Shown here one piece after another: positions 1-52,111 of a DNA stretch of 52,111 nt. Source of the DNA: Cryomorphaceae bacterium. GTDB taxonomy: Bacteria > Bacteroidota > Bacteroidia > Flavobacteriales > Schleiferiaceae. Each line of letters starts with the position of its first letter. Positions within the stretch are counted from its first letter, which is position 1. A model generated the notes under the pieces. That model was not told the DNA's origin, made no database searches, and worked only from the letters and a program-made list of their open reading frames with translations. The DNA lies in assembly GCA_020832345.1 (NCBI GenBank), contig JAFIEY010000232.1, positions 1 to 52,111 on the forward strand. The letters are read 5' to 3'. A program made the translations under genes and the position numbers.

Positions 1-2
1 TG

Positions 3-77
3 TATAATTTTCTCTTTGGGAAACCGGTAGGCTTGGCAATAGCTTATTTTTTTATTCACCAATATATATTTTGTTAA
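3..77 (+). CDS. C-terminal fragment of an unidentified protein (truncated by window edge)
   Basis: An open frame runs from the window edge to a TAA at 75-77 and encodes about 24 residues, including FGKPVGLAIAYFFIH. This could be the end of a membrane protein. A hairpin followed by T-rich sequence lies directly downstream at 82-120, which is what one expects after a real gene end. The fragment is too short to assign a family. The alternative is a chance open frame in AT-rich DNA. Confidence 0.4.
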   Translation, partial: YNFLFGKPVGLAIAYFFIHQYIFC

Positions 78-81
78 TCTG

Positions 82-120
82 AATAAAAACACGCACGGTA
101 TATACCGGGCGTTTTTATTT
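82..120 (+). terminator. Rho-independent terminator-like hairpin
   Basis: The perfect 12-base palindrome CGGTATATACCG (96-107) is extended by imperfectly paired arms, AATAAAAAC at 82-90 and GTTTTTATT at 111-119. It ends in a T-rich tract and starts five bases after the stop codon at 75-77. The A-rich left arm means it could also terminate transcription arriving from the other side. Confidence 0.6.
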
Positions 121-169
121 TGTCTATTTGAATTTACACTAAACTATCCCTATCAAAATAAGCCAAAAT

Positions 170-255
170 TGAGTCCACTCCAAAAAGGAAGATTTAAATC
201 AATATCTACCGACAAGGAAGATTTTGGAAGAAAGGGACTATTTGGAGCAGACTTA
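170..255 (-). mobile_element. TGAGTC palindromic element, copy A (86 bp, CTCC/GGAG subfamily)
   Basis: The ends are TGAGTCCACTCCAAAAAG at 170-187 and, at the other end, the complement of TAAGTCTGCTCC. The perfect 4-bp duplication AAAT flanks it (166-169 and 256-259). In the orientation of the other copies it lies on the minus strand. It keeps the outer arms and the TTGTCGGTAGAT segment but lacks the central loop, apparently by deletion between two similar AGATTTT stretches. The minus-strand open frame on its right would use the first three bases of the element, TAA, as its stop. Confidence 0.85.
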
Positions 256-259
256 AAAT

Positions 260-956
260 ATAAACCTCAAAAAACAAGTTTCCGTAAAACTCAAGTGGTA
301 ACAAGTCCCAGTACTATTCACATATAAATATTTTAATCGTAGCCCAAGAGAAAGTTTTATTTCCATCGTAAAGTGTAAATTGTATTGAAGTAGATAGCTC
401 AGAAAAGTATGATCTGGAATTAGTGTTCCTATAAATAACATCTCTTGTAAAGGTGAAAAGGTGACAGGATAATCAAAATAATTAAAAATATGCAACTGCC
501 AAAATTGGCGTAAAAACATGTCAAAATACTTAAACATTTACCTAGTGAAATTTCATATTATATTTATTGATAAAAAATTACATCAAAAATTAGTTATATA
601 CATCAAAGCTAAATTACAAATTTAAGTCAACACAAAGCCTAAAAGTTTTTTTTAACAAATGTAATGGATACTTACAAAAAAGGGATAGAAAAACAAAACA
701 ATACAAGCGAAAAATCCTTACCAACAATCATAGTTGAAATTGCAAAAAATTATTAATCAGATAATTAATTGTATTACAAAATTCTTTTTTTAGAAATTAT
801 ACTTCAAAAACCTTCTAATAAAACTTTTTCAATTTGGCGAGAAATGGAATGCCTATTGGTAATTGTCGTGTTGACAAAATAATTAACAACAAGAATTTCC
901 ATTCAAATTTGCTTTATTAAGTAAAAAAATGGTATTCAAAAAACCACTTAATCAAA
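260..956. other. AT-rich stretch without a confidently assigned gene
   Basis: About 700 bp, very AT-rich from 540 onward. A minus-strand open frame from 537 to 253 could encode 94 residues rich in F, L and Y; I recognise no domain and the composition looks random. A second minus-strand frame, about 470-314, reads like an ordinary protein tail (for example LYDGNKTFSWATIK) but has no start codon, so it could be a gene remnant. The region just before 957 should hold the promoter of the OmpA-family gene, but I see no clear TAnnTTTG box there. Confidence 0.5.
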
Positions 957-2117
957 ATGAAAAAGATTTTCATTACACTAACAATTTTTAGCTCTGCTAT
1001 TGCTGTTTTTGGACAATCGCAGGATCACCGTTGGTCAGTAGGACTAAACGGAGGTTTATCCGATTTTATCGGTGAAGCTAGCGGCCATCAATCATTTAAC
1101 TTCCGAGGCGCGATCAGGGGTCAGGTTGGAGCCAATGTCTTTTACAATCTCAACAATTGGTTTAGCCTGGGCGCTGATTTCACTACTGGTAAAATGGGCC
1201 ACCATGCCAGTTTTGGACAAACCTTAGAAGGCCTTTCATCATTTAGAGCAACTTCTAATCACGGTCATTTAGCATTGAGGTTAAAGTTTAACAACGGAAG
1301 AATTCTAAGTGAAACTTCAAGAATACAACCCTACCTCATGGCTGGTATAGGATTGGTCAATTTCAGTGCACATTCATCAAATGACGTTGAAGGCGTTCAT
1401 TATCAAGGCTTGACAACACACACCTTCAATACAGGCTTAGGCTTAACGTATATGTTGACCGAAAGGTTTGGGTTAAATTACAACCTAAACTACGCGGTAA
1501 CTGGAAGCGATAATATCGATATGAGAGAGCGCGGAAGAAACGACCAATATATCATCCACACTATAGGGGTAAATTATTCGTTTCGTGCTAAGAAATCGAA
1601 AGATATCACCGAAAAAATTGTGGAAGAAACAAAACCAGTTGTTGCTGCTGTTGTTGACTCCGACGGTGATGGTGTGCCCGATCACTTAGACAAGTGTCCA
1701 AACACGCCAAAAGGCGTAAAAGTGGATAAAGATGGATGTCCGGTGATTGAAGATAAAATCATTGCGGAAATTCAAACCATTGCGAAGTCTATATTCTTTG
1801 AAACCAACTCAGATAAAATTTCAGATACATGCTTTGCAAAACTTGACCGATTGGTTGACCTATTAAACTCGCCAGATGTACCTAAAGAAACCATTTTAGA
1901 TATTGAGGGACATACGGATAACACCGGAAATTTCGACTTTAATCTATCACTTTCTCAAAAAAGGGCCGATGCTGTAAAAGCATATTTGGTATCTAAGGGT
2001 GTAAGTGCTGAACGCTTACAATCTGAAGGATTTGGACCTAAAAAGCCAAAAGCCGATAATTCAACCCGTGAAGGAAGGATTCAAAACAGAAGGGTTGAGT
2101 TAATCCTCCACTATTAA
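957..2117 (+). CDS. OmpA-family outer-membrane protein with calcium-binding-type linker
   Basis: A 386-residue envelope protein that likely anchors the outer membrane to peptidoglycan. It has a signal peptide at about 1-19 ending AVFG before Q, then an alternating, aromatic-rich beta-barrel domain at about 23-210. A thrombospondin type 3-like linker follows at 234-262 (DSDGDGVPD, then DKCPNTPKG). The C-terminal OmpA domain spans about 279-385, with the peptidoglycan-binding motif IEGHTDNTG at 316-324 and NRRVEL at 377-382. This order is the common Bacteroidota OmpA/OprF-like design. It appears to be a single-gene unit with its own strong terminator at 2299-2329. A palindromic element has landed between the stop codon and that terminator, so the transcript should carry the element in its 3' region. 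The family assignment is firm; the barrel's pore function is unknown. Confidence 0.93.
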   Translation: MKKIFITLTIFSSAIAVFGQSQDHRWSVGLNGGLSDFIGEASGHQSFNFRGAIRGQVGANVFYNLNNWFSLGADFTTGKMGHHASFGQTLEGLSSFRATSNHGHLALRLKFNNGRILSETSRIQPYLMAGIGLVNFSAHSSNDVEGVHYQGLTTHTFNTGLGLTYMLTERFGLNYNLNYAVTGSDNIDMRERGRNDQYIIHTIGVNYSFRAKKSKDITEKIVEETKPVVAAVVDSDGDGVPDHLDKCPNTPKGVKVDKDGCPVIEDKIIAEIQTIAKSIFFETNSDKISDTCFAKLDRLVDLLNSPDVPKETILDIEGHTDNTGNFDFNLSLSQKRADAVKAYLVSKGVSAERLQSEGFGPKKPKADNSTREGRIQNRRVELILHY

Positions 2118-2121
2118 ATTA

Positions 2122-2265
2122 GGAGTCTGCTCTAAAAAGGCCCTTTCTGCCAAAATCTTCCTTGTCGGTAGATTTTTGAATCCTCACTAACAGCTGGTTA
2201 GCTCCGGTTCAAAAATCCCCACCGCGTCGATTTTGATTGAAATCATCCTTTTTAGAGTGGACTCA
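2122..2265 (+). mobile_element. TGAGTC palindromic element, copy B (144 bp, longest)
   Basis: The left end reads GGAGTCTGCTCTAAAAAG (first base changed) and the right end CTTTTTAGAGTGGACTCA. A perfect 4-bp duplication, ATTA, flanks it (2118-2121 and 2266-2269). The left duplication begins at the base directly after the OmpA stop codon. It has the full central hairpin, including CTAACAGCTGGTTAG, and a longer post-loop segment (CCCCACCGCGTCG) than the other copies. Confidence 0.93.
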
Positions 2266-2298
2266 ATTAGAAAGAACTTTAATTGAAGTTAATCTCAT

Positions 2299-2329
2299 AA
2301 AAGGGGCGTGCTATGGCACGCCCCTTTTT
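2299..2329 (+). terminator. Strong intrinsic terminator of the OmpA-family gene
   Basis: A perfect 13-bp stem (AAAAGGGGCGTGC at 2299-2311, GCACGCCCCTTTT at 2316-2328) closes a TATG loop and is followed by T residues. It lies 182 bases after the OmpA stop codon; that distance is mostly the 148 bp added by element copy B. Before the insertion the terminator would have started about 33 bases after the stop. Confidence 0.9.
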
Positions 2330-2349
2330 GCGATTATGAATTCCAATTT

Positions 2350-2406
2350 TGAGTCTGCTCCGAAAAGTCCCTTTCTGCCAAAATTATCCTACTTTGAGTG
2401 AAATCA
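2350..2406 (+). repeat. TGAGTC palindromic element, copy C (57 bp, degraded)
   Basis: The left end TGAGTCTGCTCCGAAAAG is well preserved. The right end has decayed to a form like GAGTGAAATCA instead of GAGTGGACTCA. The flanks ATTT (2346-2349) and ACTT (2407-2410) match at three of four positions. It lacks the whole centre and looks like an old copy of the CTCC/GGAG subfamily. Confidence 0.7.
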
Positions 2407-2561
2407 ACTTTACCAAAAAAAACCTTGAACCTGATGTGTGAAACTATTTTCTTCATCTGGGTTATATGTGGAAATATATGATAAACCAAATCGGGATTGC
2501 TTACTAAACGAGCAAAGGACGTGTGAATAAACACAAAAACACACGTATAAAAAATATTTAA

Positions 2562-2569
2562 TATCTTTG
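2562..2569 (+). promoter_or_regulatory. Bacteroidota -7 promoter box (TATCTTTG) of the antitoxin-toxin pair
   Basis: TATCTTTG fits the Bacteroidota TAnnTTTG -7 consensus and lies 27 bases before the antitoxin start at 2597, a normal distance. No convincing -33 TTG was found at the expected spacing. Confidence 0.6.
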
Positions 2570-2596
2570 CTGCATCAATCACTAATAGGCGTAAAA

Positions 2597-2848
2597 ATGA
2601 ACACAAAACTCACCTTGACTATTGAGCAGGATATTATCCAAAGAGCAAAGAAGTATGCAAAAGACCAAAATAGAAGCTTGTCTGATATCGTTGAGAATTA
2701 TTTAAAAGCCTTAACAAAAGAAGAGAAAAAGGAAGATTCAAAACCATTAAATCCCATAGTAAAATCCTTAAAAGGTTCCTTTAGAATGCCGAAAAATTTT
2801 AATTATAAAAAAGAGCTTCGAAAACGGATAGAAGAAAAGTATTTGTAA
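2597..2848 (+). CDS. Antitoxin of a PIN-domain toxin-antitoxin pair (DUF6364-like)
   Basis: An 83-residue protein expected to bind DNA and neutralise the downstream PIN toxin. The N-terminal part (KLTLTIEQDIIQRAKKYA, then RSLSDIVENYL) has the strand-helix-helix pattern of ribbon-helix-helix antitoxins and resembles the DUF6364 family. The C-terminal part, rich in K and E with FRMPKNF, would be the toxin-wrapping tail. I chose the ATG at 2597, not the one at 2567, because the family begins MNTKLTL and the -7 box overlaps 2567. The stop overlaps the toxin start by one base (TAATG), typical of coupled toxin-antitoxin genes. The toxin gene is broken, so this is probably an orphan antitoxin. Confidence 0.82.
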   Translation: MNTKLTLTIEQDIIQRAKKYAKDQNRSLSDIVENYLKALTKEEKKEDSKPLNPIVKSLKGSFRMPKNFNYKKELRKRIEEKYL

Positions 2849-3410
2849 TGGATAAGGTTTTAATAGACACTGATGTCATATTGGATTTCTTTTTTGATAG
2901 AAAACCTTTTGCTAAATTTGCTGTAGAAATTTTCAATCAATGCGAGGAGAAAACCCTCCACGGATTTACCACACCCTTTATTATTTGTAATGTTGAGTCT
3001 GCTCTAAAAAGTCCCTTTCTGCCAAAATCTTCATTGTCGGTAAATTTTTGAATCCTCACTTGCTCCGGTTCAAAAACTCCCTAGATTTTGATTGAAATCA
3101 TCCTTTTTAGAGTGGACTCAATGTTTATTATCTATTGAGAAAAACAGCAAAGCATGAGTTGGTGACAGAAAAAATAAAATAACTATTACAAATTTTAGAT
3201 ATCACTCAAATGGATAAAGAGGTTGTTTTGAATGCACTCAACTCGCAATTTAAAGATTTTGAAGATGCAATACAAAATTTTTCCGCAATTCAAAACGGAA
3301 GCATTAGCATCATTCTCACCCGAAATATTAAAGACTTTAAGAAAAGTAATTTGTCCGTATTATCCCCGGAAACCTACTTGAAGGGTAAAGGTGGCGTTTA
3401 TCAGGGATGA
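2848..3410 (+). pseudogene. PIN-domain toxin (VapC-like), interrupted by a palindromic element
   Basis: The intact protein would be a PIN-domain ribonuclease of the VapC type. The first 49 residues carry the family start (KVLIDTDVILDFF, with the catalytic acid in IDTD). The last part at 3210-3410 carries KDFEDAIQNFSA and ILTRNIKDFKKS, the later acidic motifs. Between them lies element copy D (2994-3120) with an ATGT duplication. Removing 131 bp (element plus one duplication) joins the halves in the same frame and recreates the expected FIICNVYYLLRKTAKHE segment. A second lesion, an in-frame TAA at 3180-3182, interrupts KIK-LLQIL. The gene is therefore dead by two independent changes. A short N-terminal peptide ending at 3051 could still be made. 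Confidence 0.9.
2994..3120 (+). mobile_element. TGAGTC palindromic element, copy D (127 bp), inserted in the toxin gene
   Basis: The ends are TGAGTCTGCTCTAAAAAG and CTTTTTAGAGTGGACTCA, an 18-bp inverted repeat with two mismatches. A perfect ATGT duplication flanks it (2990-2993 and 3121-3124). This is the clearest evidence that the repeat family moved, because the target gene can be rebuilt by excision. The loop is the short variant (CACTTGCTCCGG) and the post-loop segment is CTCCCTAG. Confidence 0.96.
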
Positions 3411-3427
3411 TTTACAAGAAAAAATTT

Positions 3428-3485
3428 TGCGTCTGCTCCAAAAAGTCTTTTTCTGTCAAAATCATCCTTTTTTGGAGTAGCCTCA
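3428..3485 (+). repeat. TGAGTC palindromic element, copy E (58 bp, CTCC/GGAG subfamily)
   Basis: The left end is TGCGTCTGCTCCAAAAAG and the right end CTTTTTTGGAGTAGCCTCA. The whole centre is missing. The flanks (ATTT, AAAT) are A/T-rich but do not match well, so the duplication has decayed. It lies between the toxin remnant (ending 3410) and the convergent gene whose stop codon begins at 3491, four bases from the element. Confidence 0.75.
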
Positions 3486-3488
3486 AAA

Positions 3489-3902
3489 TTACATTTTTGA
3501 AAATTCTGATTGTCTAACTTTAAACTCTTCATAGATTGAGTCATTAGAAAGGGAGCTCCAGTCGTTCTCCGATTTCAATTTGCGATTCTTAAAGGTGTAA
3601 CCCGATGGACTGATCAACTCAAACTCAGTCGAATCAATAATTAAAATTTTCATTTTATACAAGAGCTTATTGTCCTCAAAATCAAACACACATAAAGAGT
3701 CTTCGATGATTGTATATTTATACCAGCTTGGATAAAATGATTGTTCATCAATTGAAACAAAAAGAGAATCATTAAAAAAAACTTCCCCGTATGTTCCATC
3801 AGAATCAACAAAGAACCATTTTCCTAAAATCGGACATGGGCCTTCATTCATGTTTGATTGACATGAAAATACCACCACACATAAACATAATATTTTCCTC
3901 AT
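3489..3902 (-). CDS. Small hypothetical lipoprotein
   Basis: I do not recognise the family. Starting at the ATG at 3902, the protein is 137 residues and begins MRKILCLCVVVFSCQSN, a short hydrophobic signal with a lipobox-like VFSC, so it is probably membrane-anchored. The open frame continues upstream to 3938, but the added residues would spoil the signal peptide. The rest reads like a small beta-rich domain with GKWFFVDSDGTYGEVFF and YTFKNRKL, similar in style to lipocalin-like or META-like 'how far from expected' lipoproteins of Bacteroidota; this is a loose resemblance only. It faces the toxin remnant tail to tail, with element copy E between them. Confidence 0.6.
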   Translation of the reverse strand: MRKILCLCVVVFSCQSNMNEGPCPILGKWFFVDSDGTYGEVFFNDSLFVSIDEQSFYPSWYKYTIIEDSLCVFDFEDNKLLYKMKILIIDSTEFELISPSGYTFKNRKLKSENDWSSLSNDSIYEEFKVRQSEFSKM

Positions 3903-4043
3903 TTTTAGCACATAAAAATTAATAACCGAATGCCTCATTTTCAGTTTTTAAATTCAGACATTCACCACTCACCATTTGAAAAACCATTACCCAAAAACGC
4001 TCGGTCTTACGAAGCCCCCACAAATACCGAAAAAGGTTCGGTC

Positions 4044-4940
4044 TCAAACAACAAACGCCTCCACCGCTCCTTCTTTTAAAGCAAAATTTGAAACGGTTAT
4101 GGACTGTACTTCGACTTTACGGCGTATTTCTTCCAACAAAATGGCACTTAAGTGAATGTGATGAACTCGACTGAGATCCATTCCTGGCATCCTGCGACGC
4201 TGAGTTTCGTCGAATGTTCGCAAGGTTTCACATATTTCTGCCAACGACTCCAAGGGCAATCGGAGCCCATTGGTGCTATCCATTTCTATATTCTTTGACC
4301 CCAAATACAATGCAGCCAAGGTGTCGAAAGAACCTGATGAACCGATTAGGTCTATGGGCGGTAATTTCGGAATATCATTCCAACAATGACGGATATGGGA
4401 TCGTATATCGTCTTCATCTTTTTCGGATAAGGGGTCGGTGGGAGAAAACAATTCGAGTAATCTACTTACCCCCAAATCATAGCTTTTCAACCACTGTACA
4501 CCCGCTGCATTTCCAACGATCAATTCCGTACTACCCCCGCCTATATCCATTACCAATACTGGTTTTTCTCCTATGGGAATCGCCAGTTTTACCCCTTTAA
4601 AAATCCATTCAGCCTCTTCTTCGCCACTCAAAACCTTTACTTTTAGTCCGGTTTTCTGAAAAACTTCCTCAACAAATTCATCTCGGTTTTTGGCCGAACG
4701 GACTGCCGAACATGCAAAGGCATGACATTCTTCCGCTCCGTGCTGGGCGGCCAATTTCAAATGCTCTTTTATACACGCTATGCCACGCTCCACGGAATCC
4801 GGCATCAACATACCCGCTTTTAAACCACCCTTACCGAGGTGAACCGCAACTTTTCGATTTTCCAGATACACCTGTTTTTCCGTATCGTAAACAAGTAAAT
4901 TAAAGGTATTGGTGCCCAGATCAATAATTGCTAAAATCAT
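4044..4940 (-). CDS. Ppx/GppA-family exopolyphosphatase
   Basis: A 298-residue member of the ASKHA fold that likely removes terminal phosphate from polyphosphate or converts pppGpp to ppGpp. The phosphate-1 motif IDLGTNTFNLLVYD lies at 6-19, the catalytic-glutamate region SGEEEAEWIFKG at 105-116, and the phosphate-2 motif DIGGGSTE at 132-139. A final GSSGSFD lies near 200. The length matches the short Ppx form, without the extra C-terminal domain of E. coli Ppx. The start overlaps the end of the MscS gene by four bases, indicating translational coupling. The polyphosphate kinase gene lies in this window at 37139 but is not adjacent. Ppx and GppA cannot be told apart from sequence alone. Confidence 0.9.
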   Translation of the reverse strand: MILAIIDLGTNTFNLLVYDTEKQVYLENRKVAVHLGKGGLKAGMLMPDSVERGIACIKEHLKLAAQHGAEECHAFACSAVRSAKNRDEFVEEVFQKTGLKVKVLSGEEEAEWIFKGVKLAIPIGEKPVLVMDIGGGSTELIVGNAAGVQWLKSYDLGVSRLLELFSPTDPLSEKDEDDIRSHIRHCWNDIPKLPPIDLIGSSGSFDTLAALYLGSKNIEMDSTNGLRLPLESLAEICETLRTFDETQRRRMPGMDLSRVHHIHLSAILLEEIRRKVEVQSITVSNFALKEGAVEAFVV

Positions 4941-5827
4941 GTATTGGTCTTTTTCGGCATATCTGAAGGATGAAGGAAAATTTCGCGTTTGGGGAAAGCA
5001 AATTTAATGTTCTCCTCCCTAAATATTCGCTCAATTTCGAAGCGGATATCGCTTTTTAGTCTTTCTATTCTAAACAAATTTCTGGAAAAGAAATAAATGT
5101 GAAACACCATATAGTTTTCACTCAAATCCCTCAACATGACAGATGGTGCGGGAATTTTCACGATTTCCTTGTTGTCACTTACCGATCGTAACAAAGCTTT
5201 TTCCACCAATCGCGCATCTGAGGTGTAGTTTACACGTACTTCAATATGAAAACGCGTAGGCAGTCGATTTTGACTCCAATTCACTACTTGCTCGCGAACC
5301 AACTTTGTGTTTGGAATGATCACTACGATATCGTCGCGGGTATAAACCGTGGTCGTTCGCAAATGGATTTCCTTTACCTGCGAAACCATGCCGGCCACTT
5401 CCACCACATCGCCTACGGTAACCGTCCGTTCGGTCAGAATAACAAAACCGGCCACAATATCGCGGAATACATCCTGTACACCCAGACCTATACCAATTAG
5501 GAGCGCGGTAGAACCGGCCAGAAATAATGTGATGTCAACATTTATGCTCTGTAACATCAATATGGCGGCGATGACATATACCAAATAGGCGACAATTTGA
5601 TAAATGGCCAGGGCCTTTCCGGTATCGACATTTTTTTTTCGCGCCTGAGCAGTGATGTATTTCCTCACCGTCCAGGAAATTACCCGGGCGGATAAAAACA
5701 AAAGTAAAATAAGGAAAATGTTCCAAACCCTGATGGATACATTTTCGCCGATGTGTAGCAGTTCAAATTCCAAAAAAGATTTGAACCCCGACCCGGTTTT
5801 TAAATCTATTCCCGAAAGAACAACCAT
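4937..5827 (-). CDS. MscS-family mechanosensitive channel
   Basis: A 296-residue inner-membrane channel of the MscS type, expected to release solutes during osmotic downshift. Hydrophobic helices lie at about 32-52 and 71-92. The pore-lining helix is at about 96-125 (GSTALLIGIGLGVQDVFRDI), followed by the typical beta domain (GDVVEVAGMVSQVKEIHLR and VVIIPNTKLV). The C-terminal part has the alpha/beta domain ending in FAFPKREIFLHP, a common MscS ending. It overlaps its upstream neighbour by 22 bases and its downstream neighbour by four. It is the third gene of a four-gene minus-strand unit. Confidence 0.92.
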   Translation of the reverse strand: MVVLSGIDLKTGSGFKSFLEFELLHIGENVSIRVWNIFLILLLFLSARVISWTVRKYITAQARKKNVDTGKALAIYQIVAYLVYVIAAILMLQSINVDITLFLAGSTALLIGIGLGVQDVFRDIVAGFVILTERTVTVGDVVEVAGMVSQVKEIHLRTTTVYTRDDIVVIIPNTKLVREQVVNWSQNRLPTRFHIEVRVNYTSDARLVEKALLRSVSDNKEIVKIPAPSVMLRDLSENYMVFHIYFFSRNLFRIERLKSDIRFEIERIFREENIKFAFPKREIFLHPSDMPKKTNT

Positions 5828-7125
5828 TTGTATAATTCTTTAAAGGTTGGTTTTTTACCGTACATCAAAATGCCCGTACGATAAATTTTCCCGGCGATCC
5901 AAACCGACAACAATATGGCGCCAATAAGCAGCGCCATTGAGAGTAGTAATTCGGGAATGGGCACACCAAATGGCAATCGCGCCATCATGATAATTGGCGA
6001 AGTTAAGGGAACCATCGATAATACCGTAATAAGTGTAGAATCGGGATTGGTCATGATTCGCATTAAAACGATGATGGAGAGAATAAGCGGAATACTTACC
6101 GGCAACACAAATTGCTGAGCATCTGTTTCAGAATCCACAGCCGAACCCACAGCCGCCATAAAGGAACCGTACAATAAATATCCACCGATAAAATAAAACA
6201 AAAAGCAGGAAATAATAAGCGGAAAATTAATCATCCCCAAATAGTCGAGACCTGTGATCACCGCGGCGGAAATTTCGTCATCACCGCCTAGGTTTTGCCC
6301 AGCGATTAACGATTCCGGATCAACCATGTTTCCTAGGAATATGGCGGAAACAGCAAACACAATCCCCGACGTAAGCACCACCCATATAGCAAATTGCGTA
6401 ATCCCCACAAGCGCCACTCCGGCAATTTTCCCCATCAACAACTGAAAGGGTTTTACCGAAGATATTATCACCTCCACAATGCGATTGGTCTTCTCCTCGA
6501 TGACACTGCGCATGACCATACTTCCGTAAATGAAGATGAAAAAATAAATCAAAAACCCGCTGAGGAAACCCACTGCCATTTTTGGTCCTGCACTGGTTTC
6601 CGACTCCTCCTCCTTGGATACATCAATATTTCGGATGGAAACGTTGGTTTTTGCCCCTGAAATTAGTTCGGGATCCACGCCCATTACACGCAATTTCTCG
6701 TTGGTGATTTGTTTTTGCAAAAATGAGGAAACAAATGATTGCACCTGTACATTCACATCTCCTCTGGAAAAAAAGGTGATGTTTTTGGAAATAAAATCCG
6801 GATCCCATGATTCCCCTGAAGGCACAAACAAAGCCGCATAAAATTTCTCGTCCGTGCGTACCATCTCCTTGATTTTGTCCACGGTATATTTATCCGGATT
6901 GGCGTATTGAAACTGCACCTCATCGCTTCCCTTGTTTTGATCCATCAGATTGGGCTGGTCTAAAACCAAAATTATGCGCTCCTCGTCGGGAAGCAACATG
7001 ATGGCAGAAGGCGCTATGGCCAATATTGCAAATAAAATCGGACCCACCAGGGTGAGGATCAAAAAACTTTTCTTCCGAACCCTGGACAAATATTCTCGAC
7101 GAATAATGATGGCTATCTTACCCAT
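5806..7125 (-). CDS. ABC-2 type exporter permease (NatB-like)
   Basis: A 439-residue permease. It starts with KIAIIIRREYLSRVRKKSFLI, the cytoplasmic lead of the ABC-2/NatB family, followed by a first membrane helix at about 20-42. A long extracytoplasmic domain of about 140 residues follows, then a block of five or six helices between about 180 and 420. The signature INFPLIISCFLFYFIGGYLLYG lies late in the protein. Together with the ATPase directly upstream (three-base gap) it forms a complete exporter. NatAB was described as a sodium exporter in Bacillus, but in Bacteroidota the substrate is unknown and I do not claim one. Confidence 0.9.
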   Translation of the reverse strand: MGKIAIIIRREYLSRVRKKSFLILTLVGPILFAILAIAPSAIMLLPDEERIILVLDQPNLMDQNKGSDEVQFQYANPDKYTVDKIKEMVRTDEKFYAALFVPSGESWDPDFISKNITFFSRGDVNVQVQSFVSSFLQKQITNEKLRVMGVDPELISGAKTNVSIRNIDVSKEEESETSAGPKMAVGFLSGFLIYFFIFIYGSMVMRSVIEEKTNRIVEVIISSVKPFQLLMGKIAGVALVGITQFAIWVVLTSGIVFAVSAIFLGNMVDPESLIAGQNLGGDDEISAAVITGLDYLGMINFPLIISCFLFYFIGGYLLYGSFMAAVGSAVDSETDAQQFVLPVSIPLILSIIVLMRIMTNPDSTLITVLSMVPLTSPIIMMARLPFGVPIPELLLSMALLIGAILLSVWIAGKIYRTGILMYGKKPTFKELYKWLFFRE

Positions 7126-7128
7126 AAA

Positions 7129-8052
7129 CTACACTTTTTTCTCGGTCACTCGTTCTATAAAAATTTCTTGCAATGTGGGTAACTTTTCCCGCATGCCATA
7201 TACCGTTCCCGACTTCAACATCGTCGAAATCAATTCCGGCAGCAAGGTATCTGAAGCCACCGTGAACAACAAATTCCTGGAATCACCGCGTTCATTGATC
7301 GATTTCAAAACGACACCTTCGGGAAATGCACTGGGCAAAACTTCACCAGTCCACTCCACCTCCCAGGAATGATCTCTATACGAATCCTTTAATGCCCGTA
7401 ATGGCGATTGCACCAATACTTTTGATTCGTGAATTAAGGCAATGCTCTCGCATAATTCCTCAACCGATTCCATGCGGTGGGTAGAAAACAAAATGGTGGT
7501 TCCCTTTTGGTTAATTTCCAAAATTTCGTCGCGAATGAGGTTGGCATTCACAGGGTCGAATCCGGAAAATGGTTCATCAAAAATGAGCAAATCCGGTTCG
7601 TGTAAAACTGTAACGATGAACTGCACTTTTTGCGCCATTCCCTTAGACAAGGATTCTACTTCCTTATCCCACCAATTGATGATGTCGAATTTTTCGAACC
7701 AATACTTGAGTTTCTTTTTAGCTTCTGCACTTTTCATCCCCTTGAGTTGGGCGAGATACAGCGCTTGTTCTCCAACCTTCATTTTGCGGTAAAGTCCACG
7801 TTCCTCGGGCAGGTAACCAACACGAGAAATATGTGCTCTTCGCAATTTTTCACCAAAAAAATAAACCTCGCCCTTATCCGGCCCTGTTATTTGATTGATG
7901 ATGCGAATGAGGGTTGTCTTTCCGGCTCCATTCGGGCCAAGCAACCCAAAAATCTTTCCGCGTTCTACCGATAAATCAATGTCTTGCAATACGGTTTTAT
8001 CACCATATCGCTTCTGAACTCCTTTACAATCAATGGCCAGCATGAACTTCAT
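7129..8052 (-). CDS. ABC transporter ATP-binding protein (NatA-like)
   Basis: A 307-residue ATPase that powers the adjacent NatB-like permease. The Walker A motif GPNGAGKT lies at 39-46, the signature LSKGMAQK at 135-142 and Walker B LLIFDEP at 155-161. The H-loop is in FSTHRMESVEELC. The C-terminal 90 residues form the DUF4162-type domain found in ABC-2 ATPases. The start could also be the ATG three codons in (8043), giving MLAIDCKGVQKRYG. It is the first gene of the unit ABC ATPase-permease-MscS-Ppx, and it is divergent from the oxidoreductase at 8162. Confidence 0.93.
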   Translation of the reverse strand: MKFMLAIDCKGVQKRYGDKTVLQDIDLSVERGKIFGLLGPNGAGKTTLIRIINQITGPDKGEVYFFGEKLRRAHISRVGYLPEERGLYRKMKVGEQALYLAQLKGMKSAEAKKKLKYWFEKFDIINWWDKEVESLSKGMAQKVQFIVTVLHEPDLLIFDEPFSGFDPVNANLIRDEILEINQKGTTILFSTHRMESVEELCESIALIHESKVLVQSPLRALKDSYRDHSWEVEWTGEVLPSAFPEGVVLKSINERGDSRNLLFTVASDTLLPELISTMLKSGTVYGMREKLPTLQEIFIERVTEKKV

Positions 8053-8161
8053 TTTAGGCTTGCAAAGTAAGGTAAATTTTTCTTTGTGGAAAATTTTGTT
8101 TTCACTAAAAACCCTAACCTTTCTGCTCTTCCTTTAGGATATTTGCAAATAAAATTTCCCC

Positions 8162-9259
8162 ATGCCCACACCGTCTTTTCTCCATGATTTAAAGTTCCCC
8201 GTTAGTCAGCACAACATGAAAAACCGGGTTGCACTTGCACCCATGACCAACCAACAAAGTCACCCTGATGGTCGATTGAGTGCAGACGAGGAACGATTTC
8301 TTAGCATGCGCGTTGACGGGGGTTTTGGCATGATCATTACTGCCGGGGCTTTTGTGCAGGAAAACGGACGAAGTTGGCCCGGACAAATTGGCATACATTC
8401 CTCCAAGACTGAGGCATCTTTCCGACACTTTACGGAATATTGCGGACAATCCAATTGCTTGTCGGTTTTACAACTCTTCCACGGAGGACTTCGCGCACTT
8501 CCCTTTGAAGCTAAATTCTCACCGAGTCCTTCCGGCGGAAAAAACAGCAAGGGAGAAACCATTGGCTACCAGATGGGTGAGAAGGAAATTCGCGCGGCCA
8601 TCGACAATTTTGTCCACGGCGCCATTCGCGCACAGTCCGCGGGATTTTCCGGGGTGGAAATTCACGGGGCACACGGGTATTTGGTACACCAATTTTTGAG
8701 CAAAACCACCAACACCCGCAATGATGCCTGGGGCGGAACCGGCGAAAAGCGCAAGCGGTTTTTACTGGAAATCGTTAGAGGCATTCGGGAAAAATGCGGA
8801 GAAAATCTCACCCTCGGTGTTCGCTTATCCCCGGAGGATTCAAAGTGGTTTCACGGGATAGACTTCGATTTTTGCACTGAACTTTCGCAACAACTCGCAG
8901 AGGAAGAAGGCGTTGACTACATCCACGTTTCGCTATGGGACGCCTTCAAACCCGCCGATAAATATCCCAACGACGGACCGGCCATTGGGCACTTTAAAAA
9001 TTTTGTACCCAAAGCAGTCCCCATTATGACCGCGGGTGAAATATGGCATTCCGAAGATGCTGAAAAAGTAAGGCAATACGGCGCAGATATTTTGGCGTTG
9101 GGTCGGGTGGCCATTGGGCATCCCAACTGGGTCAAAGAGGCTGCTGCGCCGAATTACCAGCCGCAGAAGCCTCCCTTCTCAGTAGCGCATTTAAGGCGTT
9201 CGGGGTTGAGTCCGATTTTCATAGATTACATGAGGAGATGGCCAAATTTTGTGGACTAA
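8162..9259 (+). CDS. NADH:flavin oxidoreductase, Old Yellow Enzyme family
   Basis: A 365-residue FMN-dependent TIM-barrel enzyme that likely reduces activated double bonds with NAD(P)H. Family marks are NRVALAPMTN at 21-30, LQLFHGG near 104-109, GVEIHGAHGYLVHQF at 164-178 (paired histidines contacting substrate and flavin) and NTRNDAWGGTGEKRKRF at about 184-200. FMN phosphate-binding residues lie in IMTAGEIW and ADILALGRVAIGHP near the end. The usual GANGYLI is GAHGYLV here, within normal variation. It ends tail to tail with the OmpA-type lipoprotein, overlapping by four bases. The physiological substrate is unknown. Confidence 0.9.
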   Translation: MPTPSFLHDLKFPVSQHNMKNRVALAPMTNQQSHPDGRLSADEERFLSMRVDGGFGMIITAGAFVQENGRSWPGQIGIHSSKTEASFRHFTEYCGQSNCLSVLQLFHGGLRALPFEAKFSPSPSGGKNSKGETIGYQMGEKEIRAAIDNFVHGAIRAQSAGFSGVEIHGAHGYLVHQFLSKTTNTRNDAWGGTGEKRKRFLLEIVRGIREKCGENLTLGVRLSPEDSKWFHGIDFDFCTELSQQLAEEEGVDYIHVSLWDAFKPADKYPNDGPAIGHFKNFVPKAVPIMTAGEIWHSEDAEKVRQYGADILALGRVAIGHPNWVKEAAAPNYQPQKPPFSVAHLRRSGLSPIFIDYMRRWPNFVD

Positions 9260-10062
9260 TCACTTTCCATCAACTGAAATAACTTCTCCAAATTAGGACT
9301 CAGGATGATTTCAGTTCTGCGATTTCGCGCACGGCCATCAACGGTTTTGTTTCCGGTTACCGGACGATATTCACTTCTACCCGACGCTTTGATGCTCTGA
9401 CCGGAAACGCCGTATTCGTCAACCAAAATTCGTGTAATAGAGGTTGCACGAGCTACTGACAAATCCCAGTTATCCGAAAATCTCGCGGTTCTAATCGGCA
9501 CACTGTCGGTATGTCCGATTACTTCAATTTGAATATCTCGATTTTTGTTTAGGATATCTGCCACACTTTTTAGGGCGTCTTTCCCTCGAGTATCAACCAG
9601 AGCACTTCCGGAGGAAAACAGGAGATTTTCCGAGAGGTTGATATAAATTTTCCCGTCCTTAATTTCCACCTGCAAATCTTTGGCAGGAATATCGACCAAA
9701 GCTTCGCGAAGTGTTTTGCGAATGTTCTCCATTTGGACATTTTGGCGGTTCACCTGTTCCTGAAGTTCGCGAAGTTTGGCAGCTCGTTCGCTTAGAATTC
9801 CTTCTTTTTCCATAATATCGGCAGATTTCTCATCCAACTGAGCCATGAGTGTAACCAGATTGCGCTCGCTGCTTTTTTTATAATCCTCATACGCATAACG
9901 AACTGAATCATACATATCTCCACAACTATTCCACGCTTGATGAAGACCGAGAGAATCTTCTCGTAGGCGATCAACCTCATTTAAGGCGATTTGATGTTTT
10001 TTCTGGCTGACACAGGATGTCAAAATCACAAAGCCAAACAAGGCTAAAAGCTGTTTTTTCAT
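9256..10062 (-). CDS. OmpA-family lipoprotein with coiled-coil stalk
   Basis: A 268-residue lipoprotein. The signal MKKQLLALFGFVILTSC ends in a lipobox with Cys17. Residues at about 25-115 form a predicted coiled coil rich in E, Q, R and L (LREDSLGLHQ, KEGILSERAAKLRELQEQV). The C-terminal OmpA domain spans about 145-260, with IEVIGHTDSVPIRTARFSDN and NRRTEIILSPN. The design matches the outer-membrane OmpA/MotB-like proteins of Bacteroidota that tie the membrane to peptidoglycan. MotB itself has a transmembrane helix, not a lipobox, so a flagellar role is not supported. A good promoter lies upstream at 10097-10128. Confidence 0.9.
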   Translation of the reverse strand: MKKQLLALFGFVILTSCVSQKKHQIALNEVDRLREDSLGLHQAWNSCGDMYDSVRYAYEDYKKSSERNLVTLMAQLDEKSADIMEKEGILSERAAKLRELQEQVNRQNVQMENIRKTLREALVDIPAKDLQVEIKDGKIYINLSENLLFSSGSALVDTRGKDALKSVADILNKNRDIQIEVIGHTDSVPIRTARFSDNWDLSVARATSITRILVDEYGVSGQSIKASGRSEYRPVTGNKTVDGRARNRRTEIILSPNLEKLFQLMESD

Positions 10063-10096
10063 AGATTTAAGAGGGTTTTATTCCATCAATAAATGG

Positions 10097-10128
10097 CAAA
10101 ACTAAGGCCATGAATAAAAAAAATCCAA
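10097..10128 (-). promoter_or_regulatory. Bacteroidota-type promoter of the OmpA-family lipoprotein
   Basis: On the minus strand, TTG (10128-10126) is followed after 21 bases by TAGTTTTG (10104-10097), fitting the -33 TTG / -7 TAnnTTTG pattern. The -7 box lies 34 bases upstream of the start at 10062. Confidence 0.6.
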
Positions 10129-10208
10129 GGTTTAGAAAATTTTACCCTTAATGGTTTAATAAAAATGCCTATTTTTACCCTTCAATAAGAGATGCAAAAA
10201 TTATTCAA

Positions 10209-10892
10209 ATGAAGAGAACGTTACTCGTCTCCGTGTTTACAGTAATCAGTTGTGCGCTGGCCACGGGTCAAACCTTCCGATGGAACGACGTTTCCATTTA
10301 TTATCAAGGCAGTGCGCATTATTCGCGCATTTTTAATCCGAATTTTTACGAAACTGAAGAACTTGATGTCAACCACAGAAACATTCGATTCGGTGGTGGA
10401 CTTGGTTTGATGTATAGTTTTTCAGATCGGTTTTCGCTTTCACTCGGTGCAGATTATGACCGAAAAGGGGCTAAATTCCGGGAATATCGGCGGGGCGGTT
10501 ATGTTCGTCGCGACTACACCCTCGATTACGTTTCGGTCAATCTCATGGGGCGATATTTTATACGGGACTTCAACATTTCCGTTGGTGGATACTATAGTCG
10601 GTTGGTATATGAAGCCCTAGACTTTTACGACGATGTACGCATCGGAAATGAAAAATTACGAAACCCGGGGCGATATTTAGATGACGACGCAGGAATTATT
10701 GCCGAAGTGGGATACTTATTTGACCTCGATTACCGAACCAAAGCCAACGTTGCACTTTTTGCCTCCTACGGTATGCTGGAAATCAATCGAGGGCGTTATC
10801 AGGTGAACCACTTTCAAGACAGCTATAATCAATCAACCAATTTTGTTGCAGGATTGCGGGTGACTATCTTTATCATTACCCAACCTTACTAA
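10209..10892 (+). CDS. Outer-membrane beta-barrel protein
   Basis: A 227-residue protein of unknown function. It has a signal peptide at 1-21 (MKRTLLVSVFTVISCALATGQ). The remainder alternates polar and aromatic residues in strand-sized blocks with tyrosine and arginine, and includes RFGGGLGLMYSFSDRFSLSLGADYD, typical of small eight-strand barrels. It ends FVAGLRVTIFII, a plausible last strand. It is close to the 'porin family/PorT-like' proteins common in Bacteroidota, but I see nothing to name it. It is a stand-alone gene; copy F of the palindromic element starts two bases after its stop codon. Confidence 0.8.
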   Translation: MKRTLLVSVFTVISCALATGQTFRWNDVSIYYQGSAHYSRIFNPNFYETEELDVNHRNIRFGGGLGLMYSFSDRFSLSLGADYDRKGAKFREYRRGGYVRRDYTLDYVSVNLMGRYFIRDFNISVGGYYSRLVYEALDFYDDVRIGNEKLRNPGRYLDDDAGIIAEVGYLFDLDYRTKANVALFASYGMLEINRGRYQVNHFQDSYNQSTNFVAGLRVTIFIITQPY

Positions 10893-10894
10893 TA

Positions 10895-10951
10895 AGAGTT
10901 TGCTCCAAAAAGTCCCTTTCTACCAAAATCTTCCTTTTTGGAGTGGACTCA
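10895..10951 (+). repeat. TGAGTC palindromic element, copy F (57 bp, CTCC/GGAG subfamily)
   Basis: The arms AGAGTTTGCTCCAAAAAG and CTTTTTGGAGTGGACTCA frame a 21-base centre. The flanks (AATA, ATTT) no longer match. It fills the gap between two convergent genes (stop at 10892, next stop at 10972) and could fold into a hairpin read from either side. Confidence 0.8.
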
Positions 10952-10971
10952 ATTTTAGAAATATTTACAAG

Positions 10972-11457
10972 TTAGCTTTTCCGCTTAACCTCACCCGACA
11001 TAATCTGCACCTTTTGTTTGAGTTGCTCTTTGTACCGAATGATATTTGCCAACATTTTTTTCTCCCCACAGGAAACGATTTGAGCAGCTAAAATTCCAGC
11101 GTTCTTCGCACCGTTGAGCGCAACTGTTGCAACCGGCACACCAGAAGGCATTTGCAAAATTGACAAAACCGAATCCCATCCGTCAATCGAATTGGTGGAT
11201 TTTACCGGTACACCAATAACGGGCAAAGGGGTAAGTGATGCCACCATGCCCGGCAAATGCGCAGCACCACCGGCACCTGCAATGATGACCTTTATTCCTC
11301 GTTTGTGTGCATTGCTCGCGTAGTCAAACATTTTCTCCGGGGTGCGATGCGCAGAAACAATATCCAATTCGTATGGGATTCCCAATTCATCCAAAACGTT
11401 TGCTGCTTCTTCCATTACCGGTAGGTCACTTTGCGACCCCATTATAATTCCAATCAT
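10972..11457 (-). CDS. purE: N5-carboxyaminoimidazole ribonucleotide mutase
   Basis: A 161-residue class I PurE that moves the carboxyl group of N5-CAIR to carbon 4 of the imidazole in purine synthesis. The motif [13 protein letters not shown] lies at 3-15, DIVSAHRTP at 33-41 (active-site histidine in SAHRTPE) and [15 protein letters not shown] at about 60-74. It overlaps purK by four bases (ATGA), so the two are translated as a pair. This is the expected bacterial two-step system, with PurK supplying N5-CAIR. The length is normal for the family. Confidence 0.96.
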
Positions 11458-12599
11458 GATGTGCTGGTTATTTTAAAATTGCGACGAAAATTGCGAACGT
11501 TCTCCCTGGCTACGTCCAAATCGGGATCTATACATGTAATATGTCCCATTTTCCGAAATGGACGGGTTTCTGTTTTTCCGTATAAATGTAAATAGGTGCC
11601 GCGGGTTTGCAATAAATCATCTGCGCCATTGTACTTCACCAGACCGGTGTAGCCCTCCTCCCCTACTACATTGCCCATGGCGGCGGGAAGAATCAAAGTG
11701 GTGTCGCCGAGCGGCATATTGAGAATGGCACGAACATGCTGTTCAAATTGTGAGGTATAGCATGCTTCAATGCTCAAATGGCCGCTGTTGTGAACCCTTG
11801 GCGCACATTCATTGACCAAAACATTTCCCGCTGCATCGATGAATAATTCAACGGCGAGGGTTCCGACTATTTCAGTTTTTTCGGCGAGTTTTTGCGCAAT
11901 GGCTTCACATTTTTGCGCAAGATTCTCGGGTAAATCCGCCGGTGCAAAAACCAATTCCACCAAATTTGCCGTGGGGTGAAACTCCATTTCAACCGGTGCA
12001 AAAGTAGCAATTTCTCCTGCTGCGTTTCGGTGAACAATTACACCAATTTCTTTATGGATGGAAACCAATTGTTCAATAACACAGGGCTGATTTGGCACTG
12101 CACCCCAATCCTTTTGATTTTTGACCACCTGCACCCCCTTGCCGTCATATCCTCCGGTGGCCGCTTTCCAAACAAATGGAAAATGGGGGATTGAATCGGG
12201 TTTTGATGTGTAATTGGTAAAATCGGAAGTTGGAATATCGCAATCCGCATAAAACTGCTTTTGCACACATTTATCCCGAAATATATCGATTACTGCCGGT
12301 TGCGGATAAACCCGAACGCCCTGAGCCTCCAAATCGCGAAGTGCATCTGTATTGACATCTTCAATTTCTATGGTCAAAACATCATAGTCTTTACCAAAGG
12401 CCATAACCTCATCGTAGTTTCGGAAACTGCCCTTCACGGTTTGATTTGCATAAGTGCCAGCAGGTGGATGGTCGGAAGGATCAATTACACCTATATATAT
12501 ATCGTAGCGCATCACCTCATCAATTATCATTTTTCCCAGTTGTCCACCACCGAGAATGCCGAGTTTTACTTTACCGGAAAAAGGGACTTCACGATCCAT
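11454..12599 (-). CDS. purK: 5-(carboxyamino)imidazole ribonucleotide synthase
   Basis: A 381-residue ATP-grasp enzyme that makes N5-CAIR from AIR, ATP and bicarbonate. The N-terminal domain opens with [13 protein letters not shown]. The ATP-binding region includes [19 protein letters not shown], and the metal-binding end reads [19 protein letters not shown], a hallmark of PurK. The length is normal. It is the first gene of the purK-purE operon, with a TAnnTTTG promoter box at 12624-12631. Confidence 0.96.
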
Positions 12600-12623
12600 T
12601 GCAAGTGTTTTATTTTAAGTCGG

Positions 12624-12631
12624 CAAAGATA
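12624..12631 (-). promoter_or_regulatory. Bacteroidota -7 promoter box (TATCTTTG) of purKE
   Basis: TATCTTTG on the minus strand lies 24 bases upstream of the purK start at 12599. No clear -33 TTG was identified. Confidence 0.55.
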
Positions 12632-12645
12632 AAGTAAACCAATAC

Positions 12646-13350
12646 TCAAATTACAATAGAAACCCCAATTCTCAAATCGAAGGTGGAAAAACCAATCGCA
12701 AAAGCCTGACTGTTTCGAACATCAAAATCTGAACTATACGTTTTTTTAAAATCAGTATAGCGATACGACATCACACCAAAAAATGCCTCGACGTAAAATC
12801 TTGAAGAAACAGCATAACTCACACCTGGCCTAATATCCAAAAAGTACGTGTTATTCCTGCTTTCCAATTTTTGCTCATTTATTTGATCCGGCATATCGGG
12901 AACTTTTGTAATTCTGATGTTATCAGTTGAACCTTTATTTTCCCTAAACATTGCACCACCCATTAACATAAAATACAAATTTTTACGAACGGAAAAAAAC
13001 CTCCTTGTGGTCAAACCAACGCCAACCCCCCGACTCAAATAATTACTTTCATAAAACTGATCATAATCCGATTGGTAATTCCAGCTTTCTGTAAAACTAC
13101 GACTATATGAATAGTCCGAAGCTAGCCCAATCATCCAGCTTTTACTAATAAAAACCCCTACCTCAAATCTTTGATAAAAATCAAAACGTTCACCAAAAGC
13201 TGTATATGAATTACCGTTGGACCCTAATTCTTCAACATTATTTGAGCTCCGAATTAAACCCGCCCCGTTTACTAAAAAGTTACCAGCTTTAAACTGACCC
13301 TTAGCGGAAAACCCAACACCACATAAAACACTGATAACAAGTGTCTTCAC
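12646..13350 (-). CDS. Outer-membrane beta-barrel protein, first of a pair
   Basis: From a GTG at 13350 the protein has 234 residues, with a clean signal peptide (KTLVISVLCGVGFSAKG before Q) followed by a barrel-like chain with AGNFLVNGAGLIR and a final DLRIGVSIVI strand. The open frame continues to an ATG at 13548, but that extension crosses the perfect palindrome at 13407-13424 and would bury the signal peptide, so I prefer 13350. The next gene upstream is the same length and starts its mature part in a similar way (KKGDFLVGLSLEL), so the two look like diverged relatives. Function unknown. An annotation pipeline may choose the longer start. Confidence 0.72.
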   Translation of the reverse strand: MKTLVISVLCGVGFSAKGQFKAGNFLVNGAGLIRSSNNVEELGSNGNSYTAFGERFDFYQRFEVGVFISKSWMIGLASDYSYSRSFTESWNYQSDYDQFYESNYLSRGVGVGLTTRRFFSVRKNLYFMLMGGAMFRENKGSTDNIRITKVPDMPDQINEQKLESRNNTYFLDIRPGVSYAVSSRFYVEAFFGVMSYRYTDFKKTYSSDFDVRNSQAFAIGFSTFDLRIGVSIVI

Positions 13351-13406
13351 GAAAACCCCAAAACGCCTAGTCTTTGAAAAGAAAACCTCATTGACAAGGC
13401 TTTCAA

Positions 13407-13424
13407 CCCCGAAAGCTTTCGGGG
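13407..13424. repeat. Perfect 18-bp palindrome
   Basis: CCCCGAAAGCTTTCGGGG is its own reverse complement. It lies 57 bases upstream of the preferred GTG start of the barrel gene and inside the longer possible frame. Only one copy was noticed in the window. Similar GAAAGCTTTC palindromes recur in Bacteroidota genomes, to my recollection. Confidence 0.7.
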
Positions 13425-13561
13425 TAAACATCAAGCGCTTATTAAAATAAGTAACTGATTCAAAAACTTTGAGTAACGCCGTATATGGGGTTTTCTTGCA
13501 AAGACTAACTACAAAAAATCGAATCATATTTATTCCCTTAAAGTGCAATTCACAAAAGCAT

Positions 13562-14251
13562 TTATAAAACTAAAATTATTGAAAACCGGGCAGTGGTCAT
13601 GGAAAAATCAAATCCCATTCTATCCTCAGTTGAATTTGATGACAAATTTTCATTTTCAACAACTTTATAACCCTTGTAGTACCCCAAATAACCGTACTGA
13701 ATTTCCACCAACAAATTATCGGACACCGCGATTGCAACACCCGGTATAATACCCACTTGCCAATGATTCCAATAATTTGATGAGGAAGGAACGTGATAAG
13801 GTTGCCCGATTAATTGGGATAACATCCGCTGTAAAAAGTCGCTGGTGGAATTTTCATATCCAAATCTTCTACCTCCTCCATATTCAAAAAACCCTTCAAA
13901 GGAAAAATATCCCCAGTCGCTAAATGTATCAAACCACTTGACGGATGGACCAATGGAAAATGTATTCTTGCCGGAGGCGTATTTTGTGAAAAGTCCTGCC
14001 ATGTCATTTTCATAGGTATAACCTAACCTGCCGCCTATGGCCCAGTGGTCGGACACTACATATTGTATATTTGTATAAGTCAAAATCCCGGTAATTGTTG
14101 CTGGTTTTTGAAATGTGTTAATTGGGTAATCTTCAGGAAAGGGAAGTTCTAAACTTAGACCAACCAAAAAATCGCCTTTTTTAAGCTGGCCAAATACCGT
14201 AGCGCCGGCAAAAACCAATACAATTAAAACAGTGCGATGAAATGCAATCAT
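13562..14251 (-). CDS. Outer-membrane beta-barrel protein, second of a pair
   Basis: From the ATG at 14251 the protein has 229 residues. The signal peptide is MIAFHRTVLIVLVFAGATVFG before Q. Barrel-like strands follow (YVVSDHWAIGGRLGYTYEN, IGPSVKWFDTFSDWGYFSFEGFFEYGG), ending MTTARFSIILVL, a typical last strand. The frame extends to 14266, but the added residues MCFNS are not needed. It resembles the DUF-type 'outer membrane beta-barrel' proteins of Bacteroidota; no more precise name is possible. It is likely co-transcribed with the related gene downstream, although the gap contains the 18-bp palindrome. Confidence 0.75.
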   Translation of the reverse strand: MIAFHRTVLIVLVFAGATVFGQLKKGDFLVGLSLELPFPEDYPINTFQKPATITGILTYTNIQYVVSDHWAIGGRLGYTYENDMAGLFTKYASGKNTFSIGPSVKWFDTFSDWGYFSFEGFFEYGGGRRFGYENSTSDFLQRMLSQLIGQPYHVPSSSNYWNHWQVGIIPGVAIAVSDNLLVEIQYGYLGYYKGYKVVENENLSSNSTEDRMGFDFSMTTARFSIILVL

Positions 14252-14413
14252 GGAATTAAAACACAAAATAATAGGGTAAATAAAAAAACACCCCTTGACC
14301 TGTGTGCGTAAAGGTTTTTATTTCCCGGTGAACTTACCTAAAACGAAGCTTAACTCTGAAAATTATAAAAAAAACATCAAAACCACAACGCTGGGTATTG
14401 CGCATCAAAAACA

Positions 14414-15025
14414 TCATTTAGGCGAAACCACCATCAATCCGTGTACGCGATACATTCTTTTATTGTCTGCATCTTTACATAGGTAATAGGTCCTTAGGCG
14501 TTTTATCATTTGAAACTTCTGGCCTTTTTCGGTCGTAAAAAAGTTCCCGCTTTGGATATCTTTTACAAAAGTATTCCCCTGTTCCAGCTTTTCGTGATGT
14601 AGCATTTCGTCATCTTTCGCATTGGTGGTGGCCCTGGGTTTTGCGATATGATCCAACAGTAAATCGCGCAATTCTCCAGTGGTAAACGGCAAAAACTTCA
14701 TCAATAAATCCACATAAGTTTGTTTCCACTCCTTACCATGTGGTTTAATTCTCCTTCCGTATTTATCAAATGCGTACAAATGGGCGAGCTCATGGATTAA
14801 AGTCACCAGAAATTGTCTGGGATCTAAATTCCCATTTATAGAGATTTGGTGGAATTTACGCTTTGGTGATGGCAATCTGTAATCGCCCAATTTAGATTTT
14901 CTACCTCGAACAATTGACAATCGAATAACATGGTCTTCCATTATGGAAACCAATGGTTTTAGCGTGTTTTCAGGCAAATACTTCTCAAGTGTGTCCCAAT
15001 TGTATTTAGGTTTCATACTGTCCAT
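14414..15025 (-). CDS. SprT-like zinc metalloprotease-type protein
   Basis: A 203-residue protein with the zinc motif HELAH at 78-82, preceded by FLVTLI and followed by H96 in KPHGKEW, the spacing of the SprT/Spartan-type fold. The bacterial members have unknown substrates; the eukaryotic relative Spartan cleaves DNA-protein crosslinks, so any link to DNA repair is inference. An alternative start is the ATG at 15016. The C-terminal part (TTEKGQKFQMIKRLRTYYLCKDAD) resembles the conserved end of Bacteroidota SprT-like proteins. It overlaps the small lipoprotein gene upstream by 20 bases. Confidence 0.82.
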   Translation of the reverse strand: MDSMKPKYNWDTLEKYLPENTLKPLVSIMEDHVIRLSIVRGRKSKLGDYRLPSPKRKFHQISINGNLDPRQFLVTLIHELAHLYAFDKYGRRIKPHGKEWKQTYVDLLMKFLPFTTGELRDLLLDHIAKPRATTNAKDDEMLHHEKLEQGNTFVKDIQSGNFFTTEKGQKFQMIKRLRTYYLCKDADNKRMYRVHGLMVVSPK

Positions 15026-15134
15026 GCGAATTTACATTTGAGAAAGTAGGACAGTCACAAGGTTTAAGAATAGAACAACCGGCGGTTGCAAAAGCCGCTA
15101 AAACTACAAACATAATCAATTTTATCCTTTTCAT
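15006..15134 (-). CDS. Small lipoprotein (42 residues) with CDC motif
   Basis: A short minus-strand gene. It starts MKRIKLIMFVVLAAFATAGC, a good lipoprotein signal with lipobox-like TAGC, followed by SILKPCDCPTFSNVN. If Cys20 is lipidated, the mature peptide would be about 23 residues with two more cysteines. It ends at 15006, inside the start of the SprT-like gene. Function unknown. Similar short lipoproteins with a PCDCP motif are familiar to me from Bacteroidota, but I cannot name a family. Because it overlaps its neighbour and is so short, gene finders may miss it. Confidence 0.65.
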   Translation of the reverse strand: MKRIKLIMFVVLAAFATAGCSILKPCDCPTFSNVNSHGQYET

Positions 15135-15223
15135 AATGCAAAGAAAAGTCACAACAATGACTTGTCGAAGTTTTAGAAAAAAAATCCGTGTTAGAAAATA
15201 AACTCGTTCATATCTTCGCCTCT

Positions 15224-15973
15224 ATGTTTCTAAAGAATTTTATTGAAGACGTTGGCCGATATTTCACCCTTATGGGCATGGTGTTTCGGCGTCCTGATAA
15301 CGGCAAGGTTTACTGGGAAGCCTTTGTCCGTGACATTTACGCATTGGGGGTAAAGTCGCTCGGTTTGGTTTGCATCATCTCCATTTTTGTTGGGGCGGTG
15401 GTTACCATACAAACAGCGCTTAACCTCGAAAACCCCATAATTCCGAAATACTACATCGCAATTGCAACCCGCGAGAGTATTATTTTGGAATTTTCACCTA
15501 CCATGATCAGTTTGATTCTGGCGGGTAAGGTGGGTTCCAATATCGCATCTACACTTGGCACCATGCGCGTGAGCGAGCAAATTGATGCCCTAGAAGTGAT
15601 GGGCATCAAAAGTGCCAGTTACCTCATTCTCCCAAAAATTGCTGCCACACTTATTTTTAACCCCATCCTCATTACCTTGAGTATGTTTTTGGGCGTTGTG
15701 GGCGGGTATTTTGCTGGTTCCATGACAGGCATGGTTTCTACCACAGAATTTGTGGAAGGTCTGCAAATGGATTACCGACCATTTTACATAGTTTATGCAC
15801 TGATTAAAACGGTTATTTTTGCATTCATCATCACCTCCGTATCGTCATATTACGGGTATTTTGTAAAAGGTGGCGCGGTTGAAGTTGGAGAAAACAGCAC
15901 CAAAGCCGTTGTTGCATCCTCGCTCATCCTTATTTTGGCGAATTACCTCATCACTCAACTTTTACTCGGATAG
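15224..15973 (+). CDS. mlaE: MlaE-family ABC transporter permease
   Basis: A 249-residue inner-membrane permease of the MlaE type, which moves phospholipid between the inner membrane and a periplasmic partner. The sequence FLKNFIEDVGRYFTLMGMVFRRP at the start matches the family's cytoplasmic lead. The conserved stretches are LEFSPTMISLILAGKVGSNIASTLGTMRVSEQIDALEVMG and the final helices. The frame also allows a GTG start at 15188, but the ATG at 15224 fits the family. The ATPase gene follows after two bases. I see no MlaD (MCE-domain) gene in this window. Confidence 0.93.
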   Translation: MFLKNFIEDVGRYFTLMGMVFRRPDNGKVYWEAFVRDIYALGVKSLGLVCIISIFVGAVVTIQTALNLENPIIPKYYIAIATRESIILEFSPTMISLILAGKVGSNIASTLGTMRVSEQIDALEVMGIKSASYLILPKIAATLIFNPILITLSMFLGVVGGYFAGSMTGMVSTTEFVEGLQMDYRPFYIVYALIKTVIFAFIITSVSSYYGYFVKGGAVEVGENSTKAVVASSLILILANYLITQLLLG

Positions 15974-15975
15974 TT

Positions 15976-16749
15976 ATGATACAGGTAACAGGAATAAAAA
16001 AATCTTTTGGTGACGTTGAAGTCCTTCGTGGAATTGACGCAAACTTTTACGAGGGAAAAACCAATTTGATTATTGGAAAGAGTGGATCGGGAAAAACCGT
16101 TTTTCTTAAATGTCTGCTGGGCCTACACAACATTAATGCGGGCGAAATTTCCTTTGACGGTCGTCCACTTTCAGAAATGGAGGATAAGCAGCGCCGGGAA
16201 TTGCGACTGGAACTGGGCATGGTTTTCCAAGGTAGCGCCCTATTCGATTCGCTTACCGTTGAGGAGAATGTGAGTTTTCCTTTGAAGATGTTTGCCAATA
16301 TGAGCAAATCAGAAATTGAGGATCGAACAAATTTTTGTCTTAAAAGGGTAAATATAGCGGATGCAAATGCACGGTTTCCAGCGGAAATCAGTGGGGGTAT
16401 GCAAAAACGCGTAGCCATCGCAAGGGCCATCGTCATGAACCCAAAATACCTCTTTTGCGATGAGCCAAACAGCGGTTTGGACCCCAAAACAGCTATGGTC
16501 ATCGACGAATTGATAAAAGAAATCACCTTAGAGTTCAATATCACCACCGTGATCAATACGCACGACATGAATTCGGTTATGCAAATTGGCGACAATATCA
16601 TTTTTCTTGCCGATGGCAAAAAAGCCTGGGAGGGGAACAAAGAAGAAGTCATTACCACCGACGACCAGGAAATGGCTGATTTTGTCTTTAGCTCCGAACT
16701 ATTTAAAAAAATTCGTCGTGCTGCGCGTATGGAACAAGGTTTGCGTTAG
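15976..16749 (+). CDS. mlaF: MlaF-family ABC transporter ATPase
   Basis: A 257-residue ATPase pairing with MlaE. Walker A GKSGSGKT lies at 34-41, the signature SGGMQKRVAIARAI at about 138-151, and Walker B with CDEPNSGLDP at about 155-167. The GLDPKTAMVIDELI sequence is characteristic of the MlaF subfamily. It starts two bases after the MlaE stop codon. A non-canonical signature (ISGGMQKR) is normal for MlaF. Confidence 0.94.
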   Translation: MIQVTGIKKSFGDVEVLRGIDANFYEGKTNLIIGKSGSGKTVFLKCLLGLHNINAGEISFDGRPLSEMEDKQRRELRLELGMVFQGSALFDSLTVEENVSFPLKMFANMSKSEIEDRTNFCLKRVNIADANARFPAEISGGMQKRVAIARAIVMNPKYLFCDEPNSGLDPKTAMVIDELIKEITLEFNITTVINTHDMNSVMQIGDNIIFLADGKKAWEGNKEEVITTDDQEMADFVFSSELFKKIRRAARMEQGLR

Positions 16750-16797
16750 TACATTTATACGAATTGTGCTTTTCCCCCGTTCACCTAAAAAAATCCC

Positions 16798-17925
16798 ATG
16801 AGGCCATTTTTGTTGCTGTTGCTTTTTCTTTCGTTAAAAGTTTCCGGTCAGGTCGCCGAATTTGAAGTATATTTTCCCTTCGACGATGACCTTTTGGGCG
16901 AAACTGAGAAAGCAAAACTCGACCACGAAATATTTTCCATTCCCAAATCTCGAATCGACTCCATTCAGATTTTTGGTCATTGCGACAGCCTGGGTACAGA
17001 CGAGTATAATTTAGAACTTTCCGCCCGTCGGGTACTCGCCGTTAAAAAATATCTCATCAGTCGGGGTTTTGAACTTCATCAACTCACCTCCAACTATTTT
17101 GGCAGAAGCCAGCCCAAGTACAACAATACCGACGATGAAAAACGCGCCCTCAACCGACGTTGTGAGATTGTGGTTTTCCATCAACCCAACATACCATTTT
17201 ACAGTGACTTACGCATAAACGACCTCGAATTAAAACCGGGGGAAAATTATATTTTACCAAATCTTCATTTTGTGGGAAATCAAATTGTGCCGATGTGGTA
17301 TAGTTTTGATGTTCTAAACGACTTGCTCACCGTTTTTAAAAGATACCCAAATATGGAGGCAGAAATTCAGGGTCATGTTTGCTGCGTAAATGACAAACCC
17401 CTTTCGGATGAACGCGCCGAATTTGTGTATTACTTTTTAATCAATAATGGAGTGCCTAAAAAAAACCTGACTTATAAAGGTTTTGGCAACCTTCGGCCAT
17501 TTGTAAAAGAAACCCGAACAGAAGAAGAACTGCAAAACCGCCGGGTAGAAATCAAGGTCATTTCCCGGGATGAGGAACCCGCACCATTGCCACAAGATTT
17601 CAAACCCGTTGGTGATATTAAAATGATTTTGCGGGGCATTGAGTTTATACCCAACAAAGCGGGCATGTATCCCAGCAGTAGGTTTATGCTAAAATTACTC
17701 AGTGAAAGTATCGTTGAAAGTCGAAACCTGCACCACGAAATCAAAGTAAATGTAAACGGGCTAAACGAAAGATTAGCGGAAATGCGGGTTAAAGAAGTAG
17801 ATAAGTTAATGAAATCATTTGGATGTAAAGAAAATCAGTTTTCCGTTACTGCCTACAATCCACCCATAAAAAAAGGACGACAACCCCGGTTCGACTTGTA
17901 TATCAAACTCATTAAAGTTTTATGA
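16798..17925 (+). CDS. Periplasmic protein with two OmpA-like domains
   Basis: A 375-residue exported protein. It has a short signal peptide (MRPFLLLLLFLSLKVSGQ). The first OmpA-like domain is at about 20-125, with IFGHCDSLGTDEYNLELSA and NRRCEIVVF. The second, at about 165-265, has IQGHVCCVNDKPLSDERAEF and NRRVEIKVI. The third part is an extra C-terminal domain of unknown fold (FKPVGDIKMILRGIEFIPN). In the first domain the usual HTD is HCD, and in the second it is HVCC, so peptidoglycan binding by the second may be altered. It follows MlaF and precedes the patatin gene with a four-base gap, so the four probably form one transcript. Confidence 0.85.
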   Translation: MRPFLLLLLFLSLKVSGQVAEFEVYFPFDDDLLGETEKAKLDHEIFSIPKSRIDSIQIFGHCDSLGTDEYNLELSARRVLAVKKYLISRGFELHQLTSNYFGRSQPKYNNTDDEKRALNRRCEIVVFHQPNIPFYSDLRINDLELKPGENYILPNLHFVGNQIVPMWYSFDVLNDLLTVFKRYPNMEAEIQGHVCCVNDKPLSDERAEFVYYFLINNGVPKKNLTYKGFGNLRPFVKETRTEEELQNRRVEIKVISRDEEPAPLPQDFKPVGDIKMILRGIEFIPNKAGMYPSSRFMLKLLSESIVESRNLHHEIKVNVNGLNERLAEMRVKEVDKLMKSFGCKENQFSVTAYNPPIKKGRQPRFDLYIKLIKVL

Positions 17926-17929
17926 TAAA

Positions 17930-20221
17930 ATGAACGAACCGACAGAGAAAAAACCGCGATTTATTAGGGTTCACCAATTGTGGATATTTTTTGCCACCTT
18001 TTTCCCCGTTCGTCTATTTGTCCTCCACCTAAGAAGGAGCATTCTGATGTTATTGCTCTGGTTATTTTTGTTCTTCGCAATTTCCGAAACGCTTTTCACA
18101 GATTATGGCGTTCACTTGCTTTTTCTCATTCCGGAATATCGCGGGGAAACTAATTTCATGAGTTTCTTCCTCACGGGGTTGGGCTTGGGTTTATTTACCA
18201 TGGCCTTTCATGTTTCAAGTTATATTTTTTACAGTTACCGCTACAGTTTTTTGGCTACCCTCGATCGCCCCATTTACCGTTTTAGCATCAACAACAGCTT
18301 GATTCCCGGTGTATTTATCTTGTATTTCTGTCGCAAGCTATACCTTTTCCACGGTCAACTCGATTACACAATACTGGATAGGTTAATTCTAATTTCGGGC
18401 TTACTCTTTGGTGTGTTTTTTATGATCGCCTTTGTGTTTACCTACTTCTTCACCCTCAATCGCAGTAAAAATGTTTTTGAGGACAAGCCCATTAAGTCCG
18501 TCAATAAATTTCTGCAAAACTTATATAGCAAGCGAAATGACATTGACATTCTGACCACCACCGACCTTCGGGTTCACACCTACTTAAAGAACTTCCACCG
18601 ATTGCGGGCCACACGAACGGCGGATCACTACGAATTTAGCAAGCTCATAAATGCTTTGGAGCAGCACCACCTTAGGGCCGCGTATTTCTTTCTGGCGCTG
18701 ATTATACTGCTTGTTGGTTTGGGAACTTTTGAAGAATACGATTGGGTCCAAATCCCCGCTGTTTCCACCCTGCTCATTTTGCTTTCCGTACTCATCATGA
18801 TTTCCGGTGCATTTTTCTCACGGTTTAAGGGTTGGACAACCACCGCTGCCATCGCGACAATTATCATCATCAATTACCTTTCGGCTTTACCACCTTTTTA
18901 CAAACCCAATCAGGCCACTGGATTAGACTACGACACAACTCCAGCGGAATTTTCTCGTGATATTCTATACCGGAATACCACCGATAGTATCGTGCAAAAT
19001 GACCGCGAACATTGGATTCAAATCCTGGAGAATTGGAAAGCTCGACAAAAATCATCCAAACCCAAACTGGTCATTTACAATGTAAGCGGCGGAGGCATTC
19101 GGTCTTCCATTTGGACATATACCATTTTGGACAAACTGGACAGCATTTACGGCGGCGCATTACATCATAATGCGTTTCTCATTACCGGTTCCTCGGGCGG
19201 CATGTTAGGCGCATCATATTTTCGTGAAATTAAATACCGAAAACAAACCGCCGATTGGCCGGAAAACGCACCAAAAGATAAAGATGTATTAGCCCGTGAA
19301 TTGAGTGCCGACATGCTCAACCCAACCGTTTTTAACTTCCTGGTAAACGATTTATTTTTCCGTTTCCGAAAACATGAATATGGCAATCGTCTGTATTACA
19401 AGGACAGAGGTGTAGCCCTCGACCAAGCTTTTAACCGCAACACCTTTGGCATGTTGGACAAAACCTTAGGCGATTATAGCGCCCCGGAATTTACCGCCAA
19501 TATGCCCATCATGATTTTTGCGCCCATCATGATTCAAGACGGAAGACGTATGGTAATTTCAGCACAGCCCACCTCATTTCTCACCTTTACCCGGAATCAA
19601 CAATCCATTTTGGAAGAAAAGGTTTTTGACGGACTTGAATTCTCCAGAATTTTTGAAAATCAAGATGCGATGAACTTGTCCTTCCTCACCGCAAACAGAA
19701 TAAGTGCTTCCTTTCCCTATATCACCCCACTTGTTAATTTGCCCAGCAAGCCGGATATTGCACTGATTGATGCCGGGGTACGCGACAATGACGGATTCGA
19801 AATTGGGATGCGGATGGTACACGAATTAAATGACTGGATAAAAGAAAACACCTCCGGCGTAGTTTTCATTAGGATAAAAGCCGATAAATCGGAGGATGAA
19901 CCACTGTTGACAAATGAATTATCGAGAGACCGTTTGGCCCATCTTCTTCGTCCGGTTGGCGGATTGTTTGCGAGTTTTGCCCATTTACAAGTATTCAACA
20001 AGTCACTGATTCGGCAATTTGGTGAAGCCGCGATAGACGTGCCTATTGAAGTCATAAATTTCCCCCTATTTCGTCCTGGGGAAGAAGAAAATCTTTCGCT
20101 GAGCTGGCGATTAACCGAAATTGAACAAGAGCAACTTCGGGGCGCCCTGTTGCGTCCGGAAAACCGACACGCTATCGAACGAGTTCAGAAAATCATCAAT
20201 ACGCGAAGTGAGGTGAAATAA
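17930..20221 (+). CDS. Membrane-anchored patatin-like phospholipase
   Basis: A 763-residue protein with two parts. The first 325 residues contain about seven hydrophobic segments (roughly 36-52, 78-98, 122-142, 150-172, 248-268, 275-292 and 305-322). The C-terminal part is a patatin fold: oxyanion motif SGGGIRSS at 386-393, nucleophile motif GSSGG at 420-424 with Ser422 as the likely nucleophile, and catalytic aspartate in DAG at 614-616. The sequence ISASFPYITP at 591-600 matches the family. Such enzymes cut acyl chains from phospholipids. The membrane domain followed by patatin, beside MlaE-MlaF, suggests a role in membrane lipid turnover; this is inference. Which side of the membrane the catalytic part faces is not clear. 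Confidence 0.85.
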   Translation: MNEPTEKKPRFIRVHQLWIFFATFFPVRLFVLHLRRSILMLLLWLFLFFAISETLFTDYGVHLLFLIPEYRGETNFMSFFLTGLGLGLFTMAFHVSSYIFYSYRYSFLATLDRPIYRFSINNSLIPGVFILYFCRKLYLFHGQLDYTILDRLILISGLLFGVFFMIAFVFTYFFTLNRSKNVFEDKPIKSVNKFLQNLYSKRNDIDILTTTDLRVHTYLKNFHRLRATRTADHYEFSKLINALEQHHLRAAYFFLALIILLVGLGTFEEYDWVQIPAVSTLLILLSVLIMISGAFFSRFKGWTTTAAIATIIIINYLSALPPFYKPNQATGLDYDTTPAEFSRDILYRNTTDSIVQNDREHWIQILENWKARQKSSKPKLVIYNVSGGGIRSSIWTYTILDKLDSIYGGALHHNAFLITGSSGGMLGASYFREIKYRKQTADWPENAPKDKDVLARELSADMLNPTVFNFLVNDLFFRFRKHEYGNRLYYKDRGVALDQAFNRNTFGMLDKTLGDYSAPEFTANMPIMIFAPIMIQDGRRMVISAQPTSFLTFTRNQQSILEEKVFDGLEFSRIFENQDAMNLSFLTANRISASFPYITPLVNLPSKPDIALIDAGVRDNDGFEIGMRMVHELNDWIKENTSGVVFIRIKADKSEDEPLLTNELSRDRLAHLLRPVGGLFASFAHLQVFNKSLIRQFGEAAIDVPIEVINFPLFRPGEEENLSLSWRLTEIEQEQLRGALLRPENRHAIERVQKIINTRSEVK

Positions 20222-20266
20222 AAAATATACGCTCATAAAAACCCAAAAATATTTATTTTTTTTGTG

Positions 20267-20274
20267 TAGGTTTG
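20267..20274 (+). promoter_or_regulatory. Bacteroidota -7 promoter box (TAGGTTTG) of pyrH
   Basis: TAGGTTTG fits TAnnTTTG and lies 19 bases before the pyrH start at 20294, in an intergenic gap of only 72 bases that is otherwise very AT-rich. No -33 TTG was clear. Confidence 0.6.
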
Positions 20275-20293
20275 CATCAATTGAACCAAAAGC

Positions 20294-21001
20294 ATGCAAT
20301 ACAAAAGAATTCTATTGAAACTCAGTGGTGAGGCACTGATGGGAGACCTCAATTACGGCATAGACCCACAGCGCTTAAAAGAATACGCTGAAGACATCAA
20401 AGCCATCATCGATTTAAAAATAGAGGTGGCTATTGTCATTGGAGGAGGAAATATTTTTAGGGGTGTAGCCGGTGCGAGCATGGGCATGGATCGCGTTCAA
20501 GCCGACTATATGGGCATGTTGGCCACCACCATCAACGGGTTGGCTTTACAATCTGCATTAGAGGAAAAAGGAATTTATACCCGGCTGCAAAACGCCATAG
20601 AAATGGATAAAATCGCCGAACCCTTTATTCGTCGTAGGGCCGTTCGCCATTTGGAAAAAGGACGAGTTGTTATTTTTTCGGGAGGTACGGGAAATCCCTA
20701 TTTCACCACCGACACAGCAGCGACCCTTCGCGCCATTGAAATAGAAGCCGATGTCATTCTCAAAGGAACACGGGTTGACGGCGTTTACAATGCCGACCCG
20801 GAAAAAGATTCTACCGCAGTAAAATACGATAGATTGTCGTTCCGCGAAGCCTATGAAAAAGGGTTAAACATCATGGATATGACCGCTTTTACCTTAAGTG
20901 AAGAAAACAAATTACCCATACTCGTCTTTGATATGAATACCCGTGGCAATTTACTCCGGGTTGTATCAGGAGAAAACATTGGCACCCTAGTTCACAATTA
21001 G
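20294..21001 (+). CDS. pyrH: UMP kinase
   Basis: A 235-residue hexameric-type UMP kinase that phosphorylates UMP to UDP in pyrimidine synthesis. The nucleotide-binding start is [12 protein letters not shown] at 5-16, followed by [11 protein letters not shown] (about 47-57). The central motif [18 protein letters not shown] is conserved, as is the UMP-binding region [18 protein letters not shown]. The length is normal for PyrH. It is directly followed by frr, the usual pairing near the translation genes. It is essential in most bacteria. Confidence 0.97.
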
Positions 21002-21025
21002 AATCACAATTAAGACACCATTATC

Positions 21026-21589
21026 ATGAACGAAGAATTGGAACTCATATTTGCGACGACAGAAGAGGCCATGGACGGCGCGATTAAGCATCTGGAAAAA
21101 GAACTCATTAAAATCCGGGCAGGTCGCGCAAATCCATCAATGCTTTCAACGGTTAAAGTAGATTATTACGGCTCCATTACGCCATTGAGTGGTGTGGGAA
21201 ACGTCAGCACACCTGACGCACGAACCATCACCATCCAACCTTGGGAGAAGGGCATGATTTCAGAAATAGAAAAAGCCATCCTCAATGCTGGCCTGGGACT
21301 AAACCCCAGCAACAATGGCGAAATGGTCATTATCAACATACCCCCACTTACCGAAGACCGAAGGAAGGATTTGGTCAAGGCCGCCAAGGCTGAAGCTGAG
21401 CACGCCCGCGTAAGTATTCGCGCAGCGCGAAAAGATGCCAATGATGCGCTTAAAAAGCTAAAAGATGAGGGCGCCCCGGAGGATTTGATAAAGAGAAATG
21501 AAGATGAAGTTCAAAAATTAACCAACACTTATAATGGTAAGGTTGATGCCGTTTTGGAGAAGAAAGAAAACGATATTATGACCGTATAA
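21026..21589 (+). CDS. frr: Ribosome recycling factor
   Basis: A 187-residue three-helix-bundle protein that works with EF-G to split the ribosome after termination. Family marks are LIKIRAGRANPSMLSTVKVDYYG at about 26-48, the conserved QPWEKGMI motif, and IPPLTEDRRKDLVKAAK in the middle. The length matches the family. It lies 24 bases after pyrH, an arrangement conserved in many bacteria, and ends 10 bases before the next membrane protein gene. Confidence 0.97.
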   Translation: MNEELELIFATTEEAMDGAIKHLEKELIKIRAGRANPSMLSTVKVDYYGSITPLSGVGNVSTPDARTITIQPWEKGMISEIEKAILNAGLGLNPSNNGEMVIINIPPLTEDRRKDLVKAAKAEAEHARVSIRAARKDANDALKKLKDEGAPEDLIKRNEDEVQKLTNTYNGKVDAVLEKKENDIMTV

Positions 21590-21599
21590 TCAATAAATT

Positions 21600-23114
21600 A
21601 TGCGTCGCTATCTCCACAAAATCAAAAACAAGCCGGCGCTATCACGCTGGCTGTTTTATTTGTGCCTGGCGGGGCTTGTTTTTCCCATTTACCTACTCCC
21701 CCTTTTTCCCACCCTTGATGGCGCAGCCCACTTATACGGCGCTTCACTTATCGCGCGATGGAACGAATTCTCATTCGCACATGAGGTTTTCCTAAAACAC
21801 CCTTTTCCCCCGCCCAATATTCTCTCTCACTGGTTGATGGCCGCTGTTTGGTCCTTCGCTTCACCTGCCGGAATCGAAAAGGGGCTGGTTATGCTGATCA
21901 TAATACTACCTGCCATTGGCGCCGAAATCATTTGTCGGCAAAAAGGTATTTCCTCCGTAAACGCCCTGCTCATACTTCCTTTGTCGCACAACCTGATGCT
22001 TTACATGGGATTTTATAATTTCCTGTTGGGCATCGGCATTATGATTCTCGCCTACGCAGTTTTACATTATTTACGGGGCAAATCCACCTGGATGATTGTA
22101 ATGTACACCTTAGCCGTCGCAATTTTAATGCACTTTTCACATTTATTCATACTGCCGTTTTTCACCGGAATCCTGCTCATAGATTTTCTTTTTTCAAAAT
22201 CCCGGCTCAAGCGAATCGCGCTAATTAGTTCACTCTTACCTCTAGCGGCATCATTCATAGTATTCTTCATGTTTAATGTTGAAAAGTCATCGTCGTCTTA
22301 TCAATTTATTTTTCCAGAAACCCTCCAACGACTCGCCGAACTATGGGATGCAAAACCACTGGTGACTTTTCGAGAAACAGAAACCATCAGAACCCAGTGG
22401 TTTACTATTTTATTAATTGTTCTCCTTTTTACCGAATTATGGCGTATAAAACGCTGGTCATATTCCGGGAGAGCATTTGGCGTAATTAGTGCCGCATTGC
22501 TTATCATCTTTTTATTTACACCCGACGCGCTCTTTGGTGGGGGATTTTTATCCGTTAGGGTTCACCTCTTTCTTCTGGTTAGTTTGGTATTGCTCCTAAT
22601 ATTGGAAGTCCGGAGAATTTGGCAACGTATTGCCATTATTCTATTTTTTTTCATTTACACCCCATTGCAATATGAGTATCAGTATAAAATATCCAAATAT
22701 CTTTCCCATTTGGGCAGTCAGCTTTACCATCTGGGCGAACAGATGCAAACGCCGGGCATTGCCCTTCCAGTGTACAACATAGAAAATTGGCTAGAGCAAA
22801 ATGTAGCCAATTACGCAGGCGTTCACAACCCCATTTTAATCGCAGACTTCTACGAAGCTTTAAATCCCCACTTTCCCTTCTACTACAACCACTATATGCA
22901 TTTGTACAGAATGATGGGGCTGGATGAAGAAGGCGGAAATGATTGTCCCGACATTCAAGCGATGGAAAGCAAATCTTCCTTTAAAATTGAGTACATCATT
23001 AATATTAGACATAAAACCTTTGCAGAAGATTGTCCCCTCTCAGAGATGATCGAAACGGAATTCACTAAAATTGGTGAAACCATAGACTGCACCTTGTACC
23101 AAAGGATAAAATAG
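21600..23114 (+). CDS. Large multi-pass membrane protein of unknown function
   Basis: A 504-residue protein with about ten predicted membrane helices; among the clearest are WLFYLCLAGLVFPIYLLPL (19-37) and LNLMLYMGFYNFLLGIGI-like segments near 130-150. A short acidic, periplasmic-like loop sits at the C-terminal side. The pattern LFPTLDGAAHLYGASLIA early on resembles the dolichyl-mannosyltransferase-like/GT-C-style membrane proteins in which an acidic residue sits in the first loop (LDGAAH), but I am not certain. It is transcribed downstream of frr. The family is not recognised with confidence. Confidence 0.75.
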   Translation: MRRYLHKIKNKPALSRWLFYLCLAGLVFPIYLLPLFPTLDGAAHLYGASLIARWNEFSFAHEVFLKHPFPPPNILSHWLMAAVWSFASPAGIEKGLVMLIIILPAIGAEIICRQKGISSVNALLILPLSHNLMLYMGFYNFLLGIGIMILAYAVLHYLRGKSTWMIVMYTLAVAILMHFSHLFILPFFTGILLIDFLFSKSRLKRIALISSLLPLAASFIVFFMFNVEKSSSSYQFIFPETLQRLAELWDAKPLVTFRETETIRTQWFTILLIVLLFTELWRIKRWSYSGRAFGVISAALLIIFLFTPDALFGGGFLSVRVHLFLLVSLVLLLILEVRRIWQRIAIILFFFIYTPLQYEYQYKISKYLSHLGSQLYHLGEQMQTPGIALPVYNIENWLEQNVANYAGVHNPILIADFYEALNPHFPFYYNHYMHLYRMMGLDEEGGNDCPDIQAMESKSSFKIEYIINIRHKTFAEDCPLSEMIETEFTKIGETIDCTLYQRIK

Positions 23115-23162
23115 CCATTGCAAGAAAACACACTTTTCGACGCGGGCTTACCTTCGTATTCA

Positions 23163-23170
23163 TACCTTTG
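23163..23170 (+). promoter_or_regulatory. Bacteroidota -7 promoter box (TACCTTTG) of purB
   Basis: TACCTTTG fits TAnnTTTG and lies 24 bases before the preferred purB start at 23195. It overlaps the longer open frame that begins at 23168, which argues for the shorter start. Confidence 0.6.
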
Positions 23171-23194
23171 CCCTTTTGTAAAAATCACCATATT

Positions 23195-24532
23195 ATGAGC
23201 AATGCATTGCTGTCCATTTCCCCAATCGACGGACGTTACCAAAAACACACCAAGCCATTAAGTTACTATTTTTCCGAATACGCGCTCATTCGTTACCGAC
23301 TTGAAATAGAGATTGAATATTTCATTTTCCTCGCTGAACAAGGCTTACCTCAATTGCCTCCGGTTTCAGAGAAAATGGCCATCGATATGCGCAGGTGGTT
23401 TGATGAATTCACCGAGGCAGATGCGCAAGCCATCAAAGACATTGAAAAAGTGACCAACCACGACGTAAAAGCTGTGGAGTATTTTCTCAAAGAAAAAATG
23501 AAAGGTACCGAAGTGGAGAAATATTCGGAGTTTGTTCATTTTGGTCTTACATCACAAGACATCAACAACACAGCCTTTCCCCTCTCCTTGCGTGATTTTC
23601 ACGAGGAGGAATTCACCTCGTTTTTGGAGGTAGTTATTATGGCACTCGAAGACAAGGTTGAAGCGTGGAATGACATTCCCATGTTGGCACGCACGCACGG
23701 ACAACCGGCTTCACCTACGCGATTGGGTAAAGAAATCAAGGTATTTTCAGAGCGAATAAAGCAGCAACTTGAATTATTGGAGGGCATTCCATTTGCCGCA
23801 AAATTTGGTGGCGCAACCGGCAACCTCAATGCGCACACCGTGGCTTATCCTGATCGCGATTGGCACGACTTTGCCGAAAAATTTGTGCAGAGAATTGGAC
23901 TGAGCAGGTCGCACCCAACCACCCAAATTGAACATTACGACATGCTGGCCGCCTACTTTGACGCCATAAAACGCATCAATACCATCCTTATAGATTTTGC
24001 CCGGGATATATGGCAATACGTTGCAAGTGACTATTTTAAGCAGAAAATAAAGAAAGGTGAAATCGGTAGCTCAGCCATGCCTCACAAGGTTAACCCTATT
24101 GATTTTGAAAACGCAGAAGGCAACTTGGGAATTGCCAATGCACTTTTGGAACATTTAAGTGCAAAGCTGCCCATTTCAAGATTACAACGGGATCTTACCG
24201 ATTCCACAGTATTGCGAAATGCAGGTGTTCCACTGGCACATGTCGTCATCGCCTTAAAATCCCTAAAACGCGGCATCGACAAACTCATTGTAAACGAAGA
24301 AGCCATCCGCCAGGATTTGGAAAAAAACTGGGCTGTGGTCGCAGAAGCAGCGCAAACCATTCTCAGACGAGAAGGATACCCCAAACCTTATGAAGCACTA
24401 AAGGAACTCACCCGAACCAACCAAACGGTTACCGAAGAATCCATGAAAACATTCGTAGCGGGTTTAAATGTAAGCGAGGAAATCAAAACTGAAATCCTTG
24501 CTATAACACCATTTAATTACGTGGGTCAATGA
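23195..24532 (+). CDS. purB: Adenylosuccinate lyase
   Basis: A 445-residue fumarase/aspartase-superfamily enzyme acting twice in purine synthesis: it releases fumarate from SAICAR and from adenylosuccinate. The start MSNALLSISPIDGRYQKHT matches the family's SPIDGRY opening. The catalytic signature SSAMPHKVNPIDFENAEGN is intact, as are the conserved TSQDINNTAF and ARTHGQPASPTRLGKE blocks. The frame allows nine more upstream residues, but those overlap the promoter box. It overlaps the next gene by four bases. With purK-purE at 11-12.6 kb this is the third purine gene in the window, though not in the same operon. Confidence 0.97.
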   Translation: MSNALLSISPIDGRYQKHTKPLSYYFSEYALIRYRLEIEIEYFIFLAEQGLPQLPPVSEKMAIDMRRWFDEFTEADAQAIKDIEKVTNHDVKAVEYFLKEKMKGTEVEKYSEFVHFGLTSQDINNTAFPLSLRDFHEEEFTSFLEVVIMALEDKVEAWNDIPMLARTHGQPASPTRLGKEIKVFSERIKQQLELLEGIPFAAKFGGATGNLNAHTVAYPDRDWHDFAEKFVQRIGLSRSHPTTQIEHYDMLAAYFDAIKRINTILIDFARDIWQYVASDYFKQKIKKGEIGSSAMPHKVNPIDFENAEGNLGIANALLEHLSAKLPISRLQRDLTDSTVLRNAGVPLAHVVIALKSLKRGIDKLIVNEEAIRQDLEKNWAVVAEAAQTILRREGYPKPYEALKELTRTNQTVTEESMKTFVAGLNVSEEIKTEILAITPFNYVGQ

Positions 24533-25476
24533 AAGACGCAATGATCATTGACGGAAGGAGCATCTCACCGGGAGAAACGCGATTTATCGAAATTGATGTA
24601 GCCCGTTTACCGTCTGGCACATTAATTCACATGCCCATACACGTTTTTAGAAGCAATAATCCCGGACCATGTATTCTGCTTTCCGGCGGACTGCACGGCG
24701 ACGAAGTGAATGGTGTTGAGATTGTTAGGAGAATCATCGACAGTCCATGGATCAACCATTTATTGTGCGGAACCGTCATTGCATTGCCCATCATCAATGT
24801 TTATGGTTTTAACCAGTTTTCACGAGACGTTCCCGATGGCAAAGATGTCAACAGAAGTTTTCCCGGTAGCGCCGATGGCAGTTTGGCCGCCATTGTTGCC
24901 GACATTCTCACCACCAAAGTATTGCCCCATATTGATTTTGGAATTGACTTCCACACCGGCGGAGCCAGTCGAACCAATTTCCCGCAAATTCGCTACGCAC
25001 CAAAAGATGAAAGGGCAATGCAAATTGCCACGGATTTCCACGCCCCATTTACGTTACATTCCAGTCTAATATCAGGATCTTTGCGCGCCACTGCGGATAA
25101 TCTCGGAAAATCCATTGTGGTTTTTGAGGGTGGGGAAAGTCTTCGCTTTGATCCTTTCGCCATTAAGGAAGCGGTCAAAGGTGTGAGGCGTGTTTTGATA
25201 AAAAGACAAATGATCGACATCAAATCGCCCAAAGAAAAAGGCACCATATTGCTCAAAAACAGCACTTGGGTTCGCGCTGAAGCCTCGGGGTTATTTGTGC
25301 CCAAAAGGATTTCCGGGAAAAAAGTAAAAAGTGGACAGGTGATTGGGAAAATTGACAATCCCTACAACCAATTTACCCACAGTGTAATTTCCCCAAAAGA
25401 TGGGTATATTATCGGTCACAACAATATGCCATTGGTTCACCGTGGCGATGCATTATTTCATATAGCTGAAGAATGA
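24529..25476 (+). CDS. Succinylglutamate desuccinylase/aspartoacylase-family zinc hydrolase
   Basis: A 315-residue M14-type metallohydrolase. The zinc ligands are H56 and E59 in GGLHGDEVNGVE and H142 in DFHTGG. The arginine in GKDVNRSFPG (R109) is the substrate-carboxylate contact of the family. The catalytic glutamate is probably in VVFEGGESLRF. The C-terminal domain is a barrel-sandwich-like extension (GKKVKSGQVIGKIDNP) as in the AstE/AspA superfamily. The substrate is unknown; deacylation of an N-acyl amino acid is the family theme. It overlaps purB and the next gene by four bases each. Confidence 0.9.
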   Translation: MKDAMIIDGRSISPGETRFIEIDVARLPSGTLIHMPIHVFRSNNPGPCILLSGGLHGDEVNGVEIVRRIIDSPWINHLLCGTVIALPIINVYGFNQFSRDVPDGKDVNRSFPGSADGSLAAIVADILTTKVLPHIDFGIDFHTGGASRTNFPQIRYAPKDERAMQIATDFHAPFTLHSSLISGSLRATADNLGKSIVVFEGGESLRFDPFAIKEAVKGVRRVLIKRQMIDIKSPKEKGTILLKNSTWVRAEASGLFVPKRISGKKVKSGQVIGKIDNPYNQFTHSVISPKDGYIIGHNNMPLVHRGDALFHIAEE

Positions 25477-26060
25477 AAACGCTCGTTTTAGCAACCCAAA
25501 ATCCGGGTAAAATTTCCGAGATTCGCGATTTATTACCCGAATCCATTACCGTCGTTTCCTGTAAAGAAGTTGGCATTACCGAAGACATTCCGGAAACAGG
25601 CGACACCCTGGAAGCCAACGCCGAACAAAAAGCCAGGTATATGTTTGATCGTTGTGGGTTGCCTTGCTTGGCCGACGACACTGGCTTGGAAGTAGAAGCA
25701 CTTGACGGCGCACCGGGGGTGTATTCTGCGCGATATGCCGGTCCGGAAAAAGACAGCGAAAAGAATATCGATAAACTGCTTTTAGCGCTTGCCGGAAATG
25801 AAAATCGTCGGGCGCGTTTCCGAACGGTTTTGGCGATGGTGAGTAAATCGGGGACCCAATTTTACGAAGGCATTGTACGCGGAACGATTGCCGAAAAACG
25901 AATGGGCAATTCGGGATTTGGATACGACCCCGTTTTCATTCCCGAAGGTGAAACCCGTAGTTTTGCACAAATGACAAAGGCGGAAAAAAACCAAATCAGT
26001 CACCGGGGCAGAGCTTTACAAAAAGCATTTGGCTCTAATCAAAATCCAGGGTCAATTTAA
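25473..26060 (+). CDS. rdgB: Non-canonical purine NTP pyrophosphatase (RdgB/HAM1 family)
   Basis: A 195-residue enzyme that hydrolyses dITP, ITP and XTP to monophosphates to keep deaminated purines out of DNA. The start LVLATQNPGKISEIRDLL is the family's nucleotide-binding opening. The catalytic-site block is LADDTGLEVEALDGAPGVYSARYAG, and the end has SHRGRALQKA with the conserved histidine and arginine. It overlaps the aspartoacylase-like gene by four bases. It also overlaps the convergent lipoprotein gene (ending 26035) by 26 bases at the 3' end. Confidence 0.95.
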   Translation: MKTLVLATQNPGKISEIRDLLPESITVVSCKEVGITEDIPETGDTLEANAEQKARYMFDRCGLPCLADDTGLEVEALDGAPGVYSARYAGPEKDSEKNIDKLLLALAGNENRRARFRTVLAMVSKSGTQFYEGIVRGTIAEKRMGNSGFGYDPVFIPEGETRSFAQMTKAEKNQISHRGRALQKAFGSNQNPGSI

Positions 26061-27228
26061 AACGCATTACACGACCATTCCCGGCATCCGCGACATAAAC
26101 AATTCTCCGATAATAGGCAACTCCACTGGGCTGGTTAAACTCCATCAATCCGGTTCCTTTTCCACCAAATGACGTCTTTTGCATTTTGGTAATACCGGTG
26201 GCCGGCGGGGGTAAAACACCTTCAAAACCGTCTGGGGTAAACTGAAATAAGCTGTCCTTTTCCGCATCCACCACAAAAAGAAATCGGGTATTATCTCCCG
26301 CGACGGTTAGATTGACTGGCCGAGCAAATTTATTGGGCTCATAGAGAAACCCATCCGCTTTGGAAGTGTCACCTACGGGGAAAATCCGCGGACTGAATTC
26401 AGTTCCAAAATCCGTTTCTGTATATTCAATGTATTGAACGCGCAATTCGTTGGAGGGACTAACACTGCTATAAAAAAAGTGCCTTTGCGTTGATGCTTGT
26501 ATTTGTGGCGGCTGGGCCAAGGTGGCAATGCCAGATGGTTTTTGAAAATAGTCGTTGAAAATTCCGCTACTGGTGTTCACGGAAACCGTGGTTTCAAATT
26601 GATCTGTGTTGGAAAAAATCAATACCGCGTCATTAGGCCCCAAAACGCCAGAGCCTCCCTCCCCCTGTCGGGTAATGTAATAACGATTATTTTGACTGGG
26701 ATTATCACTGGCCATGATGGCGGCTTTTTTAAATCGAACTGTTCTATCGTTGTTGTTCACATTACTTCGAGCGTAAAATGGATGAACGACTTTGTTGTGA
26801 ATTCTCGCATATCGAATACCGTATTGTCCGGAATTATTCATCATTCTAATACGGTAAATGCAAGCGAGCGAAACGGATTGTCCGGCAATAATTGTATCGT
26901 GGGTACCGGTGGCCAACAAATCAAAACGACGATCTTGGGTAACACTAGTTACACCTGGCACGCGAAACCGACCCTGTACGACCCCACTCTCATCAAGACC
27001 AACGATTTCCTCCGTTGCCTCGTCCACTACATAGAGTAATTGATCAAATCCGATACAAATATCGGTGGGGTAAACAAATTGGTCCCACACAGGTTGGATG
27101 GGCACATAGGCAACATCCCGGTTGGTAAATTCCGGTTGGTCGATAAAACTCAAATCTGTTTTATCGCCAAAATATGCTGTACAGGAACTCAGCATGGCTA
27201 TGATGATAATGAAAAGATTGCGCATCAT
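26035..27228 (-). CDS. NHL-repeat lipoprotein, last gene of the surface cluster
   Basis: From the ATG at 27228 the protein has 397 residues. It starts MMRNLFIIIIAMLSSC, a lipoprotein signal with Cys16 as the anchor. The rest shows a six-bladed-propeller pattern: QPSGVAYYRRIVYVADAGNGRVMRF near the end is a clean NHL repeat, and DICIGFDQLLYVVDEATEEIVGLD is another near the start. The frame extends upstream to 27375 over the PorV-like gene, but that part has no signal peptide. The start overlaps the PorV-like stop by four bases. It is probably a surface or periplasmic binding protein; the partner is unknown. Confidence 0.85.
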   Translation of the reverse strand: MMRNLFIIIIAMLSSCTAYFGDKTDLSFIDQPEFTNRDVAYVPIQPVWDQFVYPTDICIGFDQLLYVVDEATEEIVGLDESGVVQGRFRVPGVTSVTQDRRFDLLATGTHDTIIAGQSVSLACIYRIRMMNNSGQYGIRYARIHNKVVHPFYARSNVNNNDRTVRFKKAAIMASDNPSQNNRYYITRQGEGGSGVLGPNDAVLIFSNTDQFETTVSVNTSSGIFNDYFQKPSGIATLAQPPQIQASTQRHFFYSSVSPSNELRVQYIEYTETDFGTEFSPRIFPVGDTSKADGFLYEPNKFARPVNLTVAGDNTRFLFVVDAEKDSLFQFTPDGFEGVLPPPATGITKMQKTSFGGKGTGLMEFNQPSGVAYYRRIVYVADAGNGRVMRFKLTLDFD

Positions 27229-28241
27229 GATTTCTTTTTTCCGGTATTTAGTAATAAAAATCGCAACCCAATTAAATGTTGCATTCCCACAAAATCCGTG
27301 GGATTCGCACCGTAATCGATATACATGGTGTTTTCGCCGAGGGCGGCTTTTACCCCAAAACCAAATGTCGGCCATTGTTGCCCGTCCACACTGATCTTGT
27401 ATCCCAGTCGAAGGAAATACACATCGGAATAGTCATATTCCCCACCGAGTCGGATATTTTCCGCATTATCATTTGGATGGTTGATTTGAAATGCAGCGTG
27501 AATGCTGTGCTGCCCATTCTTGTATGCTCTAGCAGATGCGCCAAGACTAAAAAGAATGGGAAGAGTGTTGTCGTCCAGTGCAATTCCCGGCGTTCTATTA
27601 AAATCCACCGGAAGCCTGTCTCTGGAAGAAAGCGCTGAATTTCCACTGAAATTGGAAACAACAACGGCAAATTGCAGGTCTCTCCAATCGGTTTGGTACA
27701 AAAACGACAGATCGACAGCTGCGGTATGGGCGGTAAATTCTGCAATATTTTCGTAAATATATTTTAGGGATAACCCCGCACTGAATTGATCGCTGAGTTT
27801 TCGCGCATAAGTCAAACCAAAAGCCATATTCACTACACTAAACTCCCTGCCTGTGCCCTGCGGCATAAATTCCGTTCGCTCTTTAATGGATCCACTATTC
27901 AATCCATTGATAGAAAATCCGATAACATCATTTCTTTTGGCATTGGGGAAAGCGCCACCCACAAAGCTTTGGTTGACGCCTGCACCCACAAACATATTTT
28001 GCATGCTAAAAGAATTGTGGCGAAGTTGCGTAAGCGCCGCGGGGTTGGTAAATAGAGAATAGACGTCGCCGGAATTAGCCGCACTTGCACCCCCCATTCC
28101 CAAAGATCTGGGATTGATGTCATTTTTTAAAAACGTGAGGGCGGACAAACCGGCACGCTCACCGCCGTAATTTGGCAAGACTTGTGCATTGAGCATGCCT
28201 TGCAAAAAAACCGTCAATATGATTGTGTATCTTCTCATCAA
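27225..28241 (-). CDS. PorV/PorQ-family outer-membrane protein
   Basis: A 338-residue beta-barrel. The signal peptide is about 1-19 (MMRRYTIILTVFLQGMLNA before Q). The conserved PorV/PorQ (UPF0164) opening is INPRSLGMGGASAANSGDV, followed by YSLFTNPAALTQL. In T9SS, PorV acts at the attachment complex that delivers secreted proteins to the surface. Here the gene sits beside a T9SS-sorted protein, a receptor and lipoproteins, so it may be a cluster-specific variant instead of the core PorV. It overlaps its neighbours on both sides by four bases. Confidence 0.88.
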   Translation of the reverse strand: MMRRYTIILTVFLQGMLNAQVLPNYGGERAGLSALTFLKNDINPRSLGMGGASAANSGDVYSLFTNPAALTQLRHNSFSMQNMFVGAGVNQSFVGGAFPNAKRNDVIGFSINGLNSGSIKERTEFMPQGTGREFSVVNMAFGLTYARKLSDQFSAGLSLKYIYENIAEFTAHTAAVDLSFLYQTDWRDLQFAVVVSNFSGNSALSSRDRLPVDFNRTPGIALDDNTLPILFSLGASARAYKNGQHSIHAAFQINHPNDNAENIRLGGEYDYSDVYFLRLGYKISVDGQQWPTFGFGVKAALGENTMYIDYGANPTDFVGMQHLIGLRFLLLNTGKKKS

Positions 28242-31078
28242 AATCTAAATGCTATGCCAAATAAAACTTGCCTAGGGGCCAAATAACGAGCGGGGTTTCG
28301 GGGATCCAGACCGGATTCTTGCGGGCCGTTGTACTCCGGACGGGGATCGCGCCAGGTAAGCGGCACATCATCTCCGTACTCGTAAGCTCTTCCAGTTACC
28401 GGGTTAATTATTTGCGCGTTGAGGTGATTAAACATATTTCGTATTTCAGCACTAAAAACCAGTCCTCGCTTACCACTGAGCATCCAGTCATAACTCAGCT
28501 TTAGATCAAAGTTGATCCACGGTGTTGCAATGCCTTCTAAAAAACGGTCGTTACGCACTTCAAATTCCGGGCGTCCCAAATCGTTTTCTGAAACTTGTAC
28601 CTGCGGCGTATATCGGAATCCGGAGGTGTAGCGATAGGAGAAAAAGGCCCGGAATCCGGTGAGATTAATTCCCAGTGCCCTAAAGGTGCTATCCGGCGTA
28701 AAGATCACACCGGCATTGATATTCCATGGGCGGTCAAATGCCAGATACTGTTCCCGCGAAAGTTGAATTTCACCCGTTTGGGCAATTTGCAACGCCGATT
28801 CCCTGGCACTGTTAGATTTTCCACGGGCCAATTGATATGCGGCATTTCCGAAGGCATTCAGGTATTTCATGAACCGGTATTGAAATCCGAATTCTACCCC
28901 CATTATCTTCGCATAATCCTGGTTGATGTAAACGGTTTTGGTTACCGGCCTACCTGTATTGTCGGTTACAATGGCCGTCCGGGAAACGATATAGTCAAAA
29001 CGGTTGTTGTTGAATGCCGTGAGGGAAATGGCCAGATTCTTATTGACCATGCTTTTTAGTCCAACTTCATAACTAACATTGACCTCTGGATCCAGGTCGG
29101 GATTTCCCAAACTTGAGAGAAACGAGCGATCTTGAAAAACCGGATCAAGGCCGGCATATAAAAACCTCGGATGAGGCAATCGCATGCTATGGCCGTAATT
29201 AAAATACATCACATTATTTTCCGTGATGGGGAAAGAAACATTGATTCGGGGTAATAATCGGGCTTTCCATCTCAACCCCATTAAATCCACCGTTTTGTTT
29301 TCATAATCAATACGACTTTGATTTAAAACGGGAGAATTGGGATCCGCCACGGCTTCATCCGCAAACCGACCTGGCGCCCAGTAATTCAGTCGCGCACCAA
29401 GTGTTGCAATGATTCCCTTATAGCTTATCCTATCCTCTACAAACAAACCACCATTTTGGGGTCGCACTTTCCATATATCACTTGAGGAACCGATGGAAAC
29501 CGAGGGTGTCGTGGTTGAATCATCAATTCGGATGGGGGCGCCTACCCAGGGGCGGGTAACATCAGCCCATTGGTATTCCGTGAAAACATGGCTAAAACCA
29601 AAACTCACGCGGTTTACCCCATCACCCGGATCATAGGTTATTTTGCCGCGAAGGGTGTATTCTTGAGCATAGTGATCGTGCCAAAGGGAAGAAATACCGC
29701 CATTATTTACCAGCCCGTCGCCCGGCAAAACGAAGAAGGTTCCACTGGGATCTCCTGGGTTAAATATCCCCACCGGGTGCGTTATGATATTTGCTTCATC
29801 ATAAATTTGATCTACTGTTTCCGTGCGAAAAGGCCGACCGTTGGCATCTGCACGCAAATTGGTAAACAAGCGCCCAAGACTCAAAGATGCTCCCCACTTT
29901 TTATTGATCATGTGACGAACATTGATGGCTGTGAGTACCGAACGATGGGTGTAGGTGGTGGCGTTGTCTAAATTATTACTTCTGGCGTATTGAAATCCGG
30001 GCGCCAAAATGGCATCAAAACCTACGATTTGCAGGGTTCTGGTATTTTGATTGATATTGACACTTGCCTGGTTGGTCAGGGTAATTTTAGTGCCCGGTCG
30101 AACTTGATAAGCCGCTTTAAATGTGTGGGTAAATACATTGGAATACCGTGGGGCAAACAAATTTGGATTTCTGGGAAAAAGAGAGGAATTCAATTGATCC
30201 GCCGTGGCACCAAAATATTCATCGGTTATCATACCGGTGAAGTTGTTAAATACCGTCAGTTTTTTTTTGGTTCCCGGAATGGGCGTCCCGATGGTTAATT
30301 CTATGATATCCGTGTTAAAACTGGTGGCCAAATTCGGGTTGTTAAAAAAGTCTCGCTGCCAGCTTCCGGACATTTCGAATTTGTCACCGGCTTCGCGAAT
30401 GGTGGTATTGACTACACCCGAAGAACCCCCACCAAACTCAGCACCGGCACCACCGGTAGTTAAACTCATAGATCCGATGGAAGAGGAAGCTAAATTGACA
30501 CCAAAACCGGTACCTGCCAATGGATCCTGCGCACTGATGCCATCCACCAAATATTCCGTTTCATATACCCTGGCTCCCCGTATTTGAAGGCCGTCGGGGG
30601 TTTCGATTACCCCGGCCTGCATGGCAACAACTTCCTGCACGTCACGACTGTTCATTTCCGCCAATTCTTGTCGGGTAATCGTCACCTCAGAAGCTGCCAA
30701 CTCCAAATCAATCTGCGACTTTCGACCCACCACCTCAACTTCACCCAAACCGGAAACTTCAGAAGATAATTTTATATCCAAAACCGTAGGCTCACCGGCT
30801 TTGATTTCGATATCGTTATATTGCCGTGTACCATACCCGAGATATTGTACTTTCACAGAATAGGCACCGGGTTTTATATCGCTAATGGCGTAAAAACCGG
30901 CTACATTTGAAGAGGCGCCTTTGTACGTACCTACTAGCGCAACCGATGCGCCAACCAGAAGTTCTCCCGTGTCTTCATCTACAATAACGCCCTGAAGTTT
31001 GCCCGTATTCTGTGCAAAAATCAATTGGGTGAAGCAAATCATCAGCCCGGTAAAAAACCACTTACCAATCGAAGTCAT
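28238..31078 (-). CDS. TonB-dependent receptor with N-terminal carboxypeptidase-regulatory-like domain
   Basis: From the ATG at 31078 the protein has 946 residues. It has a signal peptide (MTSIGKWFFTGLMICFTQLIFA before Q). A CarboxypepD_reg-like domain follows, starting GKLQGVIVDEDTGELLVGAS. The plug domain is next, with EVVAMQAGVIETPDGLQIRG and VNLASSSIGSMSLTTGGAGAE. The barrel covers the last 700 residues and ends RQVLFGIAFRF, a typical final aromatic strand. This is the energy-dependent importer of the cluster. The frame runs on to 31168, but that part overlaps the upstream lipoprotein gene and adds nothing. No SusD-type gene is adjacent, so it is not a standard SusCD pair. The substrate is unknown. 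Confidence 0.93.
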   Translation of the reverse strand: MTSIGKWFFTGLMICFTQLIFAQNTGKLQGVIVDEDTGELLVGASVALVGTYKGASSNVAGFYAISDIKPGAYSVKVQYLGYGTRQYNDIEIKAGEPTVLDIKLSSEVSGLGEVEVVGRKSQIDLELAASEVTITRQELAEMNSRDVQEVVAMQAGVIETPDGLQIRGARVYETEYLVDGISAQDPLAGTGFGVNLASSSIGSMSLTTGGAGAEFGGGSSGVVNTTIREAGDKFEMSGSWQRDFFNNPNLATSFNTDIIELTIGTPIPGTKKKLTVFNNFTGMITDEYFGATADQLNSSLFPRNPNLFAPRYSNVFTHTFKAAYQVRPGTKITLTNQASVNINQNTRTLQIVGFDAILAPGFQYARSNNLDNATTYTHRSVLTAINVRHMINKKWGASLSLGRLFTNLRADANGRPFRTETVDQIYDEANIITHPVGIFNPGDPSGTFFVLPGDGLVNNGGISSLWHDHYAQEYTLRGKITYDPGDGVNRVSFGFSHVFTEYQWADVTRPWVGAPIRIDDSTTTPSVSIGSSSDIWKVRPQNGGLFVEDRISYKGIIATLGARLNYWAPGRFADEAVADPNSPVLNQSRIDYENKTVDLMGLRWKARLLPRINVSFPITENNVMYFNYGHSMRLPHPRFLYAGLDPVFQDRSFLSSLGNPDLDPEVNVSYEVGLKSMVNKNLAISLTAFNNNRFDYIVSRTAIVTDNTGRPVTKTVYINQDYAKIMGVEFGFQYRFMKYLNAFGNAAYQLARGKSNSARESALQIAQTGEIQLSREQYLAFDRPWNINAGVIFTPDSTFRALGINLTGFRAFFSYRYTSGFRYTPQVQVSENDLGRPEFEVRNDRFLEGIATPWINFDLKLSYDWMLSGKRGLVFSAEIRNMFNHLNAQIINPVTGRAYEYGDDVPLTWRDPRPEYNGPQESGLDPRNPARYLAPRQVLFGIAFRF

Positions 31079-32489
31079 CCTGAATGATTTTATCAAATAA
31101 ATCTTGAAGCGAAGTTGGATTTGTAATAAAACGATGTAAACTGGTGGCGAAAAAAACCTGCTGAACATTATTGTTTCGTCTGCGCAATGCGGCTATCAAA
31201 TTATCACCCTGCCAGTTATTTATTGGCGTCAGTTGTGCGCGGTAAAAATCCTCGGAATCCAGTGACCGAACCAGAGGAACGATTCCCGTTAGGGTTCCAT
31301 CCGGGGAAACAGGTGGGTAACCGCTTAAAACCGGAATCAGGGAACTATCGGCGGTAAGTCTCGCTTGGCCCCCACTGACCACCACGCCTTCTATGGGGAA
31401 CCCAATGCCCAGACTTTGAAAATCAGAAGACGATGTAAGTATGGTCGTCACAAATGATTTTCCATTGTTGCTATTAAATTCGGCAATTAGTGGAGATAAA
31501 TTCACCAAAATGGTTGCGGACTGTCCGGTAGCCGAATTGGTAAAGGAGGCGATATCGGTATAAATAAACAATTTATCATACCGCTTAAGTACCCGTCCAA
31601 AATTAGCTGCCCAAAATTTGGGTTGGTATTTTCCCTGGTCACGGTAAAAATCGATAAAATCGCAATCGTTATTAAATGCATTTTTCGCGTAAGGGGTAAT
31701 AACATTTCGCACCGACATAGGCTGACCACAAATAATCAGGTTGTCGGAATTTTGCTGTTTAAAGTAAAAAGCATTTGAAGTATCTACATCACTTTCTGCG
31801 CCTGCAATGTCAATGGCTTTTATATATACGACGTTTTCGGCATTGACCCGAACATCCGATGCCATTTGGGAAATAGGATTATTTTCTGTAGCAGAAAATA
31901 TTTGTGCCTGACCACTTCCTGAGGTAGAATTGGGATCGAGCATAAAGGTGATAACGTTGGCCGAAGGAATAGGAAACCAATCGCCGTCATTAAATTTCAT
32001 CAAAACCTGGCTAATGGTTTCATCTCCATCGAGATCAGTTGCCCGCCACCGGAAAGTGGCCGCCACAAGCGCTGTATCTTCCGGCCCTACTTCATTGTCG
32101 AAGGAAGCAACCGGTGGTGTATTGCGAAGCGGAATGCGCAGGTATGCAGGATCAGGGTCTTTTGCGCCTTCATTGTCGATGGCCCGCACCCAAAAATCCT
32201 GATCCATGGTATCCGAACCGGCATCAATTGAAAACCGGAATGTACTATCGTTTTTGGTGGTGTTAAACCAATTTTCCCGATCAAAGGAAAATTCAAAACC
32301 CACCACATAGCCATCTTTGTCGGTTCCAAACCAACTCAGTCGCACATTGGAATTAAGCCTGTTTTCGCCTACCCGATTGATACTTTCCAGAGAGATAAAC
32401 GTATTGGGCGGCAAGTTTTCATTTTTGTCGCCACGCATACATCCCCAAATCGCGGATAGAATCAGAAATATGATAATATAGTTTCGCAT
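31062..32489 (-). CDS. Surface lipoprotein with fibronectin-like domains
   Basis: A 475-residue lipoprotein. The signal MRNYIIIFLILSAIWGC ends in Cys17. The next 200 residues read like two Ig or fibronectin-type domains (LSWFGTDKDGYVVGFEFSFD, FWVRAIDNEGAKDPDPA, FRWRATDLDGDETISQVLMKF). The last 230 residues look like an alpha/beta domain (NLIICGQPMSVRNVITPY, VLKRYDKLFIYTD), which I cannot name. It overlaps the receptor gene by 17 bases. By position it could serve the receptor as a surface partner, as SusD does elsewhere; this is inference. Confidence 0.82.
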   Translation of the reverse strand: MRNYIIIFLILSAIWGCMRGDKNENLPPNTFISLESINRVGENRLNSNVRLSWFGTDKDGYVVGFEFSFDRENWFNTTKNDSTFRFSIDAGSDTMDQDFWVRAIDNEGAKDPDPAYLRIPLRNTPPVASFDNEVGPEDTALVAATFRWRATDLDGDETISQVLMKFNDGDWFPIPSANVITFMLDPNSTSGSGQAQIFSATENNPISQMASDVRVNAENVVYIKAIDIAGAESDVDTSNAFYFKQQNSDNLIICGQPMSVRNVITPYAKNAFNNDCDFIDFYRDQGKYQPKFWAANFGRVLKRYDKLFIYTDIASFTNSATGQSATILVNLSPLIAEFNSNNGKSFVTTILTSSSDFQSLGIGFPIEGVVVSGGQARLTADSSLIPVLSGYPPVSPDGTLTGIVPLVRSLDSEDFYRAQLTPINNWQGDNLIAALRRRNNNVQQVFFATSLHRFITNPTSLQDLFDKIIQDDFDW

Positions 32490-32533
32490 GAAAAAAATAG
32501 GAGGACGCCATAATGACGTCCTCCAATATTCAT

Positions 32534-34771
32534 TTAACGTTGAACCAAAACTTTAGCTGTTTTCACGACAACACCTGAACGGGTATCTATCACGCGCATC
32601 ACGTACATACCATCGGGCAGGGTATTAGCATCCACCTGAGTTTCTGTGCCAAAACGAGATTCAGCTTTGCGAACCATTCTTCCGTTTAGGTCAAATAGTT
32701 GAACTGAAAAATCACGGATTTCTGAAACCTCCACGGTAAAGAATGCACTGGTAGGATTGGGATAAATAGAAACATTGGCCATGCCTTCAAACGAAGTTAC
32801 ACTGATCGTAGGGCGACAGTCCAGACTATCCAGGGAGAAATTCGGATTAATGAAGTCATCGTTGGCGCGGGGCAAAAGGCGGTATTCGCCAAATCCGTAA
32901 AACCAAATACCTTCAATGGCATCGAATTCCATTCCGCTGTTGGTCAATACCACTGGCACCATCATGGCACCGTTGGACGTAGCCCATGCTGAATCGTTTA
33001 CGACACTTACGTAAAGTGAGGAACGGCTGTTACCATCGCGTCCGGCGAGAACAATGGTAGATTCGTTAAGTCCATTGGCCGTGTCGGTTGAGATTAGATA
33101 ATCACCAAAATTACCACGACGAGGATCAGAAATAACCACTTTTCCATTGGGGTTTTCCATGCGCAATACCATGCTTTCGTATTTTTCAATTTCACCTGAA
33201 GCATACATAGAAGGCATATTGGGGTTTAGGGTTACCGGAGTAACTGTGCCACTATTTCCAGTAGTCGTAATGTTGGTCACATTGATTTGGGTAAACCCAA
33301 AGTTTTCTTCAACCGTACCGGTAACTGTAACTTCTTGTTCGCGGAATAGATTCGCCAAGTCGGGAGATCCAAGTAGGGCAACTCCAGCCCACTCATTAAA
33401 ATTCGGGTCTTGGATATAAACGAAACCCAAATCGCAAACCTTGGTTGAGGCGGTTACCACTCCGGTTACAGTTACTTGCTGACCTTCATAAGGAGAACCG
33501 CCAAAAGTTGGATTAAATTGCACATCAGGAATCACCATTCCATTGTCGCGAACCACGTAAAAATACGTGTTTTTGGGCGCAACATTAAATGGGGCGGTCG
33601 TGACATTATTGTCATTATCGATGGCTTCGATATAATAACGCACCATGGTATTATTGGGAAAAGCGGGAATTACAGCGCTGTATTCATCTGTGGTGCCGGG
33701 AATTAAAAGGGGCGTTACATTGCTATAGGTAGAAAGGGCAGCTGAAGTATCGTCAGAATAATAAAGCTCCAAATCCGTAATGGTTCCATCGAGATCATAG
33801 GCGGTAAAGGTTACTTCAACCGTTTGTGATGCATTTGGCACCTGCGGCGTTCGGATGACATTCTCAACAAACGGGGGAGATGCACCGAGGTCATAGTGTG
33901 TAGAATCGAAAGGGTTCAGTTCGTAACCCCTTCCATTTCCTCCGGTACAACCGTTTCCGGAATGCAAAACAATACCGCGAATGGAATTGTAAAAAGCGCC
34001 TACTGTGGGCGGCGTAAAAGTTCCGTTTCCGGGACCGCCGTTGGAAGTTGCATAGGGAGAATTCGGATTAACCGGGGTATGGTTACTCATCTTCTGCGCA
34101 ATAAAGCGGTCGGAAACATTGATGCGATTTCCATTGGCATCAACCACATCGAAGCTGACCCGACTACCACCGGCAAAAATATCAACATTGACAACAGTCA
34201 CATTTTGAATTTCCACAAACGCTCCTTCCCATTGTTCTCCGGAAGGCAATTGATTTACGCGGTTGTTGTCATTCAAATCACCGACATTTACCAAAGCCGG
34301 TTGGGGTGGAGTTTGTGTACCACTCAATAACGACAAGGAGTTAAAATCAATGATTTCCAATTGATTGTTTCTTGCAAACATATTGACTACACCAATAACC
34401 TCCACGATATCTCCGGCCACAACCTGAGTAGCCACGGGATGGGCAACCATTGCAGTACCCGTAGAATATGAACAAAGCACTTCAATGCCCTTAAATGGCT
34501 CTGCGGTAGTACCGGTTGCCGTATCGGCGATATACATAAACGGACGAAGTCCTCCCTGCACACTACCGGAAGCAACCTCAACCAGGCCACCATCTACCAT
34601 TACAACACCAACGGTTCTTACGGTATCTCCGTGGTATTGGGAAGTATCATTACAGTTGGCCAAATCAGAAGCACTCACAAATTGAATATCGTGAATACTA
34701 ACGGTTGGCGGCGTTTGAGCAAAAAGCCCAAGGGTTGCCATTACAACAATGGCGGAAAAAAATGTTCTCAT
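32534..34771 (-). CDS. T9SS type A-sorted secreted protein
   Basis: A 745-residue secreted protein. It has a signal peptide (MRTFFSAIVVMATLGLFA before Q). Repeated OB-fold-like segments follow (VGVVMVDGGLVEVASG, VTVTGVVTASTKVCDLGFVY, VTVTGTVEENFGFTQINV), with an Ig-like part in between (VEVTFTAYDLDGTITDLELYYSD). The last 75 residues are a clear T9SS type A sorting domain: SIYPNPTSAFFTVEVSE, then VQLFDLNGRMV, DGMYVMRV and VKTAKVLVQR. It should therefore be exported through T9SS and fixed to the surface or released. The N-terminal domains are of the type seen in nuclease-linked Bacteroidota secreted proteins, but no nuclease domain is visible. Confidence 0.92.
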   Translation of the reverse strand: MRTFFSAIVVMATLGLFAQTPPTVSIHDIQFVSASDLANCNDTSQYHGDTVRTVGVVMVDGGLVEVASGSVQGGLRPFMYIADTATGTTAEPFKGIEVLCSYSTGTAMVAHPVATQVVAGDIVEVIGVVNMFARNNQLEIIDFNSLSLLSGTQTPPQPALVNVGDLNDNNRVNQLPSGEQWEGAFVEIQNVTVVNVDIFAGGSRVSFDVVDANGNRINVSDRFIAQKMSNHTPVNPNSPYATSNGGPGNGTFTPPTVGAFYNSIRGIVLHSGNGCTGGNGRGYELNPFDSTHYDLGASPPFVENVIRTPQVPNASQTVEVTFTAYDLDGTITDLELYYSDDTSAALSTYSNVTPLLIPGTTDEYSAVIPAFPNNTMVRYYIEAIDNDNNVTTAPFNVAPKNTYFYVVRDNGMVIPDVQFNPTFGGSPYEGQQVTVTGVVTASTKVCDLGFVYIQDPNFNEWAGVALLGSPDLANLFREQEVTVTGTVEENFGFTQINVTNITTTGNSGTVTPVTLNPNMPSMYASGEIEKYESMVLRMENPNGKVVISDPRRGNFGDYLISTDTANGLNESTIVLAGRDGNSRSSLYVSVVNDSAWATSNGAMMVPVVLTNSGMEFDAIEGIWFYGFGEYRLLPRANDDFINPNFSLDSLDCRPTISVTSFEGMANVSIYPNPTSAFFTVEVSEIRDFSVQLFDLNGRMVRKAESRFGTETQVDANTLPDGMYVMRVIDTRSGVVVKTAKVLVQR

Positions 34772-34812
34772 GAGAAATTCAAAATTTAAAATTAGTGAAA
34801 AACAAAAACTGA

Positions 34813-37038
34813 TTATTTAATTATTGCAAAAGTCCCCGATTTTGATACACCGGTATCGAGGTCGTACACCGTAAACAAATACATCCCACGTGCAATGATT
34901 TGTGTGCTTTTACTCAACAAGTCCCAGGCACGTTCTCCCCCGGAAAAAACATTCTGCTCGGGGTTTTCCGCGCCAAATGTTCTAAACCAGCGAATGTCCT
35001 GACCGTCGTATTGTTCGTCGTGTTCTATTTCATCGATTAAATCACCTGCTGGGGTAAAGATTTTTATTCGGCAGCGGCGGGGCAGATTGGCAAAAATGAT
35101 TTTCCTACTTTCCTCCTGAAAATTACTCCGTCCTTCCCAGGCGGCACCGTAGTAATAGGGATTCGGGTAAACATAAGGTGCGTTATCCTCAATCGCATCA
35201 TTTGGGGCCGTTCCGGCAAATGCGCGAAACTGATTGGACAATGGTGCGGATTCCAGGGATTCCAAATTGATCTCTTCATTTCCCCTGTCGAATGCTGTAA
35301 CGGAAACCGCGTGTTGCCAGCCGTTTGGCAGATTATCTATGGTGTATTTAAACCAGTATTGATTCGTGTCATTGGGGAACATTTTTGGCTCGTCGAGTAA
35401 GATTGACTCAAAACCCGTCTCGTTAAAATAGCCGTTATCGGGGATGTCAAATTCGGCAATTTTCACCAAATTAGAAGCGACATCCGGGGTACCGGTTACA
35501 TCAAAACCGAGTGGCGTCATATACACCCGAAAGCCCTCAAAATCCATTTCTTGTGAGATGGGGTCAACGGAGTAGAAGGAATTATCACTCCAAAAAATAT
35601 CTATTTTATTTTCCGAGGTCAAAACTCGGGTAATGGGTCTATCCGGCGGAGCAGGAAGAATAAAGCGGGTAATTTTACCACTTCCATCCTGATCTTCTCC
35701 CGGATCTAAAACGCCATTAAAATTCACATCCTCTCCGTTGTAAGCGGTTTGCACCCAGTTTGCATTATCGATAAGGTTTTGTCTTTGCACCAAATTATTT
35801 TCTGAATTGGGGTTTCCATCGTCATTTTTTGGAGCAATGATATATGCAAAAGTCACGGTTATCTCATCCCCCGGCGTGAAGTCTCGGTAGGGACCAGCGG
35901 AGACAATATCCGATCTGTTTCCGGGTGCGTTGAGCATATTTTGCAAATCCACCCCAAAGGATTGTTGGCAATCTGCAGAATTTGGGTTGGTCCAACAGGG
36001 ATGATCATTCATTCCGTTGGCCATTTTTTGATAACGTTGCTCGTCGTTTGAAGGAAAAAAGAAAATGGGATTGGAGCTGTTGTTAAATTGCCATGACTGA
36101 TAATTGGCCATGAAGTTTTCGCGTACCCAGCGTTCTTGTATTTGATTATAAGTACTATCGAGCTGTGGATGGTGAAATCCAAACTTATCTTCAGATCCCA
36201 AAAATTTCTGGCCGATATAACTATCCGTAAACCCAACATCCCCGGTGGCGTCAAAACAATAGGCCAGTCTCAAAGAATCCATGTAGCCATTTCCACCCTG
36301 ACTAAAAAAGGTTGCGCCACCTGCACCGGCGGGCGTGATGTTGATGTTTCTGACCACCGTGTTGTTCCACAAGCCAACAAACACACTGTCATAGGTGCTG
36401 TTTCCGATATTTTTCAAAGTCATGTTGACCACCACAAAGAAATCGCTAAATGAATAGTTCCAATTATACGTTTCCATGGTAACCTGCACATTCATGGGAA
36501 ACTGATGACCGGCAATGGGTGTATTGGTTCCGGGGACAACTTGACTGGAATCGTTAAACACCGCGACAAAATCTTGATGCGAAACAGCGGCATTGGAAAA
36601 AAATCTGGAATCAAATAAGGAAGAACGTTCCCGAAAAGGCGGCGAACCGGGCGGTATGGTAAATTCAAATCCGGCACGACCCGGCGCATAACCCTGTGGC
36701 GCATCAAATGCCGAAGTACTAACTTCAATGGCGCCACCTCGCGACCTGTTTGCGCCACCAATCCAAATACCACCTTCAAACAAATGCTCAATACCAGAAC
36801 CGGCGGGATACTCACAACTTCTTTGTCCTGTTCCATCGCGATAGCCTCGAAAAGCATTTCCAAATGTTCCGGTATTGGTGACGGTCAGACGAATATTAGA
36901 AGCATTCGTTACCTTTTCTTCAAAAGCCTGGGCATAACCGGAGTTTGCTCCACCAAAAAGCAGCAATACAAAAGCACAAAATCCTAACAATTTGACACTT
37001 AAATCACACCGAAAATCTCTTGACACAAGTCCTCGCAT
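34813..37038 (-). CDS. Large secreted protein with FlgD-like C-terminal domain
   Basis: A 741-residue exported protein and the first gene of the cluster. The signal peptide is about 1-37 (LLGFCAFVLLLFGGANSGYA before Q). The body has GTGQRSCEYPAGSGIEHLFEG and IWIGGANR early on, then a repeated style of FRVYMTPLG and VSVTAFDRGNEEINL. The end (YVYPNPYYYGAAW, then IKIFTPAGDLIDEIEHD, WDLLSKSTQIIARGMYLFTV) has the YPNP-beginning FlgD-ig or T9SS-like pattern, but it is less clear than in the next gene. Domain function unknown. A promoter box lies at 37055-37062. Confidence 0.85.
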   Translation of the reverse strand: MRGLVSRDFRCDLSVKLLGFCAFVLLLFGGANSGYAQAFEEKVTNASNIRLTVTNTGTFGNAFRGYRDGTGQRSCEYPAGSGIEHLFEGGIWIGGANRSRGGAIEVSTSAFDAPQGYAPGRAGFEFTIPPGSPPFRERSSLFDSRFFSNAAVSHQDFVAVFNDSSQVVPGTNTPIAGHQFPMNVQVTMETYNWNYSFSDFFVVVNMTLKNIGNSTYDSVFVGLWNNTVVRNINITPAGAGGATFFSQGGNGYMDSLRLAYCFDATGDVGFTDSYIGQKFLGSEDKFGFHHPQLDSTYNQIQERWVRENFMANYQSWQFNNSSNPIFFFPSNDEQRYQKMANGMNDHPCWTNPNSADCQQSFGVDLQNMLNAPGNRSDIVSAGPYRDFTPGDEITVTFAYIIAPKNDDGNPNSENNLVQRQNLIDNANWVQTAYNGEDVNFNGVLDPGEDQDGSGKITRFILPAPPDRPITRVLTSENKIDIFWSDNSFYSVDPISQEMDFEGFRVYMTPLGFDVTGTPDVASNLVKIAEFDIPDNGYFNETGFESILLDEPKMFPNDTNQYWFKYTIDNLPNGWQHAVSVTAFDRGNEEINLESLESAPLSNQFRAFAGTAPNDAIEDNAPYVYPNPYYYGAAWEGRSNFQEESRKIIFANLPRRCRIKIFTPAGDLIDEIEHDEQYDGQDIRWFRTFGAENPEQNVFSGGERAWDLLSKSTQIIARGMYLFTVYDLDTGVSKSGTFAIIK

Positions 37039-37054
37039 TGCGTTAAATTTTCGG

Positions 37055-37080
37055 CAAAGTTACAAGTTCACCGTCATTCA
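37055..37080 (-). promoter_or_regulatory. Candidate promoter of the six-gene surface cluster
   Basis: TAACTTTG on the minus strand (37062-37055) fits TAnnTTTG and lies 16 bases upstream of the start at 37038. A TTG lies 16 bases further upstream, slightly closer than usual. This would drive the cluster from 37038 down to 26035. Confidence 0.5.
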
Positions 37081-37138
37081 ACGTTACATAATTGTTAAGA
37101 ACATATCACTAAAAAATTGGGATCAAAAATATATGCGA

Positions 37139-39232
37139 TTATTCTGATAATTGCTTTTTAATATAATCATATAAATCATACTGAGCCCTTACCTCGGGCG
37201 AATTATTCTTTCGGTAGCCATTACTTCCACGGGCATCAATATTTCTGGCCTTTACATTATCTGACCATAAAATTTCGAGATGATCAAAAATTTGGGATTT
37301 AATCGACTCATCATAAATGGGTACGGTAATCTCAACCCGGTATTCAATATTTCTCGCCATAATATCCGCAGAGGAAATATACATTTTGGGGTTTCCATTA
37401 TTGTGGAAGGCAAATACCCGACTGTGCTCCAAATACCGATCTACAATACTTATGCATTCAATGTTTTCGCTCAACCCAGGTTTTCCGGGAATCAGCGAAC
37501 AAATACCGCGAATGATCAACCTGATCTTTACCCCTGCTCTACCGGCCTCATAAAGGTGATCGATGATGGCCGTATCACATAAACTATTGAGCTTTAATAT
37601 TATCGAAGCCTCCTTTCCCGCTTTGGCATTTTCAATTTCCGCGTCAATACATTTGGTAATTCCACTTCGAAATGAAAAGGGCGAAATCAATAAATGTTTG
37701 TTTTTAAAAACCTTATAGTTGGCATCGAAAAACGTAAACAATCGAACGATTTCCTTGGTGATTCGCTCATCTGATGTAAACAAGTGATAATCTGTATAAA
37801 TACGGGCCGTTTTTTCATTAAAATTACCCGTACCGGCGGAAACGTAGTTTTTCAATTTTTTACCTTCCCGGCGACGAATTAAAATAATCTTGCTGTGCAC
37901 CTTGAGTCCGCTCACACCAAAAACAACATTCACCCCTTCTTGCTTGAGTTTTTCCGTCCATCTAATGTTGTTTTCCTCATCAAAACGCGCCTGCAGCTCC
38001 ATGACTACAGTTACCTTTTTGCCATTTTTTGCAGCATTAATTAAGGCGCTAATGATACGTGAGTTTTCCGCGAGGCGGTACAAGGTAATTTTCACCTCTT
38101 CTACTTGCTCATCGAGGGCGGCTTCTCTCAGCAAGCGAATGATATTGGAAAAAGTATGATAGGGTAAAAAAATTAAAATATCTTTTCGGGCAATTACTTC
38201 GAGTAAGGACTGTTCGAGATTTAAATCGGGATGCGGCAAGGGCGGCATCGGTTTATACGTCAATTCCGGATGACCAGCAGACGGGAAATCGATTAAATCC
38301 TTTTTGTTGTGATAACGGCCACCGGCAATAATAGAATCAAAATTATCCAAATCAAGTCGGGAAATCAACATATCAATGACGTCTCCGGGGATTTTTGCAT
38401 CGTACACAAACCGAACAGGATCGCCCGTTCGCCGATCGCGCAGGCTGCTGACCATTTTATCTAAAAAGCTTTTGGACACATCACTTTCAATATCCAACTC
38501 TGCATCCCGGGTAAATTTAATGGTATGTGCCGTAACACCATCGAAACCGTGAATAAAGAAAATATACCGCAAATTATAACGGATAAGATCATCGAGATAC
38601 ATAATGGTTCGCTTACCGCGACCGGGCATTTCAATAAAGCGCCCCACCAATTCGGAGGGAATTTCGATAAGTGCGAGCAAGGGTTTTTTCTCCCGATCTC
38701 TATACGACAGTTTGATGGACAAATATATAGACTTGTCTCGCAAATGGGGGAAAGGTCGATCCTCGGATAGTAAAATGGTAAAAACCGAAGGACTTACTTT
38801 TTCGATAAAATATTTTCGTGCAAAATCCTTCTGATTGGGTGTCAATCTTTTTTCATCAATAATCCGAATCCCTTCACCTTCGAGTGATTCAGTCAATCGG
38901 TCATAAATATTTTGTGCATCTGCCTGTTGTTGTTTTACAATTTCGGTCAATCTATTGAGCAATTCGGTGGGGTGTACATCTCCAAGTTCTCTACCTCCTC
39001 TTTTGGACAATTGCCCCATTCGCTTAATGGTTGCGTATCGAACCTTAAAAAACTCGTCGAGGTTATTGGAGAAAATTCCTATAAAACGAATACGCTCAAT
39101 TAACGGAACGCGTTCGTCCATTGCCTCTTGTAAAACTCGGGCATTAAAGTGCAACCAACTTATATCGCGTGGTAAATACACATCGCTTGTCAGAAACACT
39201 TTTTTTCGCTTATACTTCTGCTTATGCATCAA
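37139..39232 (-). CDS. ppk1: Polyphosphate kinase 1
   Basis: A 697-residue enzyme that builds polyphosphate from ATP. The N-terminal domain starts LPRDISWLHFNARVLQEA, the family opening. The histidine that is phosphorylated during catalysis is probably H446 in KVHSKIILI. The motif MELQARFDEENNIRW at about 411-425 and SAGTGNFNEKTARIYTDYHLF at about 465-486 are conserved. The length is normal. It overlaps the SixA-like gene upstream by four bases, so the two are co-translated. The partner exopolyphosphatase gene is about 33 kb away at 4044. Confidence 0.96.
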   Translation of the reverse strand: MMHKQKYKRKKVFLTSDVYLPRDISWLHFNARVLQEAMDERVPLIERIRFIGIFSNNLDEFFKVRYATIKRMGQLSKRGGRELGDVHPTELLNRLTEIVKQQQADAQNIYDRLTESLEGEGIRIIDEKRLTPNQKDFARKYFIEKVSPSVFTILLSEDRPFPHLRDKSIYLSIKLSYRDREKKPLLALIEIPSELVGRFIEMPGRGKRTIMYLDDLIRYNLRYIFFIHGFDGVTAHTIKFTRDAELDIESDVSKSFLDKMVSSLRDRRTGDPVRFVYDAKIPGDVIDMLISRLDLDNFDSIIAGGRYHNKKDLIDFPSAGHPELTYKPMPPLPHPDLNLEQSLLEVIARKDILIFLPYHTFSNIIRLLREAALDEQVEEVKITLYRLAENSRIISALINAAKNGKKVTVVMELQARFDEENNIRWTEKLKQEGVNVVFGVSGLKVHSKIILIRRREGKKLKNYVSAGTGNFNEKTARIYTDYHLFTSDERITKEIVRLFTFFDANYKVFKNKHLLISPFSFRSGITKCIDAEIENAKAGKEASIILKLNSLCDTAIIDHLYEAGRAGVKIRLIIRGICSLIPGKPGLSENIECISIVDRYLEHSRVFAFHNNGNPKMYISSADIMARNIEYRVEITVPIYDESIKSQIFDHLEILWSDNVKARNIDARGSNGYRKNNSPEVRAQYDLYDYIKKQLSE

Positions 39233-39723
39233 TTTATTCTCTTTTTGGGATAATCAAAAAACAACAATTTCGCCTTGTTGTTTATGTCTTTCCAGCGCTC
39301 CACGGAAAACGCCAAACACGCCACCCCAGTAGTTGGCACATGACCAACCCGCTGATCTGAAGCCTGATTGATAAAATCTGCCAATCCCGGATTATGTCCA
39401 AATACCATGGCTGCATCATAACGGTCGTCAATCTCTCTTGCTACCTGCCAGTAATTTTCAGGTTGTCCGTGATACAACTCAGCTTTAATGGCAATGGTAG
39501 AGAAATCGATGCCGAAATTACGGGCAAAAATCATGGCCGTATGCAGGGCACGGGTAGCCGGACTAGAAATGATGTGCTCCGGAAGATAATTGTTTTCCTG
39601 AAGCCATTCGGATGTTCCGGTCGCATCGCGTATGCCTCTACCTTTGAGCGGGCGGTCAATGTCTTGAAGATTGCCATCACTCCAACTGGACTTGGCATGA
39701 CGCACCACATACAACTGTTTCAT
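39229..39723 (-). CDS. SixA-like histidine phosphatase
   Basis: From the ATG at 39723 the protein has 164 residues. It starts MKQLYVVRHAKSSW with the RHAK phosphohistidine motif at 8-11. It also has ISSPATRALHTA and VFGHNPGLADF, carrying the second histidine. SixA removes phosphate from histidine phosphotransfer domains in E. coli; in Bacteroidota the target is unknown. The frame extends to 39786, but the extra 21 residues precede the family start. It overlaps ppk1 by four bases. Confidence 0.9.
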   Translation of the reverse strand: MKQLYVVRHAKSSWSDGNLQDIDRPLKGRGIRDATGTSEWLQENNYLPEHIISSPATRALHTAMIFARNFGIDFSTIAIKAELYHGQPENYWQVAREIDDRYDAAMVFGHNPGLADFINQASDQRVGHVPTTGVACLAFSVERWKDINNKAKLLFFDYPKKRIN

Positions 39724-39786
39724 AAATTGGATAATTTTAAAAATCCATAAAACCGTCGTCTCCGGAGTTTCCCCAAGGCAAACCAC

Positions 39787-39928
39787 GCAACGAACTCTAA
39801 GCCGGCGGACGTTAAAAACGGTGACGAAACTACAAATACCTTTTGGATTAACAACCGATATTGATAAAATTTAAAATAGCAGAAAGAAAATAACACCCTA
39901 AGACATTACGAATGGTTAATTTTGTGAA
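39787..39928. promoter_or_regulatory. Divergent intergenic region with -7 box at 39917-39924
   Basis: TAATTTTG at 39917-39924 fits TAnnTTTG for the plus-strand gene at 39929, but it ends only four bases before the start codon. A transcript from it would be leaderless or nearly so. No gene or repeat was seen in the rest of this gap. Confidence 0.4.
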
Positions 39929-41092
39929 ATGAAAAATCGCTTCATTTTTATATTGATGCTTTTAAGCAACTGGTCTTTTAGCCAAAGTATTACACTATTA
40001 AAATACTGCCAGCTACCTGAATTATTGCGTGAAAACAGTGGTATGATAGCCCTCAATGATTCCACCCTCATCTTCCACAACGATTCGGGAAATAAAGCGT
40101 GTTTATATATGGTCAATCACAATTGCGAATTACTGGACACCTTTTGTCTAAAGGGTATAAAAAATGTGGATTGGGAAGATATTACCATGGACACCAAAGG
40201 CCATATTTACATTGCTGATTTGGGGAATAACCAAAACAAACGAGATACTGTTTGGATTTTGCGCATAAACACTTCCCATATTACCCATGGGGAAACATTG
40301 CAAATAGATTCCATTTCAATCGTATATCAGGATATTTTTCCTCCGGGGCCGAAAAGAAAAATGTACGATGTAGAGGCCCTTTATTGGCACAACGACTCCC
40401 TGTTTTTCCTGTCAAAAAACCGCCGCGAACCTTTCGATGGCATCAGTTGGGTTTTTGGCATTCCCGACAAACCCGGATTTCACCATTTACAGCCCATGGA
40501 CTCGATAAAAATTCCGGGGGTAATCCGCCATCTCAGTTGGGTAACCGCCGCCGATTACGAACCCTCTAGTCGATTACTACTTATATTAGGATCCAATCAA
40601 TTAACAGCAATCCACCATGCCCCGGAAGAAAAGCCATACCACGGTTCGCAAACCACCTTTGACCTCGGCGCTATTTCTCAAAAAGAGGCCATCGCATTCT
40701 CACCTACCATGATTTTTATTAGCGATGAAGATCACAAAAAAATTCCCGGTAGAACTTTATACATGTTGCCAAAAAAATTACTCTACAAAAAATTGGGTTT
40801 AGATATAATGGATTTACCCCTTTCCTTTGATGTCCGTGTTCCCGAAAAAGTCACCACCGACAGCCTGGAAGTCACCTTCGTTTTGCCCTATGATTCTTGG
40901 GCTGGATGGGAATTGTTGGACTATAGTGGGCTTCGTGTAAAAGTGGGAAAACCAAAAGATTACCCAAGAGGATTTCATCGAATATACATTCCCATTCACA
41001 CCCTTGATCCGGCGCATTATGTTTTCAATTTAATTATCGACGATATGCCGCACGCATTTCAGATTGGCAAGAAGTGGAAACCTGAAGATTGA
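39929..41092 (+). CDS. Secreted beta-propeller-like protein of unknown function
   Basis: A 387-residue exported protein. The signal peptide is MKNRFIFILMLLSNWSFS before Q. The body has the propeller-like pattern ENSGMIALNDSTLIFHND, WEDITMDTKGHIYIADLGN, then YDVEALYWHNDSLFFLSKN and WVTAADYEPSSRLLLILG, as in Bacteroidota NHL-like or SdiA-regulated-like proteins. The last part is a small beta domain (VRVPEKVTTDSLEVTFVLP), similar in style to the secreted C-terminal domains. The stop codon is the first TGA of element copy G; the original stop TAA would have been at the same place, so the protein is unchanged. Confidence 0.78.
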   Translation: MKNRFIFILMLLSNWSFSQSITLLKYCQLPELLRENSGMIALNDSTLIFHNDSGNKACLYMVNHNCELLDTFCLKGIKNVDWEDITMDTKGHIYIADLGNNQNKRDTVWILRINTSHITHGETLQIDSISIVYQDIFPPGPKRKMYDVEALYWHNDSLFFLSKNRREPFDGISWVFGIPDKPGFHHLQPMDSIKIPGVIRHLSWVTAADYEPSSRLLLILGSNQLTAIHHAPEEKPYHGSQTTFDLGAISQKEAIAFSPTMIFISDEDHKKIPGRTLYMLPKKLLYKKLGLDIMDLPLSFDVRVPEKVTTDSLEVTFVLPYDSWAGWELLDYSGLRVKVGKPKDYPRGFHRIYIPIHTLDPAHYVFNLIIDDMPHAFQIGKKWKPED

Positions 41093-41150
41093 GTCTGATC
41101 TAAAAACTCCCTAGATTTTGATTGAAATCATCCTTTTTAGAGTGGACTCA
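41090..41150 (+). mobile_element. TGAGTC palindromic element, copy G (61 bp)
   Basis: The ends are TGAGTCTGATCTAAAAAC and CTTTTTAGAGTGGACTCA. A perfect AGAT duplication flanks it (41086-41089 and 41151-41154). It is an internal-deletion form: the left arm joins directly to the CTCCCTAG segment at an AAAAA tract shared by both sides. Its first three bases are the stop codon of the preceding gene. It lies in a convergent gap. Confidence 0.93.
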
Positions 41151-41181
41151 AGATTAAAAACGATATCCTCAAATTAAGCAA

Positions 41182-43776
41182 TCATTTAACCCCCAACTTC
41201 CTCTTGAGTTCATTAAGCTTTATCAAAGCTTCAACCGGTGTTAAAGCATTGATGTCTAAATTTTGAATATCGTCCTTTATATCTTCAAGCAACGGGTCGT
41301 CCAATTGAAAAATAGAAAGTTGCACATCTTCTTTAGCCAAGGAATCCTTATGATTATTTCCTCTGGAAGCTTCCAGTTTCTTTAAAATTGACCTTGCATT
41401 TGAAACGACCAATGGTGGCAAACCTGCCATTTTCGCTACGTGAATTCCAAAACTGTGGTTACTTCCGCCGGGGGCAAGTTTGCGCAAAAACACAATTTCA
41501 TTTTTGATTTCCTTTACACTCACATTGAAATTTTTAATCCTTTCGTATGTATTTTCCATTTCGTTGAGTTCGTGATAATGCGTGGCAAAAAGTGTCAGCG
41601 GACGATGTGGATGCTCGTGAAGAAATTGCGCAATGCTCCAGGCGATGGAAATTCCGTCGTAGGTTGAAGTACCACGCCCAATTTCGTCCAATAAAATTAA
41701 ACTCCTTGCCGAAAGGTTATTGAGAATGGTTGCGGTCTCGTTCATCTCCACCATAAAAGTAGATTCTCCCTGGGAAATATTGTCCGATGCCCCTACCCGC
41801 ACGAATATCCGATCTAGGGTATGCAAACGCGCTGAGGCTGCGGGAACAAAACTTCCTACCTGTGCCAACAAACTGATTAGGGCCGTTTGTCGTAATAACG
41901 CTGATTTTCCGGACATATTGGGTCCGGTAATCATCATGATTTGGGTCTTTTCTGCATGGAGTTCAGTATCGTTGGGGATATAAGGTTTTCCGGGCGGCAA
42001 TTGTTTCTCGATGACCGGATGCCGTCCATCCACAATTTCAATCGTCGGATCCTCGGTAAACTCCGGTCTGACAAAGTTATTTTTCAAAGCCAATTGTCCA
42101 AAGGCAATTAGACAATCCAACCGGGCAATGGTTTGTGCATTATGTTGCAATGCACCTATATAAGTGGTGGCCTCAGCAATGAGTTCGGATAATAGGTGTT
42201 GTTCGAGGTGCAAGACCTTTTCTTCCGCCCCCATAATTTTGTCCTCATACATTTTGAGTTCTTCGGTGATATACCGTTCGGCATTGACAAGGGTTTGTTT
42301 TCGGACCCAGTTTTCGGGGACTTTATTTTTATGGGCATTTCTAACTTCAATAAAATATCCAAAGACGTTGTTGAAAGCCACCTTCAAATTGGGAATTCCC
42401 GTGGCCTCCATTTCGCGTTTTTGCATTTGAGCCAGCTGATCTTTACCCGAATTTAGCAATGCCCTCAGCTCATCGAGTTCGGGGTTAATGCCGTCAGAGA
42501 TAACAATTCCCTTTCCTACGGCAATGGCTGGATCTTCGGTAATGGTTTGTTCAATTTGCTCCTGAAGTCGTTCGCAAAGATGCAAATGATCCACCAGTCC
42601 TTGTAGCATTTCAGAATCCGCGATGTCGCCCCGGGTTTTGATTCTGGAAATGGCGGCCAGTCCTTTTTGCAATTGCTTTATCTCCCTGGGGTTTATTCGA
42701 CCGGTACTGAGTTTTGAGACCAACCTTTCCAAATCGTGTATTTGCCGAATATCCTCAATAAAGGGTTCAGCTGCATCCGGATTTTTAGAAAAAAAGGCCA
42801 CCAGATCCAGGCGTTTTCCAATTTCCTGAGGATCTTTTAAGGGAAATGCCAACCACCTTCGCAAAAGGCGCCCCCCCATGGGTGATGCGGTATTGTCGAT
42901 GGTATCGACCAAGCTTATCCCATCGGGCGCATTTGACCTAAACACTTCGAGATTCCGCATGGTGAATGCATCCATCCACATAAAATCACCGCCGTAAATT
43001 CGGGAAATTCCGGCGATATGCTCAAGTTGATTATGTTCAGTATCCTTTAAATAATGAAGGGTAGCTCCTGCGGCAACAATCGCGTCCGGCCAATCTTCTA
43101 TTCCAAAACCCTTAAGCGAGTTGGTTTGAAATTGTCTATTGAGCAACTCATAGGTATAATCGGGTTTAAAGACCCACTCCTCCATTTCGAAGAAAGGGTA
43201 TTTTTCTTTTACCCGTTGTAGAAAATCGTTTTTTTGTCGTTTCGGAAAAATGACTTCCCTGGGCATGAAGTTTTGCATCCATTGCTCCACCTCACCCTGA
43301 TTACCCTGACTCACATAAAATTCTCCGGTAGAAATATCAACCAAAGCCATCCCCCAAGCATCATTTCCCGCGGGATAAAGTGTGCACAAAAAATTATTGC
43401 TTCGAGCTGAAAGTAATTGGTCACTCATGGTAACCCCGGGTGTGACCAGTTCTGTAACGCCCCGCTTGACAATTTTTTTGGTCTTTTTAGGATCTTCTAA
43501 TTGGTCGCAAATGGCCACACGATGACCGGCACGCACCAATTTTGGCAAATAACTTTCGAGCGAATGGTGTGGAAACCCAGCCAGTTCGATATGCGATGCA
43601 GCACCATTGGCACGTTTGGTGAGTACAATGTCCAAAACTTTACTGGCGCGAATGGCATCTTCGCCGAAGGTTTCATAAAAATCACCAACACGAAAGAGCA
43701 AAATAGCATCGGGGTATTTGCTCTTGATGCCGTAATATTGTTTCATTAACGGGGTCTCGCTCGTACTTTTGCTCAC
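41182..43776 (-). CDS. mutS: DNA mismatch repair protein MutS
   Basis: An 864-residue mismatch-recognition ATPase. The mismatch-binding FRVGDFYETFGE is at about 28-39. The Walker A GPNMSGKS is at about 618-625, followed by the signature region NISQGESTFMVEMNE and Walker B LILLDEIGRGTST. I chose the GTG at 43776, giving VSKSTSETPLMKQYYGIKSKY-type sequence, because Bacteroidota MutS proteins start in this way; the frame itself extends to 43872. GPNMSGKSA in place of GPNMGGKST is common in this phylum. It is transcribed away from the SpoU methyltransferase with only 16 bases between starts. Confidence 0.95.
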   Translation of the reverse strand: MSKSTSETPLMKQYYGIKSKYPDAILLFRVGDFYETFGEDAIRASKVLDIVLTKRANGAASHIELAGFPHHSLESYLPKLVRAGHRVAICDQLEDPKKTKKIVKRGVTELVTPGVTMSDQLLSARSNNFLCTLYPAGNDAWGMALVDISTGEFYVSQGNQGEVEQWMQNFMPREVIFPKRQKNDFLQRVKEKYPFFEMEEWVFKPDYTYELLNRQFQTNSLKGFGIEDWPDAIVAAGATLHYLKDTEHNQLEHIAGISRIYGGDFMWMDAFTMRNLEVFRSNAPDGISLVDTIDNTASPMGGRLLRRWLAFPLKDPQEIGKRLDLVAFFSKNPDAAEPFIEDIRQIHDLERLVSKLSTGRINPREIKQLQKGLAAISRIKTRGDIADSEMLQGLVDHLHLCERLQEQIEQTITEDPAIAVGKGIVISDGINPELDELRALLNSGKDQLAQMQKREMEATGIPNLKVAFNNVFGYFIEVRNAHKNKVPENWVRKQTLVNAERYITEELKMYEDKIMGAEEKVLHLEQHLLSELIAEATTYIGALQHNAQTIARLDCLIAFGQLALKNNFVRPEFTEDPTIEIVDGRHPVIEKQLPPGKPYIPNDTELHAEKTQIMMITGPNMSGKSALLRQTALISLLAQVGSFVPAASARLHTLDRIFVRVGASDNISQGESTFMVEMNETATILNNLSARSLILLDEIGRGTSTYDGISIAWSIAQFLHEHPHRPLTLFATHYHELNEMENTYERIKNFNVSVKEIKNEIVFLRKLAPGGSNHSFGIHVAKMAGLPPLVVSNARSILKKLEASRGNNHKDSLAKEDVQLSIFQLDDPLLEDIKDDIQNLDINALTPVEALIKLNELKRKLGVK

Positions 43777-43792
43777 GGAATACGGTTTTTTT

Positions 43793-44350
43793 ATGAGTGA
43801 AAATTTATATAATCGGAAGTTGCGTACAGACGAAATGAATCGTTTGAGCACGACCGACTTCAAACAGGCCACGAAGATAAAGCTTCATTTGGTGTTAGAC
43901 AATCTTCGAAGCATGCATAATGTCGGTTCTATTTTCCGAACAGCCGATGCCTTTCGCATTCAGCACATTTACCTTTGTGGAAAAACGCCAACGCCACCAA
44001 ATAAAGCCATCCACAAAACCGCATTGGGGGCTACAGAATCAGTAGATTGGAGTCATTTCAAAAATACATACGAGACAGTGGAAAAACTCAAAGGTAATGG
44101 TGTGCGGGTTTTTTGTTTAGAACAAACCGAAAACAGCCTATCGCTGGAAAATATCGAAACCATAATCCATCAAAATGATGAAATAGCCCTTGTGTTGGGC
44201 AACGAAGTTTCGGGCGTCGCGCAATCGGTCATCAACCTGTGTGAATCTGCCCTCGAAATTCCGCAATACGGCACAAAACACTCACTCAATGTTGGCGTAA
44301 GTACCGGCATTGCAGTTTGGGCAATATTTTCCGTATTGAATATGAAATAG
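43793..44350 (+). CDS. SpoU/TrmH-family RNA 2'-O-methyltransferase
   Basis: A 185-residue SPOUT enzyme that methylates a ribose in tRNA or rRNA. Motif 1 is SMHNVGSIFRTADAF, with the conserved asparagine and arginine. Motif 2 is ALVLGNEVSGV, and motif 3 is IPQYGTKHSLNVGVSTGIAVW, completing the trefoil-knot SAM site. I chose the ATG at 43793; a TTG at 43769 is in frame but would overlap the mutS start. The exact target is not predictable. The stop codon TAG is part of the TAGA duplication of element copy H. Confidence 0.92.
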   Translation: MSENLYNRKLRTDEMNRLSTTDFKQATKIKLHLVLDNLRSMHNVGSIFRTADAFRIQHIYLCGKTPTPPNKAIHKTALGATESVDWSHFKNTYETVEKLKGNGVRVFCLEQTENSLSLENIETIIHQNDEIALVLGNEVSGVAQSVINLCESALEIPQYGTKHSLNVGVSTGIAVWAIFSVLNMK

Positions 44351-44351
44351 A

Positions 44352-44479
44352 TGAGTCCTCTCTAAAAAGGATGATTTCAATCAAAATCGAGGGGATTTTT
44401 GAACCGGAGCAAGTGAGGATTCAAAAATCTACCGACAAGGAAGATTTTGGCAGAAAGGGACTTTTTAGAGCAGACTCTA
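44352..44479 (-). mobile_element. TGAGTC palindromic element, copy H (128 bp)
   Basis: The ends are TGAGTCCTCTCTAAAAAG and CTTTTTAGAGCAGACTCTA (one added base at the end). A perfect TAGA duplication flanks it (44348-44351 and 44480-44483). On the minus strand it has the full arms and the short loop (CACTTGCTCCGG) and ends with the CCCCTCG post-loop segment. The left duplication includes the stop codon of the preceding gene. It lies in a convergent gap before dnaJ. Confidence 0.94.
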
Positions 44480-44491
44480 TAGATTCAAAAA

Positions 44492-45607
44492 TCAGCTAAA
44501 CATCTCCTTTACCTTCTCGAAGAAACTCTTATCGCTCTTTTTAGGATGTGGCTGGAAATTAGAATCCTCAACCCATTTTTCCAAAACCTTCTTTTGATCA
44601 GCGCTTAGGGTTTGTGGTGTCCAAACATTGATATGAACCAGCATATCTCCGGTTCCGTATCCTTCAATGCTTCTAATCCCCTTATTTCGGAGACGTAAAA
44701 TTTTCCCCGATTGCACACCGGGATCCAGTTTTATTCGCATTTTACCGTTAAAATGTGGAATCTCCACATGACCACCTAATGCTGCTTGGGGAAATGAAAT
44801 ATACAAATCGTAATGGATATTGTTACCCTCGCGCTTAAGGAGCTCGTGTTCAACTTCCTCCACCAAAATAATCAAATCTCCATTTACACCGTTCATGGGT
44901 GCTTCATTGCCTTTGCCGGACATCTTGAGTTGCATGCCATCAACTGCACCAGAAGGAATCTGGATACTAATGGTTTCCTCAACTTTAATGGTTCCGTCGG
45001 GACCGGCTTCTTTGGGTTTTTTATCGACCATTTGTCCCACCCCCTGACAGGAAGGACAGGCTGAAGCTGTGCGCATTTGCCCGAGGATGGTGTTGGCTAC
45101 TCGGGTCACTTGTCCGCTGCCGTTACAGGTAGTGCAAGTTTTATACGTTACACCGGGCGCAACTTTGGAACGACGGATTTTAATTTTTTTCTCAACGCCC
45201 CCGGCAATTTCTTCCAGGGTAAGTTTGACTTTTACCCTCAGGTTTGAGCCTTTAAACCGCGGTTGGCGTCTTTGTCCACCGCCTCCGAATCCACCGCCAA
45301 AAGCACCACCGAAGATATCGCCAAACTGGCTAAAAATATCTTCCATATTCATTCCACCCTGACCGCCAAATCCGCCCTGACCACCTACGCCTGCATGGCC
45401 AAACTGATCATAACGTTGGCGTTTTTCAGGATTACTCAACACTTCATAAGCTTCTGCCGCCAGTTTAAAATTCTCTTCCGCCTCTTTGTTATCGGGGTTT
45501 TTATCGGGGTGATATTTCACCGCCATTTTCCGATATGCCTTTTTAATTTCGTCTGCACTGGCGCCTTTACTTATGCCCAATACCTCGTAATAATCTTGCT
45601 TTGCCAT
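44492..45607 (-). CDS. dnaJ: Chaperone DnaJ
   Basis: A 371-residue Hsp40 that delivers substrates to DnaK. The J domain at 1-70 has HPD in [11 protein letters not shown] glycine/phenylalanine-rich region follows (about 75-115). The zinc region has only two CxxCxGxG-type motifs, CTTCNGSG and CPSCQGVG, instead of four; the missing ones correspond to zinc site I. I recall the same reduced form in other Flavobacteriia. The C-terminal substrate-binding domains are present ([17 protein letters not shown]). grpE lies directly upstream, seven bases away. Confidence 0.95.
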
Positions 45608-45614
45608 AATTTTT

Positions 45615-46184
45615 TTATTGTCCGACTACCACACGTGCATAGCGCACCACCTTATCACCAAGGGTGTAGCCGCGTTCAATTTGGTCAATTACTTTTCCTT
45701 TATCATCTTCGTTGGGCGCGGGCACTTTTGTGATGGCTTCCATGGAATCGATATCGAAGGGTTTACCCGTGCAATCCTCCATGGGTTTAAGACCTTTTTG
45801 CCGCATGGTTTCCGCCATTTTATTGTAAATCAGCTTAAATCCCTTGATTACCTCTTCGGTAGAATCTTCGGATTTTGTGTTTTTGAATGCGCGTTCAAAA
45901 TCGTCTAAAACCGGCAACAAGGCCGTCATCAACTCCTTATTGGCCGAGGTAAACAATTCTATCCGCTCTTTTGAAGTTCGGCGTTTGTAATTGTCGAATT
46001 CTGCGACCAGTCGCAAATATTTATCGTTGAGCTTGGAGATTTCTTCAGTTTGATCCGTAATTGAACCTGCTGATTCTTCCGTTTTTTCAACTTCTTCAAT
46101 TATCTCTTCCTGCATTTTTTCTGAGTTTGACGCAGTGGTTTGATCTTTTTCTTCTATGGTAGATTTTTCGTTTTCTGCCTGCAT
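45615..46184 (-). CDS. grpE: Nucleotide exchange factor GrpE
   Basis: A 189-residue protein that drives nucleotide exchange on DnaK. The first 50 residues are acidic and likely coiled ([15 protein letters not shown]). The coiled-coil part has [19 protein letters not shown], and the beta domain has [17 protein letters not shown], the conserved end. The length is normal. It is transcribed with dnaJ from the TAnnTTTG box at 46210-46217. Confidence 0.95.
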
Positions 46185-46209
46185 TTTTGCTGTGTTTTTA
46201 CTATCGGCG

Positions 46210-46217
46210 CAAAAATA
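46210..46217 (-). promoter_or_regulatory. Bacteroidota -7 promoter box (TATTTTTG) of grpE-dnaJ
   Basis: TATTTTTG on the minus strand lies 25 bases upstream of the grpE start at 46184. I see no CIRCE heat-shock inverted repeat in the gap. Confidence 0.6.
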
Positions 46218-46308
46218 GCAATTATGTTGCCACGAGGTGCATTATGCCACAATGACACAGAAATGGAAATTCTTGCACGAATGCTTTTTTTATGCAAGCA
46301 CATTGACG

Positions 46309-46316
46309 TAATTTTG
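46309..46316 (+). promoter_or_regulatory. Bacteroidota -7 promoter box (TAATTTTG) of the plus-strand unit
   Basis: TAATTTTG fits TAnnTTTG and lies 23 bases before the start at 46340. No clear -33 TTG was found. Confidence 0.5.
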
Positions 46317-46339
46317 ACAGCTAAAAAACTACCCCGATT

Positions 46340-46567
46340 ATGTTGCCAAAATTTTTACTTGCCGACAACTCCGAACTGCCAGAAGCTGTCTATATCGTAC
46401 ATACAGAGTACCCGCGCTTTGTGCTTAATTTAGAAAATGACGAAGTAACTTGGTTTGATGCCCTCGACCCCGAGGATGGCAAAGAAGTGTTGGAAGAAGA
46501 AGTACAAGCCTTAATTGAACAAGCGGAAGCTTTTTACCAAAAGGAAATAGACCACTATATACCATGA
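46340..46567 (+). CDS. Small conserved protein, possibly coupled to the LolD-type ATPase
   Basis: A 75-residue acidic protein, [19 protein letters not shown] onward, with many E and D and a C-terminal helix ([19 protein letters not shown]). I do not recognise a domain; short proteins of this kind are frequent in Bacteroidota and are usually annotated as hypothetical. It starts the plus-strand unit after the grpE divergence and overlaps the ATPase gene by four bases, so it is probably expressed. The function is unknown. Confidence 0.75.
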
Positions 46568-47277
46568 ACGTCATTGCCCTTTCCGGAATAAAAAAGACCT
46601 TCTACCTTGGTGCTCAAGTTGTAAATGCCCTAAACGGTGTTGACTTACAAATAAATAAAAACGAATACGTTGCCCTTATGGGGCCATCGGGAAGTGGCAA
46701 ATCCACACTGATGAATATTATTGGGTGTTTGGATGTTGCGAGTAATGGAACCTATGTGCTCAATGGAAAAGATGTCAGCAGAATGGAGGAAAATGAACTT
46801 GCCGACATCCGAAATACAGAAATAGGTTTTGTATTTCAGACTTTTAATTTGCTTCCGAGAACCACTGCCTTAAGCAACGTTGCACTGCCACTTGTATATG
46901 CCGGAATCGCCAAATTGGATCGGATAGCTCGGGCGACCAAAGCGTTGGAAATGGTCGGACTCGGCGACCGCATGGATCACCAGCCCAACCAACTTTCGGG
47001 TGGGCAACGACAACGCGTGGCTGTTGCAAGGGCGTTGATCAACAATCCATCCATTATTTTAGCCGATGAACCCACCGGAAATCTGGACACAAAAACTTCG
47101 GAGGAAATCATGCGGTTGTTTGCTGAAATTCACGAAAAAGGGAATACCGTAATTCTGGTGACGCACGAAGAAGACATCGCCAAATACGCCCATCGGATAG
47201 TGCGGTTGCGCGATGGTGTGGTTGAAAGTGATATAAAAAATCCTGACATATTGACCTTTGAAAAGTCCGTAAAATGA
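46564..47277 (+). CDS. ABC transporter ATP-binding protein, LolD/MacB type
   Basis: A 237-residue ATPase. Walker [10 protein letters not shown] lies at about 40-48, the signature [15 protein letters not shown] at about 139-153, and Walker [13 protein letters not shown] at about 159-170. The [20 protein letters not shown] segment is typical of the MacB/LolD group, which extracts lipoproteins or exports peptides. No permease gene (LolC/E or MacB) is next to it, so the partner is encoded elsewhere. It overlaps its neighbours by four bases on each side. Confidence 0.92.
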
Positions 47278-48269
47278 CGCGTCTCTCTCTAATAATACCA
47301 CTTTACAACCGACCAGATGAAATCCGCGAACTTTTGGAGAGTCTGGTTTCTCAAAAAGATTTGCTCCACGAAGTTATTGTGGTGGAAGACGGCTCCCGGA
47401 TTGATGCACGGGAAATTGTCATGTCATTTTCCAACAACCTAAATACCAAGTATTTTTACAAAGACAACTCCGGACCGGGGCAAAGTCGAAATTACGGTGC
47501 AGCACGTGCCACCGGGGATTATTTCATCTTTCTGGATTCCGATTGTGTTATTCCGGAAAAGTATTTGGCCACCGTTCATCAGGAGCTTTCGCAAAATTTT
47601 GTAGATGCGTTTGGCGGACCGGATCGGGCGCACAAAGATTTCACCCCTTTGCAAAAAGCCATTAATTATGCCATGACATCATTACTGACAACGGGTGGCA
47701 TCCGAGGAAAGAAAAAATCACTTGATGATTTTTACCCGAGGAGTTTTAATATGGGCTACACAAGCGAAGTATATGAAATTACCGGAGGTTTTGGTAAAAT
47801 GCGATTTGGAGAAGATATAGACATGAGCATTCGAATTTTAAAAAATGGTTTTAAAACCCGGCTCTTTCCCGAAGCTTATGTTTTTCACAAACGACGTTCA
47901 AATTTTCGTCAATTCTACAAGCAGGTTTACAATAGTGGTATGGCGCGAATTCACCTATATCTTTTGCATCCCGGTTCGCTTAAGCTGGTTCACCTTTTAC
48001 CATCTGTTTTTACTACAGGTTTGATATTTTGTTTATTGGCAGCAATAATCCATCATCCGTTTTGGATTTTACCACCGGCTTTTTATGCCTTTGCCCTTTT
48101 TATTCATTCCCTTTTAGAAAACAAAAACCTCGTCGTTGCATTCCTTTCCATACCTGCATCTTTCATACAATTATTGGGGTATGGTCTTGGTTTTATAGAT
48201 GCGGTTTGGAATCGTTTAATACGGAAAAAGGAAAGACCGGGCGCATTTATGGAGAATTTTTACGAATAG
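47274..48269 (+). CDS. Family 2 glycosyltransferase
   Basis: A 331-residue GT-A fold transferase. The nucleotide-sugar binding start is [21 protein letters not shown], followed by the DXD-like [12 protein letters not shown]. The later [18 protein letters not shown] contains the acceptor-side ED motif. The C-terminal part has two hydrophobic segments ([20 protein letters not shown] and [15 protein letters not shown]), so the enzyme is membrane-attached. It probably adds sugars to an envelope polymer; the acceptor is unknown. It overlaps the ATPase gene by four bases. Confidence 0.9.
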
Positions 48270-48336
48270 AAAAAACACCCACACATTTCCTTTAAATCAA
48301 TTTTCAAACAAACTATACTACCCAATCTTTGTTCCT

Positions 48337-48344
48337 TATTTTTG
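48337..48344 (+). promoter_or_regulatory. Bacteroidota -7 promoter box (TATTTTTG) of the E1 gene
   Basis: TATTTTTG fits TAnnTTTG and lies 31 bases before the start at 48376. The intergenic gap (48270-48375) holds nothing else recognised. Confidence 0.55.
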
Positions 48345-48375
48345 CGCACGTTTGATAAGATAGTTAAATAATATC

Positions 48376-50745
48376 ATGGGAAAAGAAGCAACTAAGCCGC
48401 AAGACGAAATATCCTTTGTAGAGTTTTCATCCGAAGTTTTGAATGATTTCAGGCTGGCCGTAGAAAGCAGGGAGGCTAGTTTAATCGGCAGAAGGGAAGT
48501 TTTAACGGGAAAAGCCAAGTTTGGCATTTTTGGAGATGGGAAAGAAGTAGCTCAAATTGCATGGGCCAAAGCCTTCCGAAATGGCGATTTTCGCTCTGGA
48601 TACTACCGCGACCAAACCTTTATGATGGCCATTGGGCAATTGACCACACAGGAATTTTTTGCCAGCTTGTACGCCAATACCGATTTGAGTAAAGAACCCG
48701 CTTCCGGTGGACGACAAATGAATGGTCATTTTGCTACCCGGAGTTTAGACGAAAACGGGAACTGGAAAGACCTAACAATACAAAAAAACTCATCGGCAGA
48801 CATTTCTCCAACTGCGGGACAAATGCCACGACTTCTTGGACTTGCACAGGCCAGTCGATACTTCAAAACCCATTCGGACAAAAGCATTCAAGCGAATTTT
48901 TCCCACGACGGAAATGAAGTTGCGTGGGGCACCATTGGCAACGCCTCGACCTCTGAAGGGTTGTTCTTCGAAACCATCAATGCTGCAGGTGTATTACAAG
49001 TTCCAATGGTAATTTCAATTTGGGACGACAATTACGGAATTTCGGTTCACGCAAAATACCAAACCACCAAAGAAAATATTTCGGAAATCCTCGCAGGTTT
49101 TCAGCGCGATGACAAATCGGGTTACGAAATTATCCGTGTAAAAGGTTGGGATTATCCTGCTTTAGTAGAAGCGTATCAAAAGGCCGGAAAAATTGCGAGA
49201 GAAGAGCATGTCCCGGTTATGGTTCACGTTATGGAAATGACCCAACCACAAGGCCACTCCACCTCCGGCTCCCATGAACGGTATAAAAGTCCCGAAAGAC
49301 TACAATGGGAAAAGGATTTTGATTGCATTCAAAAAATGAAAGAGTGGATGATTGCATCTGCTATTGCAACGGAGGAGGAAATTGAAAGCATTGAAAAAGA
49401 AGCGAAAAAAGCCGCACGTCAAGGAAAAGCTGCGGCCTGGAGCGATTATATAGAACCCATTAAAGCAGAATGCGCAGAAGCCATTCAACTTCTTCAAGAT
49501 ATGGCAGGTGATTCGGATGTTGTGGCTGGAATGATTGCCCAACTCAAAAGCCTTTCAGAGCCCTTGCGCAGAGATTACACAACAGCTTTGAGAAAGGCCA
49601 TCCGACTGGCCGGAACAGAAGCGAATGCGGAAGCTGCCAAAAATTGGCTTCGTGAAAAAAACCAACTTCGATACGATGATTACAGCAGTCAATTATACGC
49701 TGAAAACGATCGTGCCGCCGTTCGGATTTCGGAAGTTCTCCCCACCTATGATGATGATGCAGATATAGTGGATGCACGTATTGTATTGCGTGACAATTTC
49801 GACCGTATATTGGCAGAGGATAGCCGAGTTTTGATTTTCGGAGAAGACAGCGGGAAAATTGGTGACGTAAACCAAGGTTTGGAAGGATTACAGGAAAAAC
49901 ACGGAGAGCATCGTGTTCAGGACACAGGAATTCGCGAAGCAACCATCTTGGGTCAAGGAATTGGTTTGGCCATGCGGGGTTTGCGCCCCATTGCCGAAAT
50001 TCAGTACCTCGATTATCTGCTTTATGCACAACAAATAATCAGTGATGATTTGGCAACCGTTCGGTATCGCTCTCGGGGCGGACAAATGGCTCCGGCCATA
50101 ATTCGTACTCGCGGACACCGACTGGAAGGTATCTGGCACAGCGGCAGTCCGCTTGGCACCATACTCAATGCCATGCGCGGTGTATATGTATTAGTGCCCC
50201 GCAACATGACCAAAGCCGCAGGTTTTTACAACACCATGCTGGAAAGTGATGACCCCGCGCTCATCATCGAGTGTTTAAATGGTTATCGTTTAAAAGAAAA
50301 ATTGCCCAATAACTTAAGCGAGATTCGCACCCCCTTGGGCATTCCAGAAATCATTCACGAAGGAAGTGATCTTACCATTGTTACCTATGGATCAAATTGC
50401 CGAATAGCCCTGGAAGCTGTGGAAGAATTAGAAAAACACGGCGTTTCACTTGAAATAATTGATGTGCAAACCCTTTTACCATTTGATATTAATCATTTTA
50501 TTGTCGAAAGCATCAAAAAGACCAATCGTGTAATTTTCTTTGACGAGGATGTTCCGGGTGGGGCAAGTGCCTTTATGATGCAACACGTGCTCGAGGGTCA
50601 AAACGGCTACCGGTATTTGGATGTCGCACCTAAAACACTTTGTGCCAAAGCACATCGTCCGGCCTACGGAACAGATGGTGACTACTTTAGCAAACCCAGC
50701 GCGGACGACCTGATTGAAATGGCCCTGGAAATGGTAAAAGAATAG
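48376..50745 (+). CDS. 2-oxoacid dehydrogenase E1, fused alpha and beta subunits
   Basis: A 789-residue thiamine-diphosphate enzyme in which the alpha subunit (about 1-400) and beta subunit (about 450-789) are one chain. The alpha part has FRSGYYRDQTFMMAIGQ, then the diphosphate-binding region HDGNEVAWGTIGNASTSEG and IWDDNYGISVHAKYQ. The beta part has VLIFGEDSGKIGDVNQGLEG, then GIGLAMRGLRPIAEIQYLDY and the end VPGGASAFMMQHVLE. This fused form is common in Bacteroidota and is usually annotated as branched-chain 2-oxoacid (2-oxoisovalerate) dehydrogenase E1, though substrate preference is not proven by sequence. E2 and E3 genes are not in the window. Confidence 0.92.
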   Translation: MGKEATKPQDEISFVEFSSEVLNDFRLAVESREASLIGRREVLTGKAKFGIFGDGKEVAQIAWAKAFRNGDFRSGYYRDQTFMMAIGQLTTQEFFASLYANTDLSKEPASGGRQMNGHFATRSLDENGNWKDLTIQKNSSADISPTAGQMPRLLGLAQASRYFKTHSDKSIQANFSHDGNEVAWGTIGNASTSEGLFFETINAAGVLQVPMVISIWDDNYGISVHAKYQTTKENISEILAGFQRDDKSGYEIIRVKGWDYPALVEAYQKAGKIAREEHVPVMVHVMEMTQPQGHSTSGSHERYKSPERLQWEKDFDCIQKMKEWMIASAIATEEEIESIEKEAKKAARQGKAAAWSDYIEPIKAECAEAIQLLQDMAGDSDVVAGMIAQLKSLSEPLRRDYTTALRKAIRLAGTEANAEAAKNWLREKNQLRYDDYSSQLYAENDRAAVRISEVLPTYDDDADIVDARIVLRDNFDRILAEDSRVLIFGEDSGKIGDVNQGLEGLQEKHGEHRVQDTGIREATILGQGIGLAMRGLRPIAEIQYLDYLLYAQQIISDDLATVRYRSRGGQMAPAIIRTRGHRLEGIWHSGSPLGTILNAMRGVYVLVPRNMTKAAGFYNTMLESDDPALIIECLNGYRLKEKLPNNLSEIRTPLGIPEIIHEGSDLTIVTYGSNCRIALEAVEELEKHGVSLEIIDVQTLLPFDINHFIVESIKKTNRVIFFDEDVPGGASAFMMQHVLEGQNGYRYLDVAPKTLCAKAHRPAYGTDGDYFSKPSADDLIEMALEMVKE

Positions 50746-50747
50746 TT

Positions 50748-51971
50748 TTGTCACAAGAACGACTACATCCCAATTTGGTAGCTGGCGTTTTGGAAGCGCT
50801 AGAAACCATTTTCGGGAAAACCATTTATGCCGATAAGGTAATCGAACGACTTTTGAAAACCAATAAAAAATGGGGCTCAAGGGATCGGGGATTTGTTGCA
50901 GAAAACACCTACGAGATGGTTCGTTGGTGGCGTCTTCTATGGGCAATTTACGGAGAAGAGCCGAGTTTAAAGCGAAAAGCCCTGTGGAACTTGTACGGTG
51001 TTTTTCGCCTATGGCAAGGAAAAACGCTTCCCGATTGGAACAAGTTTGATGAAATTCGCGATTTCCCAATAAAAGAAAGGTTAAACGCATTACCGAATGA
51101 CATAGGTTTGCGTCAATCTTATGCCCCATGGTTTAGTGAATTTGCCACGCAGCAACTGGGCGACAAATGGTCTAAAATCGCAGAGGACATGAACACCCCT
51201 GCTGATGTGTATTTGCGCGTAAACACACTCAAGGGTACTCGGGATGAGGCTCAGAAAATTTTGGCCAATGAAGGTGTACCTACCCATATTTTTTCGGAGA
51301 ACGAGGTGGGGCTTCGGCTAGAATCAAGGCTCAACACCTTTAGATTGGAAAGTTTCCACGCCGGATGGTACGAGGTTCAGGATGCAGGCTCACAACTAAT
51401 CGGTTCATTTTTGGAGGTGCAGCCCGGTATGCGCGTTATTGACGCCTGTGCAGGTGCAGGAGGAAAAACATTACACCTCGCAGCAAATATGGAAAATAAA
51501 GGCCAAATTATTGCGATGGATGTGGAAAACTGGAAGCTCAGTGAGCTGAAAAAACGCGCTCGAAGAAATAGAATTTCCAACATAGAAACACGACATATCG
51601 AAAGTGCCAAGGTCATAAAGCGGCTTCATGACTCTGCAGATCGGCTTTTACTGGATGCACCTTGCAGTGGCTCCGGCGTAATCCGTCGAAACCCCGACAG
51701 CAAATGGAAAATGCAACCCGACCAATTGGAAAGGGTTCAAATTACACAAGCCGAAATTCTCCGTAATTACAGTAAAATGGTGAAACCCGGTGGAAAAATG
51801 GTTTACGCCACGTGCAGCATTTTTCCTGCTGAAAATGAAAATCAGGTTGAGCGGTTTTTACAATCTGAAGAAGGTAAAGGCTTCAAACTAGAAGCTGAAC
51901 GCACCATTTACCCTGGGGATTACAATACCGACGGTTTTTATATGGCAAGAATGATTCGGGATACCGTTTAA
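50748..51971 (+). CDS. RsmB/NOP2-type rRNA cytosine-C5 methyltransferase
   Basis: A 407-residue SAM-dependent enzyme of the RsmB/NSUN family. The SAM-binding DACAGAGGKTLHLA begins at about 229. The two catalytic cysteines are in DAPCSGSGVIRRNPD and ATCSIFPAEN. An N-terminal NusB-like helical domain precedes the PUA-like RNA-binding part. The start is TTG at 50748, two bases after the preceding stop, because the downstream ATG codons would cut into the first helix. RsmB and RsmF are hard to separate by sequence. Element copy I begins four bases after its stop codon. Confidence 0.9.
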   Translation: MSQERLHPNLVAGVLEALETIFGKTIYADKVIERLLKTNKKWGSRDRGFVAENTYEMVRWWRLLWAIYGEEPSLKRKALWNLYGVFRLWQGKTLPDWNKFDEIRDFPIKERLNALPNDIGLRQSYAPWFSEFATQQLGDKWSKIAEDMNTPADVYLRVNTLKGTRDEAQKILANEGVPTHIFSENEVGLRLESRLNTFRLESFHAGWYEVQDAGSQLIGSFLEVQPGMRVIDACAGAGGKTLHLAANMENKGQIIAMDVENWKLSELKKRARRNRISNIETRHIESAKVIKRLHDSADRLLLDAPCSGSGVIRRNPDSKWKMQPDQLERVQITQAEILRNYSKMVKPGGKMVYATCSIFPAENENQVERFLQSEEGKGFKLEAERTIYPGDYNTDGFYMARMIRDTV

Positions 51972-51975
51972 ATCA

Positions 51976-52111
51976 TGTGTCTGCTCTAAAAAGTCCCTTT
52001 CTGCCAAAATCTTCCTTGTCGGTAGATTTTTGAATCCTCACTAACAGCTGGTTAGCTCCGGTTCAAAAACTCCCTAGATTTTGATTGAAATCATCCTTTT
52101 TAGAGTGGACT
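51976..52111 (+). mobile_element. TGAGTC palindromic element, copy I (truncated by window edge)
   Basis: The left end TGTGTCTGCTCTAAAAAG is near consensus. The copy has the full loop with CTAACAGCTGGTTAG and the CTCCCTAG segment, and ends ...AGAGTGGACT at the last base, two bases short of the expected end. The bases before it (51972-51975) are ATCA, which should be the left target duplication. Confidence 0.9.

Follow-up and report, generated by a model that had tools for sequence, protein, structure and literature searches.

Bacteroidota loci with a TonB-dependent receptor are often read as glycan systems. In Sus-type loci (SusC-SusD), a receptor with a carboxypeptidase-like N-terminal domain is encoded together with surface lipoproteins and, often in the same row, a secreted hydrolase. 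These features recur in a six-gene cluster, and in its relatives, that we have analysed in a stretch of 52,111 nucleotides (the window) of contig JAFIEY010000232.1 from a Cryomorphaceae bacterium. Unlike Sus-type loci, however, the cluster has no SusD that we could find and no glycan enzyme among the proteins scanned, and it uses exported proteins of the type IX system (T9SS), a PorQ-like barrel and nuclease-type partner enzymes. Other close systems, as described in the consulted portions of the papers cited, are ExeM, whose activity and/or stability requires both its OB-like and its EEP part (PMC6085458), NucT, a PLD-family nuclease linked both to purine salvage and to transformation (PMC5714352), and the T9SS attachment complex, in which PorQ anchors PorZ to the cell surface (PMC5562754). 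We infer that the cluster is a probable surface machine for environmental DNA or RNA, because its gene order is kept in distant Bacteroidota and a nuclease-type enzyme is its frequent neighbour; to the reading that we prefer, in which extracellular nucleic acid is caught and cut at the surface and then taken up in a TonB-dependent way, we give a probability of about 0.55.

The cluster is a row of six open reading frames on the minus strand (26035-37038), in the order G1-G2-G3-G4-G5-G6; the start codons given here are the likely ones, picked by us. An earlier note on this DNA had named the same six surface-protein genes in this order, with first gaps of about 40 bases and overlaps of 4-17 bases, and we find gaps of 41 and 44 bases followed by overlaps of 17, 4 and 4. 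The note had also placed a likely promoter before G1. A promoter-like element is indeed found there (37055-37081, minus strand), with TAACTTTG at 37062-37055, which we take to be a match to the Bacteroidota -7 element TAnnTTTG; the TTG at 37081-37079 sits slightly close to it. Independent promoters inside the cluster, put forward as evidence that would speak against it, are not indicated by sigma-70-type matches, which occur at chance (21 versus 21.8 expected) in a scan that does not cover Bacteroidota promoters.

The last four genes encode the membrane part, and the earlier assignments of all four hold. G4 (28238-31078, 946 aa) is a TonB-dependent receptor, with plug and beta-barrel domains above cut-off (PF07715 and PF00593) and an N-terminal carboxypeptidase-regulatory-like domain. 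G5 (27225-28241, 338 aa) is an outer-membrane barrel of the PorV/PorQ family (NF033709, 160.7 bits, cut-off 90); PorQ is its closest named relative, at 89.9 bits with the PorQ equivalog NF033711, below the cut-off of 220, and its score with PorV (63.1 bits) is also below cut-off. G6 (26035-27228, 397 aa) has a lipobox-like signal at its N-terminus and an NHL repeat above cut-off, presumably folded as a beta-propeller. G3 (31062-32489, 475 aa) has a lipobox-like signal as well, followed by Ig/FnIII-like domains and by a C-terminal domain with the fold of class I glutamine amidotransferases (HisH-like 1kxj in the VIA-align list, Z 12.9, rmsd 3.3, 180 residues aligned; FnIII domains dominate the Foldseek list). 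This domain does not qualify as an amidotransferase of that class by its catalytic Cys, since Cys occurs in more than half of 109 G3 sequences at a single column, that of the lipobox. A SusD is absent from the six proteins, and the single SusD model run against the whole genome (SusD-like_3) has no match there. The distinction from Sus-type loci drawn in the earlier note is supported, and a polysaccharide locus can be rejected, since no SusD and no glycan enzymes occur in the six proteins or the scanned neighbours.

The first two genes encode exported proteins. G2 (32534-34771, 745 aa) carries at its C-terminus a T9SS type A sorting domain (residues 669-742) that scores above cut-off with both PF18962 (48.3 bits) and TIGR04183 (42.7). 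The OB-like domains already ascribed to it are a correct call but a weak one in Pfam, where all matches fall below cut-off; the call is better backed by a partial match of residues 435-643 to the N-terminal part of the ExeM/NucH nucleases, and by the homology of roughly the first 310 residues to the N-terminal stretch of the PLDs discussed below (hhalign 98.5%). G1 (34813-37038, 741 aa) has a mean column identity of 69% in the family alignment and no Pfam match. Its C-terminus, which matches the C-terminal model of PorZ weakly (E 0.004) and aligns with the tail of G2 at low probability (3.4%), may be a divergent T9SS sorting domain. The two proteins resemble PorQ-PorZ in that G5 is closest to PorQ and the C-terminus of G1 faintly PorZ-like; in contrast to that pair, G5 and G1 are encoded beside a TonB-dependent receptor, score below the PorQ and PorZ cut-offs, and form a putative anchoring pair. 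The AlphaFold2 model of G1 reaches a pLDDT of only 67, and its Foldseek matches mix FnIII with glycoside-hydrolase or phosphorylase entries at TM-scores (normalised by query length) around 0.1-0.2, so that nothing firm on function can be drawn from the fold. Profile or sequence searches of solved structures returned mainly T9SS tails for G2, and such tails or nothing useful for G1, G3 and the EEP; none of the four proteins scanned matched PHROGs. G1 and G3 offer no clue to the substrate.

The order G1-G6 is ancient. A search of other genomes, suggested in the earlier note, found the exact order in 100 of the 114 examined loci with G1, from 25 families of one phylum, the Bacteroidota, to which genome sampling was confined; as the phylum loci were picked for carrying G1, this count leaves out genomes that might have G2-G6 only. 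The scan comprised 115 loci apart from the window, one of which (L034) was dropped because G1 is missing from its contig. They come from 20 of the 23 other genomes of the family that have G3 (leaving aside genomes G002, G008 and G010, and a second, partial copy in genome G003) and from 95 of the 109 other strong G1 carriers of the phylum sample; 86 of these 95 loci reach G6. Contig ends cut 5 of the 14 loci without the full order, and three loci, two of them in family f37, carry G1-G2 without G3-G6. The T9SS translocon gene sprA is present in 110/110 strong G1 carriers and in 193/285 other genomes. The frequency of sprA in genomes without the cluster (193) weighs against a surface-assembly or adhesion machine, in which G5 would be a dedicated shuttle displaying G1 and G2, the receptor would energise or gate the process and the nuclease would trim matrix eDNA, with no import. 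That G5 belongs to the PorV/PorQ family, that G3 has FnIII-like domains and that the cluster comes after gldM and gldN in two loci (L031 and L033) are all in keeping with such a machine, as are the specialised shuttles for particular T9SS cargo, shown for PorP/SprF-type proteins in the consulted portion of PMC12618676. It is difficult, however, to account for a conserved TonB-dependent receptor in so tight a row of genes if nothing is imported, and we consider this alternative unlikely.

The neighbouring genes suggest a substrate. The earlier statement that the locus has no enzyme is true of the window, where no EEP, PLD or type I phosphodiesterase is adjacent, but not of its relatives, nor of this genome, which encodes an unlinked PLD at G000:C148:6996-9266. 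Among the 19 family loci with G1, three (L032, L037 and L038) start inside or at G1, so that an upstream gene cannot show, and three belong to the window's genus; in the remaining 13/13 an EEP-type enzyme lies directly upstream in the same direction, with gaps of -13 to +2. Outside the family, an EEP (19 loci) or a PLD (13) directly follows G6 in 32/95 loci (gaps of -77 to 101), and 31 of these 32 enzymes carry a T9SS tail; one further EEP lies upstream. Adjacent EEP or PLD genes were found in 12 families. In 48/95 loci outside the family, nine of which never reach G6, none of the three enzyme types is adjacent. A type I phosphodiesterase takes the place of EEP and PLD in 14/95 loci (one identified by Pfam, the rest by similarity), which is weak evidence since all are from a single family with a conserved wider neighbourhood. 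The window's genus has no adjacent EEP where examined; instead, an unlinked PLD is encoded in 5/5 of its genomes and in 0/20 other genomes of the family. At the level of genomes, EEP or PLD is present in 100/110 G1 carriers versus 17/285 non-carriers, and a full-length PLD in 42/110 versus 4/285, counts in which species of one family are not independent and for which the profiles came from neighbours of the cluster and the thresholds were chosen after the scores were known. With these thresholds 10/110 carriers have neither enzyme. The EEP-or-PLD contrast holds within eight families (65/70 carriers versus 13/48); no contrast is seen in families f43 and f44, and both enzymes are lacking in f37.

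Seven EEP columns (N, E, H, D, N, D and H), presumably catalytic, are invariant in 22/22 sequences. EEP genes number 2-8 per genome in 15 genomes. With the EEP domain profile, EEP-like proteins encoded elsewhere in genomes G000 and G003 reach 171-176 bits, as against 301-518 bits for the family's cluster neighbours; they have no T9SS-tail match and were treated as paralogues. Equally low scores are seen for some of the EEPs at clusters of other families. The PLDs are NucT-like, with two copies of the HKD motif (HxK(x)4D ... GSxN) in 16/16 sequences, which places them in the PLD superfamily. They share the catalytic HKD motifs with GSxN with NucT/Nuc and differ in having two HKD domains in one chain of 750-1090 aa, an OB-like N-terminus, a T9SS tail and a D-to-GSxN spacing about twice the (x)6 of the NucT signature, as given in the consulted part of PMC5714352. 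For the three PLDs scanned, NucT models rank with the best matches outside the tail, at no more than 55.8 bits with the curated models (cut-off 297). As to ExeM/NucH, its model NF033681 (cut-off 300) is matched by G2 over positions 1-222 (47.5 bits) and by the EEP of locus L043 over positions 331-459 (26.2 bits), and by none of the other four of the five EEPs scanned. With scores far under cut-off, and with the OB-like and EEP parts on separate polypeptides, both T9SS-tailed, instead of in one chain, the cluster is not ExeM/NucH; it looks as if ExeM had been split.

The EEP and PLD superfamilies also include phospholipases and phosphatases, and all three neighbour families, type I phosphodiesterases among them, cleave phosphoric esters and have lipid-active members. 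The enzymes could be exchangeable surface phosphodiesterases that scavenge phosphate or other parts from phospholipids, teichoic-type polymers or other non-nucleic phosphodiesters. In a search of solved structures with a single PLD, endonuclease 1byr and NucT 6ehi are both matched, and its best matches are titled "mitochondrial cardiolipin hydrolase". A polyphosphate kinase gene (ppk) lies 100 bases upstream of G1, with a similar gene upstream in L029, but none lies there in L028 or L030, the two remaining loci retrieved from the genus, and a conserved ppk neighbourhood is not supported. As the OB-like G2, the matching PLD N-terminus and the nearest named PLD models, which are nucleases, point to nucleic acid, we regard this explanation as improbable. 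The double role of NucT, the nearest named nuclease, would also suit uptake of DNA for natural transformation (PMC5714352, portion consulted) rather than nutrition; no competence family occurs among the few cluster neighbours scanned, a weak point against an idea that we judge very unlikely.

For the preferred reading, uptake of nucleic acid, we propose the following sequence of events. The type IX system would export G1, G2 and the partner nuclease, and G2, through its OB-like domains, and G1 would hold the polymer at the surface. The PorQ-like barrel G5 may anchor G1 or other cargo via the C-terminal domain, like PorQ with PorZ. The polymer would be cut by the partner enzyme, which is of EEP type for most of the family and a NucT-like PLD for the window's genus. 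Fragments would then enter through G4, with the surface lipoproteins G3 and G6 assisting where a Sus system has its SusD lid. The dedicated T9SS-dependent surface or uptake machine with its own PorV-like member, as first envisaged, is upheld by the conserved order and by sprA, and departs from that description in having enzyme partners and, probably, a non-uniform transcript. A narrow search of open-access papers (titles and the starts of abstracts) found no description of the cluster, and the six-gene locus is not among the secreted nucleases of Bacteroidota in the consulted portion of a 2024 sludge study (PMC11495043). If correct, the proposal would extend the substrates of TonB-dependent loci to a class that has hardly been tested, explain the link between T9SS surface nucleases and import, and have a bearing on how DNA and phosphorus are recycled in water and sediment.

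Finally, a terminator-like hairpin (32524-32500, minus strand; 11 pairs, 7 of them G-C, then a T-run; -21.5 kcal/mol, z -6.9), absent from the earlier note, fills the gap between G2 and G3, and is found after G2 in 47/110 other loci examined. Because it splits G1-G2 from G3-G6, the transcript is probably not uniform, and a single uniform transcript is doubtful. As a probable attenuator, the hairpin would lower the level at which the membrane part is expressed compared with the exported proteins. More tentatively, and with rather less than even confidence, we suggest a phylum-wide, undescribed locus for nucleic-acid utilisation, in which an oligonucleotide-importing receptor would serve a T9SS-exported, PorQ-anchored complex of nuclease and OB-domain protein, EEP and PLD would be interchangeable, and a conserved attenuator would keep the exported proteins in excess of the importer. 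Terminator-like sites in the region are at chance overall (16 versus 13.8 expected); the G2-G3 hairpin stands out individually and by its conservation, not by that total.

The six minus-strand genes at 26035-37038 are present as open reading frames in the window, spaced as the earlier note had it, and what that note observed was right, and understated. The exact order G1-G2-G3-G4-G5-G6 recurs in 100 of 114 loci with G1, from 25 families. G2 exceeds the curated cut-off for a T9SS type A sorting domain, as do G4 for a TonB-dependent receptor, G5 for the PorV/PorQ family and G6 for the NHL repeat; no Pfam family matched the exported protein G1 or the lipoprotein G3 over its cut-off. Among the 395 genomes sampled from the phylum, taken to be Bacteroidota, 147 have G1 at E <= 1e-10 and 110, the window's included, at E <= 1e-50; we compared loci from 95 of the other 109 strong carriers together with 20 loci from the window's own family, using profiles rebuilt on the compared loci. 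The order is exact in 19/19 loci inside the family and 81/95 outside, with median gaps of 17, 57, -4, 2 and -4 bases along the row. Of the 14 deviating loci, five stop at a contig end, two lack G2, one lacks G3, one has no detectable G6, one carries two G2-like genes, one contains inserted ORFs, and the last three (two of them from family f37) have G1-G2 and lack G3-G6. In the f37 loci L115 and L184, two ORFs, about 290 and 550 aa long, come after G1-G2. In two other loci, L109 and L171 of family f53, the G2 gene was not recognised and a 358-364 aa ORF lies directly downstream of G6, in L109 a DUF1028 protein with TPR repeats.

Among 40 near relatives, counting the window's genome, a search with G3 was positive in 24: 24/25 genomes of the family versus 0/15 from other families of the order. 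The sole exception (G006) is a single-contig genome in which G1 and the long PLD were also not found, and in which no EEP-domain match beyond T9SS tails appeared among the matches listed. In one genome (G003) a second, partial G2-G3 stretch accompanies the full cluster (contig C149, locus L027), and may reflect a contig end or a strain mixture. The T9SS translocon gene sprA was found in 110/110 strong-G1 genomes versus 193/285 others. By Pfam, gldM, gldN and an EEP gene precede the cluster in locus L031; the same gldM and gldN also occur in L033, with identities of 83 and 91%.

The interpretation offered earlier, a dedicated uptake or surface-assembly machine with no enzyme, was partly right. 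No EEP gene lies directly upstream of G1 in the window or in the three loci fetched from its genus. An EEP or PLD enzyme adjoins the cluster in loci of 12 families. Thirteen loci of the family that fall outside the genus extend upstream of G1, and in every one the adjoining gene there encodes an EEP-family protein (gaps -13 to +2); 11 of the 13 proteins carry a T9SS tail by our own profile. Of the 95 loci outside the family, 86 reach G6. Directly downstream of G6, 19 loci encode an EEP and 13 a PLD; a further locus has its EEP upstream, a type I phosphodiesterase is the neighbour in 14 (all in one family), and in 48/95 the same strand carries none of the three within 300 bases. In locus L127 an EEP is followed by a PLD. 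A T9SS tail is present on 31/32 downstream EEP/PLD proteins, the exception (L088) ending at a contig end. Since there are only 2-8 EEP genes per genome (15 genomes), EEP adjacency is far above chance. The columns that we take to be catalytic are invariant in 22/22 aligned EEPs; the text pattern GD[FLM]N plus SDHxP occurs in 25/33 adjacent EEPs, seven of the other eight having an altered first motif and one being truncated, and both HKD motifs are found in 16/16 PLDs. Twelve family loci (L031, L032, L035-L044) also encode a related small protein of about 130-165 aa immediately after G6, which in L043 is little beyond a CHU_C T9SS domain (PF13585).

A PLD of 756 aa with a T9SS tail is encoded in the window's genome on a separate contig (L186:6996-9266); along most of its length it shares 32-35% identity with the PLDs found next to the cluster. 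Such an unlinked long PLD occurs in 5/5 genomes of the genus and 0/20 others of the family, the reverse of the distribution of the adjacent EEP; this pattern of PLD for EEP is one evolutionary event and mirrors within the family the phylum-wide exchange of the two enzymes. In the 395-genome sample, the long PLD (E <= 1e-150) is present in 42/110 carriers versus 4/285 others, the EEP (E <= 1e-77) in 66/110 versus 13/285, and either in 100/110 versus 17/285; because the cut-offs were picked after the scores were seen and the profiles were built from cluster neighbours, these effect sizes, and those of the comparison within families, are inflated. Among sprA-positive genomes of the eight families holding both carriers and non-carriers, either enzyme is found in 65/70 carriers versus 13/48 others (Mantel-Haenszel z 7.2). 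No carrier contrast was seen in f43 (4/4 versus 4/5) or f44 (9/9 versus 1/1), and the five carriers of f37 have neither enzyme at the thresholds used.

What might the substrate be? NucT models were the best or nearly the best non-T9SS-tail matches of the three PLDs scanned (34 to 55.8 bits). Against solved structures, one PLD best matched entries titled mitochondrial cardiolipin hydrolase (E 7e-15), which include the nuclease Zucchini, followed by the endonuclease 1byr (2e-8) and NucT 6ehi (2e-4). ExeM/NucH positions 1-222 are matched by G2, about 30-118 by the N-terminal parts of the PLDs, and 331-459 by a single EEP (L043) of the five scanned. The first ~310 residues of G2 are homologous to the PLD N-terminal part (hhalign 98.5%). 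Loss of either the OB-like or the EEP part of ExeM abolishes activity and/or stability, according to PMC6085458. In one locus (L114) a xanthine/uracil permease lies downstream of G6. Every ExeM and NucT match falls under the curated family cut-off, and these matches, the ExeM parallel and the permease are pointers to nucleic acid, short of demonstration. Most likely, at a probability of about 0.55, the cluster serves to capture extracellular nucleic acid, cut it and take it up in a TonB-dependent manner.

G3 gave a good model (pLDDT 86.7), with domains of FnIII/Ig-like type and, at the C-terminus, an amidotransferase-like fold closest to HisH (Z 12.9, rmsd 3.3 over 180 residues); because it has no conserved Cys other than that of the lipobox, its modelled fold would likely serve binding rather than catalysis. 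Among the five proteins with family alignments, mean column identity is highest for G1 (69%); the structure model of G1 is poor. G5 is nearest to PorQ and the end of G1, weakly, to the end of PorZ; PorQ anchors PorZ at the surface, as reported in PMC5562754, and we therefore propose such anchoring for the cluster.

In the G2-G3 gap, a stem of 11 pairs and, after it, a T-run lie just before the G3 start codon. Such a hairpin follows G2 in 48/111 loci, the window counted, from 13 families and with differing sequences, and is absent by this test in 63/111; it follows G1 in 0/115, G3 in 1/109, G4 in 2/108, G5 in 1/108 and G6 in 7/107, and shuffled sequences gave averages of 0.3-0.95 and at most 3. 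From this specificity for the site after G2 we infer that a position-specific attenuator probably keeps expression of G1-G2 above that of G3-G6 in many of these operons, as one would expect were the exported binding proteins more numerous than the importer.

On its own strand, G1 is preceded at a distance of 100 bases by a polyphosphate kinase gene (37139-39232); a similar ORF is found in locus L029, and the gene is not upstream of G1 in L028 or L030. The 763-aa protein encoded at 17930-20221, after an OmpA-family gene, narrowly misses the cut-off for a patatin-like phospholipase. The assembly holding the window is 4.0 Mb, versus 2.3-2.6 Mb in four genomes of the same genus.
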